Shown piece by piece: positions 1 through 49,726 of a DNA stretch of 49,726 nucleotides (its first letter is position 1; each line of letters begins with the position of its first letter). Under the pieces are notes generated by a model that saw only the letters and a program-made list of their open reading frames with translations, was not told the origin of the DNA and did not search any database. Made by a program: the position numbers and the translations under genes. The stretch is from positions 1-49,726 of the forward strand of contig JAKAXT010000004.1 of NCBI GenBank assembly GCA_021816425.1, written 5' to 3'. The DNA is from Pseudomonadota bacterium. Lineage in GTDB: Bacteria; Pseudomonadota; Gammaproteobacteria; Acidiferrobacterales; Acidiferrobacteraceae.

Positions 1-110
1 GGATGACCCAAGGGATGGCTGCGGACCGGGAGCCGTCATGATCTTATAGGGACGATTGTTGGGTGGGTCCGTTCCCATGAGCAGAGGTGGGTTCGTTCGC
101 GTGAGCGTCA
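1..110. mobile_element. Probable terminal region of an IS21-family-like insertion sequence, with its body to the left of the window
   Basis: Two imperfect 21-bp direct repeats with 24-bp period: 63-83 GTGGGTCCGTTCCCATGAGCA and 87-107 GTGGGTTCGTTCGCGTGAGCG, then TCA at 108-110. Multiple ~20-bp GTGGGTCnnTTnnCGTGAGC-type terminal repeats ending in CA are typical of IS21-like ends. No transposase is visible. Confidence 0.5.
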
Positions 111-191
111 AGGCCCGGGGCGCGCCTCACCGGAGAGGTCCTTGAAGCGCGCGTATCCGCACTCTCTCCATCGGCCCGCGGAAGCGCGCTC

Positions 192-515
192 ATGTCCGGT
201 CAGCACGCCATTCCTCAAGGGAAGTTTGCGGGCCCTAACGCCGTCAATTTCCTTTTCGGTCGGAACCTCGTCCCCTACGTGCAACCGCGTTATAACACCT
301 GTCTTGATCTGGGCCCCGAGGATGCCTTGGCCACGGTCGGCTGGGAAAGGCGCCTCCAGACCATCGGGCCGGACGCCAAGGCGCGGAAGACCGAGATCCT
401 GACCCGCTGGATCCAGCCGCCCGCGGATCGGGAGGAGGCGCTTGCGCTCGCGTGGCCGCCTTTGGACCGCCGACCGGGAATCCCGGGTTCCGGCGGCTGG
501 GGGCCGACGCCTTAA
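192..515 (+). pseudogene. C-terminal remnant of an NAD(P)/FAD-dependent oxidoreductase (NDH-2/SQR-like superfamily)
   Basis: MSGQHAIPQGKFAGPNAVNFLFGRNLVPYVQPRYNTCLDLGPEDALATVGWERRL...AKARKTEILTRWIQPP resembles the family C-terminus (MSCQHAxPxGxxAGxNAxxxLLG...PYxQPxYxTCLDLGxWGAxxxxGWDR...K). No N-terminal Rossmann domain; the frame is open back to the IS-like end. Confidence 0.45.
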
Positions 516-1126
516 GGGGCGTCGGATCCCGCTGTCGCCGTGGCCGGCTTCAGGCCGAGCCACTCCAGCACGGTCTCCTGGGTCTCCTCGATGCCCTCGC
601 GCGCGTGGGCCGAAAACGGCAGCAGGTAGGCGGTCTCGGGGGCCACCTGGGCCATCTCGCGAAGCAGGCGGTGACGCTCACTCCGGTTGACCTTGTCGGC
701 CTTGGAGAGAAGCACGAGGATCGGAATGTCGGTCCGGCTTTGGAGGAGGGCGTGGTCTTCGGTCTTCAGGCCCTGGCGGATGTCGGCCAGGAGCACGAGG
801 CCCTTCAGGCTCCGGCGCTTCTCGAGGTAGTCCGTCGTGAGCGCAAGGAAGGTGTGGCGCAGGGCCTGCGGCACCTTGGCATAACCGTAGCCCGGGAGGT
901 CGACCAGGCGGTGGTCGCGCGAGAGCGTAAAGACATTCAGTTGCTGCGTGCGACCGGGTGTCTTGCTCACGCGTGCGAGCCCCGTCTGTCCGGTCAGCGC
1001 GTTCAGGGCGCTCGACTTCCCGGAGTTGGAGCGGCCGGCGAAGGCCACCTCGGCGCCCACGTCCGGCGGCAGGTCGCGCACGCGCGGGGCGCCCATCAGA
1101 AAAGTCGCGTCACGAAGCGTCGGCAT
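512..1126 (-). CDS. engB: Ribosome biogenesis GTP-binding protein YihA/YsxC
   Basis: 204 aa; GRSNSGKSSALNALTG (G1), TPGRTQ (G2), DLPGYGYA (G3), LSKADK (G4). Confidence 0.95.
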   Translation of the reverse strand: MPTLRDATFLMGAPRVRDLPPDVGAEVAFAGRSNSGKSSALNALTGQTGLARVSKTPGRTQQLNVFTLSRDHRLVDLPGYGYAKVPQALRHTFLALTTDYLEKRRSLKGLVLLADIRQGLKTEDHALLQSRTDIPILVLLSKADKVNRSERHRLLREMAQVAPETAYLLPFSAHAREGIEETQETVLEWLGLKPATATAGSDAP

Positions 1127-2216
1127 GGCGTTCCGCGCACTCCACGACGAGTCGCTCTCCCTCGACCCCGAGGATCCCGGCCCGCCAGCCCTGGGCGAGG
1201 TTGCCGGGGGGCGCCCCTTGCGCGATCTCCTTCAGGGTGCGGCGCGAGCCTATGACGCCCGCCTGGATGCCGAGGGTCTGGGCGCGGGCGTCTATGAGGG
1301 CGGTGAGCGCCTGATAGAGGCCCTCCTCCTCGGGGGTCAGGCGCGCGGCGGGCCACGGCTGGCTCGGCAGGTCCGGGGCCTCGCGGATGACGGCGAGCAG
1401 CCGATCCCCCAGGCGTTGGATCTGTCGTTCGTCGAGTCCGCGTCGGTGCCCCAGGTCGGCGCGCGTCTTCGGGGGGCGCGCCGCGAGGTCCACGAGCACC
1501 GCGTCGGCGAGCACCCAGGCGCGCGGCAGGTCGGCCTTGCGCGCCGCCTCCTCGCGCCAGAGGAGCAGCGCCTGGAACAGGGCTTGCGCGGGCATCGGGA
1601 GCCCCGATCCCTGGCGATAACGGCGCACCAGCTGCTCCGGCGAGAAGCGATAGAGCGCGGGGTCGTTCAGGGCCGCGCAGTCCTCGACGAGCCACGCCGC
1701 CCGCCCGAGTCGTTCGAGTTCGGTAAGCAGGGCCGCGCGCAGCGCGTCGAGATGGCGCACATCGTCCTGCGCGTAGGCGAGCTGCCGGTCGCTCAAGGGC
1801 CGCGCCGCCCAGTTGGTGCGGGTCGCATCCTTGGCGAGGTCCACCTTGAGGAGCTGCGCCACCAGGTTGGCATAGCCGATCTGCTCGTCGTGGCCCACGA
1901 GGGCCGCCGCGATCTGGGTGTCGAAGAGTGGTGCGGGCAGGACGCCGGTCTCCTGCAGGAGGAGCTCCAGGTCCTGCCGGCCGGCGTGCAGGATCTTGAC
2001 GCCGGGCCCCGCAAGCGCCTGACCGAGCGGTCCGACGTCAAGGCCCAAGGGGTCGGTCAGCACGATGCCGTCCGGGGTCGCCGTCTGGATCAGGCAGAGC
2101 CTGGCGTAGTAGGTGCGTTCCCGGACGAATTCGGTATCGAGGCCCGTCCAGGGCGACGCGGCGATCGCCGCGCTCAGGGCGGCAAGCGCCGTACCGTCTG
2201 TCAGGAGTTCCGTCAT
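1110..2216 (-). CDS. rnd: Ribonuclease D
   Basis: 368 aa; DEDD-type exonuclease motifs (LDTEFVRERTYY, DTQIAAALVGHDEQIGYANLV, YAQDDVRHL) and an HRDC-like C-terminus. Overlaps the engB start. Confidence 0.93.
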   Translation of the reverse strand: MTELLTDGTALAALSAAIAASPWTGLDTEFVRERTYYARLCLIQTATPDGIVLTDPLGLDVGPLGQALAGPGVKILHAGRQDLELLLQETGVLPAPLFDTQIAAALVGHDEQIGYANLVAQLLKVDLAKDATRTNWAARPLSDRQLAYAQDDVRHLDALRAALLTELERLGRAAWLVEDCAALNDPALYRFSPEQLVRRYRQGSGLPMPAQALFQALLLWREEAARKADLPRAWVLADAVLVDLAARPPKTRADLGHRRGLDERQIQRLGDRLLAVIREAPDLPSQPWPAARLTPEEEGLYQALTALIDARAQTLGIQAGVIGSRRTLKEIAQGAPPGNLAQGWRAGILGVEGERLVVECAERHADAS

Positions 2217-2327
2217 GAGCCGGCCAGTGTAGAGGGATGCGACATTTTCTTCCAGCGGCGAAGCAGTCTATCATCCGTCATTATGCTGCCGCCCTCGCCC
2301 GTTCCCCCCCTGCGTGTGTGCCCCTAG

Positions 2328-2828
2328 ATGCGGGCACTGCTCAAACTTTTTCTCGACATCGGGTTTTTGTCGGGACGCCCGCAGGACCTGCCCGCCTCCC
2401 GTGCGCTGCTGGTGTTGGCGGCCGTACTGGCCTTGGTGACGAATTATCTGGTGGACACGGGCTTTTCGCACAACATCCAGCGGTTTGGCTTTGCCGCCGC
2501 CCAGACCTTTCTTCTGGGCCTCTGGGTCGGGCTCTTCATCGCGATCCGCCGATTCTGGGTCCGCTACGGACAGACCATGACCGCGATCTACGGGAGCAAC
2601 GTCCTGATCAACCTCATCACCTGGCCGCTTTCTCTCGGGCACGGTTTCGGGGCGACGGGCTCCGAAATTCTGGCGATCGCGCTTGCTGTCTGGTTCGCGG
2701 CCATCGTCACGAAGGTCCTCTGGCACGCGCTCGAGCTGCCGCTCGTCTTGAGCGCCCTCATGACCCTGACGGGCATCTTCGTAAGCGGCTGGATACTGAT
2801 CACCCTCTTTCCTCTACCTAAAAGCTGA
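2328..2828 (+). CDS. Hypothetical integral membrane protein
   Basis: 166 aa with about four hydrophobic helices; its stop overlaps the mpl start (TGATG). Confidence 0.75.
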   Translation: MRALLKLFLDIGFLSGRPQDLPASRALLVLAAVLALVTNYLVDTGFSHNIQRFGFAAAQTFLLGLWVGLFIAIRRFWVRYGQTMTAIYGSNVLINLITWPLSLGHGFGATGSEILAIALAVWFAAIVTKVLWHALELPLVLSALMTLTGIFVSGWILITLFPLPKS

Positions 2829-4192
2829 TGCGCATCCATATTCTCGGAATTGGCGGGACGTTCATGGGGGGGCTGGCCTTGCTGGCCCGGGCCTCGGGTT
2901 TCGATGTCACGGGATCCGATCGCGGGGTCTATCCCCCGATGAGCGATCAGTTGCGGGCAAGCGGCATTGCGCTCACCGAGGGCTATGACGCGCTCCCGCG
3001 GCCCGCCCCCGATCTCGTCGTCATAGGCAATGCCCTGTCGCGCGGCAATCCGGCCGTCGAGGAGACGCTGAACTCCGGCATCCCCTACGTGTCGGGGCCC
3101 CAGTGGCTGGCCGAGCAGGTGCTGCGCGACCGCTTCGTCATCGCCGTGGCCGGCACCCACGGCAAGACCACGGTCACGAGCATCGTCGCCTGGATCCTGG
3201 AGGCGGCCGGGCTCGATCCGGGATTCCTGATCGGCGGCGTGCCTCAGGACTTCGGGGTGTCGGCGCGCCTCACGAAATCGCGTTTCTTCGTGGTCGAGGC
3301 CGACGAGTACGATACGGCCTTCTTCGACAAGCGCGCCAAGTTCGTCCACTATCGGCCCCGGGCCGTGATCTTGAACAATCTGGAGTACGATCATGCCGAT
3401 ATCTATCCGGATCTGGCGTCGATCTCCCGCCAATTCCAGCATTTATTGCGGATCGTGCCGGGTACGGGCCTGATCGTCGCGAATGGCGCCGATGCGGCCA
3501 TCGCCGATGTGCTCGCCGCCGGCGCCTGGACGCCCATCGAGTACTTCTCGCGCCCCGATGGTTGGGAGGCGGAGCTGTTGACCGCCGATGGCAGCGCGTT
3601 CCGGGTCCGCTTGCGCGGCACCGAGCTCGGGACCGTGCGCTGGGGGCTCGCCGGCCGTCACAACGTTGCCAACGCGCTCGCGGCCTTGAGCGCCGCACGC
3701 TTCGCCGGGGTCGCCCCGGAGACGGCCTTGCAGGCGCTTGCAAGCTTCCGTGGCGTGAAAAGACGGCTCGAGATGTTCGGGAATGCGGGGGGCGTCACGG
3801 TCTACGATGATTTCGCTCATCACCCGACCGCCATAAGCGCCACGATCGAGGCCCTGAAGGCGCGCGTGGCCCCGGCGCGGGTCCTTGCCGTTCTGGAGCC
3901 GCGTTCCAACACCATGCGCCAGGGCGTGCACCGCGAGACGCTCGGTCCCTCGCTTGCCGGGGCGGACGCGACCTATGTCTATGCCCCGCCGGATATCGGT
4001 TGGGACGTCGAGGCGGCGGTCACGGGGGGGCCGGATCGCCGCGCGCACGTCTATCACACGCATGAGGACCTGATTGCGGGCCTGGTGGCCGATGCCCGCG
4101 CGGGCGACCATGTGCTCATCATGAGCAACGGCGGCTTCGCCGGCCTGCACGGCCGGCTGCTGGCCGCGTTGGGGGCCGCCCCTACCTCTTGA
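2828..4192 (+). CDS. mpl: UDP-N-acetylmuramate:L-alanyl-gamma-D-glutamyl-meso-diaminopimelate ligase
   Basis: 454 aa Mur ligase; MRIHILGIGGTFMGGLALLAR, AGTHGKTTVTS P-loop, VVEADEYDTAFFDKRAKF, DDFAHHPTAI. Confidence 0.95.
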   Translation: MRIHILGIGGTFMGGLALLARASGFDVTGSDRGVYPPMSDQLRASGIALTEGYDALPRPAPDLVVIGNALSRGNPAVEETLNSGIPYVSGPQWLAEQVLRDRFVIAVAGTHGKTTVTSIVAWILEAAGLDPGFLIGGVPQDFGVSARLTKSRFFVVEADEYDTAFFDKRAKFVHYRPRAVILNNLEYDHADIYPDLASISRQFQHLLRIVPGTGLIVANGADAAIADVLAAGAWTPIEYFSRPDGWEAELLTADGSAFRVRLRGTELGTVRWGLAGRHNVANALAALSAARFAGVAPETALQALASFRGVKRRLEMFGNAGGVTVYDDFAHHPTAISATIEALKARVAPARVLAVLEPRSNTMRQGVHRETLGPSLAGADATYVYAPPDIGWDVEAAVTGGPDRRAHVYHTHEDLIAGLVADARAGDHVLIMSNGGFAGLHGRLLAALGAAPTS

Positions 4193-4724
4193 CCCCGCCT
4201 CCATGGATGTACTGGGAGAAGAGCGCCACATCGTTGCTCACGCGCCGGAACAGGTGGTCGAGGCTGATCACCGCGTGCTCGAGGAGGTTCACCGCGATAT
4301 AAGGGTGCTCCACGCGTATGCGTTTGTATTTGGCGCGTGACAGCAAAAGCACGCGCGTGTCGTCGGACTTGGCGCGCATGCGCGCCGAGCGGGGCTTGCG
4401 GTCGAAAAACGACATCTCGCCCATGAGCTCGCCCGCCGTCATGCGCCCGACCTCGCTCTCCTGGCCGCCGTCGTCGTAATAGAGCGCCACCTCGCCGTTC
4501 ACCACGAAGTAAAGGGCCTCGCCGACCTCACCTATGTCGGCGATGGTCTCGTTCTTGCGAAACTGCACGAGTTCCGTGTAATCGAGCAGCGTCTCGACCT
4601 CCTTGATCGTGAGCGACTCGCACAGATACTGGTGGGTGAGGAACGTTGCCAGCTCGACCTTGGATTTGCCCGTCATTTCCTTAATCTCCGACGCTCGGCC
4701 TCTTTCCCATAGGATGGCCGACAT
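4182..4724 (-). CDS. Cyclic nucleotide-binding (CAP_ED) domain protein
   Basis: NETIADIGEVGEALYFVVNGEVALYYDDGGQESEVGRMTAGELMGEMSFFDRKPRSARMRA is a CAP effector domain. An alternative start at 4676 (MTGKSKVEL) is possible. No HTH seen. Confidence 0.85.
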   Translation of the reverse strand: MSAILWERGRASEIKEMTGKSKVELATFLTHQYLCESLTIKEVETLLDYTELVQFRKNETIADIGEVGEALYFVVNGEVALYYDDGGQESEVGRMTAGELMGEMSFFDRKPRSARMRAKSDDTRVLLLSRAKYKRIRVEHPYIAVNLLEHAVISLDHLFRRVSNDVALFSQYIHGGGVKR

Positions 4725-5056
4725 CCTCTCCGGGCTGACAGGCCCCAGTCCCGCGGTCCGCTCGCAAGCGGCCGGGATTGGCTGCGCCGCCCGCCCGGCC
4801 TTGCCGCCCCCCGGGTCGCTTCGGCGGGCTCCGCCGTCCGCGCGACGGGCCGTGGCGCGCCCCTTGCAAGCCCTCCCCGGGTCCCGCCCCCCGGCTGCCC
4901 GGCGGTCGGTCTCGCGGCACGGACAGTATAGGATGCTTCGGGTGCTCGTACTATCCTGACTCTATCGAACGCCTGCCCCGCAACGGGCCATTTGGGGACC
5001 ACAAAAGCGGCTACAATGGGGGCGGTACCATAAAATTTGTTCAAGGAGATGGCGTG

Positions 5057-5692
5057 ATGAGGAGACAGTTGGCCCTGGTCGTAGGTCTGGCCCTGCCTTT
5101 GGCGATGACGGGTGCGCAGGCTGGCGTGGTCGAGAGCATGGAATACGTCCGGGTGAGCCCCGCGCAACCCGTACCCCCGGGGCCCAAGATCCTCGTGCAG
5201 GAGGTGTTCTGGTATGGTTGCCCGCATTGCTTCCACCTGGAGCCGCTGCTGAACAAGTGGCTCGCCCATAAGCCGGCGGACGTCACGTTCGAGCGGCAGG
5301 CGGCGGCGATCAGCCCCTATTGGCTTCCGCAGGCACGCGCCTTCTTCGCGTTCAAGGACCTTAGCCTCTTGAGGGCCCTGCACGACAAATTCTTTAATGC
5401 CATCCATGTGCACCACGAGGTGCTGGACAATGCCGCGACGATATCGGCGTGGGTGGCCCACCACAGCCACGTGAGCGCCGCGCGCTTCACGAGCGTCTAC
5501 CGCTCCTTCGCCGTGGGACTTGCGGTGCGCAAGGCCCGCCAACAGCAGAACGAGGAGGGCATACACTCCGTGCCGACCTTCATAGTGGACGGGCGTTACC
5601 GTACGAACCCAAGCCTTGCTGGCGGACGGCGCCAGCTGCTGCGCGAGGTCGACTACCTCGTGCACAAGGCGCAGCACGCGGAGACCCGTTAA
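5057..5692 (+). CDS. dsbA: Thiol:disulfide interchange protein, DsbA family
   Basis: Signal peptide MRRQLALVVGLALPLAMTGAQA; active site FWYGCPHCFHLEPLL; VPTFIVDGRY cis-Pro loop. RBS AAGGAGA upstream. Confidence 0.9.
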   Translation: MRRQLALVVGLALPLAMTGAQAGVVESMEYVRVSPAQPVPPGPKILVQEVFWYGCPHCFHLEPLLNKWLAHKPADVTFERQAAAISPYWLPQARAFFAFKDLSLLRALHDKFFNAIHVHHEVLDNAATISAWVAHHSHVSAARFTSVYRSFAVGLAVRKARQQQNEEGIHSVPTFIVDGRYRTNPSLAGGRRQLLREVDYLVHKAQHAETR

Positions 5693-5694
5693 CG

Positions 5695-7326
5695 GTGAAC
5701 GCGGCGCAGCTTTTCGTCCGCTGCCTCGAAAATGAAGGGGTCGAGTACATCTTCGGGATACCGGGCGAGGAGAACCTCGCCCTCATGGACGCCCTGCTCG
5801 AGTCGCGGATACGGTTCGTGACCACCCGTCATGAGCAGGGCGCGGCGTTCATGGCCGATGTCTACGGCCGGCTCACCCATCGCGCCGGCGTGTGTCTGGC
5901 CACGCTCGGTCCCGGGGCCACCAATCTCGTTACGGGGGTCGCGGACGCCAACATGGACCGCGCCCCGCTCGTCGCCATCGCCGGACAGGCCTCGACCCTG
6001 CGTCTCCACAAGGAGTCTCACCAGGTCCTGAACCTCGTGAACCTCTTTGCGCCGATCACGAAGTACGCCGTCCAGGTGCTGGAGCCGGAGACGGTGACCG
6101 AGGTGGTCCGCAAGGCCTTCAAGCTCGCGCAGATCGAGAAGCCGGGGGCCTGCTTCATCGATTTCCCCGAAAACATCGCGGGCCGTCCCGCCGATGGAAC
6201 CCCGCTCAAGGTGCAGGCCGCCCCGGCGCCCTATCCGGCGGCCTCGCAGGTCGCGGAAGCGGCGAGCGTCATCGCGGCCGCCAACTTCCCCATCATCATG
6301 GCCGGCAACGGGGTCGTGCGCGGGCGCGGCTGCGATGCGCTCGTGCGCTTCGCCGAGAAGCTCAACATCCCGGTCGCCACCACCTTCATGGCCAAGGGCG
6401 CGATACCGGCGTCCCACCCGCTGTGTCTCGGGACCGTGGGCCTGCAGGCGCACGACTACATATCGTGCGGATTCGATCGCGCCGACGTCATCATTTGCAT
6501 AGGGTACGACCTCGTCGAATACCCGCCGGTGCTCTGGCACAAGACGGCGGACCGCCAAATCGTGCACATCGACTTGCGCGCCGCCGAGGTCGACGCCCAC
6601 TACATCGTCACTTCCGGCGTCATAGGCGATTACGCCGTGACCTTGCCGGCCATCGCCGAGCGCGTGGCAAGCCGCCCGCCCGAGCGCTTCGCGAATCTCC
6701 GCGAGCTGATCCGCCGCGAATTGAACGGCGGGCGGCACGACAGCGCTTTTCCCCCCAAGCCTCAGCGGGTGGTCAGCGATCTGCGCGACGCGCTGGGGCC
6801 CGAAGACATCGTCGTCTGCGATGTGGGCGCCCACAAGCTTTGGATGGCCCGGCTCTACGATGCCGAACGCCCCAACACCTGCATCATCTCGAACGGCTTC
6901 GCGAGCATGGGCATCGCCGTGCCCGGCGCGGTGGCGGCGGCCCTCGCCGCCCCCGGGAAGCGCATCGTGGCGGTGACGGGCGACGCGGGCTTTCTCATGA
7001 ACTCCCAGGAGATCGAGACCGCCATGCGCCTCGGGGTCGCGTTCGTGGTGCTCATCTGGAACGACGGTTGTTACGGTCTCATCGAATGGAAGCAACAGCT
7101 GCATTACCAACGAACGGGCAATGTGCGCTTCACGAACCCGGACTTCGTCCAGTACGCGCACGCCTTCGGGGCCCAGGGTCATCGCATCGAACGCGCCCAG
7201 GACCTGCTGCCGACCTTGCGCCGGGCGCTCGCGACGCCGACCGTGACGCTGATCGATTGCCCCGTCGACTACACCGAGAACATCCGGCTCACAGATGAAC
7301 TGGGCCAGATGATCTGTCCGACCTGA
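5695..7326 (+). CDS. Thiamine-diphosphate enzyme, acetolactate synthase large-subunit-like
   Basis: GTG start; FGIPGEENLALMDAL, TTRHEQGAAFMADVYGRLT, GPGATNLVTGVADANMDRAPLVAIAGQ, C-terminal TPP site GDAGFLMNSQEIETAMRLGVAFVVLIWND. Confidence 0.87.
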   Translation: MNAAQLFVRCLENEGVEYIFGIPGEENLALMDALLESRIRFVTTRHEQGAAFMADVYGRLTHRAGVCLATLGPGATNLVTGVADANMDRAPLVAIAGQASTLRLHKESHQVLNLVNLFAPITKYAVQVLEPETVTEVVRKAFKLAQIEKPGACFIDFPENIAGRPADGTPLKVQAAPAPYPAASQVAEAASVIAAANFPIIMAGNGVVRGRGCDALVRFAEKLNIPVATTFMAKGAIPASHPLCLGTVGLQAHDYISCGFDRADVIICIGYDLVEYPPVLWHKTADRQIVHIDLRAAEVDAHYIVTSGVIGDYAVTLPAIAERVASRPPERFANLRELIRRELNGGRHDSAFPPKPQRVVSDLRDALGPEDIVVCDVGAHKLWMARLYDAERPNTCIISNGFASMGIAVPGAVAAALAAPGKRIVAVTGDAGFLMNSQEIETAMRLGVAFVVLIWNDGCYGLIEWKQQLHYQRTGNVRFTNPDFVQYAHAFGAQGHRIERAQDLLPTLRRALATPTVTLIDCPVDYTENIRLTDELGQMICPT

Positions 7327-7357
7327 GCCGCGCCGCTTGCGCGGGACCCGGGTCGTG

Positions 7358-7600
7358 TCAGCCTCGTCCGCGGCCGCTTTGGTCGGGGCCGCCCGCCACG
7401 AGCAGCAGCACGCCCCCCACGACCACCGCGCCGGCCCCGGCCCATAGCGGGATGTCGACGTGGCGTTTGTGTTTCACGGACAGGGATACGGGCCCGAGCT
7501 GCGCCTCCTTGGTCTTGCGCGTGTAACTGAAGCCGCCATAGGCCGCGCCCAGGATCCCCGCGATGACGAGGACGATCGCAAAGAGTCTCACCGGGTTCAT
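7358..7600 (-). CDS. DUF3185-type small membrane protein
   Basis: 80 aa, two TM segments: MNPVRLFAIVLVIAGILGAAYGGFSYT ... DIPLWAGAGAVVVGGVLLLV. Confidence 0.7.
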   Translation of the reverse strand: MNPVRLFAIVLVIAGILGAAYGGFSYTRKTKEAQLGPVSLSVKHKRHVDIPLWAGAGAVVVGGVLLLVAGGPDQSGRGRG

Positions 7601-8073
7601 GGTGTCCTTCCATCCATGTCTGAATGGCGCGAGGCTACCACAGCCGTCACGCCCTCCGGGCCGTCCGAACGTCCGAGAGGCTCGCAGCCCTGCTGGCGTT
7701 CCGCCCAGGTCCGCGCCCGCCCCGGCTTCCCATCGCCATCCGCCATGGCGGAATACCGTTCTTTATAAGGCAGAAACCGCCTCTGGCGCTTAGCATCAAG
7801 AATGAAGAGGCCCGCCGGCCGGATTGCGCGGCTCACCCGAAAGCACCCTATGCCTCCGCACCGCATGGAGATCCGCTCGATGATGACGCCGGCCTCCCGC
7901 GCTGATCGTGGATACCTCGGCCCTCATCGTCTTCCCCGATTGCCGCCCTTGTGCGCTGGCCGAGGCCGGTTCCGGGCCGCGTCCCTTCCGGGGTGTGGGG
8001 TTCGGACACACGGCCTTGGCCGCCGCCCCGCCTCCGAGCGCCGGCGCAGGCCGTGCGGCAAGGCGCCGCGAGC

Positions 8074-8841
8074 TCACGCCCCGCCGCGCTCACGGCCCGA
8101 CCCCCTCCGTGGCGCCCGCGTGCGCATTTCCCGCTCCCTGCGCCGCCACCGCAGCCTGAGCCAGGGCGGTCGCCTGCCCCCGAAGGGGCGGGCGGCGAAG
8201 GCCCGCAGGGCTAGCCGCCCTTGCGAAAGGCGGGTCACGACGCCGCGCCCCGCCAGCACGCAGGCGGTGGTAGGCACGCTCGCGCCCCCGCGGTTGTGCG
8301 GCATGGCATCCGTCACGCCTTGACGTTCGCAGTGCCGCCGAAAGAGCGCGCGCAGCGCGGTAGGCGTCATTCCCGCGGGCGACGACCCCTTCGGGAGCCC
8401 CCGTCCTCGGGCGCCCGTCCACGGCGGACTCACGAGGGCGTGGGCGTGAAGGTTCCGCTCCCGATCGTAGTGGATCGACCAGTCGACGGCGCACGCCTGC
8501 GTCACGAACGCCTCCTCGAGGAAGCCGCCTACGAAGGCCGCATGCGCGGATAAAAGCCGGCCGCGCGGGAGCCCCATGATGATCTCGCAGGCGAGATTGG
8601 GCCGCCCCCAGGAGGCGCCGGACTCCACCGCATTCCATAGTATTTCCGGGTCGATAAAATCCTCGGGGGCTCCCGCGGGCAGCGCGATCTGCGACCACGC
8701 GAGACCGGGGCGGCCGGAAAAATCATAAGTCCTTGCGCGGGCGCGGTCGGTAAGCCGCCGTCGCCCGCCATAGGCGGCGCGAGCCACGAGCCCCGGTCCC
8801 CGGTCGGCCCGCAGTCGTCGTACGGAAAGCGCAGGGTGCAC
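8074..8841 (-). CDS. MobA/MobL (MOBQ)-type relaxase domain protein
   Basis: GTG start; N-terminus HPALSVRRLRADRGPGLVARAAYGGRRRLTDRARARTYDFSGRPGLAWSQIALP matches the AAYR..E.L.D....YDY pattern; WNAVE; three-His HUH motif IHYDRERNLHAHALVSPP. Short, 255 aa. Confidence 0.7.
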   Translation of the reverse strand: MHPALSVRRLRADRGPGLVARAAYGGRRRLTDRARARTYDFSGRPGLAWSQIALPAGAPEDFIDPEILWNAVESGASWGRPNLACEIIMGLPRGRLLSAHAAFVGGFLEEAFVTQACAVDWSIHYDRERNLHAHALVSPPWTGARGRGLPKGSSPAGMTPTALRALFRRHCERQGVTDAMPHNRGGASVPTTACVLAGRGVVTRLSQGRLALRAFAARPFGGRRPPWLRLRWRRREREMRTRAPRRGSGRERGGA

Positions 8842-8866
8842 GTGGTCCCCGGCATATCCAGGATAG

Positions 8867-8887
8867 GCAGGCGATGATACCGCCTGC
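8867..8887. promoter_or_regulatory. Perfect 7-bp inverted repeat between relaxase and coupling-protein genes (candidate oriT hairpin or operator)
   Basis: GCAGGCG-ATGATAC-CGCCTGC at 8867-8887, upstream of both divergent genes and overlapping a -10-like TAGCTT (8888-8893). Confidence 0.4.
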
Positions 8888-8917
8888 TAGCTTCGCCTTT
8901 TATCAGGAGAATCCCGG

Positions 8918-10534
8918 ATGCCCATCGAACCCCGCACATGGGCGCGCGCCTTACGTAAGCGCGCGGACAGGAGGCGCCTGCGGGCCCTGCTCGATCTGGG
9001 CGAGGAGCTCGAGGCGCGCGGTCTGCTGGACGAGGCGGTCCGCCTGGCGGCGGGGCAGGGGGGCCGCCCCGCCCCGGCCGCGCGCCCCGGCGATCCCCGG
9101 GCCGCGCCCTGGGGCGCAGGAGCGCAGGCGGCGCTCGCCAGGCCGGTCCCGACCCGCGCCCCGCGCGCCCGCGCGCTTCGCGCGCTGCTCGTCCTCTGCG
9201 TGCCGCTTGCGCCGCTCCTCCGTCTTTTTATACCGGGGCGCCGCGCAAGGACGGCCAGCCCCGGCGGCGCGCGCCTGTGGCTCGGGGCGGCCGAGGGTCT
9301 TCTGCACCGTCGCGGCCTCTGGCAGGACAAGGGGCGCCGGGCCCTCGTCCTCCACGCCGCGGACCTCGGCCAGAACCTGCTCATCCTGGGCGGCATAGGC
9401 TCGGGCAAGACGACGTCCGTCATTCAGCCGGCCCTGCTCCAGTGTCTCGCCCAAGGCATGGGCGGCCTCCTGTTCGACATCAAGGGCGACTTCGGCATGG
9501 CCGCCGCCGCCCTTGCCAGGGAGGCGGGGAGAGGGCTCGTCGTCATAGGGCCCGGACGACGCGCCTTCAATCTCCTGCGCGGACTCACCCCGGAGGCCGC
9601 CGCGGGCTTCCTGAAGTCGGCCCTCCTGCTCAACGGCGCGCCCGGCGACCCCTTTTGGACAGAGACCGCGGTGGAGCTTTGTCGCAACGCCCTGGGCGTG
9701 CTCTCCTTCCTGCCCGATCGCTACAGCCTGGCGGGCCTCTACGACTACCTTTTCCGGGATGACGCGCGCGCCGAGTGCGACCGGAGATTGCGCGACGAGG
9801 CGCCCGGCCTTGCCCCCGGGGCCCTGCGGCTCCTGCGCGGCTACCAGTCCTACCACGAGGGCGTCTTCACGCGCTTCGATGCCAAGGTGGTGGCCGGCGT
9901 CCTCGCCAGCGCGGCCCAGGTCCTCACCCCCTTCACGCACCCCGATCTCATCGACGCCTTCTGTCCACCCCGTGATGCCGTCGCCATCGAGACCCTGGGT
10001 TCGGGCGCGGTCTTCCTCGTCGACCTGCCGCTCGCTGTCTGGGGCATCGGCGCCAAGGTCGTTTACACGTTCATCAAGTTGCGGTTCTTCCAATATATGC
10101 AAAGGCGCCCCGTAGCCGAACGTTCCCGCCCCGTCCTCTTTCTGTGCGACGAGTATCAGGAGGTCGTGAGCGCCAACAAGGACGGGCTCTCCGATCTCAA
10201 TTTCTGGGACAAGGGCCGCGCCTTCGGCACCGTGGGCATCATATCCGCGCAATCGATCGCAAGCTTCTACGCGGCCCTGGGCGATCGCGATCTGGCCGAC
10301 ACGCTCTTGCAGAATTTCCGCCAGAAACTCTGCTTGCGCACCGAGGACTGGCATACCGTACACTTCTTTGAACGTCTTCTCGGGCGCCCCGCCGACCGAA
10401 CACGGCGCCCGCGTCCGCTCGTGCCCGCGGCGCTCATGCGGCGGCTTTATCGGCGCCAAGCCCTGGCCGTGGTCTCGGTCGGGGGAGAGGCCGTTGAAGA
10501 GATCGTCGACCTGCCGGCCGTGTTCGTCGATTAG
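8918..10534 (+). CDS. Type IV coupling protein (VirD4/TraG/TraD-like)
   Basis: Walker A ILGGIGSGKTTSVIQPAL, LLFDIKGDFG, Walker B VLFLCDEYQEVV, IISAQSIASFY; N-terminal hydrophobic segment; RBS AGGAGA before the ATG. Confidence 0.87.
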   Translation: MPIEPRTWARALRKRADRRRLRALLDLGEELEARGLLDEAVRLAAGQGGRPAPAARPGDPRAAPWGAGAQAALARPVPTRAPRARALRALLVLCVPLAPLLRLFIPGRRARTASPGGARLWLGAAEGLLHRRGLWQDKGRRALVLHAADLGQNLLILGGIGSGKTTSVIQPALLQCLAQGMGGLLFDIKGDFGMAAAALAREAGRGLVVIGPGRRAFNLLRGLTPEAAAGFLKSALLLNGAPGDPFWTETAVELCRNALGVLSFLPDRYSLAGLYDYLFRDDARAECDRRLRDEAPGLAPGALRLLRGYQSYHEGVFTRFDAKVVAGVLASAAQVLTPFTHPDLIDAFCPPRDAVAIETLGSGAVFLVDLPLAVWGIGAKVVYTFIKLRFFQYMQRRPVAERSRPVLFLCDEYQEVVSANKDGLSDLNFWDKGRAFGTVGIISAQSIASFYAALGDRDLADTLLQNFRQKLCLRTEDWHTVHFFERLLGRPADRTRRPRPLVPAALMRRLYRRQALAVVSVGGEAVEEIVDLPAVFVD

Positions 10535-10593
10535 GCCGAAGAGGGGATGCCAGGCGCGGGCCCGCGAGGCTACGATCCTCCGAGGAGGATGAC

Positions 10594-12555
10594 GTGGCCG
10601 TGAAGCGCTTACCGTTATGGGCCAAGATCGCGACCGCCGTGGTCCTCCCGCTCGTGGTCGTCATCGGGGTCGCGATGGCCTTCGCGCCGCCGCTCCTGAA
10701 GCACTTGATCGAGCGCGAAGGGAGCGCCAAGCTAAACCGCCGCGTCGTCATCCATGGGCCCCTCAGCATCGATTGGTCGCTCACCCCTCGTATCACGCTG
10801 AATCGCCTCACGGTCGCGAACTCGCCGTGGGCTAAGGGGCCCATGGTCGCCGTGCGGCAGCTGCGCGTCAGGGTCGCCTTGGTGCCATTGCTCCAGGGAC
10901 ACTTAGTCCTGCCCTCGCTCGTCCTGCGCCACCCCATAGTCCATTTGTACAAACCGACACCCACCCGCGCCAATTGGATTTTCGCGAAGCCTAAGACGGC
11001 GGCCCACGAACCGCACGCCGTGCCGCGCATAGGCCGCCTTGTCATAACGCGGGGAGACATTACGGTCCGCGACGCCCCGGCCTCCACGGACCTCGCCTTA
11101 AACGTACGCAGCGTCGAGCCGTCCACGCGTCTGCTGCTGTCGGGGCACGGCCGCTACGAGGGGTCACCCTTCACGTTGACGGGGGCGCTAGGTTCACCCG
11201 CCAAGGTCGAGAACGACGAGAGCCCTTACCCCGTGCTCGTCACGGTCCGCATCGGCCGCTTTTGGGCGCGCGTAGACGGCACCTTGATTGCGCCCATGGC
11301 CTTGAAGAAGGTCGATATTCACATCCTGCTCGACGGCTCGGGGCTCGGGCGCGTCAACAAGGCCGTCAATCTCCCGCTGCCGCAGACGGGTCCCTTCAAG
11401 CTATCGGGCCAGCTCACGCGCCATGGACAGACCTGGAATCTGACCCATTTCCACGGCCTCGTCGGCAAGAGCGATCTCGAGGGCACGATGAGCGTCACGC
11501 CTGGCCACCCGATCCTCATGCACGCAAACCTCGTGTCCCGTCACCTGAATTTCAAGGATCTCGCCGGTTTCGTGAAGGCCAAGCCGAAAAAGGTCGGCGG
11601 TCACGTCAAGGTCGCAGTCCCTGCACAGAACGCGAAGAAGGCGCTCCCGGACAGGCCTTACAGGCGCGGCCATCTCAGGGACCTGGACGCCAACGTCGTC
11701 TTTCGCGGCGAGCATGTCTATGCCTCCCACATGCGCATACGGGACCTCTACGCCCATCTCATCATCCGGCACGGCGTCGTCCGCCTCGCGCCCTTGAACT
11801 TCGGCGTGGCGGACGGTCTCGTTGCGGCGACCTATACGATGGATACGTCGGGCCCTCTCTATCGAACGGACCTGACGGCCACGGCGCGCGGGCTTCGGCT
11901 GCGACTATTGCTCCCGAAAATCCAGTTCAAGGCCGCCGGGACCGGCAAGATCGGCGGCCGCCTGCACTTGAGGGGCCGCGGAAATTCGATAGCGGCCCTG
12001 TCTGCGGACGCGACCGGTCATTTAGGTCTTGCCCTTGCAAACGGCTCTATAAACAACCTTTATGTTGCTTTGGCCCAGCTGCATGTGGGTAATGCGGCCC
12101 TGGACTGGATCTCGGGCATGAAGCAGGAGCGCATCCCGTGCGCGGTAATACGCTTGGGCGCACGCCATGGCCTGGTGAAGACCCGCACCTTCCTGATCGA
12201 CACGCCGTCTGCCAACATTCTTGGGCGGGGCACGGTCAATATGAAGAGCCAGGCGCTCCATCTGACTGTGTACACGAGACCTAAGCACATCACGATCGTG
12301 AGCGCGCGAGGGCCCTTGCACATCGGGGGCACGCTCAAAAAACCCACCTTCAGCGTCTCGCGCACCGCCCTCCTAGAGCGGGCCGGAGCCGCTGTGGCCC
12401 TGGGCGCGCTTCTCACGCCCGCCGCCGCGCTCCTGCCATTGATCGACACGGCGCCCGGACACAAAGTCGACTGCCCCGCGCTCTTGAACAACGCGGGCCC
12501 GAAGGCGCGCGCGGAGGCCTTGAGGAGAATCCACAAGCACGCAAGCGGGCATTGA
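10594..12555 (+). CDS. AsmA family protein
   Basis: 653 aa; N-terminal TM anchor; GPLSIDWSLTPRITLNRLTVANSPWA; C-terminal LHIGGTLKKPTFSVSRTALLERAGAAVALG. Confidence 0.85.
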   Translation: MAVKRLPLWAKIATAVVLPLVVVIGVAMAFAPPLLKHLIEREGSAKLNRRVVIHGPLSIDWSLTPRITLNRLTVANSPWAKGPMVAVRQLRVRVALVPLLQGHLVLPSLVLRHPIVHLYKPTPTRANWIFAKPKTAAHEPHAVPRIGRLVITRGDITVRDAPASTDLALNVRSVEPSTRLLLSGHGRYEGSPFTLTGALGSPAKVENDESPYPVLVTVRIGRFWARVDGTLIAPMALKKVDIHILLDGSGLGRVNKAVNLPLPQTGPFKLSGQLTRHGQTWNLTHFHGLVGKSDLEGTMSVTPGHPILMHANLVSRHLNFKDLAGFVKAKPKKVGGHVKVAVPAQNAKKALPDRPYRRGHLRDLDANVVFRGEHVYASHMRIRDLYAHLIIRHGVVRLAPLNFGVADGLVAATYTMDTSGPLYRTDLTATARGLRLRLLLPKIQFKAAGTGKIGGRLHLRGRGNSIAALSADATGHLGLALANGSINNLYVALAQLHVGNAALDWISGMKQERIPCAVIRLGARHGLVKTRTFLIDTPSANILGRGTVNMKSQALHLTVYTRPKHITIVSARGPLHIGGTLKKPTFSVSRTALLERAGAAVALGALLTPAAALLPLIDTAPGHKVDCPALLNNAGPKARAEALRRIHKHASGH

Positions 12556-12579
12556 GGTCCGGGACGCCGGGGCGCGCTC

Positions 12580-13281
12580 TTACGGCTTCACGCCCTCGAC
12601 GATCAGGAAATCCGAGCGCTCCAGCGCCCCTATGTCGGGTATGCGGCTCACCCCGAAGGCCTTTCGGGCGACATCCTGGAAGCCGCAGCGCCTAAAGAGG
12701 TCCACGAGCTGGATCTCGTCGTACTGCCACTTGTGAAAGTGCCCGAAGGACTTGAGACCGGGCGGACGCGTGCAGATGTCATCGAAGTACATCTGGACGT
12801 GCCGGCGCAGGCGCGCGGCGTCGCGCGCGCCCGGTTCCCGGGCCCGCTCCTCATAAAATATCCCCAGGTAGTTTTCCCAGAACTCCACCCCGTCCGGGAC
12901 GCAGAGCCGCAGGACCCCGCCCCTCTTCAGGACGCGCAGGCACTCCCGCGTGAGGCGCAGCGCGTCCGCGTACTCGAAATGCTCCCACACCTCGCCCGCA
13001 TAGATCGCCGCAATCGATTCGTCGGCCCACGGAAGGCGCTTGCGCAAATCGTGGTGGACTATGCCCGGCCCAAACGCGCTTGCCCGCAGAAGTCCCAGAC
13101 GTACCAGCAGGCGGTCGGCGAAGGCGGCATGCGCGACGAGCCAGGACCTGCGGCTTCCGTCGACATTGACCCAGCCCTTGGGCATCACGGGTCCACAGCC
13201 CAGGTTGACGCGCGGCCCGTATGGCAGGGCGCGCGCGCCGACGCTCGTGCGGGCGCCCGACCGTTCCGCTACTGTCGACAT
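12580..13281 (-). CDS. Class I SAM-dependent methyltransferase
   Basis: RVNLGCGPVMPKGWVNVD, AIYAGEVWEHFEYADALRLTRECLRVLKRGGVLRLCVPD. Start chosen at 13281 (MSTVAERSG). Confidence 0.8.
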   Translation of the reverse strand: MSTVAERSGARTSVGARALPYGPRVNLGCGPVMPKGWVNVDGSRRSWLVAHAAFADRLLVRLGLLRASAFGPGIVHHDLRKRLPWADESIAAIYAGEVWEHFEYADALRLTRECLRVLKRGGVLRLCVPDGVEFWENYLGIFYEERAREPGARDAARLRRHVQMYFDDICTRPPGLKSFGHFHKWQYDEIQLVDLFRRCGFQDVARKAFGVSRIPDIGALERSDFLIVEGVKP

Positions 13282-13479
13282 AGGACCTCCCTGTCGAACG
13301 GGGCAAGCCCCGTCTAGCCTGCTCGTTCGACTATCCATGAAGCGAGCGGACGGGTCCATGCGACCTTGGGAGGAGTCGGTCCGTGCTTGCGCGCCACGCC
13401 GTGGGGCGCGGGGGGCCGGGCGCGGGCGCCGCCGCCACGATCGGCGCGGGTCGAGGCACGGTCTTCGGGCACGCCGCGC

Positions 13480-14682
13480 TCAAGGTCGGGCGCCGTCGCC
13501 CCCGTGCCCGCCATCACCCGCGGCCTCCGCGCGCGCGTCGGGCGTTGCGCCGCTCAAGGCCTGAAGCAGGGCGGCGCCCTGGCGCAGCCCGTCCTGCACG
13601 CGGGCATCCATGAGGAGGCGGTAGAGTCCCTTCAGGCCCCCCGGCGACTCGTCCTGCCCGCGGGCAAAGTCCGCGCGGACGCGCTGCATGCGATCCAGCG
13701 TCCGGGAAATGCCCAGGAAAAGGCCTTGCATCGCCTGGCCGTCCCCGCCGGCCGCCGCTTGCGCGCGCTCCCATGACGCGGCGAGGCCCGCAAGCGCAAG
13801 GCCCGCCTCACGGGCCGCGGGGAAGACGTCTGCGCGGCGCCAGGAGGCGAGAAGCGCGACCACCTCTTGGGTCAGTCCGGCAACGTCGTGCCCGCTCGCC
13901 CAGAGGCTGAGTTCGGCGGCGGCGCGCGCCAGGGCCTCTCCCGCGGGGCCCTTCCCAAGGTCGCCGACAGCGCGACCCGTGTCCGCAAGCGCGTGGGCGA
14001 AGGCGAGGTCCGCGCGCGCCTTTGCGAGCGCCGGCCCTGCCGCGTCGAGCCAGGAAGGCGCCATGCGCGCAAGCCGAGCCACGGTGTCGATGACATAGGG
14101 GACCTCGTCGGCGAGACGGCTTAGGGCGCCGGTCCTGGAGAGGGTTCCCAGGAGCTTCAAGAGATCGTGTCCGAGGCGCGCCACGTCGGTATCCCGTGTT
14201 GCGTCGAGCAGGCGCGTGAAGGCCTGAGCGAGCGCGCCCGCCGCAGGGCCTTCGAACCAAGCTTCGATCGTCTCCAGGCGCGCGGTGAGCCGCCGCACGG
14301 CCTGCCATTGGTCGTGCAGTTCGAGGATTGCAGCGCCCGCCTTCGCCATGCCTTCGGCATCGAGGGTGCGCCCCAGGGCCTCTTTCGCGGGGCGCGCGCC
14401 CTCGCCGATCGCCGCGAAGACCCCGGCGCTGCTCAAGGCCTCGGCCGCTTCCAGGATCTCATGCGCGAGCCTCGGCAGGTCGTGGTCGCGCAAGAGGCTC
14501 GAGGCCCTTTCCGCGGTCTTGGTCGCGACATCTCCCAGGGGGCCTCCGGCCACGTCCTCGAAGGCCGCATAGCGATCCGCCATGCGCGCCAGGGCCTGCC
14601 ACTGGCGCGTACTCAACTCGCAGGCGCCGGCCGGGATCCGGGTCGAGCTCTCCGGTCCGGTCTCGGGAAGAGGCCCGCTCAT
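13480..14682 (-). CDS. DUF1641-like helical protein associated with SQR
   Basis: 400 aa, Ala-rich helical; C-terminal GGLKGLYRLLMDARVQDGLRQGAALLQALS resembles DUF1641; starts 3 nt after the SQR-like stop. Confidence 0.6.
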   Translation of the reverse strand: MSGPLPETGPESSTRIPAGACELSTRQWQALARMADRYAAFEDVAGGPLGDVATKTAERASSLLRDHDLPRLAHEILEAAEALSSAGVFAAIGEGARPAKEALGRTLDAEGMAKAGAAILELHDQWQAVRRLTARLETIEAWFEGPAAGALAQAFTRLLDATRDTDVARLGHDLLKLLGTLSRTGALSRLADEVPYVIDTVARLARMAPSWLDAAGPALAKARADLAFAHALADTGRAVGDLGKGPAGEALARAAAELSLWASGHDVAGLTQEVVALLASWRRADVFPAAREAGLALAGLAASWERAQAAAGGDGQAMQGLFLGISRTLDRMQRVRADFARGQDESPGGLKGLYRLLMDARVQDGLRQGAALLQALSGATPDARAEAAGDGGHGGDGARP

Positions 14683-14685
14683 GAC

Positions 14686-15963
14686 TTAAGCCGCGAACAG
14701 CCGTTCGGCGAGGAACTGCGCCGCATCCAGGCCCCAGGGCGGGATCTTCCCCTGGGTGCGGAAGAACAGGTCCTTGTATTGCATCTTCAGAAGATACGGC
14801 ACCCGTCCCATCTTCAGGACCTGCGTGTCGCCGCCGTACCAGGAATTGGAGCGGATGTAGAAGGCCTGGTTGTCGCCCATGTCCCCTATGCAGTATACGA
14901 GGGGCTTCAAGGGCTCCGCGGCGGCCTCCTTGCCGAGGCGCCCGAGGTCGCAGGCGATCTGTTTGCCCACGATCTCGCTCTCCTGGTGCCCTATCGCGCC
15001 GAGCTTGGGCACGGTGACGGCGGCGGCGTCCCCACAGGCCAGGATCTCGGGGTACCTGGGGTTGCGCATGAACATGTCCGTGATCACGAAGCCCTCTTCG
15101 TCGCAGATCGGCAATCCCTTCATGAACGGGTGCGGCACCCAGTCGGGAAGCAGGATCTTGAGCTCCGCGTCGAGCGCCTCGCCCCGCGTGAACCGCACGC
15201 CCTCGCGCGTGACCTCGGCGATGTCGCCCACGTTGTTGCGGTAGTGGAACCCCATCTGGCTTGCGATGCCAAGCAGCGAATTGACGACCTGTTCGCCGGC
15301 GTCCTCGGCGATCATCCTGCCCGGCGTGAAGACCGTGATCTTGTCGGGGCCCCCGAGCCCGTGGTTTTTGAGCCAGGTCGCCATGGACATCATGATCTCG
15401 ACCGGCGGGCCCTCGCAGGCGGCGTCCGCCATGGGCACGAGGTCCTTGACCGCCGTGCCTTGATGAAAGCGCGCCGAACCTATCGCGATCGGGCCGCCCT
15501 TGTATTGGCCCCCGAACAGCGCCCTGCGCAGCTTGTTCCCGTAAAAGGTGTCGGAGGCGGCGTGCGCGTGTTGCGCGAACCCGGGGATCTTGTCATAGGC
15601 GAGCCGGCAGCCGAAGGCGATGACGAGGTAGTCGTAACCTATCGTCTCGGACGCCGCCCCCTCGCGCTCCTTGGGCCTGAAGTCGACCGTGCGGGTGTCG
15701 GGATTGATGGCTTGCACCTCGCCCTGGATGAAGGTCGCCTGCGCGTCGGTCAATGCGCGGAACGTGTCCATCCGAAGCGTCGCCGCCGGATCGCGGCCCT
15801 CGAACACCTCGCCCGGGATGTTGGGGATGAAGAGCAGATAGGGGTTGCGGTCGATCACGGTGATGTCGGCCGCGTCGCCCGCGTATTCACGGACCTTCTG
15901 GGCGCTCGCAAGTCCCGCAAAATTGCCGCCCAGCACGAGCACATGGGGCTTGTTCGATGTCAT
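14686..15963 (-). CDS. sqr: Sulfide:quinone oxidoreductase-like FAD-dependent oxidoreductase
   Basis: HVLVLGGNFAGLASAQKV; NPYLLFIPNIPGEVF; AACEGPPVEIM (Cys next to GPP); EILACGDAAAV; YCIGDMGD. Confidence 0.8.
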   Translation of the reverse strand: MTSNKPHVLVLGGNFAGLASAQKVREYAGDAADITVIDRNPYLLFIPNIPGEVFEGRDPAATLRMDTFRALTDAQATFIQGEVQAINPDTRTVDFRPKEREGAASETIGYDYLVIAFGCRLAYDKIPGFAQHAHAASDTFYGNKLRRALFGGQYKGGPIAIGSARFHQGTAVKDLVPMADAACEGPPVEIMMSMATWLKNHGLGGPDKITVFTPGRMIAEDAGEQVVNSLLGIASQMGFHYRNNVGDIAEVTREGVRFTRGEALDAELKILLPDWVPHPFMKGLPICDEEGFVITDMFMRNPRYPEILACGDAAAVTVPKLGAIGHQESEIVGKQIACDLGRLGKEAAAEPLKPLVYCIGDMGDNQAFYIRSNSWYGGDTQVLKMGRVPYLLKMQYKDLFFRTQGKIPPWGLDAAQFLAERLFAA

Positions 15964-15973
15964 GTCGGATCTC

Positions 15974-16939
15974 CTAGCGAATGAGCCGGTCCCGCCACGT
16001 ACCTTCCTCCATCATGGAGGCGAAGAGCATGTAGTAGGGGCCGCGGTTGATGTGGGCGAGCACGCCCTGGTCGTGGATGCGCCGCGCCTCGACGTTCACC
16101 AGGACTTTGCCCAGGCCCTGGTGGGCGAGCTCCGCGGCCTCCCACTCCATGTGGACGAAGTATTGGGCGGGCGTGGCGGCCGGGATCGGCGGGCGGTCCA
16201 GGGGCTTGTCGCCGTAATTGGTGGCGTATTTCGGGGGATTGGCCCCGAGCGTCGCCTTGGTCATGCCCTCGGGGTCGAGCTGAAACGAACCGATCGCCGA
16301 CACCCCGATCTGTTTTAGAAGCATCCATCCGAGCATGCCCGGGGCATGGGCCATGAGCCAGCGCATGGTGTCGCGGACCCCTTGTTCGAAATCGTCCTCG
16401 TGGCCATGCATCACGCCATGATCGCCAAGCACTATGACGCGATCGGGCAGCGCGAGCTTGGGTACGGGCATCCGGGCGGCCGCGCGCCCCATCATGAGCG
16501 CCGGCACGTCGGCCAGCCCGATCGAGGGCGGCAGGTCGGAGGCCGTGACCTCGTAGAGGGGCTCCCACGGGCCTTCCACCACCATCGCAAGACAATGAGA
16601 GCAAAGCTCGTAGATGGTGTCGAACTGGAGATAATGCATCTCCTCGTGCGAGCGCGCGTCCTCCCACACCGTGTACTGAAACATGCCGATCGGGTTCAGG
16701 GTCTCGCGCATATCGAGGGCGCCGCCTCCGTAGCGCCCGGCCATGGGGTGTATGCCGACTTGCAGGAGCTGGTCGAAGCCCAGGAAGCCCGGGTGGGTCG
16801 CGGTCGTGATGCACACCTTGGGACCGACCTCGTGCATCGCCTCGTAACTCTCCGGACGGTTCGCGATCCGCGCCATGTTGATGGCGATTATCGGATTTTG
16901 CGCGCCGTCGCGCGGTTTCTCGGCCGCCGTCCCGGGCAT
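15974..16939 (-). CDS. sor: Sulfur oxygenase reductase
   Basis: 321 aa; GPKVCITTATHPGFLGF (catalytic Cys), HEEMH iron ligands, LCSHC (CxxC), GPWEPLYE (Glu ligand), VHMEW, GPYYMLFASMMEEGTWRD; collinear with archaeal SOR as recalled. Confidence 0.9.
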   Translation of the reverse strand: MPGTAAEKPRDGAQNPIIAINMARIANRPESYEAMHEVGPKVCITTATHPGFLGFDQLLQVGIHPMAGRYGGGALDMRETLNPIGMFQYTVWEDARSHEEMHYLQFDTIYELCSHCLAMVVEGPWEPLYEVTASDLPPSIGLADVPALMMGRAAARMPVPKLALPDRVIVLGDHGVMHGHEDDFEQGVRDTMRWLMAHAPGMLGWMLLKQIGVSAIGSFQLDPEGMTKATLGANPPKYATNYGDKPLDRPPIPAATPAQYFVHMEWEAAELAHQGLGKVLVNVEARRIHDQGVLAHINRGPYYMLFASMMEEGTWRDRLIR

Positions 16940-17092
16940 GGCATCCTCCGTGAGCGATCAGGCCTGCAAGCCTAGCGCCCTTGTCGCCGGCCGCCATCCG
17001 ACGCAAGCCGCGTCCCTCCCCTGGCGGCCTTGGCAAGGCGGGCGCAAGGGGCGTCCTGCCAGCGCCGCGCGCGGGCGACCTGAGGGGACCCG

Positions 17093-17111
17093 GCGTTTAC
17101 GGAAGAAACGC
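17093..17111. promoter_or_regulatory. Inverted repeat between the divergent sor and beta-oxidation operons
   Basis: GCGTTT-ACGGAAG-AAACGC, about 30 bp upstream of a -10-like TATACT (17142-17147). Confidence 0.3.
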
Positions 17112-17164
17112 GCGTCCGCCCAGCCGGGCCGCGGGTGCGTCTATACTGGAGGCAAGGAGGATGC

Positions 17165-20100
17165 ATGGGCCAGGGACCCGAGGTTGTCATCGTAGGTGCG
17201 GGACCGGCCGGCATAAGCGCGGCGTTGCGGCTGGCGCGCGCGGGCGTGCGCGTGCTGCTCCTCGAGGGCGCGGAATTCGCCGGCGCGGAGAATTGGTCGG
17301 GCGGCGTCTATCACGCCGAGCCCTTGCTGCGCGAAGATGTCCTCGGCGCGCGCGAATGGGGCCTCGCGCCCCGCGAGCGGCGCATCGTCGGTCGCTCCCT
17401 GCTCGTCCATGGCGGCGAAGGGTGCGCGGGATTCGAGGCCCGGGCGGTGGCGGGGAACGATTACGGCGAGGCCTGGACCGTGCTGCGCCCCCAGCTGGAC
17501 CGCTATCTGGCGAGTCGCGCCATCGCCCACGGGGCCACCCTGCTGCCGCGCACCACGGTGACCGGCCTGCGGTTCCGGGGCGGGCGGGTGGTCGGGGTCG
17601 ACACCGCGCGGGGCCCGATCGAGGCGCCCGTCGTGTTCCTGGCCGAGGGTGACGCCGCGGGTCTGCTCGGGCGCGCGGGGCTCGAGCAACCGGTCGTGCA
17701 TTATGCCCAGGGGATCAAGGCGGTGTTCGCGCTGCCCGCCGCCGATATCGAGGCGCGTTTCGGGATCGGCGCGGGCGAGGGCATCGCCCAGGAATGGTTG
17801 TTGCGCAACGGCCTCTGGAAGGGGCGCGCGGTACCCTTGAATGCCACGGGTTTCTTGTACACGAACCGCGACAGCGTGTCGGCGGGGCTCGTGCTCCCGC
17901 TCGAGTCCCTGGCCCGCGAAAGCCCCGTCGACCATCCCCAGCTCCTGCGCCGCTTCCTGCGCCTGCCGGAGGTCGCGGCCTTGCTCGAGGGCGCCACCCA
18001 GGTCGCCTATGGGGCCAAGGTGATACGGTCGGGCGGCCTGCGCGAGGGGGCGGTGGGCGTCTATGACGGGCTTGCGGTCGGAGGCGCCTCCCTGGGCCTC
18101 GGGCTCGAATTCCCCTACCCGAACTTCATGGGGCCCGCCGCCATGTCGGGGGTCGCCTTTGCCGACGCCATGCTCGATCTGCGCGGCCGCGGCGACTACT
18201 CGGCGGCGGCCCTGGCCGCGTCCTACGAGGGCCGGCTGCGCCAAAGCGTCGATTATGAAAACGCGCGCTTCGCGGCCGCCTGGCCCAAGGCCCTGCACGC
18301 AAGCCCGCTCGTCTTCGAGCATCTCCCGGCGCTCGTGGGCACGATGACGGCCGACCGGGCGGCGCATTCGCGCGCCTGCGCGCGGGCCCTGCTCTCCCTC
18401 CTGCGTGATCGCGCCACGCTCGCGCAGGCGGCCTCCTTGCCGCGCGTGACGGCCAGGCCCGACGCGCCGCCGCTTGCGGTGACCTTCCTGCTCGGACGCG
18501 GCGGCCGCCTGGAGGCGGTCCGCGCTACGGGACCCATGCTCGCATCGCTCGCCCGCGGCATAGGGTACTTCTATGGGCGTTCCGAGCCGCGGCTTTCGGC
18601 CCGCCTCGCCGCGGCGATTCCGGAGAGGGCGCGATCCCTTGCGGCGCGGGCCCTGGCGCGCGGGGCGGGGCTCGCCGCGTCCGGGGCCCTCGGCTTCGTG
18701 GCCGATGCGACGGTGGCCCTGGTCGGGGGGCGCTCGCGCCTCAGGGACGCACCGTTTTACCGTGTCGAACGGGCCGTGCGCGCGCGCCTGATTTTCGACG
18801 GGAGCCCCGCCGACTCCCCCATGGCGTGGCTCGCTCCCCTGGGGCGCCCGCTTTCGGAGCGGCGACACATCCATGTCCCGCGCGACCTCCCGCCCGCCGA
18901 TGGCGCGCGCCTGCGCCGCGTGTGCCCGGCCGAGGTCTACAGGCCGGGAGGCTCGGCCGGCGGCGCGTGGGCCACTTTCGAGAATTGCATAAAATGCGAA
19001 TCGTGCAGGCTCGCGGTCGGGGCCGTGGACTGGCGTCGCACCGACGGTCATGGGCTTATCTACGAGCTTCCAGGTGCCAAGCGCTTCGATCTCGATGGAA
19101 GCGCGGCCGCCAGTCTCGACCCGGGCGCGGCCGCCCCGCAGGAGGATGGGGCCCTGCAAGGCCTTGCCGCCCGTATCGCGGCGCGGCCCGTGGCCCCAGG
19201 CCCCGCGTTTCGCGAGGCGACGCGCCAGGCCCTGATCGCGGCCCGCCCCCGGGGGCTCGAGCGGCTGCTTCGGCTCTGGGACCGGGGCGCGCACGGGGCC
19301 TTGCATGATGCGCTCCTGGGCCGGCTCCCGCGGACGCGCCCGTCGGCGCGCCCCGCGGATCTCGAAGCGAGCGCGCGGCGTGCCCTGCGCGAGGCGGCCG
19401 CGGCACTCTTTCCGGTGACGCGCCTTAGGGCAATGGCCGAGGCATGGACCGGCGACGACCGCGACGACCTCGTGCGATTCCTGCATCGCGGCCACGCGCG
19501 CCCGGAGGATCTCATAGCGGCGCTCGCGGAGCACGACACCGGTCTTGGCTTCGTGGCCATGCATCACCTGCTTGCCGAGGGCAGGCGCGGCCGGCGCCTG
19601 GCGCGTCTCGCGGCCGACCTTTCCGGCGAACCCGATGGGCTGTCCTCCTGGTTTCCGGACGTAGGCGCGGACGCGGGGGAGGGCGCGGGCGCCCCGGATA
19701 CGGCGGGTGCCGGGTGGGCCGCCGGGCTCGATGTCGCCCGCTGCGTGCGCGTCCCCGCCGCGCGCCGCGCGCCCCTTCTCGTCGACGCCCTGTTCGCCCG
19801 CTATCTGATCGCGCTCATGGAAGGCTTCGGGGAGGCGCTCGGCGCGCGCGCCGAGGCCCACGCCCGCGCGCGCATCCAGTTTGCCGGCGGCTATCGCGAT
19901 CGCGACGGCTCGGAGGCCGTGATCAAGTTCGGCGCCGTCAAGCGCCTGCTTGCGGTCATCGAATACGCGCTCATGCTCGCCCATCGCCTGCGCGCCTGTT
20001 GCGATCGCGAGCCGGAGGCGACAGTCGCGCTCCTGAAGGAGCGCTTCGGCGTATCCCAGGACGGTGTCGCCTGGTGCGCGGGCCAGGTCTTCGGGGGCAT

Positions 20101-23100
20101 CGCCTACTCCGAGGACGATATCCTGAGTCATCGCTACCGGGACGCCATGGTCCTCGCGCAGTGGCCGGCCGGCCCCGACGGCCGCGCGCACGCCGCCTGG
20201 GAACGGGGCCTGTGGACGGCCCCCGATGAGCCCGAGGCGGCCTTGTTCTTGCGCCATGGCTTCTTCGAAGGTCCGCGCTCGAGCGCGGCAGGCGCGGTCG
20301 AGGGCCGTCTGCCCCTCGCGCCCCGGCCGACGACGGCCCTTGCGTACCGAAGCGGGGCCTTCCTGTTCGGGGAACTTCTGGGCGCGACCGAGGTGTTCGT
20401 GCCGGAAGACTTTCGCGCCGACCCCGCGCTGCGGCGCATGCGTGCGCAGGTCCTGCGCCTCGTGCGCCGTGGCTTCCGGGATCCGCAGGGCAAGCCGTAT
20501 GGCCGCTACATCGACGACCGTCACGGGATGCCCGCGTCCGATGTCGAGCACCTGAAGGCCTTCAAGGCCTTTGCCACCGTGATCCCCGAGGACCTGGGCG
20601 GGCGCGGCCTCAGCAAGGCCGAATACGCGGTGCTCGCGGGTCTTCTCATGGGACGTGTCGACCCGTCGGTGGGGCTTCTGGTCATGGCGAGCACGAGCAT
20701 AGGCACGATGCCCGTGCTGCTCGCCCTGCAAAAGGACATCCCGCGATTGGCCGAGGAACTGGACGGCCTCCCGGAGGGGGCGTTCGAGGATCTGCGCCGG
20801 GCGGCAGGCAGGCTGCGGGCCCTCTGCGAGCGTCCGCGCCCGGCGGCCATCAAGAAGACCATGGAGACCATGGCGGCGCTCGTGAAGGCCCGCTTCCTGA
20901 AGCCCGGGTCGGCCTTGAAGTATCTGGCGCGCGACTTCCTGGGCGATTTCCAGGACCTGGTGGCCACCGCCCGCGCCCGCGACCTGGACGGCCTCGCCGA
21001 GCGTGCCCTGGCCCTGCAGGAAGGCCTCGCGCGGCTGGCCGCGCGATTGGCCGAGGAGCGCTCGCGTCTGCCCGAACGCACGGCGGCCCACGAGCGCTTC
21101 CTGCGCTTCCTGGCCCATCGCCAGATCAGCGCCTTCGCGCTCACCGAGCCCCAGGCCGGTTCCGACACAGGAGCGGTCGCCACGCGGGCCCGCGCCGTAC
21201 GCGCGCCCCTGGCGGCGGGCGACGGGGGGCTCTGGCGCTTCACCGCGCCGCAGGGGCCTCGGGTCTTGCTGGATGAGCGGCGCCTCGAGTTCACAGACAC
21301 CGGGGTCTTCTACCGCCTCCCCGACGGCGCCCTCGCGCGCCTCGACGACAGCGCCTGGGATGCCGGGCAGGGCCGTAGGCGGGTGGTCCTCGATTCCGGG
21401 ATCATGCATGACTACGACGACATGGGCGTGCCGGTGGACACCCCGGAAGGTCCCGTCTACGAGTATTTCGAAGTGTCGGGCGCGAAGATGTGGATCACGA
21501 ACGGCTCGATCGCCGATCGTTACTGCCTGTATGCGCAGGCGCCGGGGGGCGAGACCGGGTTCATGGTCGAGCGACGCTCCGAAGGCCTGGGGGTCGGTCG
21601 CGACGAACGCAAGCTCGGCCAGCGCGCCTCGCCCACCAACGAGCTCGCCTTGTCGTCGGTACGTGTGTGCGCGAGCCGCATCATAGGTTTCGAGGGGCAT
21701 GGGCAGGTGAGCGCCCTGGAGACCCTGAGCGTAGGGCGCGGCGGACTCGTGGTCGGTGCCGCAAGCCTCCTCGAGCGCCTGCTCGAGGACTACGCGGACC
21801 GCTTCGAGGCCGGCTCCGAGGTGGCCAAGGTGGCGCGCTCCGAGTACGAGCGGGTGCGCACCCTGGGCGCGCGCCTCGTAGGCCTCATGGACCGCGCCGA
21901 TCTGCGCCGCGGGGACTTCCGGATCGAGGCGGCGCTCTCCAAGTTCCTGGCGTCCGAGGGCCTGCATCGCGTCTTGATCGCGCTCGAGCGCGCCTGCGGC
22001 CCCCAGGCGGCCGCGCTCTCGGAGCCGATCGAGAAATGGCGACGCGACGCGCGCATCCTCAACATCTACGAGGGCACGAACGAGATCCAGCGCTTCCTCG
22101 TGCTGAAGGATCTCGCGCCGCTGTTCGCGCGGTTCGAGGAGGTGCGCGCCACGCGCAGCCCCGCCCTCGACCGGGCCTTGCGGGCCTTCGCAAATTTCGT
22201 GCGCCCGCGCGTGCCCGAACTGAAGGCCCGCGTCGGCAGCGATGGTGACGTCGAGCTCCTGTGGTTTCCGGTGGTCGACTGGGCGGGTGAGCTCTATGTC
22301 TGGGCGGCGCTGGTCGAGCGGCGCGTGGCGCTGGCGTCCCGTGGCGCCGACGAGCGCGTCCTGGGCCCCCTGCGCGCCCTCGAGTCCGCCTGCGAGGAGG
22401 GGGTCGGCGCCCGTGCCCGCGCCGTGGCCGCCTTGTTCGGCGCGGGCGTGGCCTACGAGGAGGCGGTGGGGGTGCTCGCCAATCGCAGGGCCGATCGGCG
22501 CACCCGACCGACACCCGCGTTCACGGGGCTTGCCGGCCATATCGTGGTGCTCGTGCGCGATGTCTCCCATCCCGATGCCGCCGACGTCCGTCTGGACGGC
22601 GGCGATCGCGCCGCCCTGGACCAGGTCCTGGAGGCCCGTGACCGCGACCCCGCGCTTGGGCTCACGACCCTGGTCCTGTCCGCCGGCCCCTGTCCCGATC
22701 TCGTGCAGCGCCTGCGGGCCGCCGGCGCCAACCCGCGCGCCGTGACCACGGCGGGCCTCGCGGATCCCGCGGCCCTGGCGGCCCTCATCGCGCCGCTTGC
22801 CCCCGCGTTGATCCAGGCCGGCCCCGCGGAGCCGGCCTTCCTGGCGGCTTTGGCCGGTGCCCTGGACACCGAGTTCATCGACGGCGTGGCCGGTTGCGCC
22901 GGGGCGGGCCGACGGGGCTATGCCCTGACGCGCGGTCGCGGCGCGCGACGGCGCGTCGCTTATGGGCGCACGCTCGTGGCATCGGGTCGCTTCGACGCCA
23001 CAGGCCGCAGCGACGACTTTGGGATAGGCGATTGGCTCGAGGCCCTGAAGACGCCCCCGAAGGAACAGAGGCTCGCGTCCGCGCCCGCCACCGCCTGTCC

Positions 23101-24181
23101 CGAGGCGCCTTCCGCCGCCGCCGCGCCCGCCGTGATGGAGGGGCCCGAAGACCTGGCGGCGTGGTTGTTCGCGGAGATCGGGGGCGCCCCGGCCGAGCCG
23201 ACACGCGTCGTGCCCGGGGTGGCCGCGCTTGCGCCCGTGATGCTCATCGCGGGCTCGGGGGCGCTCGGACGGGCCCCGGCGGCGCTCGCGCGGGGCTTGG
23301 GGCCCCCGGTCGGCACCGTATGGCTTGCGCACGACCCGGAAGACCCGCCTCCGCAGGGTGTCGGCGGACCGCTCTTTCGGGTACTGGCGCCCGACGCCCC
23401 GGGGCCTTGCGCCCCGCTGCTCGCCGATCACCTGGCCCAGGCCGACTTCCTCGTCCTCGGGGCCGACCACGCCGCGCTTGCAGGCGCCTTGGCCAAGCGG
23501 CTTCGCCGTCCCCTCTACACGGATGTCATCGCCCGCCGGGGCGGCGACCTGGTCTGCGAGCGCGCCAAGACATCGTGGCTCACCCCCTGTCCCGACCGCG
23601 CCATCCTCGTCGCCGGTAACCGCATCCCCGCGACGGGCCCCGCGACGGGCCCCGCGCCGGCCGGCGGGTCCTCCTGTATCGTGGAGGATCTGGCGCCCCC
23701 CCTGGCGCGCCCGGGGGGCCTGGCCCGCGCCCTGCGCCGTCACCGCGCCGCGGGCCTCGCCGCGGCGGAGGCGGTGATCGATCTGGGGCACGGCGTGGCC
23801 GACCCGGTTTTCTTCGAGAGGGGGCTCATGAGGCTTAAATCGCGGCTCTCGGATATGATGGGCTGCGAGGTCGCGTTTGGCGCGACCCGCAGGTTCGTGC
23901 AGGAGAGCGGGATTTTGCCGGCTGAACATCAGATCGGACAGACCGGACTCCAGGTGGCGCCGCGGTTGTTGTTCGCGCTCGGCGTCTCGGGCGCGCCGCA
24001 GCATATGGCCGGCATCGCGCTGGAAACGCAGATCGTCGCCATAAACCGCGACCCGCAGGCGCCGATCTTCGAGGCGCGAGCGGGGGCGCGGCCCGTGGTG
24101 CGCTGCGTGGGCGAGGTGCGGACCTGGGTCGAGGCCTTGTTGACGGCGCTTGCGCGCACCGGGAGAAAGGAGGCGACATGA
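17165..24181 (+). CDS. Giant fusion: ETF:quinone oxidoreductase (FixC plus FixX-like) - acyl-CoA dehydrogenase modules - ETF-beta-like - ETF-alpha
   Basis: About 2,338 aa without a stop. AAGGAGG RBS at 17154-17160. VVIVGAGPAGISAALRLARAGVRVLLLEGAEFAGAENWSGG (FixC/ETF-QO); VCPAEVY...NCIKCESCRLAVGAVDW (FixX-like 4Fe-4S); QVFGGIAYSEDDILSHRYRDA (ACAD C-terminal-like); FALTEPQAGSDTGAVATRA...FEVSGAKMWITNGSIADRY...ILNIYEGTNEIQRFLVLKDL (ACAD); ETF-beta-like GHIVVLVRDV...; IGQTGLQVAPRLLFALGVSGAPQHMAGI...IVAINRDPQAPIF (ETF-alpha FAD domain). Confidence 0.88.
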   Translation: MGQGPEVVIVGAGPAGISAALRLARAGVRVLLLEGAEFAGAENWSGGVYHAEPLLREDVLGAREWGLAPRERRIVGRSLLVHGGEGCAGFEARAVAGNDYGEAWTVLRPQLDRYLASRAIAHGATLLPRTTVTGLRFRGGRVVGVDTARGPIEAPVVFLAEGDAAGLLGRAGLEQPVVHYAQGIKAVFALPAADIEARFGIGAGEGIAQEWLLRNGLWKGRAVPLNATGFLYTNRDSVSAGLVLPLESLARESPVDHPQLLRRFLRLPEVAALLEGATQVAYGAKVIRSGGLREGAVGVYDGLAVGGASLGLGLEFPYPNFMGPAAMSGVAFADAMLDLRGRGDYSAAALAASYEGRLRQSVDYENARFAAAWPKALHASPLVFEHLPALVGTMTADRAAHSRACARALLSLLRDRATLAQAASLPRVTARPDAPPLAVTFLLGRGGRLEAVRATGPMLASLARGIGYFYGRSEPRLSARLAAAIPERARSLAARALARGAGLAASGALGFVADATVALVGGRSRLRDAPFYRVERAVRARLIFDGSPADSPMAWLAPLGRPLSERRHIHVPRDLPPADGARLRRVCPAEVYRPGGSAGGAWATFENCIKCESCRLAVGAVDWRRTDGHGLIYELPGAKRFDLDGSAAASLDPGAAAPQEDGALQGLAARIAARPVAPGPAFREATRQALIAARPRGLERLLRLWDRGAHGALHDALLGRLPRTRPSARPADLEASARRALREAAAALFPVTRLRAMAEAWTGDDRDDLVRFLHRGHARPEDLIAALAEHDTGLGFVAMHHLLAEGRRGRRLARLAADLSGEPDGLSSWFPDVGADAGEGAGAPDTAGAGWAAGLDVARCVRVPAARRAPLLVDALFARYLIALMEGFGEALGARAEAHARARIQFAGGYRDRDGSEAVIKFGAVKRLLAVIEYALMLAHRLRACCDREPEATVALLKERFGVSQDGVAWCAGQVFGGIAYSEDDILSHRYRDAMVLAQWPAGPDGRAHAAWERGLWTAPDEPEAALFLRHGFFEGPRSSAAGAVEGRLPLAPRPTTALAYRSGAFLFGELLGATEVFVPEDFRADPALRRMRAQVLRLVRRGFRDPQGKPYGRYIDDRHGMPASDVEHLKAFKAFATVIPEDLGGRGLSKAEYAVLAGLLMGRVDPSVGLLVMASTSIGTMPVLLALQKDIPRLAEELDGLPEGAFEDLRRAAGRLRALCERPRPAAIKKTMETMAALVKARFLKPGSALKYLARDFLGDFQDLVATARARDLDGLAERALALQEGLARLAARLAEERSRLPERTAAHERFLRFLAHRQISAFALTEPQAGSDTGAVATRARAVRAPLAAGDGGLWRFTAPQGPRVLLDERRLEFTDTGVFYRLPDGALARLDDSAWDAGQGRRRVVLDSGIMHDYDDMGVPVDTPEGPVYEYFEVSGAKMWITNGSIADRYCLYAQAPGGETGFMVERRSEGLGVGRDERKLGQRASPTNELALSSVRVCASRIIGFEGHGQVSALETLSVGRGGLVVGAASLLERLLEDYADRFEAGSEVAKVARSEYERVRTLGARLVGLMDRADLRRGDFRIEAALSKFLASEGLHRVLIALERACGPQAAALSEPIEKWRRDARILNIYEGTNEIQRFLVLKDLAPLFARFEEVRATRSPALDRALRAFANFVRPRVPELKARVGSDGDVELLWFPVVDWAGELYVWAALVERRVALASRGADERVLGPLRALESACEEGVGARARAVAALFGAGVAYEEAVGVLANRRADRRTRPTPAFTGLAGHIVVLVRDVSHPDAADVRLDGGDRAALDQVLEARDRDPALGLTTLVLSAGPCPDLVQRLRAAGANPRAVTTAGLADPAALAALIAPLAPALIQAGPAEPAFLAALAGALDTEFIDGVAGCAGAGRRGYALTRGRGARRRVAYGRTLVASGRFDATGRSDDFGIGDWLEALKTPPKEQRLASAPATACPEAPSAAAAPAVMEGPEDLAAWLFAEIGGAPAEPTRVVPGVAALAPVMLIAGSGALGRAPAALARGLGPPVGTVWLAHDPEDPPPQGVGGPLFRVLAPDAPGPCAPLLADHLAQADFLVLGADHAALAGALAKRLRRPLYTDVIARRGGDLVCERAKTSWLTPCPDRAILVAGNRIPATGPATGPAPAGGSSCIVEDLAPPLARPGGLARALRRHRAAGLAAAEAVIDLGHGVADPVFFERGLMRLKSRLSDMMGCEVAFGATRRFVQESGILPAEHQIGQTGLQVAPRLLFALGVSGAPQHMAGIALETQIVAINRDPQAPIFEARAGARPVVRCVGEVRTWVEALLTALARTGRKEAT

Positions 24182-25470
24182 GTGCCAGGGTGTTTATCGT
24201 TGATGGGATGCGCACGCCGTTCCTGAAGGCCCGTGACGAGCCCGGGCCTTTCAGCGCCGCGGATCTCGCCGTGATGGCGGCGCGCGCCCTGCTCGCGCGT
24301 CAAACCTTCGGCGCGGAGGATCTCGACGAGGTGATACTGGGCTGCGTCATAGCCGCCCCCGACGAGGCCAATATCGCGCGCATCGTGGGCCTGCGCGTCG
24401 GGACCGGTGTCGCGGTCCCGGCCTACACCGTCCAGCGCAACTGCGCCTCGGGTCTCCAGGCGGTGGCGAACGCCTACGACGACATCAGGGCGAGGCGCGC
24501 CCATCTGGTGCTCGCCGGGGGCACCGAGGCCATGAGCCGCGCCCCCATCCAGTGGAACATGGCCATGAGCCGCTGGCTCGCGCGCCTGTATCGCGCCAAG
24601 ACCCCGGTCCGGCGCCTGCGGGCGCTCGCTGATTTTCGCGTGGGGCACCTGCGGCCGGTCTTCTCGCTGCTGCGTGGCCTGCGCGACCCCGTGGTGGCCC
24701 TCTCCATGGGGCAGACCGCCGAGATCGTCGCGCACCGCTTCCAGATCGATCGGCTCGCGCAGGACAGCTATGCCCTGCAAAGCCATCAGCGGGTGGCGGC
24801 GAGCCAGGCCGACGGGCTCTTGCAGGACGAGATCGAGCCCCTCTGCGGATCACGCGGGGACTACTACGGTCAGGACGACGGCGTGCGGCCCGACACCGAC
24901 CTGGAGAAGCTCGGGCGGCTGAAGCCCGTATTCGATCACCGTTTCGGGAGCGTGACCTCGGGCAACAGCTCGCAGATCACAGACGGCGCGGCCGTCCTCG
25001 TGCTGGCGAGCGAGGCCATGGTGAAGCGTCGACACCTGCCGGTGTTGGCCGAGATCGTGGACCACGCCTGGGCGGGCGTGGATCCCGCGCAGATGGGGCT
25101 TGGGCCCGTGCATGCCACGGCCAAGCTCCTGCGCGCGCACAAGCTCGGCCTCCAGGACCTGCGCCACGTGGAGCTGAACGAGGCCTTCAGCGCCCAGGTG
25201 CTCGCCTGCCAGGCCGCGTTCGCGAGCGAAGCCTACGCGAAAGAAGAGCTCGGACTCGATACCCCCCTCGGTGCGATCGACGCCGCGCGCCTGAACCCCC
25301 ACGGCGGCGCGGTGGCGCTCGGCCATCCGGTCGGCGCCACCGGCGCGCGGCTGGTCTTGCACCTGGCGCGTTCGCTGCGCGACGAGCCGGGGGCGCTCGG
25401 GCTTGTGACCTTGTGCATAGGCGGGGGCCAAGGGGGGGCCATGCTGATACGGGGAGGCGGCGCACCATGA
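24178..25470 (+). CDS. Acetyl-CoA C-acyltransferase (thiolase)
   Basis: 430 aa; NCASGLQAVANAYDDI (nucleophile Cys), ELNEAFSAQVLACQ, NPHGGAVALGHPVGATGARL, CIGGGQGGAMLI. ATGA overlap with the upstream ORF. Confidence 0.93.
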   Translation: MSARVFIVDGMRTPFLKARDEPGPFSAADLAVMAARALLARQTFGAEDLDEVILGCVIAAPDEANIARIVGLRVGTGVAVPAYTVQRNCASGLQAVANAYDDIRARRAHLVLAGGTEAMSRAPIQWNMAMSRWLARLYRAKTPVRRLRALADFRVGHLRPVFSLLRGLRDPVVALSMGQTAEIVAHRFQIDRLAQDSYALQSHQRVAASQADGLLQDEIEPLCGSRGDYYGQDDGVRPDTDLEKLGRLKPVFDHRFGSVTSGNSSQITDGAAVLVLASEAMVKRRHLPVLAEIVDHAWAGVDPAQMGLGPVHATAKLLRAHKLGLQDLRHVELNEAFSAQVLACQAAFASEAYAKEELGLDTPLGAIDAARLNPHGGAVALGHPVGATGARLVLHLARSLRDEPGALGLVTLCIGGGQGGAMLIRGGGAP

Positions 25471-27491
25471 CCGGCAAGAATTGGACGATTTCCGAGAAGG
25501 ACGACGTAGTCGAGCTCGTCCTGGACATGCCGGAGCGGCGCCACAACGTGCTCTCGAGCGAGGTCTTGGGCGAACTCGACCAAGTGCTTGCCGAGCTCGA
25601 GACGCGATCCGCGCGCGGGCTGATCATCCGCTCGGGCAAGCCCGCCGGCTTCGCGGTCGGCGCCGACGTACGCGAGTTCCGGCGCATCCTCGATGCCGCC
25701 CGTGCCGCCGAACTCACGCGCGCCGGGCAGATGGTCCTCGATCGCCTTTCCCGTCTCCCTTACCCGTCGGTGGCGGTCATCCACGGACCCTGTCTCGGGG
25801 GCGGGCTCGAACTCGCGCTCGCCTGCAGCTATCGCGTCGCCTGCGACGACGAGCGTACGAGCCTCGGCCTGCCCGAGGTCAAGCTCGGCATCCACCCGGG
25901 GTTCGGCGGGACCGTGCGGTTGCCGGCCTTGATCGGGGCCTTGCCGGCGCTCTCCCTGATGCTCGGCGGGCGGGCCGTGTCGGCGCGCCGCGCCCGCGGT
26001 CTCGGGCTCGTGGACGAGTGCGTCCCTGATCGGCACCTGGACACCGCGGCCCGCACGCTCCTGCGCGACGTGCCCCCCAAGGCGCGCCCCCCCTGGCACC
26101 AGGCATGGGTCGGGGCGCCGTTCCTGCGGCCTTACCTGGGCGCGTTCATGCATCGGCGCCTGAAGGCGAAGGTCGACTGCCGTCATTATCCGGCCCCCTG
26201 CCGCATCGTGTCCCTCTGGGCGCGCCAGGCCCCGCTCGAGACCGAGGCCTTGTCGTGCGCCGAGATGCTCGTGACCCCCACGAGCCGACACCTCGTGCAC
26301 CTGTTCGAGGTGTCCGAGGACCTGAAGCGGCGCGCCCGCGAACGGGCCCACGGGATCCAGCGCGTGCATGTGGTGGGCGCCGGCGTGATGGGCGCGGACA
26401 TCGCCGCGTGGGCGGCCCTCAAGGGCTTCCACGTAAGCCTCCAGGATCGCGCGCCGGAGGTGGTCGCGCGCGCGATCAAGAAGGCCCATGGGCTGTTCGC
26501 CGACCGCCTGAAGGGCCGCGCCGCGGAGGCCGCGCGCGACAGGCTGATGCCGGATTTACGGGGGGCGGCCCTGCCGCGAGCCGATCTCGTCATCGAGGCC
26601 ATCGTCGAAGATCGCGATGCCAAGCGCGCGTTGTTTGCGCAGATCGAGGCGCGGGTGCCGGAAGGGACCATCATGGCGACCAACACCTCCAGCATCCCCC
26701 TGGACGAGCTCGCCGCCGGGCTCGCCGTCCCCGGGCGCCTGGTCGGGCTGCATTTCTTCAACCCCGTGGCGAAGATGCCCTTGATCGAGGTGATCGGCGG
26801 GACCGCCACCACGCTCGCGACCCTCGCCGCGATGCGCAGCCTCGCCGTCAGCCTCGACCGGCTGCCCGTGGACGTGAAAAGCTCGCCCGGCTTCCTCGTG
26901 AATCGCGCCCTCATGCCCTATCTGCTGGAGGCCGTGACCTTGGCGGAGGAGGGCGTGGCGCTCGCCGACATCGACGCCGCCGCCACCGATTTCGGGATGC
27001 CGATGGGTCCGATCGCGCTTGCCGACACAGTCGGGCTCGACGTCTGCCTGGCCGTGGCGCAGACGTTGGGCGCGGCCCTCGACATGCCGGTCCCGGCGCT
27101 GCTCGCGCGCAAGGTCGAGGCCGGCGCCTTGGGGAAAAAGACCGGCCAGGGCTTCTATCGCTATCCCCCCCCGCGCCGCTCCCCGCTAAGCCGCCGGCCG
27201 GCCCCCGACTCGGCGATAGGCGAGCGGCTCATCATGCGGCTCGTGAACGAGGCCGCGCGCTGTTTGCGCCTGGGCATCGTCGGTGACGCCGACATGGTGG
27301 ATATCGGCCTCGTCTACGGCACGGGCTTCGCGCCCTTCCGCGGCGGGCCGCTCGGCTATGCCGAGGCCCTGGGGGCAAGCGAGGTGCGCGGCCGGCTTCT
27401 GGAACTGACCCAGCGCCATGGACCGCGCTTCACGCCCGACGAGGCCTGGTCGCAGGGGGAGTTTCTTGCGCGCCGGTCCCCCAACGCATGA
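25467..27491 (+). CDS. Enoyl-CoA hydratase / 3-hydroxyacyl-CoA dehydrogenase (FadB/FadJ type)
   Basis: Crotonase GPCLGGGLELALACSYRVA; VHVVGAGVMGADIAAWAALKG; ATNTSSIPLDELA, GLHFFNPVAKMPLIEVI. ATGA overlap. Confidence 0.93.
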   Translation: MTGKNWTISEKDDVVELVLDMPERRHNVLSSEVLGELDQVLAELETRSARGLIIRSGKPAGFAVGADVREFRRILDAARAAELTRAGQMVLDRLSRLPYPSVAVIHGPCLGGGLELALACSYRVACDDERTSLGLPEVKLGIHPGFGGTVRLPALIGALPALSLMLGGRAVSARRARGLGLVDECVPDRHLDTAARTLLRDVPPKARPPWHQAWVGAPFLRPYLGAFMHRRLKAKVDCRHYPAPCRIVSLWARQAPLETEALSCAEMLVTPTSRHLVHLFEVSEDLKRRARERAHGIQRVHVVGAGVMGADIAAWAALKGFHVSLQDRAPEVVARAIKKAHGLFADRLKGRAAEAARDRLMPDLRGAALPRADLVIEAIVEDRDAKRALFAQIEARVPEGTIMATNTSSIPLDELAAGLAVPGRLVGLHFFNPVAKMPLIEVIGGTATTLATLAAMRSLAVSLDRLPVDVKSSPGFLVNRALMPYLLEAVTLAEEGVALADIDAAATDFGMPMGPIALADTVGLDVCLAVAQTLGAALDMPVPALLARKVEAGALGKKTGQGFYRYPPPRRSPLSRRPAPDSAIGERLIMRLVNEAARCLRLGIVGDADMVDIGLVYGTGFAPFRGGPLGYAEALGASEVRGRLLELTQRHGPRFTPDEAWSQGEFLARRSPNA

Positions 27492-29167
27492 GCGGCCCCC
27501 TGTCGAACGCCCCGGCCACGCTGGGCGGTCTGTTTGCCCGCCGCATCGCCACGACCCCCGATGAACCCGCCTACCGGGGTTACGATGGCCGGGGGTGGCG
27601 CGCCTGGAGCTGGGGCGAGGCCGGGCGCGAGGTCGCGCGGGCGCGCGCGGCCTTCGCCGCGAGCGGGCTCTCTCCGGGGGATCGCGTGGGCATCTGCGCC
27701 TACAACGCCCCCGAATGGGTGTTCTGCGACATCGCGGCCTTGTCCCTGGGCCTCACGGTCGTGTCCCTGTTCTTCAATGACCGCGCGGAGAATATCGCCT
27801 ACTGCCTGAAGGACGCCGGTGTTCGCTGGCTGTTCATCGATCGGCCGCCGGCCCCCGAAATCCTGGCCTGCGGGCTCCAGGGCATCGTGAGCTTCAAGGA
27901 GGTGCGCGGCGTCGTGCCGTTCCAGGAGTGGCTCGCGGCCGGCCGCAAGGCGCGGCCAGCGCCGCGTGAGCCGGATCCCGATGAGCTCGCGACCATCGTC
28001 TACACCTCGGGGACCACGGGGCGGCCCAAGGGCGTCATGCTGAGCCACCGCAACATCCTTGCCAATGTCGGGGCCCTGCTCGCCGCGATCCCCGAGGTTG
28101 CCGTCCAGCCGCACCGCTTCCTGTCGTTTCTGCCCCTGTCGCACATGCTCGAACGGACCGTCGGGGAGTTCGTGGCGATGGCCATGGGCGCCGAGACCGT
28201 GTTCTCGCGGGGCATCTCCGATCTGGGGGCGGATCTCGGCATCGCGCGGCCCACCATCCTCGTGAGCGTACCCAAGATCTTCGAGCGCACCTACGGCAAG
28301 ATGCAGGAGGAGATGAAGGGATCGCCCCGCCGCGAGCGGCTCGTGGCGCGCGCCTCGGCGGCGGGCCTGGCCGTCTTCGAGGGACGCGCCCGGGGGCTCG
28401 AGCGCCTGTCCGCCTGGTTCTATGACGCCCTCGTGGGGCGCGCGGTACGCCGCCGCCTGGGTGGGAAGCTGCGCTACGTGTTCCTGGGGGGCGCCCCGGC
28501 ATCGCCTCGCCTGCTCGCCTACTTCACGGGCCTCGGCCTGCACTTCCTGCAGGGCTACGGACTCACCGAGACCTCCCCTGTGATCAGCTGTCTTCATCTC
28601 GCCGATCGCGATCTCGCCTCGGTGGGCCGGCCGCTCGCGAACCTCACCGTGCGCTTCCTGGACGGTGAGATCTGCGTCAAGGGTCCGAGCATCATGCGGG
28701 GGTACTGGAATCATCCCGAGGCCACCGCCGAGACGATCGACGCCGAGGGGTTCCTCCATACGGGAGACCTCGGGCGTCTCGACAACGGTCTCTTGTATCT
28801 CACCGGGCGGGCCAAGGACATCATCGTCCTGTCGAACGGGGAAAAGGTGGCGCCGGCCGACGTCGAGCAGGCCATCCTCCAAGACCGCGCCTTCGAGCAG
28901 GCGCTTGTGGTGGGGGAGGGGCGGGGCGCCCTGGCGCTGCTTGCCGTGAGCGACATAGAGGACGAGGAAATACTGCGCGATCGCGCCAACGAACAGCTCC
29001 ACGCCTTTCCGGGATACACGCGGATCCGCCATGTGCTGCGCGTAAACGGCCCCTGGACGATCGAAAACGGCTTCCTCACGCCGACCCTGAAGGTCCGGCG
29101 CCAATCGATAGAGGAACGCTACCAGGCCGCCATAGACGGCCTCTACGCGGCCGGACACGACCGCTGA
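27488..29167 (+). CDS. Long-chain acyl-CoA synthetase (AMP-forming)
   Basis: TIVYTSGTTGRPKGVMLSH, QGYGLTETSPVIS, HTGDLGRLDNGLLYLTGRAKDIIVLSNGEKVAP. ATGA overlap. Confidence 0.92.
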   Translation: MSGPLSNAPATLGGLFARRIATTPDEPAYRGYDGRGWRAWSWGEAGREVARARAAFAASGLSPGDRVGICAYNAPEWVFCDIAALSLGLTVVSLFFNDRAENIAYCLKDAGVRWLFIDRPPAPEILACGLQGIVSFKEVRGVVPFQEWLAAGRKARPAPREPDPDELATIVYTSGTTGRPKGVMLSHRNILANVGALLAAIPEVAVQPHRFLSFLPLSHMLERTVGEFVAMAMGAETVFSRGISDLGADLGIARPTILVSVPKIFERTYGKMQEEMKGSPRRERLVARASAAGLAVFEGRARGLERLSAWFYDALVGRAVRRRLGGKLRYVFLGGAPASPRLLAYFTGLGLHFLQGYGLTETSPVISCLHLADRDLASVGRPLANLTVRFLDGEICVKGPSIMRGYWNHPEATAETIDAEGFLHTGDLGRLDNGLLYLTGRAKDIIVLSNGEKVAPADVEQAILQDRAFEQALVVGEGRGALALLAVSDIEDEEILRDRANEQLHAFPGYTRIRHVLRVNGPWTIENGFLTPTLKVRRQSIEERYQAAIDGLYAAGHDR

Positions 29168-29258
29168 GGGCCGCGGCCCGGGCGCCTTTACGGCCCGCCG
29201 CCCTTGACAGCGGCCGCATCCGGCCCCCCTAATCTCCCTATCTCCTTGGAGCGGCGCA

Positions 29259-29708
29259 ATGGACATGGCGAAGATCGGACGCATAGCCTTGGGGGTCTGG
29301 GGCCTGGCATGGGCCGTGGCGGCCGCGGCCCAGGCGCCGCAGATCGCGGCCGGCGAATGGCGGATGACGGCCCGCGCGCCCGGTGGCCCCATGCATTACT
29401 CGACGTGCCTGCGCGGCGGTCACATAACGGCACGGAAGATCCTGCGCAACGAGGGGAGCCATTGCCGCATGGTCAGCCCCGTGAGCGTCCAGGGGACGCT
29501 GATCACCGTAAGCGAGGTGTGCCGCCTGAGCCAGGCGGGCGGCCGCGGGGAGATCCGCGTGCATGTCTCGGCGCGCCTGCGTCTGGGCCCGGGGGGACGG
29601 AGCTTCGCGGGCCGCACGCGCGCGGTCATAAGCACGGCCCTGGGCAAGGTGGTCGAGCATCAGCGCATCACCGGCATGCGCATCGGTCCGTGCAAGGGCG
29701 GCTCATAA
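29259..29708 (+). CDS. DUF3617-like secreted protein
   Basis: Signal peptide then AAGEWRMTARAPGG...CLRGG...; four or more Cys in a DUF3617-like pattern. Confidence 0.65.
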   Translation: MDMAKIGRIALGVWGLAWAVAAAAQAPQIAAGEWRMTARAPGGPMHYSTCLRGGHITARKILRNEGSHCRMVSPVSVQGTLITVSEVCRLSQAGGRGEIRVHVSARLRLGPGGRSFAGRTRAVISTALGKVVEHQRITGMRIGPCKGGS

Positions 29709-29768
29709 AGCCGCACGGCCGCAGGCGGCGGACCGCCGCGCCGGACCTCTACCGAAGACGCGAGGGCG

Positions 29769-30665
29769 CTATTCGTCGTTCGCGAAGTCCGAGAGATCTT
29801 CCCTGTGCCAGTAGCCCACGCATTCGTCGTAGGCGGAGGCAAGCCACAGGAAGGGCCGATCGGGGAAGCGGGCCTCGAGCGACTCGCGACTCGCCCCGAC
29901 CTCCAGGATCAGGCGCCCCTCGTCCGTGAGGTGCCTCGATGCGCCCCGCAGTATGGGCAGTACGAGATCGAGCCCGTCGGGGCCCGCTTCGAGCGCCAGC
30001 GCGGGCTCGGTGCGGTACTCCCGCGGCAAAGCCGCCATCTCGGCGGTGGAGACGTAGGGCGGGTTGCTCAAAATGAGATCGTAGCGCCGGCCCTCGAGCC
30101 CGGCGTAGAGGTCCGAGGCGATGAGACGCACGCGCTCGCCGAGGCCGTGGAGGCGGACGTTGCGCGAGGCGACCTTGAGGGCGTCCTGCGAGATATCGAC
30201 CGCGTCCACGCTGGCGCCCGGGAAGGCGCGCGCCGCGGCGATCGCGATCGCCCCGCTGCCCGTGCAGAGATCGAGGATGGAGCGGATGTCGGGATCGGCA
30301 AGCGGCGAGGCCCCGTCTTCCGGCAGGAATTCGCCGATCAGGGAGCGCGGGACGATGACGCGCCGATCGACGAGGTAGCGGCGCCCCATGAACCATGCCT
30401 CGCCAAGCAGGTAGGCGAGCGGCTGGCGGGTGCGGATACGCGCGGCCAGGAGGGTGCGGATACGCGCCACCGCCTTGCGGCCCGGGACCTCGCCGAGCTT
30501 TGCCGTAAGCCGGTCCGGCGGGATCTTCAGGGCCCCGGACACGAGCCACGCCGCCTCGTCGCGGACGTCCAGGGTCCCGTGCCCGAAGGCCACGTGCGCG
30601 GCCTTGAGCCTGCGCTCCACGTACAGGACGTGATCGCGGACCGTGCGCGGGGCGCCGTAGACCAT
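29769..30665 (-). CDS. prmB: 50S ribosomal protein L3 N5-glutamine methyltransferase
   Basis: LDLCTGSGAIAIAAARAFPGASVDAVDIS; SNPPYVSTAEMAALPREYRTEPALALEAGPDGLDLVLPIL. Confidence 0.9.
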   Translation of the reverse strand: MVYGAPRTVRDHVLYVERRLKAAHVAFGHGTLDVRDEAAWLVSGALKIPPDRLTAKLGEVPGRKAVARIRTLLAARIRTRQPLAYLLGEAWFMGRRYLVDRRVIVPRSLIGEFLPEDGASPLADPDIRSILDLCTGSGAIAIAAARAFPGASVDAVDISQDALKVASRNVRLHGLGERVRLIASDLYAGLEGRRYDLILSNPPYVSTAEMAALPREYRTEPALALEAGPDGLDLVLPILRGASRHLTDEGRLILEVGASRESLEARFPDRPFLWLASAYDECVGYWHREDLSDFANDE

Positions 30666-30810
30666 CAGCGACCGTCCCGTTCCGGGATCGTGCCGGCCGT
30701 CAGTGGCGGGCCCTGGATGCGCCGCGCCCCGCGATCTGGCCGCGGAGGCTTGCGTTCACGGCACGTCCGGCAAGGCCCCGCGCTCACGGTGGATTGTGAG
30801 GTGGGCGCGA

Positions 30811-32073
30811 TCAGGCCGACCGATCCGGGGGTGGCAGGTAGTGTTTGGGGTAGGGGGCGCGCGCCACGCCGGTATCGATCGCGGCTTGCGCGACGGCCGG
30901 AGGGACCCGGTCCCGCAGACGCGGGTCGAGGGGCTTTGGTATGAAATAGTCCGCGCCGAACTCGAGGCTATCGAGGCGGTAGGCGCGCATGACCTCGGCC
31001 GGCACCGGCTCTTTCGCGAGCGCGCTCAGGGCATGCACGGCGCCAAGCTGCATGGCCTGGTTGATGGTCCGGGCGCGCACGTCGAGCGCGCCGCGGAATA
31101 TGAACGGAAAGCCCAGGACGTTGTTCACCTGGTTCGGGTAATCCGAGCGGCCGGTGGCCATCACGAGATCCGCGCGCGCGGCATGCGCGACCTCGGGCAG
31201 GATCTCCGGGACCGGATTGGCGAGCGCGAACACGATCGGGCGCCCCGCCATGCTCTGCACCATCGGCGCGTCCACGAGATCGGCCGCCGCGACACCCACG
31301 AAAACGTCGGCCCCCTTCATGGCCTCGCGCAAAGTCCTGAGCGGTGTCACATGGGCGAAGGGGCGCTTGTACTCGTTCAGGTCGGCGCGTTCACTGTGCA
31401 CCACGCCGCGGCTGTCGACCAGGATGATGTTTTCCACGGCCGCGCCCAGGCTCATGAGCAGCCGCATGGAGGTGATGCCGGCGGCGCCCGCGCCGAGACA
31501 GACGATGCGCGCGGTCTTCAGGGATTTTCCCTGGAGTTCGAGGGCGTTCAACAGTCCTGCACAGACGATCACCGCGGTTCCGTGCTGATCGTCGTGGAAG
31601 ACCGGGATCGAGAGGCGCTCGCTCAGGGCCTTTTCGATGGCAAAGCAGGCGGGCGCGGCGATGTCTTCGAGGTTGATGCCCCCGAAGGTCGGCTCGAGCG
31701 CCGCCACGACCTCGATGAACTGTTCCGGGGACCGGGCGTTGATCTCGAGGTCGAAGACGTCGATGTCCGCGAATCGCTTGAAAAGGACGCCCTTGCCTTC
31801 GAGGACCGGCTTCGCGGCCAGCGCCCCGACGTTCCCGAGACCCAGGACCGCGGTCCCATCGCTCACCACCGCCACCAGGTTGCCCTTGGCGGTGTAGCGG
31901 TAGGCATCCTCGGGGTCGGCCGCGATGGCGCGCACGGGCTCCGCGACGCCCGGCGTGTAGGCGAGCGCCAGGTCGCCTTGCGTTTCACACGGCTTCGTCG
32001 CTACGACCGCGATCTTGCCCGGGGGGCTTGCGGCATGATACGAGAGCGCCGCTTCTCGTGCCTTCTCCGTCAT
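30811..32073 (-). CDS. Malic enzyme, NAD(P)-dependent
   Basis: [67 protein letters not shown]. Confidence 0.93.
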
Positions 32074-32085
32074 GCCAGTCCGCGT

Positions 32086-32295
32086 CTACTTGCCGCGCAG
32101 ACCGTACTTCTGACGGAACTTCTCGACGCGCCCGGTGCTGTCGACGATCTTTTGCTTGCCCGTGTAGAACGGGTGGCAGACCGAGCAGACTTCGACGGCC
32201 AGGTCATGGCCCAGCGTGGAGCCCGTCTTGAAGGCATTCCCGCACGCGCAAGTGACCGTGATGGTGTGATACTCGGGATGGATTTCGGCTTTCAT
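32086..32295 (-). CDS. rpmE: 50S ribosomal protein L31 (Zn-binding type)
   Basis: [65 protein letters not shown]; CxC and CxxC Zn ligands. The 188-aa ORF is over-extended. Confidence 0.95.
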
Positions 32296-32700
32296 GGTGC
32301 GCCTCGGTAAGGGCGTTATGCTGATACAAAGACCGCGCACTATAAGGAAAACCCCGGATCCGCGCAAGTCCCGCCCTTGCTTGCCGCGCCAGGGCATGCC
32401 TGAACCCGCCCCCCGCTTCGACACGTGCCGGGCCCCGAAACGGGATTCGGGCGAAGCGGAAAGGCGGGGCGCGCCATCCCGCGCCCCCATGAAGCGTCTT
32501 TCGGTCGCTCGCAAGGCCTTTCGGGGCCCGCGCGGATCACCGCCCCCCGACCCTGGCAGGCCAGGTCGCCCGAGACCCGGGTCTCCCCGCCCTGAAGAGA
32601 CCGGACAGGCCAGTGACGCCCGAAGCCTTCCGTGCGCGCTCATGGGGGCCAAGGCCCGGCGGCGCGCGATCGGCGAGCGGCGTGGCCGGCCAACGCCGAT

Positions 32701-34035
32701 CTATGGCTGGCCGATCATGCGTCGGTAGGCGGTCCGCAGGGCCTGGGCATCGCCGACGTTGCCGGGGAAGATCACGACCGGCATCCGCGGGTGCCGCGGG
32801 TGATCCGCGGGGCAGCAGACCACGGAGCAGCCCGGTACGATCTGGCCTACGACCTCGCAGCTGTCCAGGGCGAGCCCCGTGCTCAGGACGTCGTTGGACG
32901 TGATCCCTCCCTTACTGATCAGAAAACCCGTGGTCTGCGGCAGGGACTGTACGATACGCATCAGGAAGCCGGAGACCGCCACGCCGAACCGCAGACGCTC
33001 CTCGCGGCTCGCGAACTGGCGCTCCTCGCGGCTCGTGAAGAGGACCGCGGTCTTGTGCGCCTCGTGCGCGGCGTCGATCTCGCCCAGGATCCGGGCCGCG
33101 AAGGCGTCATCCGCCTTGGCGGCGCACCCGACGTCGATCTCGACCGCCGATACGGTGGGTTCGTTCAGGAGCGCGCTCAGCTGCTCGGTGGTTTTGCGCA
33201 CATGCGAGCCGACTACGACCACCCCCACGGGCCCCCGCGCATAGCCCGACATCGCCTCCGGAGGGACGGGTTGGGGGGGAAGCTTCGCAAACGACGTGAG
33301 CAGGCTCGCCGCGCTGCGAAACAGGAAACGCCGCCCGGCATCGACGGCCTCGTCGACGGCGCGGGTGAATTGGTCGAGATCGCCCTGCTCGACGGCGTCG
33401 ACCACGCAACAGGCGTTGTCGGCAAGCTGCCGTAGGCGCGCGCCGCAGCCGGCGCGCACCTCCGACAGCGCAAAGAGCGTCACTTCGCCGGCCCCTATGC
33501 GCCCACGGGTCTTCTCCGCGACATATTCGCGAAGGTCGCTGTTGCGATAGCCAAAGACGGTGTCGCGCGCGAACTCCGTCTCGTGCGCGGGTACCGGGAC
33601 GCCGTCCATCAAAACGTAGTGGCGCCCGCCGCGCGTCACGCGCCCGCCCTCGAAGAATGCCGGGATGAGGAAGTGGGCGTCGAAGGGACCCAGCTCCTCG
33701 GTCATGACGTCGGTCTCGACCGGGTAATGGCCGCGCAGGGTCGAGTCCGAGCGGCTGACGAAGATGGGGCGTATCGTCAGGCCTTCGCGCGCCAGGTCAT
33801 CGAGGGCCTCCCGCAGGTTGCGGCACACCGTGCGCACCGTGCCGGCGGCCTCGTCGGGCCCCATGCTGCGCGTGTTCGTCAGAATGAAGAACAGCGGGCC
33901 CTCGGCGCGCAAGGCCTTCGTAAGCGTGGCCTTGTCCCAGCGGGTGAGCAGGAGGCAGGAATGGACGGTCTGTGATCCCGTCGGGTCATCGTCCAGAACG
34001 ATGACCTTGCGCCCCCCCTCGCCTCGGGTGCCCAC
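32701..34035 (-). CDS. Four-carbon acid sugar kinase family protein (DUF1537-type)
   Basis: VIVLDDDPTGSQTVHSC; ILTNTRSM; FVSRSDSTLRGHYPVE; LISKGGITSNDVLSTGL. Confidence 0.87.
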   Translation of the reverse strand: MGTRGEGGRKVIVLDDDPTGSQTVHSCLLLTRWDKATLTKALRAEGPLFFILTNTRSMGPDEAAGTVRTVCRNLREALDDLAREGLTIRPIFVSRSDSTLRGHYPVETDVMTEELGPFDAHFLIPAFFEGGRVTRGGRHYVLMDGVPVPAHETEFARDTVFGYRNSDLREYVAEKTRGRIGAGEVTLFALSEVRAGCGARLRQLADNACCVVDAVEQGDLDQFTRAVDEAVDAGRRFLFRSAASLLTSFAKLPPQPVPPEAMSGYARGPVGVVVVGSHVRKTTEQLSALLNEPTVSAVEIDVGCAAKADDAFAARILGEIDAAHEAHKTAVLFTSREERQFASREERLRFGVAVSGFLMRIVQSLPQTTGFLISKGGITSNDVLSTGLALDSCEVVGQIVPGCSVVCCPADHPRHPRMPVVIFPGNVGDAQALRTAYRRMIGQP

Positions 34036-34036
34036 C

Positions 34037-36253
34037 TTATTCGCCCATCGCCAGGACCTGGGCCGCGATACTGTCCGCGTCGAGCCCGTTATAGTTCAAA
34101 AGCTCCCCTGGCTGCGCCGTGGTGTCGCCGCGTCTCCATGCCAGGGTGGCGCGCCGCGGGCTCCTTGTGCGCAACAGCACGGGCTCGAGCGAACCGGAGG
34201 GGCCGCCGCTCACCGCGACCAGGCGGTCGCCGTCGAAGAGCCGCGCGAACCGCGCGTCGTCCATGAAGCCGCGGTCGGGCTCGGCGACGGTTTCGGCGGC
34301 CACGTCGGAGGGCCGATACAGCTGCCGGGGGTTGACGACCGCCACTATGCGCACCCCGAATCCCTCGGCCTCCAGCCGATCCTTGGCGGCAAACACCGAC
34401 AGCAGGATCATGTCCCCGGCCGCCGCCAACACGACCCGGCCGCGGCGCCCCTGCGGCCCCTCGTAGAGGACCGCCGCGCCCTCGCGTACCGCGCGCCGCG
34501 CCGCCTCGACCGTCATGTAGATCGGAAGGGGGCTCTTGGAGGCGATGATGGCCATGCCCTTGTTCCAGCTGGTCGCCGCATACTCGTAGGCCGCCTGCGC
34601 GGCGTTGGCATCGGGCGGGAACAGCAGGTAGACGTTGCCGTTACGCATCTGGGCTGCGATGTAATTCTCGATCTCCGGCCGCTGGTGGGTCCAGCCATTG
34701 CGCCCCTGCTCGAGGGCGCCCGCGGTAAATAGGCAGACGGCCGATGGCGTGCGCCGCCGCAGCTCGGCCATGGCCTGGGTCACGGTCTGATAGATGGGCC
34801 AGCCGTTGATGGCGAAGGACTCGTAGGACAGCCACAGGCTGCGACCGCCGAACAAAGCGAGCCCCGCGGCAAGTCCCGCGCACGCGTCCTCGCTCAGCGG
34901 CTCGTAGACCTGCCCCCCGGGCTCCTGGTTGTAGAGGGGGTCCGAGGTCGGGTGCCGGATCTTCAATGCGTCGTTGATGTTTTTGAGCCCCGAGGCCTCG
35001 TTGCCGTCGGCGTTGGTGACGACGAATCGCGAGTCACGGCCGCCCACCCACGCGACCAGCGCCCCCACCGCCGTGGACGACACCGCCTTCTCGGTCGCAC
35101 CGTACTCCTTGATCGGAAAGGCGCCCAGGTCGTGGAGCGCGAGGGTCTTCTCCGTCACCATCGTCTGGGCCGCCGGACCGCCGCCCGCCCGCCTGAAATT
35201 CTCCCGCACCAGGGCCCAGGCCTCGGGGCTCAGGGCCCGCGCCGCGAGCGCCGCCTCGATGTGCGGCTTATCCAGCGTGTCGCCCGCGTAGAGGTTGTGC
35301 GACTTGGCCCCGTGCGCGTGGACGCCCGCGCCCTTCAGCTGCTTGATGATGAAGGCGGTGAGCGTTCCGCCAAGCGCGCTGCGCGCGGCCTCGTCGGCCG
35401 CGGCCAGCACCGCCTGGGCAAACGCCAGGCGCCCGGCGAAGGAAAACCGGGTCGAGTCCACGTAGCGTCCGGCCTGGCCCGCGTCATCGAAATCCTTGGC
35501 GTCGATAAGGACCACGCGCCCGAAGCCGTGGGCCTCGAAGTAGCGGCGCATATCGTCGTTGGAAAGTTCCGACACCATGGAATGGTGTTCCTGGCTGAAG
35601 CCGTTCCAGACGAGCGTGGGCAGGAAATTCGTGGCCGCCGGGTAACTCGTGTGAAAGTGCTTTATGGCGCTCAGGACGTAAGGCTCGCCAAGCCCGCCGT
35701 CGCCTATCGTCACGGGGAAAAGCAGTCCCGGATGCAGAAGGGCCCCCGCCATGGCGAAGTGCTGGCCCTGACCCAGGGGGCCCGCGGGCGCCAGTATCCC
35801 CGGGATCGCCCCCGACAGGTGCCCGAGCAATCCATGCTGTTCCCGGAAGCGGTCCATGAGGTCGGCCATGGTGTGGATCCCGAGCCCTTCCAGCGATCCG
35901 TCCAGGAACATGGCGCTGTAGAAGCCCGGCGCGTGATGGCCGACCTCGGTGACGATGTGCGTGTGCCCGAGCATGACAAAAGACGCGTAGGCCTCGGCGC
36001 TGGACGCGAAGCCCCCCGGGTGTCCGGAGGCCTTGGACGCGCACATCTGCAGCGTGACGTAGCGCAGGGCGTCGGCCATGAGCAGGGTCTGGTAGGCGGC
36101 CTCCCGGGAGCCCGCATCCTTGACCGCCCGGGCGTCTTCGGGAATGGCCGGGCGCGAGCCGAGCTCCGCGAAATCGGGCCAGGGCGCGCCGAAGGATTGC
36201 ATCCCGGCGCAGAAAGCGGGCGCGGTGGACGAGGAAGCGCTCTTTGAGGTCAT
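34037..36253 (-). CDS. TPP-dependent transketolase/phosphoketolase-like enzyme
   Basis: 738 aa; MCASKASGHPGGFASSAEAY, IGDGGLGEPYVLSAIKHFH (TPP motif), SYESFAINGWPIYQTVTQAM...GRNGWTHQRPEIENYIAAQMRNGNVYLLFPPDANAAQAAY (phosphoketolase-like). Confidence 0.75.
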   Translation of the reverse strand: MTSKSASSSTAPAFCAGMQSFGAPWPDFAELGSRPAIPEDARAVKDAGSREAAYQTLLMADALRYVTLQMCASKASGHPGGFASSAEAYASFVMLGHTHIVTEVGHHAPGFYSAMFLDGSLEGLGIHTMADLMDRFREQHGLLGHLSGAIPGILAPAGPLGQGQHFAMAGALLHPGLLFPVTIGDGGLGEPYVLSAIKHFHTSYPAATNFLPTLVWNGFSQEHHSMVSELSNDDMRRYFEAHGFGRVVLIDAKDFDDAGQAGRYVDSTRFSFAGRLAFAQAVLAAADEAARSALGGTLTAFIIKQLKGAGVHAHGAKSHNLYAGDTLDKPHIEAALAARALSPEAWALVRENFRRAGGGPAAQTMVTEKTLALHDLGAFPIKEYGATEKAVSSTAVGALVAWVGGRDSRFVVTNADGNEASGLKNINDALKIRHPTSDPLYNQEPGGQVYEPLSEDACAGLAAGLALFGGRSLWLSYESFAINGWPIYQTVTQAMAELRRRTPSAVCLFTAGALEQGRNGWTHQRPEIENYIAAQMRNGNVYLLFPPDANAAQAAYEYAATSWNKGMAIIASKSPLPIYMTVEAARRAVREGAAVLYEGPQGRRGRVVLAAAGDMILLSVFAAKDRLEAEGFGVRIVAVVNPRQLYRPSDVAAETVAEPDRGFMDDARFARLFDGDRLVAVSGGPSGSLEPVLLRTRSPRRATLAWRRGDTTAQPGELLNYNGLDADSIAAQVLAMGE

Positions 36254-36326
36254 GAACAGTCTCGGGCCTGGAAGGGATTTGCTACTTTAAGGAGAGATGG
36301 GGTGCGAGGCAAGGCGGGAGGCCAAG

Positions 36327-36369
36327 AAAAAAAGGCGCACAGGCCGCATGGAAAATAGGCCGGTGCGCC
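36327..36369 (-). terminator. Intrinsic terminator downstream of 36515..37426
   Basis: On the minus strand GGCGCACCGGCC-loop-GGCCTGTGCGCC followed by TTTTTTT; loop contains ATTTTCCATGC. Confidence 0.75.
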
Positions 36370-36514
36370 CGAGAGGCGACTTCGAGGTCGGCGCGAGCCG
36401 TCTTCGTTCAGGGGCGCCCAAGGGCGCCCGGCCCCGGAGTTTCTTGGGGGTTCCGGCGGGCCGCGGGGCGCGGGACAGGCGAGCGTTTCGCTTCCGCGCG
36501 CACGGCCGGGCGCC

Positions 36515-37426
36515 TTAGTCGGTCGCGAACCCTTCGCGCTTGGCGTCTTGTCTCAGATAGCGCTGGATGCCGGTGGCGTAGATCGTGCCCCATTGCGCGC
36601 GCAGCCCCGTATCGACGTTCCGGTACTGGCTGGCATGCCCGGCCACCAGAGGCTTGCCGTGCGCGAAGCGTTTGCGCAATCGCGCCATGGCCTTCTCCCC
36701 GGCCGGGCTCAAGAGGGCGCGCACGATGGTCGCGCGGACCGTCTCGGGAAGTTTGGCGCTGAGCGAAAAGCCCTGGTTGGGGAAGTGACGGCTGCGCCTC
36801 AGGATCGTCACCTTCGTATGGTTGGGGTCCAGGTAATGGAGGCTCAGCCTCGGGCCTATGCCGAGAGTGCATTGACGGTCGGTCACGGCCTTGAAGATCT
36901 TCTTCCATCCATGCATGTTGTGGATATAGGGTTGGCGGGCGGGGTTCGGGAAAAGGCCCGTCACCCAGAGCGTCCCGAAATTCGGCACGGGCGGGGCGCA
37001 GAGCACGGCCCCGGTGGCGGCCCCCTCGAGGGTCTTCACCGACGACCCCTTCCAGGTGTAGAGGCGCCAGTCCTGCGTTTGCGGCACGCGCGGCCCGAGT
37101 GTCTGGTGGAGATAGTGCAGGCGCCACGAAATGAACTGCGGGCCGTCGAAGTAGATGTCGCCGCGATCCTTCCAGATCCAGAGCTCATAGGTGAGCCAGC
37201 CGTCCGGATGTCTGTAGACCACCGGGTGATGGAGCACCTTCGTGAGGAAGGCCGCGACTGGCCCGTAGTCGCGCAGCCCGCGCGCCGCGGTCTCGCGTGG
37301 TGCCGCGACCAAAACATAAGGCTTGGTCGCCACGACCGCCGCCTGGGCGCCGGACCAGATGGTTGCCGTCGACGCCGCGGCCGCCATCAGCGCGCGCGCC
37401 GCCCCCCACGATTTTTCGTGCTTCAT
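36515..37426 (-). CDS. PhnD-like periplasmic substrate-binding protein (paralog A)
   Basis: Signal peptide; VATKPYVLVAAPRETAARGLRDYGPVAAFLTKVLHHPVVYRHPDGWLTYELWIWKDRGDIYFDGPQF. Close paralog of 38831..39751. Confidence 0.72.
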   Translation of the reverse strand: MKHEKSWGAARALMAAAASTATIWSGAQAAVVATKPYVLVAAPRETAARGLRDYGPVAAFLTKVLHHPVVYRHPDGWLTYELWIWKDRGDIYFDGPQFISWRLHYLHQTLGPRVPQTQDWRLYTWKGSSVKTLEGAATGAVLCAPPVPNFGTLWVTGLFPNPARQPYIHNMHGWKKIFKAVTDRQCTLGIGPRLSLHYLDPNHTKVTILRRSRHFPNQGFSLSAKLPETVRATIVRALLSPAGEKAMARLRKRFAHGKPLVAGHASQYRNVDTGLRAQWGTIYATGIQRYLRQDAKREGFATD

Positions 37427-37485
37427 ATCCTTACTCCCACACCAGGGTGATTATCTTCATAAAACCCGCAAGGTCTAAGCCGGTA

Positions 37486-37514
37486 ACTCTAGCAGGTCTT
37501 CGCCCAAGAGCCAG
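37486..37514 (-). promoter_or_regulatory. Putative extended -10 promoter of paralog A
   Basis: Minus strand CTGGCT-N17-TAGAGT with ACCTGC immediately before TAGAGT; ~60 bp upstream of the ATG. Confidence 0.45.
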
Positions 37515-37632
37515 AGAGGGTCCTCGTGCGCGCCGCGGATGCCGTGCGGGAGGGCGACGGGCGTCTCCGCCTTCGATCCGGGCGCGACGCGGGCGCTATC
37601 CCTTTCGAAGCGGGGGCATGCGCCACGCCCAT

Positions 37633-37675
37633 AAAAAAAGGCGCACAAGCCGCATGGAAAATCGGCTTGTGCGCC
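37633..37675 (-). terminator. Intrinsic terminator downstream of 37718..38800
   Basis: Perfect 13-bp stem GGCGCACAAGCCG / CGGCTTGTGCGCC, 10-nt loop; A-run on + (U-tract on -). Confidence 0.85.
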
Positions 37676-37717
37676 CCGGGCGAGACGGCGCGTGGCCGTC
37701 TCGCCCGCTAGTACCTC

Positions 37718-38800
37718 CTACGGACGGCGCAGCCCATCCTGGTTCAGGATGCGCGTAAAGATGGGCGACTCCAGGGTCTTGATGAAGTCCCGGCGCGCCG
37801 CGCGCTGGCGAGCCGTGAAGTGCCCCTTGATGCGGATCAGGTAGGTGGTGTCGATCTTGTTACCCGGGAGCGGCCGCGGATCGGAGACCGTGCCGCCGAG
37901 CGGGACCAGCGTGAAGACATGGGGGAACACGGCCTTCGTGTACTTGCCGAGCTGGTACATGATGACCGCCACATCCGCCTTGCCGTAGGCCACCGACCAC
38001 GGCTCGTCCCGGTGATGGATGCGCGCCCCGATAAGCCATTTGTCCTTCACGCGGCTGTTGAAGATCGCGTTGAACAGGCGATTCGCGGTCCAGCCCTTCG
38101 GCGGGTGCGGGTCGTGTTTGGCGATCTCGTAGATCGTGCTCGCGTAGTTCAGGAAGGCGCCCGGCTCGTTATAGGGGTTGGGGGTGACGAGATGCACGTT
38201 CGGCCGGCCCAGGTCCCACACGCTGTGGATATGCAGCGGGTTGCCGTGCTTCACAAGCAGGACGTTGCCGCGGCTCTTCATGATCGCCATCGGCTTGCCT
38301 TCCGTAAACCCATGGGCCTCGAGCTTATGTATGAGCCGCGGCGCCGCGATGGCCACTTCGGGCCGGCAGTGCAGATAGAAATTGCCGAAGCTCAAATCGT
38401 CGTGATGCAGCAGTTGGGGAAACGCGACCGGCGGACTCGTCGTGTAGTACCAGCTCCGGATGGTCCTTCCGTAGCGCGGCAGAAGCACTTTGCGCCAGAG
38501 CGTGTTCAGCGCCATGTGGTAGTTGCCTTCGGTGGACACCACCAGATCCACCTTGCGGCAGGCGCCCCTTTCGATGCTGCCGTGCAGATCAAAAAGAAGG
38601 TCCGCGGTCGGATCGGTGAGGTCGGCGGCCGCGGGACGCGCGTTACGCGGCCACATCAGCATCTTGGGCGCGTTGACCACGGGGTGGCCGTGAATGGCGG
38701 GCGCCCCCGGAACGTGCGGTATGCCCTTGGCAAAGGCGCAGGTCGTTGCAGCGGTGAGAAGCACTCCTCCCAGGAGAGTTTTCCATTTATTTTGTTTCAT
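37718..38800 (-). CDS. Periplasmic substrate-binding protein-like (type 2 fold, substrate unknown)
   Basis: Signal peptide MKQNKWKTLLGGVLLTAATTCAFA; GKPMAIMKSRGNVLLVKHGNPLHIHSVWDLGRPNVHLVTPNPYNEPGAF. Confidence 0.65.
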   Translation of the reverse strand: MKQNKWKTLLGGVLLTAATTCAFAKGIPHVPGAPAIHGHPVVNAPKMLMWPRNARPAAADLTDPTADLLFDLHGSIERGACRKVDLVVSTEGNYHMALNTLWRKVLLPRYGRTIRSWYYTTSPPVAFPQLLHHDDLSFGNFYLHCRPEVAIAAPRLIHKLEAHGFTEGKPMAIMKSRGNVLLVKHGNPLHIHSVWDLGRPNVHLVTPNPYNEPGAFLNYASTIYEIAKHDPHPPKGWTANRLFNAIFNSRVKDKWLIGARIHHRDEPWSVAYGKADVAVIMYQLGKYTKAVFPHVFTLVPLGGTVSDPRPLPGNKIDTTYLIRIKGHFTARQRAARRDFIKTLESPIFTRILNQDGLRRP

Positions 38801-38830
38801 GCTCCGTCCTTTTTTATTGGTTTCCGTGTG

Positions 38831-39751
38831 TCAGGGAGCAACCTGTTGACCGGTCGCGAACCCTTCGCGTTTAGCGTCTTGCTTAAGGTAGCGGTCGATG
38901 CCGGACGCATAGACCGTGCCCCACTGCGCATCAAGACTCTGATCCACGTTCCGATACTGGCTGGCATGCCCGGCGACCAGGCGGCGGCCGTGTGCGAAAC
39001 GTTTGCGCAACCGCATCATGGCCTTTTCTCCCTCCGGGCTCAAGAGTGCGCGCACGATGGCTTCACGCGCGCTCTTTGGGAGCTTCCGGCTTATGGTAAC
39101 GGCCTGGTTGGGGTAGTGGGGGCTGCGCTTCAAGATCGTCACTTTCCGGTCGTTCGGGTCCAGGTAGTGAACGCTTAGGCGCGGCCCCACGCCCAGCATG
39201 CATTGATGGCTGGCCACGGCCTTGAATATCCGTTTCCACCCATGCATGTTGTGGATGTAAGGCTGACGGGCCGGGTTCGGAAAAAGGCTCGTCACCCAAA
39301 GGGTTGCGAAATTGGGCACGGGCGGCGCGCACAGCATGGCCCCGGTGGCGGCGTCCGCGAGGTTCTTCACGGGCGAGCCCTTCCAGGTATAAAGCCGCCA
39401 GTCCTGGGGCTGCGGAATTCGTGGTCCGAGCGTTTGGTGAAGGTGGTGGAGCCGCCACGCCCCGAACTGCGGACCATCGAAATAAATGTCTCCGTAATCC
39501 TTCCATATCCAAAGTTCGTAGGTAAGCCACCCATTCGGATGCTTATAGACGACCGGATGATGCAGGACCTTCGTCAAGAAGGCGGCGATCGGCCCATAGT
39601 CCCGCTGGCCCCGCGCCACGGTCTCGCGCGGTGCCGCGACCAGGAGGTAGGGCTTGGTCGATACGACCGCGGCGCGCGCACCGGGGCAGAACGCCGGAGC
39701 CGCCGCCCAGGCCAGGGCGCAGAGCGCCGCCCGTAATCTTGCATATCTCAT
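38831..39751 (-). CDS. PhnD-like periplasmic substrate-binding protein (paralog B)
   Basis: Start MRYARLRAALCALAWAAAPAFC; near-collinear with paralog A over its full length. Confidence 0.72.
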   Translation of the reverse strand: MRYARLRAALCALAWAAAPAFCPGARAAVVSTKPYLLVAAPRETVARGQRDYGPIAAFLTKVLHHPVVYKHPNGWLTYELWIWKDYGDIYFDGPQFGAWRLHHLHQTLGPRIPQPQDWRLYTWKGSPVKNLADAATGAMLCAPPVPNFATLWVTSLFPNPARQPYIHNMHGWKRIFKAVASHQCMLGVGPRLSVHYLDPNDRKVTILKRSPHYPNQAVTISRKLPKSAREAIVRALLSPEGEKAMMRLRKRFAHGRRLVAGHASQYRNVDQSLDAQWGTVYASGIDRYLKQDAKREGFATGQQVAP

Positions 39752-39801
39752 GTCTCGAGGTCCTCTCCCCCTTGATTGGGCCGCAAGGGCCCGGAAAACC
39801 C

Positions 39802-39830
39802 ACTTTAGCAGGTCCCGGCCGAAGGGCCAG
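39802..39830 (-). promoter_or_regulatory. Putative extended -10 promoter of paralog B
   Basis: Minus strand CTGGCC-N17-TAAAGT with ACCTGC immediately before TAAAGT. Confidence 0.45.
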
Positions 39831-40957
39831 GACGCCATCGCGCTATCCCGCGGGCGCCGGGACGACCCCCGGGGGCGGCGGCCGCGATTCGATGACCGAC
39901 GAACCGCGATGATTCCCAAAATAACGGACTCATGGTCGAATGGCGCGCGAGACCCTTGATTCGTATGGTGTCCCCCGTTTTCCGTGGCAACGGCGCAGGC
40001 GCGACGGCCCCTCGCCGGTCGGCCCTTGCTTCGGCATCGGCGCGGCCACCCCTGCGGCGCGCCGTCGCGAACCGTTCGAGGCTGCAAAAGATATTCCCAC
40101 ATTCGCCGCGCGCGTATCCGCCGGCCGTCATGACATCGTTTACCGCGTCACGCGAAAAACTCCGCCGTTCAGGGCGGAGATGGACGGCGCGGAAGCCCGG
40201 TTATGTGAACGCTTTTCGGTCCGGGGTCGCCCACCGAGACGCGGCCGTCGCGCGTCATTTCGAGCAAGGACCGTCCTTGCGCCGGTCGTCTTCCCCGCCA
40301 TCATGACGTCGACGGCCCTGCGGCGTTTTGCGCGCGCGACATGAGCGGCTCCGGGCGCGGGCGGCGACCGCTGCCCGCCTGTTCGCCTCGGCCGCCCGAG
40401 TCGGCATCCGCCCCCACGACCTCGGCGGTCGGCGGCGCGATGGCGCGCGAGCCCCCGACGAACCCGGACGTCGCCTCGTGCGCCTCCCCGGCCGCTTGCG
40501 GCGGGTGCGGGGGCAGGCCGCGCGCGACGGGCCTCGAGGCGTCCCTTCCACGCAGGCGTCCCGCGCCTTTCCCGGGAGGCCCGCCCGCTTCTCGCCACAA
40601 AGCCCGTAATCGCGGCCGGCGTCCGTTGCGGCATCGTGGAGATCCGACGGGCGCGTGCGCCCCGATGGAGCTCCTCCTTGCGCTCCCCTTCGCGTTTCCC
40701 CGGGAGGCACCCCCGGTCGCCCGGCGGTGGCGGAGGGGAGGGAAGACGAATCCATCCCCGCGATTGGTCGCGACCGGGGCCGTGCCGTCGGGCGGCCCCC
40801 GCTCGCAGGCCTTGCGCGCCTGGGCCGCCCGCCTACGATGGACGCATTCCAAAGGCGACGACGCCCCGGGTGACCGTTTTCTCCCGGCCCATCGGTGGCG
40901 CCCCCGCCCGCCCAAGGCCCGGGTGTCGCGGGCGGCCCGCAGGGCCCAGCGCCGTCC

Positions 40958-40986
40958 TTTACCCCGTAGGGGGCGGCCGCTATACT
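40958..40986 (+). promoter_or_regulatory. Putative sigma70 promoter of the DarA/DarB-like cluster
   Basis: TTTACC (40958-40963), 17-bp spacer, TATACT (40981-40986); ~90 bp upstream of the ATG at 41077. Confidence 0.5.
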
Positions 40987-41076
40987 CCTCGCCAGAGCTC
41001 GCCGGCTTTTTGAAGTATCGAACGATCACGGCTTCGGACGCACGAGCGCAGCGTAGGTTGCGGGAAATCAACGATC

Positions 41077-42039
41077 ATGGCAGCGTCGCAGGCCGCAAAA
41101 CGCGTTCTCGTGGTCCACTACTCGCAAACGGGCCAGCTCGCGCGGGCCGTCCAGTCCTTCACGGCCCCTCTTCGCGCCTGCCCGGGCATCGAGGTCGTGG
41201 ACGCGCCCATCGTCCCTCGCGAGCCCTACCGGTTCCCGTGGAGATTCCTCGATTTTCTCGACACCTTTCCGGAGTGCGTCTATCTGGATCCGCCGGCGAT
41301 CGCGCCCGTGGCCTTCGATCCGGACGAGCGCTTCGATCTCATCATCCTGGCCTACCAGGTCTGGTTTCTGTCGCCGTCTCTGCCCATGACGGGCTTTCTG
41401 GGGTCGGACGCGGCCCGGGTGCTCGCGGGAAAGCCGGTCATCACGCTCATCGCCTGCCGGAACATGTGGCTCACCGCCGAGGCGAAGATGGTCGCGCTCC
41501 TCGAACGATGCGGCGCGCGGCTTATCGACAACGTGGTGCTGGTCGACCGGGGGCCGCCGTGGAGCACCTTCATCACGACCCCGCGCTGGCTTTTGACCGG
41601 ACGCAAAGACGCCTTCTGGAAGATCTTTCCCGAGGCTGGCGTGAGCGCCGCGGACATCGAGGGGGCGGCGCGGTTCGGGCGCGCCTTGAGCGTCGCGCTC
41701 CCCTTGCTCTCGGGGGCGCCCACTCAAAGCCTGCTGCGCGGCCTGGGCGCCGTGCGCGTCGACCCTCGCTACATCGCCAGCGAACGCATAGGTCACCGGA
41801 GTTTCCTGCTCTGGGGGCGGCTCCTGCGGCGTATCGGCCCTCCGGGCTCGCGTCCACGACGGGCGGTCCTGGTGCTTTACGCCGTGTTCCTCGCGACCAT
41901 GATCGTGACCGTGTTGCCCTTGACCCTGGCGGCGGCGTGGCTTCTGCGGCCTTTCCTGTCGGGGCGCCTGCGCGAGGCGGCGCGGCGTCTCGAGGCCCCT
42001 TCCGGCAGCGAGTGCGATCGCTGTGGTGACTTTCTGTGA
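41077..42039 (+). CDS. DarA-like dialkylresorcinol biosynthesis protein (flavodoxin-like)
   Basis: KRVLVVHYSQTGQLARAVQSF start (flavodoxin-like), LIILAYQVWFLSPSLPMTGFL, C-terminal TM; directly followed by a DarB-like KAS III. Confidence 0.72.
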   Translation: MAASQAAKRVLVVHYSQTGQLARAVQSFTAPLRACPGIEVVDAPIVPREPYRFPWRFLDFLDTFPECVYLDPPAIAPVAFDPDERFDLIILAYQVWFLSPSLPMTGFLGSDAARVLAGKPVITLIACRNMWLTAEAKMVALLERCGARLIDNVVLVDRGPPWSTFITTPRWLLTGRKDAFWKIFPEAGVSAADIEGAARFGRALSVALPLLSGAPTQSLLRGLGAVRVDPRYIASERIGHRSFLLWGRLLRRIGPPGSRPRRAVLVLYAVFLATMIVTVLPLTLAAAWLLRPFLSGRLREAARRLEAPSGSECDRCGDFL

Positions 42040-43193
42040 ACAAGTCCTTGCTGCGACCCGTCTTCATTACCGCCCTGGGCGCCTTCTTCCCGAACGCGCC
42101 CGTGGACAACGACACGATGGAGGCCGTGCTCGGCCTGGCCGGAGGCGTGCCGTCCAGGGCGCGCCGGCTGGTCCTGGCAAGAAACGGCATAAAGCAACGC
42201 TTCTACGCCATCGACCCGAAGACCCGCGCCCTCACGCACAGCAACGCCGACATGGCCGCCGAGGCGGTGCGGAGCGCGCTCGCGCGCGCCTGCGTGCCCC
42301 TCGCGCATGTGCACTGCCTAGCCTGCGGCACCAGCAGCCCGGATCAGCTGAAGCCCGGCCATGCGCACATGGTGCAGGGCGCGCTCGCCGCGCCCCCCAT
42401 GGAGGTGAGTTCCATCGCGGGTGTCTGCACGGCGGGCGCCACCGCCCTTAAGTATGCCCACATGGCGGTCGCCGGAGGCGGCGCGAACATCGCCGTGAGC
42501 ACGGGCTCGGAACTCGCCTCGAGCTTCATGCGCGCCGAGAACTTCGACGCCGAGCCTGACGTCGAGAGCCTCGAGCGGCGACCGGTACTCGCCTTCGAGC
42601 AGGACTTCCTGCGCTGGATGTTGTCGGATGGCGCGGGTGCCGCCGTCCTGGGCGCGGTCCCCGCGGCCTCGGGCCCGTCTTTGCGCATCGACTGGATCGA
42701 TTGCCTTTCCTACGCCGGTGAACTCCCCGTGTGCATGTACAGCGGCGCGGACAAGGACGCGGACGGACGCCTGCGCGGCTGGCGGGAGGTGTCGCCCGCG
42801 GTGGCGAGCCGCGAGCGGTATTTCACGGTCAAACAGGATACGCGTCTGCTCGACCGGCATATCGTCGAGGCCGCCGTCACGCGCCCCCTGGCGGCGATCG
42901 CCGCCCGACGCAGGCTCATGGCGCGGGACGTCGACTGGTTCCTGCCCCATTATTCCTCCGAGTACTTCCGGCCGCTTTTGAGCAAGGCCCTCGAGGCCAT
43001 CGGTTTTCCCATCCCCCAGGAGAAGTGGTTCAGCAATATGCCACAGAGGGGCAACGTCGGTTCGGCCATGATGTATGTGATGCTCGAGGAACTCCTGTAC
43101 GCGGGCGCCCTCGAAAAAGGTCAGCGCCTCCTCTGTCTCGTGCCGGAGAGCGCGCGCTTCGCGACCTGCTATGTGCACCTCACGGTCGTCTGA
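42036..43193 (+). CDS. Beta-ketoacyl-ACP synthase III-like (DarB-like)
   Basis: IAGVCTAGATALKYAHMAV (Cys), DWFLPHYSSEYF (His), MPQRGNVGSAMM (Asn). Confidence 0.82.
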   Translation: MNKSLLRPVFITALGAFFPNAPVDNDTMEAVLGLAGGVPSRARRLVLARNGIKQRFYAIDPKTRALTHSNADMAAEAVRSALARACVPLAHVHCLACGTSSPDQLKPGHAHMVQGALAAPPMEVSSIAGVCTAGATALKYAHMAVAGGGANIAVSTGSELASSFMRAENFDAEPDVESLERRPVLAFEQDFLRWMLSDGAGAAVLGAVPAASGPSLRIDWIDCLSYAGELPVCMYSGADKDADGRLRGWREVSPAVASRERYFTVKQDTRLLDRHIVEAAVTRPLAAIAARRRLMARDVDWFLPHYSSEYFRPLLSKALEAIGFPIPQEKWFSNMPQRGNVGSAMMYVMLEELLYAGALEKGQRLLCLVPESARFATCYVHLTVV

Positions 43194-43208
43194 GCGAAAG
43201 GCCCGGGC

Positions 43209-43613
43209 ATGAAGGCGAGCGAGGTCCCGCAGGACGATTCGATCCTCGAGGGGCGGCGGCGCGCTTGTTACGCCGAGGATGCGCAGGGCCGCTACGTCGT
43301 GGTGGCAAGCCGCGGCTGGGAGGTGGAGCGCATCGTCAACGAGCACGCCCGGGACGCGTTGCGGGAGGAGCTGGAGGCGGTCCGCCTTCAGGTGGTGGCG
43401 GGGAAGGCGAGCGTCCTTGCCTACCATATGACGGCCTGCCAGATGGATTACCGGCTTCTCGCGGCCAATACGGGGCTTGCGCGCTTTCGCGTGCGCAGAC
43501 ACCTGCGCCCCCGGACTTTCGCGCGGCTCCCCCCGCGCGTGCTCGAGCGCTATGGCCGCGCGCTCGGCCTGCCGGTCGAGGCGCTGCTGCGCCTGCCGGG
43601 GACCGATCGATGA
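43209..43613 (+). CDS. Hypothetical protein in the DarAB-like cluster (possible HTH-like C-terminus)
   Basis: 134 aa, stop overlaps the BtrH-like start (ATGA); conserved order in the cluster. Confidence 0.6.
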   Translation: MKASEVPQDDSILEGRRRACYAEDAQGRYVVVASRGWEVERIVNEHARDALREELEAVRLQVVAGKASVLAYHMTACQMDYRLLAANTGLARFRVRRHLRPRTFARLPPRVLERYGRALGLPVEALLRLPGTDR

Positions 43614-44614
43614 GCGCCCCGCGTTCTTTCCCGCATCGGCATTCGGGGCATTGCGAAACCGGCACGCTCGGGGCGCTTTTGCGCGACCGGGGGCTGGACC
43701 TGCCCGAGCCCTTGTGGTTCGGCATGGGGAGCGGGCTTTTTTTCCTGCACACGGGACTCCTGAGGGTCGGGGGGCTTCCGGTGACCGCCTACCGCGTGGC
43801 GCCGCTTGCCATCGTGCGCAACGCCACCCGTCGCCTCGGCATCCGCATGCGCTATGAGCGTTTCCGCGACGACGGGGCGGCGGCGCGCCGTCTCGAGGAG
43901 CTTCTGTCCCAGGGGCTCGCGGTAGGCCTTCAGGCCTGTGTCTACTGGCTCCCGTATTTCCCTTCGACGATGCGTTTCCAGTTCAACGGCCACAACCTCG
44001 TGGCCTTCGCGCGCGACGACGCGGGCTATTGGCTGAGCGACACTGTGTTCGAGGAGGTCGTCCACTGTCCGCCCGAGGCGCTCGCCCGTGCGCGGTTCGC
44101 GCGCGGCGCCTTCGCCCCGCGCGGTCTCCTGTATTACCCGGAATCGATACCCGCCGATCCCGACATCGGAGGCGCCATACGCGCGGGCATCCGGTCGACC
44201 TGTCGACAGATGCTCGATATTCCGCTCCTGCCCCTGGGCGTGCGCGGCATACGGGCGCTCGGGCGCGATATCGGCCGCTGGCCCGCGCGCCTGGGCACGG
44301 ACCGGGCCCGCGCGCAGGTCGCACAGATCGTGCGCATGCAGGAGGAGATCGGGACAGGCGGCGCGGGCTTTCGTTTCCTGTTTGCGGCGTTTCTCGCCCA
44401 AGCGGCCACGCATCTTGCGGTCCCCGGTCTGCAGGACTTATCCCGGGAGGCGACCGCCATCGGGGACGAGTGGCGGCAGTTCGCGCTGGTGGGTGCCCAC
44501 ATCTGCAAGGGCGCGCGGACCGATGCCGGCGCCTATGGGGAGCTTGCGGCGCTTCTGACCGGCCTCGCCGCCCGCGAGGAGCGCCTGTTTCGGGAGCTGA
44601 GGGCGGCGACATGA
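43610..44614 (+). CDS. BtrH N-terminal domain-like protein
   Basis: HRHSGHCETGTLGALLRDRGLDLPEPLWFGMGSGLFFLH ... FQFNGHNLVAFARDDAGYWLSDT. Confidence 0.72.
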   Translation: MSAPRSFPHRHSGHCETGTLGALLRDRGLDLPEPLWFGMGSGLFFLHTGLLRVGGLPVTAYRVAPLAIVRNATRRLGIRMRYERFRDDGAAARRLEELLSQGLAVGLQACVYWLPYFPSTMRFQFNGHNLVAFARDDAGYWLSDTVFEEVVHCPPEALARARFARGAFAPRGLLYYPESIPADPDIGGAIRAGIRSTCRQMLDIPLLPLGVRGIRALGRDIGRWPARLGTDRARAQVAQIVRMQEEIGTGGAGFRFLFAAFLAQAATHLAVPGLQDLSREATAIGDEWRQFALVGAHICKGARTDAGAYGELAALLTGLAAREERLFRELRAAT

Positions 44615-44663
44615 GCGCGCCCTTGTCTGGCCTCGCCCGGCGCGCGCTGCTAATCTCTTGAAA

Positions 44664-45671
44664 ATGGCCGCCCTGTCCTCCACACCCGCCCCGGAGCCGC
44701 TTGCGCCGCCGCCCGCCCAGACGGATCCCGCGGTCGACATTCAGGACCTCTTCGGCCGTTACCGGCGCGCCGATCGCGATAGCATCGAGGGCGTGAGCCT
44801 GGCGGTGAGGAAGGGCGCGCTGCTCGGACTGCTCGGGCCCAACGGGGCGGGCAAGACCACCCTGCTCAACATGCTCTGCGCCCTCATGCGTCCGCGCGCC
44901 GGCACCATCGCGGTCCATGGTCTGCGGTTCGCGCAGGCCCCCGACGCCTACAAGGATCTGATCGGGCTCGCCCCCCAGTCGCTCGCGCTCTATCCGCGCC
45001 TCACCGCGCGCGAGAATCTCGAGACCTTCGGGCGCCTGAGCGGGCTTTCCGGCGTCCGGCTTCGCGAGCGCGTGGCGTTTGGCTTGGAGTTCGCGGGGCT
45101 CCAGGATCTTTCCCACAGGCGGGTGGAGACCTATTCCGGCGGCCAGCAACGACGGCTGAACCTTGCCACGACGCTGTTGCCCGATCCGCCGGTCCTCGTG
45201 CTGGACGAGCCCACGGTCGGCATCGACCCCCAATCCCGCCACGCCATCCACGAGAACCTCCGGGCCCTGAACCGCGCCGGCAAGACCATCATCTACACCT
45301 CCCATTATCTGGATGAGGTCGAGCAGCTGTGCGACGAGATCGCGGTCCTCGACGGGGGGCGCCTCATCGCCCAGGGCGCGATCGGCGCGCTGCTTGCGCG
45401 CTTCACCGGCAAGCGCATCGAGCTGCGCTTCGATCCCCGCAGCGTGGAGGCCGCGGCCGATATCCTGCGGACCATGGCCGGAGTCGAGGACGTGACGATC
45501 GCATCGCCGCAGCTTGCGCTCGTCACCGACGACCCCTATCGGCGGTTGCCGGCCATTCTGAAGAGGCTGGCGCACGCCCGGATCCGGCCGCTCTCTGTGG
45601 CCGTCGGCGCGCGCGATCTGGAGCAGGCCTTCCTCGCCCTCACCGGCACGCAATTGCGGGACGAGCCGTGA
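44664..45671 (+). CDS. ABC transporter ATP-binding protein
   Basis: GLLGPNGAGKTTLLNML Walker A; YSGGQQRRLNLA signature; VLVLDEPTVGID Walker B. Confidence 0.93.
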   Translation: MAALSSTPAPEPLAPPPAQTDPAVDIQDLFGRYRRADRDSIEGVSLAVRKGALLGLLGPNGAGKTTLLNMLCALMRPRAGTIAVHGLRFAQAPDAYKDLIGLAPQSLALYPRLTARENLETFGRLSGLSGVRLRERVAFGLEFAGLQDLSHRRVETYSGGQQRRLNLATTLLPDPPVLVLDEPTVGIDPQSRHAIHENLRALNRAGKTIIYTSHYLDEVEQLCDEIAVLDGGRLIAQGAIGALLARFTGKRIELRFDPRSVEAAADILRTMAGVEDVTIASPQLALVTDDPYRRLPAILKRLAHARIRPLSVAVGARDLEQAFLALTGTQLRDEP

Positions 45672-46870
45672 GGCGGGCGGCGCAGCTGCGGGGGGCCTTG
45701 GTCAAGGAGACGCTCGGGCTTCTGCGCGACAAGGAGGCCCTGCTCATGCTGATCGTCATGCCCGCGGTCTTCGTGCTCATCATGTCGCTTGCGCTGCAAG
45801 ACACCTTTCGCCAGAACATCCCAAGGCCCATGCATCTCGTATTCCTGGCGGGGCAGGGGGCGGGTCCGGGACGGCTGCTCGCGGCGCTCCGGCGCGAGCA
45901 TTCCCTGGCGGTATCCGCGCAGGTCTCGGGCGACGATCGCGCCGAACGCGCGCGCGCGCGTACCTTGGTGCGCGAGGGCCATGCCGCGCTTGCCGTGGTG
46001 TTGGGGAGGGCCCGACACAAGGCCGTGCCGCCCACGGCGGTCCTCTACGTAAATCCGGCGCTCCCGGCGCAGATGCGCGCCCTCGGGATCTCGCTCGTGC
46101 GCCGCGCCTTCGCGCGCGTCGCGGCCGACCGCCTGGCGTCCATCGTGCGTCGTGTCGCGCCTCACGGCCGCGGTGCGGGCCCCGAGCCCCTCGCGCGGCC
46201 TGCCCGCCTTGTCGTGGCCAAGGGCGGGCTCGATGGCGCGCCCGTGCCCACGTCCGCGCAGCAAAACGCGCCGGCCTGGGCGCTGCTCGCGATGTTTTTC
46301 CTGACCGTGCCCCTGTCGGTCGCCGTGATCAAGGAGCGCCAGCAGGGCATCATCACCCGCCTGCGCGCGCTGCCCGTGCCCTCATGGGTGCTGCTCGCCG
46401 GCAAGATCCTGCCGTATTTCCTGATCAATACCCTTCAGCTGCTCATGGTCCTGGGCGAGGGCATGTACGTCCTGCCGCTCCTTGGGGGCGATGCGCTCAC
46501 CGTCGGCCATGCCCCGTTCGCCCTCGCGCTGGTCGCGGCGGCCGCCAACCTGGCGGCCATAGGCTACGGCCTGCTGCTTGCCACCTTCGTTCAGAGCCAG
46601 GAGCAGGCCACGAGTTTCGGGGCCGTGTCCGTCTTGATCATGGCCGCGATCGGTGGCATTTTGGTTCCGAAGATGGTGATGCCGGCGGCCATGCAGGAGC
46701 TTTCGGTGATCTCGCCCATGTCGTGGGGGCTGGACGGGTTCCAGGCGATCTTCGTCCGCGGTGACGGCCTGGCCGGCGTCCTGCCGGATACCTTGCGCTT
46801 GCTCGGGTTTGGCGCGGTCTGCCTCATCGTGGCCGCCGTGCGATTCCACCGCGAGCTGCGGCCGCAATAA
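45668..46870 (+). CDS. ABC-2 type transporter permease
   Basis: GTG start overlapping the ATPase stop; KETLGLLRDKEALLMLIVMPAVFVLIMSLAL; C-terminal multi-TM with GGILVPKMVMPAAMQELSVISPMSWGLDGFQAI. Confidence 0.9.
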   Translation: MRRAAQLRGALVKETLGLLRDKEALLMLIVMPAVFVLIMSLALQDTFRQNIPRPMHLVFLAGQGAGPGRLLAALRREHSLAVSAQVSGDDRAERARARTLVREGHAALAVVLGRARHKAVPPTAVLYVNPALPAQMRALGISLVRRAFARVAADRLASIVRRVAPHGRGAGPEPLARPARLVVAKGGLDGAPVPTSAQQNAPAWALLAMFFLTVPLSVAVIKERQQGIITRLRALPVPSWVLLAGKILPYFLINTLQLLMVLGEGMYVLPLLGGDALTVGHAPFALALVAAAANLAAIGYGLLLATFVQSQEQATSFGAVSVLIMAAIGGILVPKMVMPAAMQELSVISPMSWGLDGFQAIFVRGDGLAGVLPDTLRLLGFGAVCLIVAAVRFHRELRPQ

Positions 46871-46882
46871 GGAAGGGTGGGG

Positions 46883-47167
46883 ATGGGCGGAGCGACGGGT
46901 GAGGTTCGCGATGAGCTCGTGGTTGCACTAAAGCAGTTGATCGCGACGGCCTGCAACCGGCCGGAGCCCCCGGAGTCCTTGGATGAGGATGCGCCGCTCC
47001 TCGGGCCCGCGAGCCCCTGGGGGCTCGACTCCCTGGACGTCCTTCAAATCAGCCTGGCATTGAGCCGGCAGTACGCGATCCGCATCGAAGACAGCAAAGA
47101 GGCGCGCCGCGCCCTGGGCTCCGTGCGGACGCTCGCGCTCTATCTCCAGGCCGCCGGTGCCGCGTGA
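46883..47167 (+). CDS. Acyl carrier protein (phosphopantetheine-binding)
   Basis: 94 aa; PWGLDSLDVLQISLALSRQYAIRI with the GLDSLD Ser site. Confidence 0.8.
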   Translation: MGGATGEVRDELVVALKQLIATACNRPEPPESLDEDAPLLGPASPWGLDSLDVLQISLALSRQYAIRIEDSKEARRALGSVRTLALYLQAAGAA

Positions 47168-48275
47168 TGTGAGGGCAAGCTTCGCCGATTGGCATATGCG
47201 GACCCCCTTCGGGCCGGGACGCGCGGAGGTCGTGCGGGCCTTGCGCGAAGGCAGGGGCGCGCCGGCGCGGGGGTTGCCGGCGTTCCCAAACCACGACCGG
47301 GGTGATCTCACGGCGGCCATGGATGCCGCGGACTTCACCCCAAGCCCGGCCGGCTTGCGCGCCGCTCTCGGCGCCGTGGCCCGCCCGGCGCGGGCGGCGC
47401 TCTGCGTGCCGGACGCCTGGCTCGTCGTCGGGACCTCCGGCATCTTCTTTCTGGGCGAATACATGGAGTCGGGCCACGATTGGCTCGGATCGTGCGGTGA
47501 CATAGCGGACGACCTCGCCCGGGATCTCGGGCTCGAGAGCGCGCCGCTCACCTTGTCCACGGCCTGCTCGTCGAGCGCCAACGCCTTGCTGCTGGCCGCG
47601 CAGGCGATCGGGCGCGAGGAGTGCCCCGCCGCGCTGGTGGTGGGCTTCGAGGCCTTGAGCCCGATCGCCCTGAACGGCTTTCGGTCCCTCATGCTGCTCG
47701 ATCCGCGCGGCTGCCGGCCGTTCGATCGGAACCGCGCGGGGCTCCATCTCGGCGAGGGCCTGGCCGCCTTGTCCCTGCAGGCCTCGCCGCCCGGCGTCCG
47801 GGGGGCGCGCGCCGTCGTCCTGGGCGGGGCCCATGTCTGTGCCGCCATGGGGCCGGCCGGACAGGCGCCGGACGCGGATGCCATGCACGCCGTCATGGCC
47901 GAGGCCCTGCGCGTGGCGCAACGCGAGCCGCGCGACATCGTGGCCATAAAGGCCCACGGCCTGGGTTCGACCGACAGCGATGAGGCCGAGGCCCGGGCCC
48001 TCCACAGGCTCTACGGCACCCCGCCACCTGTGACGAGCCTCAAGGGCAGTTTCGGCCACACTTTGGGGGCGAGCGGGGCTTTGGAGACCGCCGCGTTCCT
48101 CAGCTGTCTCGAGGCGGGCTTCGTGCCGCCCGCCGCAGGTTTCGAGGAGGCCGATCCAGGGCTCTCCCTGGCGCCGCTCAGCAAGCCGCTGGCCGCCCCG
48201 CCGGGCCCCTATCAGCTCAATTTTTTCGGCTTCGGGGCAAGCTACGTCTCCCTGGTCGTGGCCTGGCAACCATGA
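47157..48275 (+). CDS. Beta-ketoacyl synthase (FabF-like)
   Basis: LSTACSSSANALLLAAQAIG (Cys), IKAHGLGSTDSDEAEARAL (His), LKGSFGHTLGASGALETAA (His). Start within the end of the ACP gene is uncertain. Confidence 0.87.
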   Translation: MPRDVRASFADWHMRTPFGPGRAEVVRALREGRGAPARGLPAFPNHDRGDLTAAMDAADFTPSPAGLRAALGAVARPARAALCVPDAWLVVGTSGIFFLGEYMESGHDWLGSCGDIADDLARDLGLESAPLTLSTACSSSANALLLAAQAIGREECPAALVVGFEALSPIALNGFRSLMLLDPRGCRPFDRNRAGLHLGEGLAALSLQASPPGVRGARAVVLGGAHVCAAMGPAGQAPDADAMHAVMAEALRVAQREPRDIVAIKAHGLGSTDSDEAEARALHRLYGTPPPVTSLKGSFGHTLGASGALETAAFLSCLEAGFVPPAAGFEEADPGLSLAPLSKPLAAPPGPYQLNFFGFGASYVSLVVAWQP

Positions 48276-49204
48276 GCCGTCCCGTCTATTTCCATGCGCC
48301 CGCGGCCCTCGCCCATGTCTGCGCCTCCCGCGACCGCGCCGGCGGGGAGGCCTTCGACCGGGCGCTCGCCGGCCATATCCAAGGCCTCTGTGGCCGCTCC
48401 CTGCGCCAGGCCTCGCGCTTCATCCATCTGGCCGCCGCTGGGGCCCTCGCCGCTGTCCGCGAGGCCGCCCCCCCTTCGTCCACCGGCGTGTATCTCGCCA
48501 CGGGCCTTGGTGACCTGAGGACTCCGGCGCGGGTCTTCGCGCAGACGCGCGCCGATCTGAACGCGGTCTCGCCGTTTGACTTCGTCAACATGAACAGCAA
48601 CACGGCGGCGTATTACATCGCGCGGCTCGCAAGTCTCGCCGGCCCCAATCTCACCATAAGCCAGGGGGCCTTGTCCTTCGAGTGGGCCCTGCGCCAGGCG
48701 TGGACCGCGATTCAGCACGGCCTCGACCATGCCCTGGTGGGGGGCGTGGACGAGGGCGCGCCCTCGCGCGTGGAGCTTAAGCGCCGCGCCAAGCTTCGCC
48801 GTGGCGACATGCCGGGGGAGGGAAGCGCGTGGTTCGTGCTCTCGACCGAACCCGCGCGCGCCGCGGGTCGGCTCATCGACATGCGCTGGCTCGCCGCGCC
48901 GCGCAAGGCCGACCGGCGACGGCTCTACGCGCCGTTCGTGGGCCGTGCCGGGTACGCCCCCGACTTCGTGTCATTCGGGCCGCGCGTCTCGCCGCGGCTC
49001 GTCGCCGAGCTCGTCGACATCATGCCCCACGCGACCGTTCAGACCCCCTTTTCGGTCTGTGGTCACTATCCCACGGCCTCCGCCTTCGCCATCACCCAAG
49101 GCCTGCGCGCCGCGCCCCCGAATCCCGCCACCTCGCTGCATGTCGCGACCGACGGCCGGGGCCGTTTCGTGGCCATCCTGTACCAAACCGGAAACACGCC
49201 TTAG
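48272..49204 (+). CDS. Beta-ketoacyl synthase-like protein lacking the catalytic Cys (chain-length-factor-like?)
   Basis: TISQGALSFEWALRQAW replaces the xSTACSSS motif; VCGHYPTASAFAITQGL retains a GH; ATGA overlap with the upstream KS. Confidence 0.7.
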   Translation: MSRPVYFHAPAALAHVCASRDRAGGEAFDRALAGHIQGLCGRSLRQASRFIHLAAAGALAAVREAAPPSSTGVYLATGLGDLRTPARVFAQTRADLNAVSPFDFVNMNSNTAAYYIARLASLAGPNLTISQGALSFEWALRQAWTAIQHGLDHALVGGVDEGAPSRVELKRRAKLRRGDMPGEGSAWFVLSTEPARAAGRLIDMRWLAAPRKADRRRLYAPFVGRAGYAPDFVSFGPRVSPRLVAELVDIMPHATVQTPFSVCGHYPTASAFAITQGLRAAPPNPATSLHVATDGRGRFVAILYQTGNTP

Positions 49205-49320
49205 ACGGCAAGCCGCCCAAGGCCCCCGCCGCCTTTTCGGCATTCAGAGACCGAGCGTCCGGCGTTTCAACCCCGACGAAAGACCCTACGATCACGCATT
49301 TGCGGAATTACCAAATATCA

Positions 49321-49349
49321 TTGGCACATCCTTACGTACCTGCTAGAGT
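49321..49349 (+). promoter_or_regulatory. Putative promoter with the same signature as the PBP promoters
   Basis: TTGGCA (49321-49326), 17-bp spacer ending ACCTGC, TAGAGT (49344-49349). Confidence 0.55.
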
Positions 49350-49385
49350 CCTTTCGCATTACAAAAAACCAACAAGGGAGGAACT

Positions 49386-49726
49386 ATGAATAAGTGGAAA
49401 TTCTGCGTAATCGTCGCAATCGGGTCTTTGAGCGCCTGCGCTACCCCCTCCGGGGGGGCATCGGGAGGCTCCGGCGGTCATGCGGCGGCCACCGCGCACG
49501 CCAAGCACACCTTCTATCTGACCGGAAAGCCGCGTCCCGGCAGCAAGTTCGCCAAGCTCCGTCCGGGCATGAGCCGGCAGGAGGTTCAGGGTCTCATCGG
49601 CCCCCCGACGAGCACGAACGGCCATATCACCGGCAAGCAGTTCATCCCCTTCTATTACGGCGGCGATACCTATCGAACCGACTGGTACTATAAGGGCGAG
49701 GGCGAGCTCACGTTTTCGCAGATCGG
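49386..49726 (+). CDS. SmpA/OmlA (BamE-like) lipoprotein, truncated by the window end
   Basis: Signal peptide with lipobox LSAC; KLRPGMSRQEVQGLIGPPTSTNGHITGKQFIPFYYGGDTYRTDWYYKGEGELTF; RBS AGGGAGG. Confidence 0.8.
   Translation, partial: MNKWKFCVIVAIGSLSACATPSGGASGGSGGHAAATAHAKHTFYLTGKPRPGSKFAKLRPGMSRQEVQGLIGPPTSTNGHITGKQFIPFYYGGDTYRTDWYYKGEGELTFSQI

Follow-up and report, generated by a model that had tools for sequence, protein, structure and literature searches.

A relaxase and coupling-protein pair at a fixed chromosomal locus of Acidiferrobacter and its possible link to a separate VirB-type pore operon

The window, a 49,726-nucleotide stretch of DNA from a member of the Acidiferrobacteraceae, contains two divergently transcribed genes encoding a MOBQ-type relaxase and a VirD4/TrwB-type coupling protein (T4CP), the starts of which are 76 bp apart (Table 1). 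The relaxase matched the Pfam family MobA_MobL (PF03389) over residues 19-138 (1e-22; 81.5 bits against a curated cut-off of 26.7), with only positions 4-123 of the 224 in the profile covered. The NCBIfam models TraA_Ti (1.9e-21) and MobQ (3.3e-20) gave sub-threshold matches, and a sequence search retrieved the structurally solved nicking enzyme NES (4ht4, 6e-10). When the AlphaFold model of the relaxase was compared with the PDB, NES (1.5e-11) and R1162 MobA (2ns6, 3e-6) were the only matches with E < 0.001. By profile, motif and fold, the protein is a MOBQ (MobA/MobL) relaxase. Staphylococcus NES and R1162/RSF1010 MobA share its fold and the HUH/Tyr layout, but they mobilise plasmids from a mapped oriT, whereas the Acidiferrobacter gene is chromosomal and the end of its domain is shortened. 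Residues Y24, H124, D126, N130, H132 and H134 are invariant across 15 species, far beyond chance, and the HUH motif has the form H124-x-D-x3-N-x-H-x-H134. A preliminary description of this DNA had proposed a compact relaxase with an intact HUH motif and an AAY tyrosine region, a proposal that was to be dropped if no MOB profile recovered the protein. The open reading frame, the motifs and the MobA_MobL profile all bear the assignment out, and this objection does not apply because a MOB-type profile did recover it. The relaxase profile PF03432 had no match in the same genome, and the protein is the sole MobA_MobL relaxase in each of 15 genomes, always at this locus.

Table 1. Features of the relaxase/T4CP locus and of the VirB-type operon on another contig of the same genome (positions refer to the window unless a contig is named).
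Feature	Position	Strand	Remarks
MOBQ-type relaxase	8074-8841	-	255 aa, GTG start; without the helicase domain of plasmid relatives
Putative catalytic tyrosine Y24 codon (AAY)	8770-8772	-	invariant in 15 species
HUH motif HYDRERNLHAH, residues 124-134	8440-8472	-	invariant positions in 15 species
Intergenic block between the divergent genes	8842-8917	.	probably divergent promoters and ribosome-binding sites
VirD4/TrwB-type coupling protein (T4CP)	8918-10534	+	538 aa, ATG start
T4CP Walker A GGIGSGKTT, residues 158-166	9389-9415	+	conserved in 15 species
T4CP Walker B acidic pair D411, E412 in FLCDEYQE	10148-10153	+	no variation within the family or among plasmid relatives
One flank of the pair			Mur-ligase-like, cNMP-binding protein, DsbA-like and acetolactate-synthase-like genes (names read from sequences)
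Other flank of the pair			AsmA (Pfam) and methyltransferase (read from sequence), in most of the 15 genomes
VirB2-B3-B4-B5-B6-B8-B9-B10 operon	contig C119 (L103), ~6740-13390		own genome (G000); operon of divergent sequence
Gene order of the C119 operon	contig C119		VirB2-type pilin, VirB3, 770-aa VirB4, VirB5, VirB6, VirB8, VirB9, VirB10
Genes after VirB10	contig C119		barrel-like and Ig-like lipoprotein genes
Flanks of the C119 operon	contig C119		bioC-like and rpoH-like genes, one on each side

The T4CP matched the TrwB_AAD_bind family (PF10412; 4.6e-9, above the curated cut-off). The earlier view of a full-length VirD4-type ATPase facing the relaxase holds for the length, the ATPase domain with its Walker motifs and the divergent arrangement, but the N-terminal membrane region is reduced to a single stretch of marginal hydrophobicity around residue 90, which has a proline at its centre, and the value for this stretch is below 1.6 in some species. 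In contrast, the T4CPs of the plasmid relatives have a long hydrophobic N-terminus, as read from their sequences. The start of the T4CP (positions 8918-9070) encodes a conserved Arg-rich helix, RRRLRAL..GEELEARGLL, which by eye resembles small mobilisation proteins. The idea that a lost mob protein had been fused to the T4CP N-terminus, plausible by eye, was rejected after an hhalign probability of 0.2% and no match in Pfam. The only PADLOC match, of mad8 to the TrwB-like end of the T4CP, was judged cross-family. A PHROGs search gave nothing of note, and no T4CP relatives were found in a scan of viral contigs.

The pair occupies a fixed chromosomal position. One full-length T4CP was found in each of the 14 Acidiferrobacter genomes searched (14/14; membership by record titles) and in the sister-genus genome G014, and none of this kind in 130 other relatives; G012 carries an extra T4CP fragment at a contig end beside its full-length copy. 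The relaxase showed the same 15-genome distribution among the 31 genomes searched. In all 15, the two genes are side by side, divergent, single-copy and at the same place, which in G005 lies within a single 3.4-Mb contig. The further sister genome G016 probably carries the module too: its contig stops ~100 bp past the synthase gene, and the contig-end bases, which read ...RRRPGWLRVRLRRLARARRRRLGRGRGD, resemble the G014 relaxase C-terminus at the same site (RRWPPWLRLRLRRLERTRVRVRARGRGD). The contig of G017 ends within the synthase gene, and in G015, G018 and G024, used for empty-site comparison, the synthase gene has other neighbours and no module. In G001 and G010 (L053 and L054, ~4000-9000), ~5 kb separates the small neighbour gene from the relaxase and holds a Sel1-like repeat protein, an MFS-like transporter and other genes. 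With regard to the neighbours that had been called ordinary, Pfam supports AsmA but not the DUF3185 label given to an 80-aa protein.

The att-like boundaries that comparison with relatives was expected to expose did not appear: the site is the same in 15 genomes, and the longest direct repeat flanking the module is 11 bp. No tRNA gene was found in the window and no integrase among the neighbours inspected, and the GC content of the module is host-like (0.71 against 0.69 for the window). Of the features of an integrative mobilisable element, neither variable insertion with repeats or a tRNA site nor an oriT adjoining the relaxase gene was seen, and the module is not a mobile element at present. 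Conservation as a core chromosomal locus without mobility had been named in advance as evidence against the preliminary description, and it tells against the mobile reading. The other option in that description, a domesticated DNA-processing pair, is supported by the core locus in the whole genus and the sister genus, the constant neighbours, the single copy and purifying selection.

The pair is under purifying selection, with the relaxase as the looser partner. The dN/dS values were 0.12-0.18 for the T4CP and 0.14-0.49 for the faster-evolving relaxase, compared with 0.03-0.06 for the neighbouring synthase and 0.22-0.27 for AsmA where it was long enough. The G009 relaxase has lost E86 and part of its C-terminal region. 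Interspecies distances of the T4CP track those of the synthase (Spearman 0.94), as vertical descent predicts. If the pair were the functionless, decaying residue of an element integrated long ago, the shortened relaxase and the missing mob gene and oriT core would be explained, but this reading is already disfavoured by the selection test and by the reading frames and motifs, which are intact in all 15 species, and we consider it highly improbable.

The closest plasmid-borne T4CPs are encoded by the 20-kb plasmid 5 of Aquicella lusitana (NZ_LR699118; 56% over the core) and a Ca. Bandiella plasmid (NZ_CP110822; 52% over the core). Their modules likewise consist of a MOBQ-type relaxase divergent from a T4CP, but they are plasmid-borne, the relaxase is a TraA relaxase-helicase of ~890-980 aa, a separate gene for an 84-88-aa 'mobilization protein' precedes the T4CP, and a clear oriT core is present. 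Homologues of all three proteins (TraA, mob, T4CP) were also found on the metagenome contigs L058 and L061; in L058 (4920-8347), two tandem T4CP homologues, ~45% identical to the T4CP of the window, follow the mob gene. More distantly, in pRA2 of Pseudomonas alcaligenes (NC_005909) and related plasmids a related T4CP is divergent from the relaxase genes and no T4SS is listed in the stretch read, but the relaxase is of the MOBP TraI type with a MobA accessory protein and the T4CP is ~41% identical.

In the plasmid-type modules, an inverted repeat followed by TATAAGCGYGCACT adjoins the traA start, without mismatch in 4/4 (L094 17070, L095 5249, L058 3661, L061 6147). We take this to be the layout of a MOBQ oriT, as in RSF1010-like oriTs. 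The core is identical across very different hosts and each time lies between the divergent traA and mob/T4CP genes. At the 15 Acidiferrobacteraceae loci, no convincing match to this core was found from -2 to +1 kb of the relaxase start, the best matches having 3-5 scattered mismatches. The genus intergenic block of ~80 bp is well conserved, with a mean column identity of 76% in an alignment of 12 species. Within the window, matches to an RSF1010-type nic consensus and to the Aquicella-type oriT core were at or near chance level. An intergenic inverted repeat, gcaggcg/cgcctgc, was not kept in other species (by eye), so it is not claimed as an oriT. An oriT recognisable as in the plasmid relatives thus appears to be gone from the chromosomal module, and a changed or distant site is possible.

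Compared with the plasmid modules, the chromosomal one has no helicase, no mob gene and no recognisable oriT core, and its T4CP lacks part of the membrane region; next to the four plasmid-type modules it reads as a trimmed version. An ancestor of Acidiferrobacter and the sister genus may have captured a mobilisable-plasmid module (traA - oriT - mob - T4CP), which would then have been trimmed. The suggestion of a stripped mobilisable element therefore fits the origin of the pair, given that plasmids carry modules arranged in the same way, but it does not describe the pair as it is now, with a fixed site, no flanking direct repeat above 11 bp, no tRNA and host-like GC.

The preliminary description had found no T4SS, which is correct for the window; the genome, however, has a VirB2-B10 operon on contig C119, located by the recommended search elsewhere. 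A genome without a pore was first suggested by searches with PF03135 and PF11130, which found nothing; this was overturned when the TrbI (VirB10) profile PF03743 matched in seven genomes and a walk along the neighbouring genes revealed the operon. Its pilin matched TrbC/VirB2 (PF04956) at 1.4e-5, slightly under the curated cut-off, VirB4 matched a TraC-F-type profile at 5.6e-12 (as did 8/8 family members tested), and VirB10 was recognised as a homologue of the proteins that the TrbI profile had matched in G004 and other genomes. The pilin, VirB4 and VirB10 (the last in relatives) were therefore identified by profile and the other VirB genes by position, these being, with the exception of VirB5, also homologous to genes of an operon on a plasmid of Ca. 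Tenderia electrophaga (CP013100). Profile searches of the PDB with VirB4 gave nothing, and its AlphaFold model was too poor for use (pLDDT 43). Judging from VirB2, VirB4 and VirB10, a predicted conjugation-type T4SS is encoded in the same genome as the pair.

Relatives of the C119 operon occur in other gammaproteobacterial families as well as on the Tenderia plasmid. The latter operon has the same gene order, with homologous VirB2, B3, B4, B6, B8, B9 and B10, but it is plasmid-borne, has its own T4CP gene adjoining the pilin gene, and no MOBQ pair was seen with it. Within the Acidiferrobacteraceae, the VirB4 gene is present in 17 of 18 genomes and missing only from G015, and its dN/dS is 0.06-0.09. 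In G005, where both loci lie on one contig, VirB4 is at 0.35 Mb and the relaxase/T4CP pair at 3.34 Mb. Like the module, the pore is chromosomal and vertically inherited in the whole genus and the sister genus.

Three observations suggest that the two loci probably belong together. The first is complementarity in the T4CP: a T4CP gene lies directly upstream of the pilin gene in 4/8 operons read from the wider family, and none is present in the seven Acidiferrobacteraceae pore operons read. The T4CP of the pair and those of the wider-family operons fall into one protein superfamily (hhalign probability 97, E 4e-11). Second, the T4CP of the pair is the only TrwB-type T4CP found with PF10412 in G000, G002, G003, G004 and G008, which is not proof, since this profile misses Tenderia-type T4CPs and another T4CP is possible. 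Third, the pair is absent from G015, the one genome of the family that has no pore, a co-absence of little statistical weight because it represents a single branch. Against the link, genomes of other families (G021, G026, G078, G092, G059 and G062) carry the pore without the T4CP of the pair.

We favour, with a probability of about 0.58, the reading that a DNA-export machine of the conjugation type has been fixed on the chromosome in two halves, of which the pair is the one that processes DNA. The presence of pair and pore, each at a fixed spot, in every Acidiferrobacter genome searched suggests that the cell took over a plasmid DNA-transfer machine. In the proposed mechanism, a chromosomal site would be nicked by the relaxase, which would remain attached to the 5' end via Y24. 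The captured T4CP would serve the pore operon that has no T4CP gene of its own, taking the relaxase-DNA complex and pumping the strand into the VirB2-B10 pore. The cargo would be cellular DNA and its movement outward, with the chromosomal strand leaving the cell into a neighbour or the medium. More tentatively, at somewhat below even odds, Acidiferrobacter would possess a complete cell-owned conjugation machine at two core loci that donates or releases chromosomal DNA, a bacterial equivalent, with a relaxase of its own, of Ced in archaea. Points against the favoured explanation are that no oriT was recognised, the T4CP membrane region is weak, the relaxase evolves fast, and it is eroded in G009.

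As a rival explanation, an immobilised mobilisation module could move chromosomal DNA through the T4SS of visiting conjugative elements instead of the core VirB pore, in keeping with the plasmid relatives, which are mobilisation modules that include a T4CP but adjoin no T4SS in the records read, and with the other conjugation genes of some genus members, such as a TrwC-type relaxase and a TraD-like T4CP in G005. This appears unlikely: the pair persists in species for which no second TrwB-type T4CP was found, an oriT core can no longer be recognised, and a core VirB operon is at hand. The TrwC-type relaxase and TraD-like T4CP sets of G005 (L090, L091) have no standard VirB4 match and are probably integrative elements. 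Slightly less credible still is domestication for a task completed within the cell, without export, such as interfering with incoming plasmids, processing ssDNA, or replication or repair. The loss of oriT, mob gene and helicase and the reduced T4CP membrane region would fit this case, but the better conserved partner is the T4CP ATPase, whose known role is delivery to a pore, and a pore is present in the same genomes. Alternatively, the T4CP and the VirB pore could secrete proteins, for example toxins against rivals, with the relaxase as a bystander. This agrees with the weaker constraint on the relaxase and its erosion in G009, but it is improbable given the invariant catalytic residues of the relaxase in 15 species and a pair that is always together and divergent.

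In bacteria, conjugation machines are seen as belonging to plasmids and integrative elements. In the gonococcal genetic island, a well-studied example of a chromosomal T4SS that secretes ssDNA, the relaxase TraI and the coupling protein TraD are required for secretion of ssDNA (PMC4207684), and by analogy export in Acidiferrobacter would work in a similar way. Both cases involve a chromosomal T4SS that needs its own relaxase and coupling protein (for the latter two in Acidiferrobacter, as proposed here), but the gonococcal system is a single F-type island with another relaxase class, present in some strains only, whereas in Acidiferrobacter the relaxase is of the MOBQ class and the genes form two distinct core loci shared by the whole genus. 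For archaea, it has been argued that conjugation machinery was domesticated to exchange cellular DNA; the Ced/Ted systems import DNA and have no known relaxase (PMC9905601). These systems resemble the one described here in that conjugation machinery is fixed on the chromosome of an extremophile (PMC9905601), and differ in the missing relaxase, the import of DNA and the smaller number of VirB parts.

No type IV secretion or relaxase system of Acidiferrobacter was found in the titles or abstracts searched, with subscription journals outside the scope. Each protein family is known, and the new element is the combination of a trimmed mobilisation module and a separate pore operon, both as core loci of a bacterial genus. 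If the favoured reading is true, a genus-wide, vertically inherited two-locus system in extreme acidophiles makes domestication testable in a bacterium. It would also mean that a plasmid mobilisation module can lose its oriT, accessory protein and helicase and yet be retained by selection. In addition, the results bring to notice a family of VirB operons, one of which, in the public record of the Tenderia plasmid, has every gene labelled 'hypothetical'. The VirB4 proteins of the Acidiferrobacteraceae have an unusual Walker A motif, TGAGKG, with no Ser or Thr after the Gly-Lys, in all 12 sequences read.
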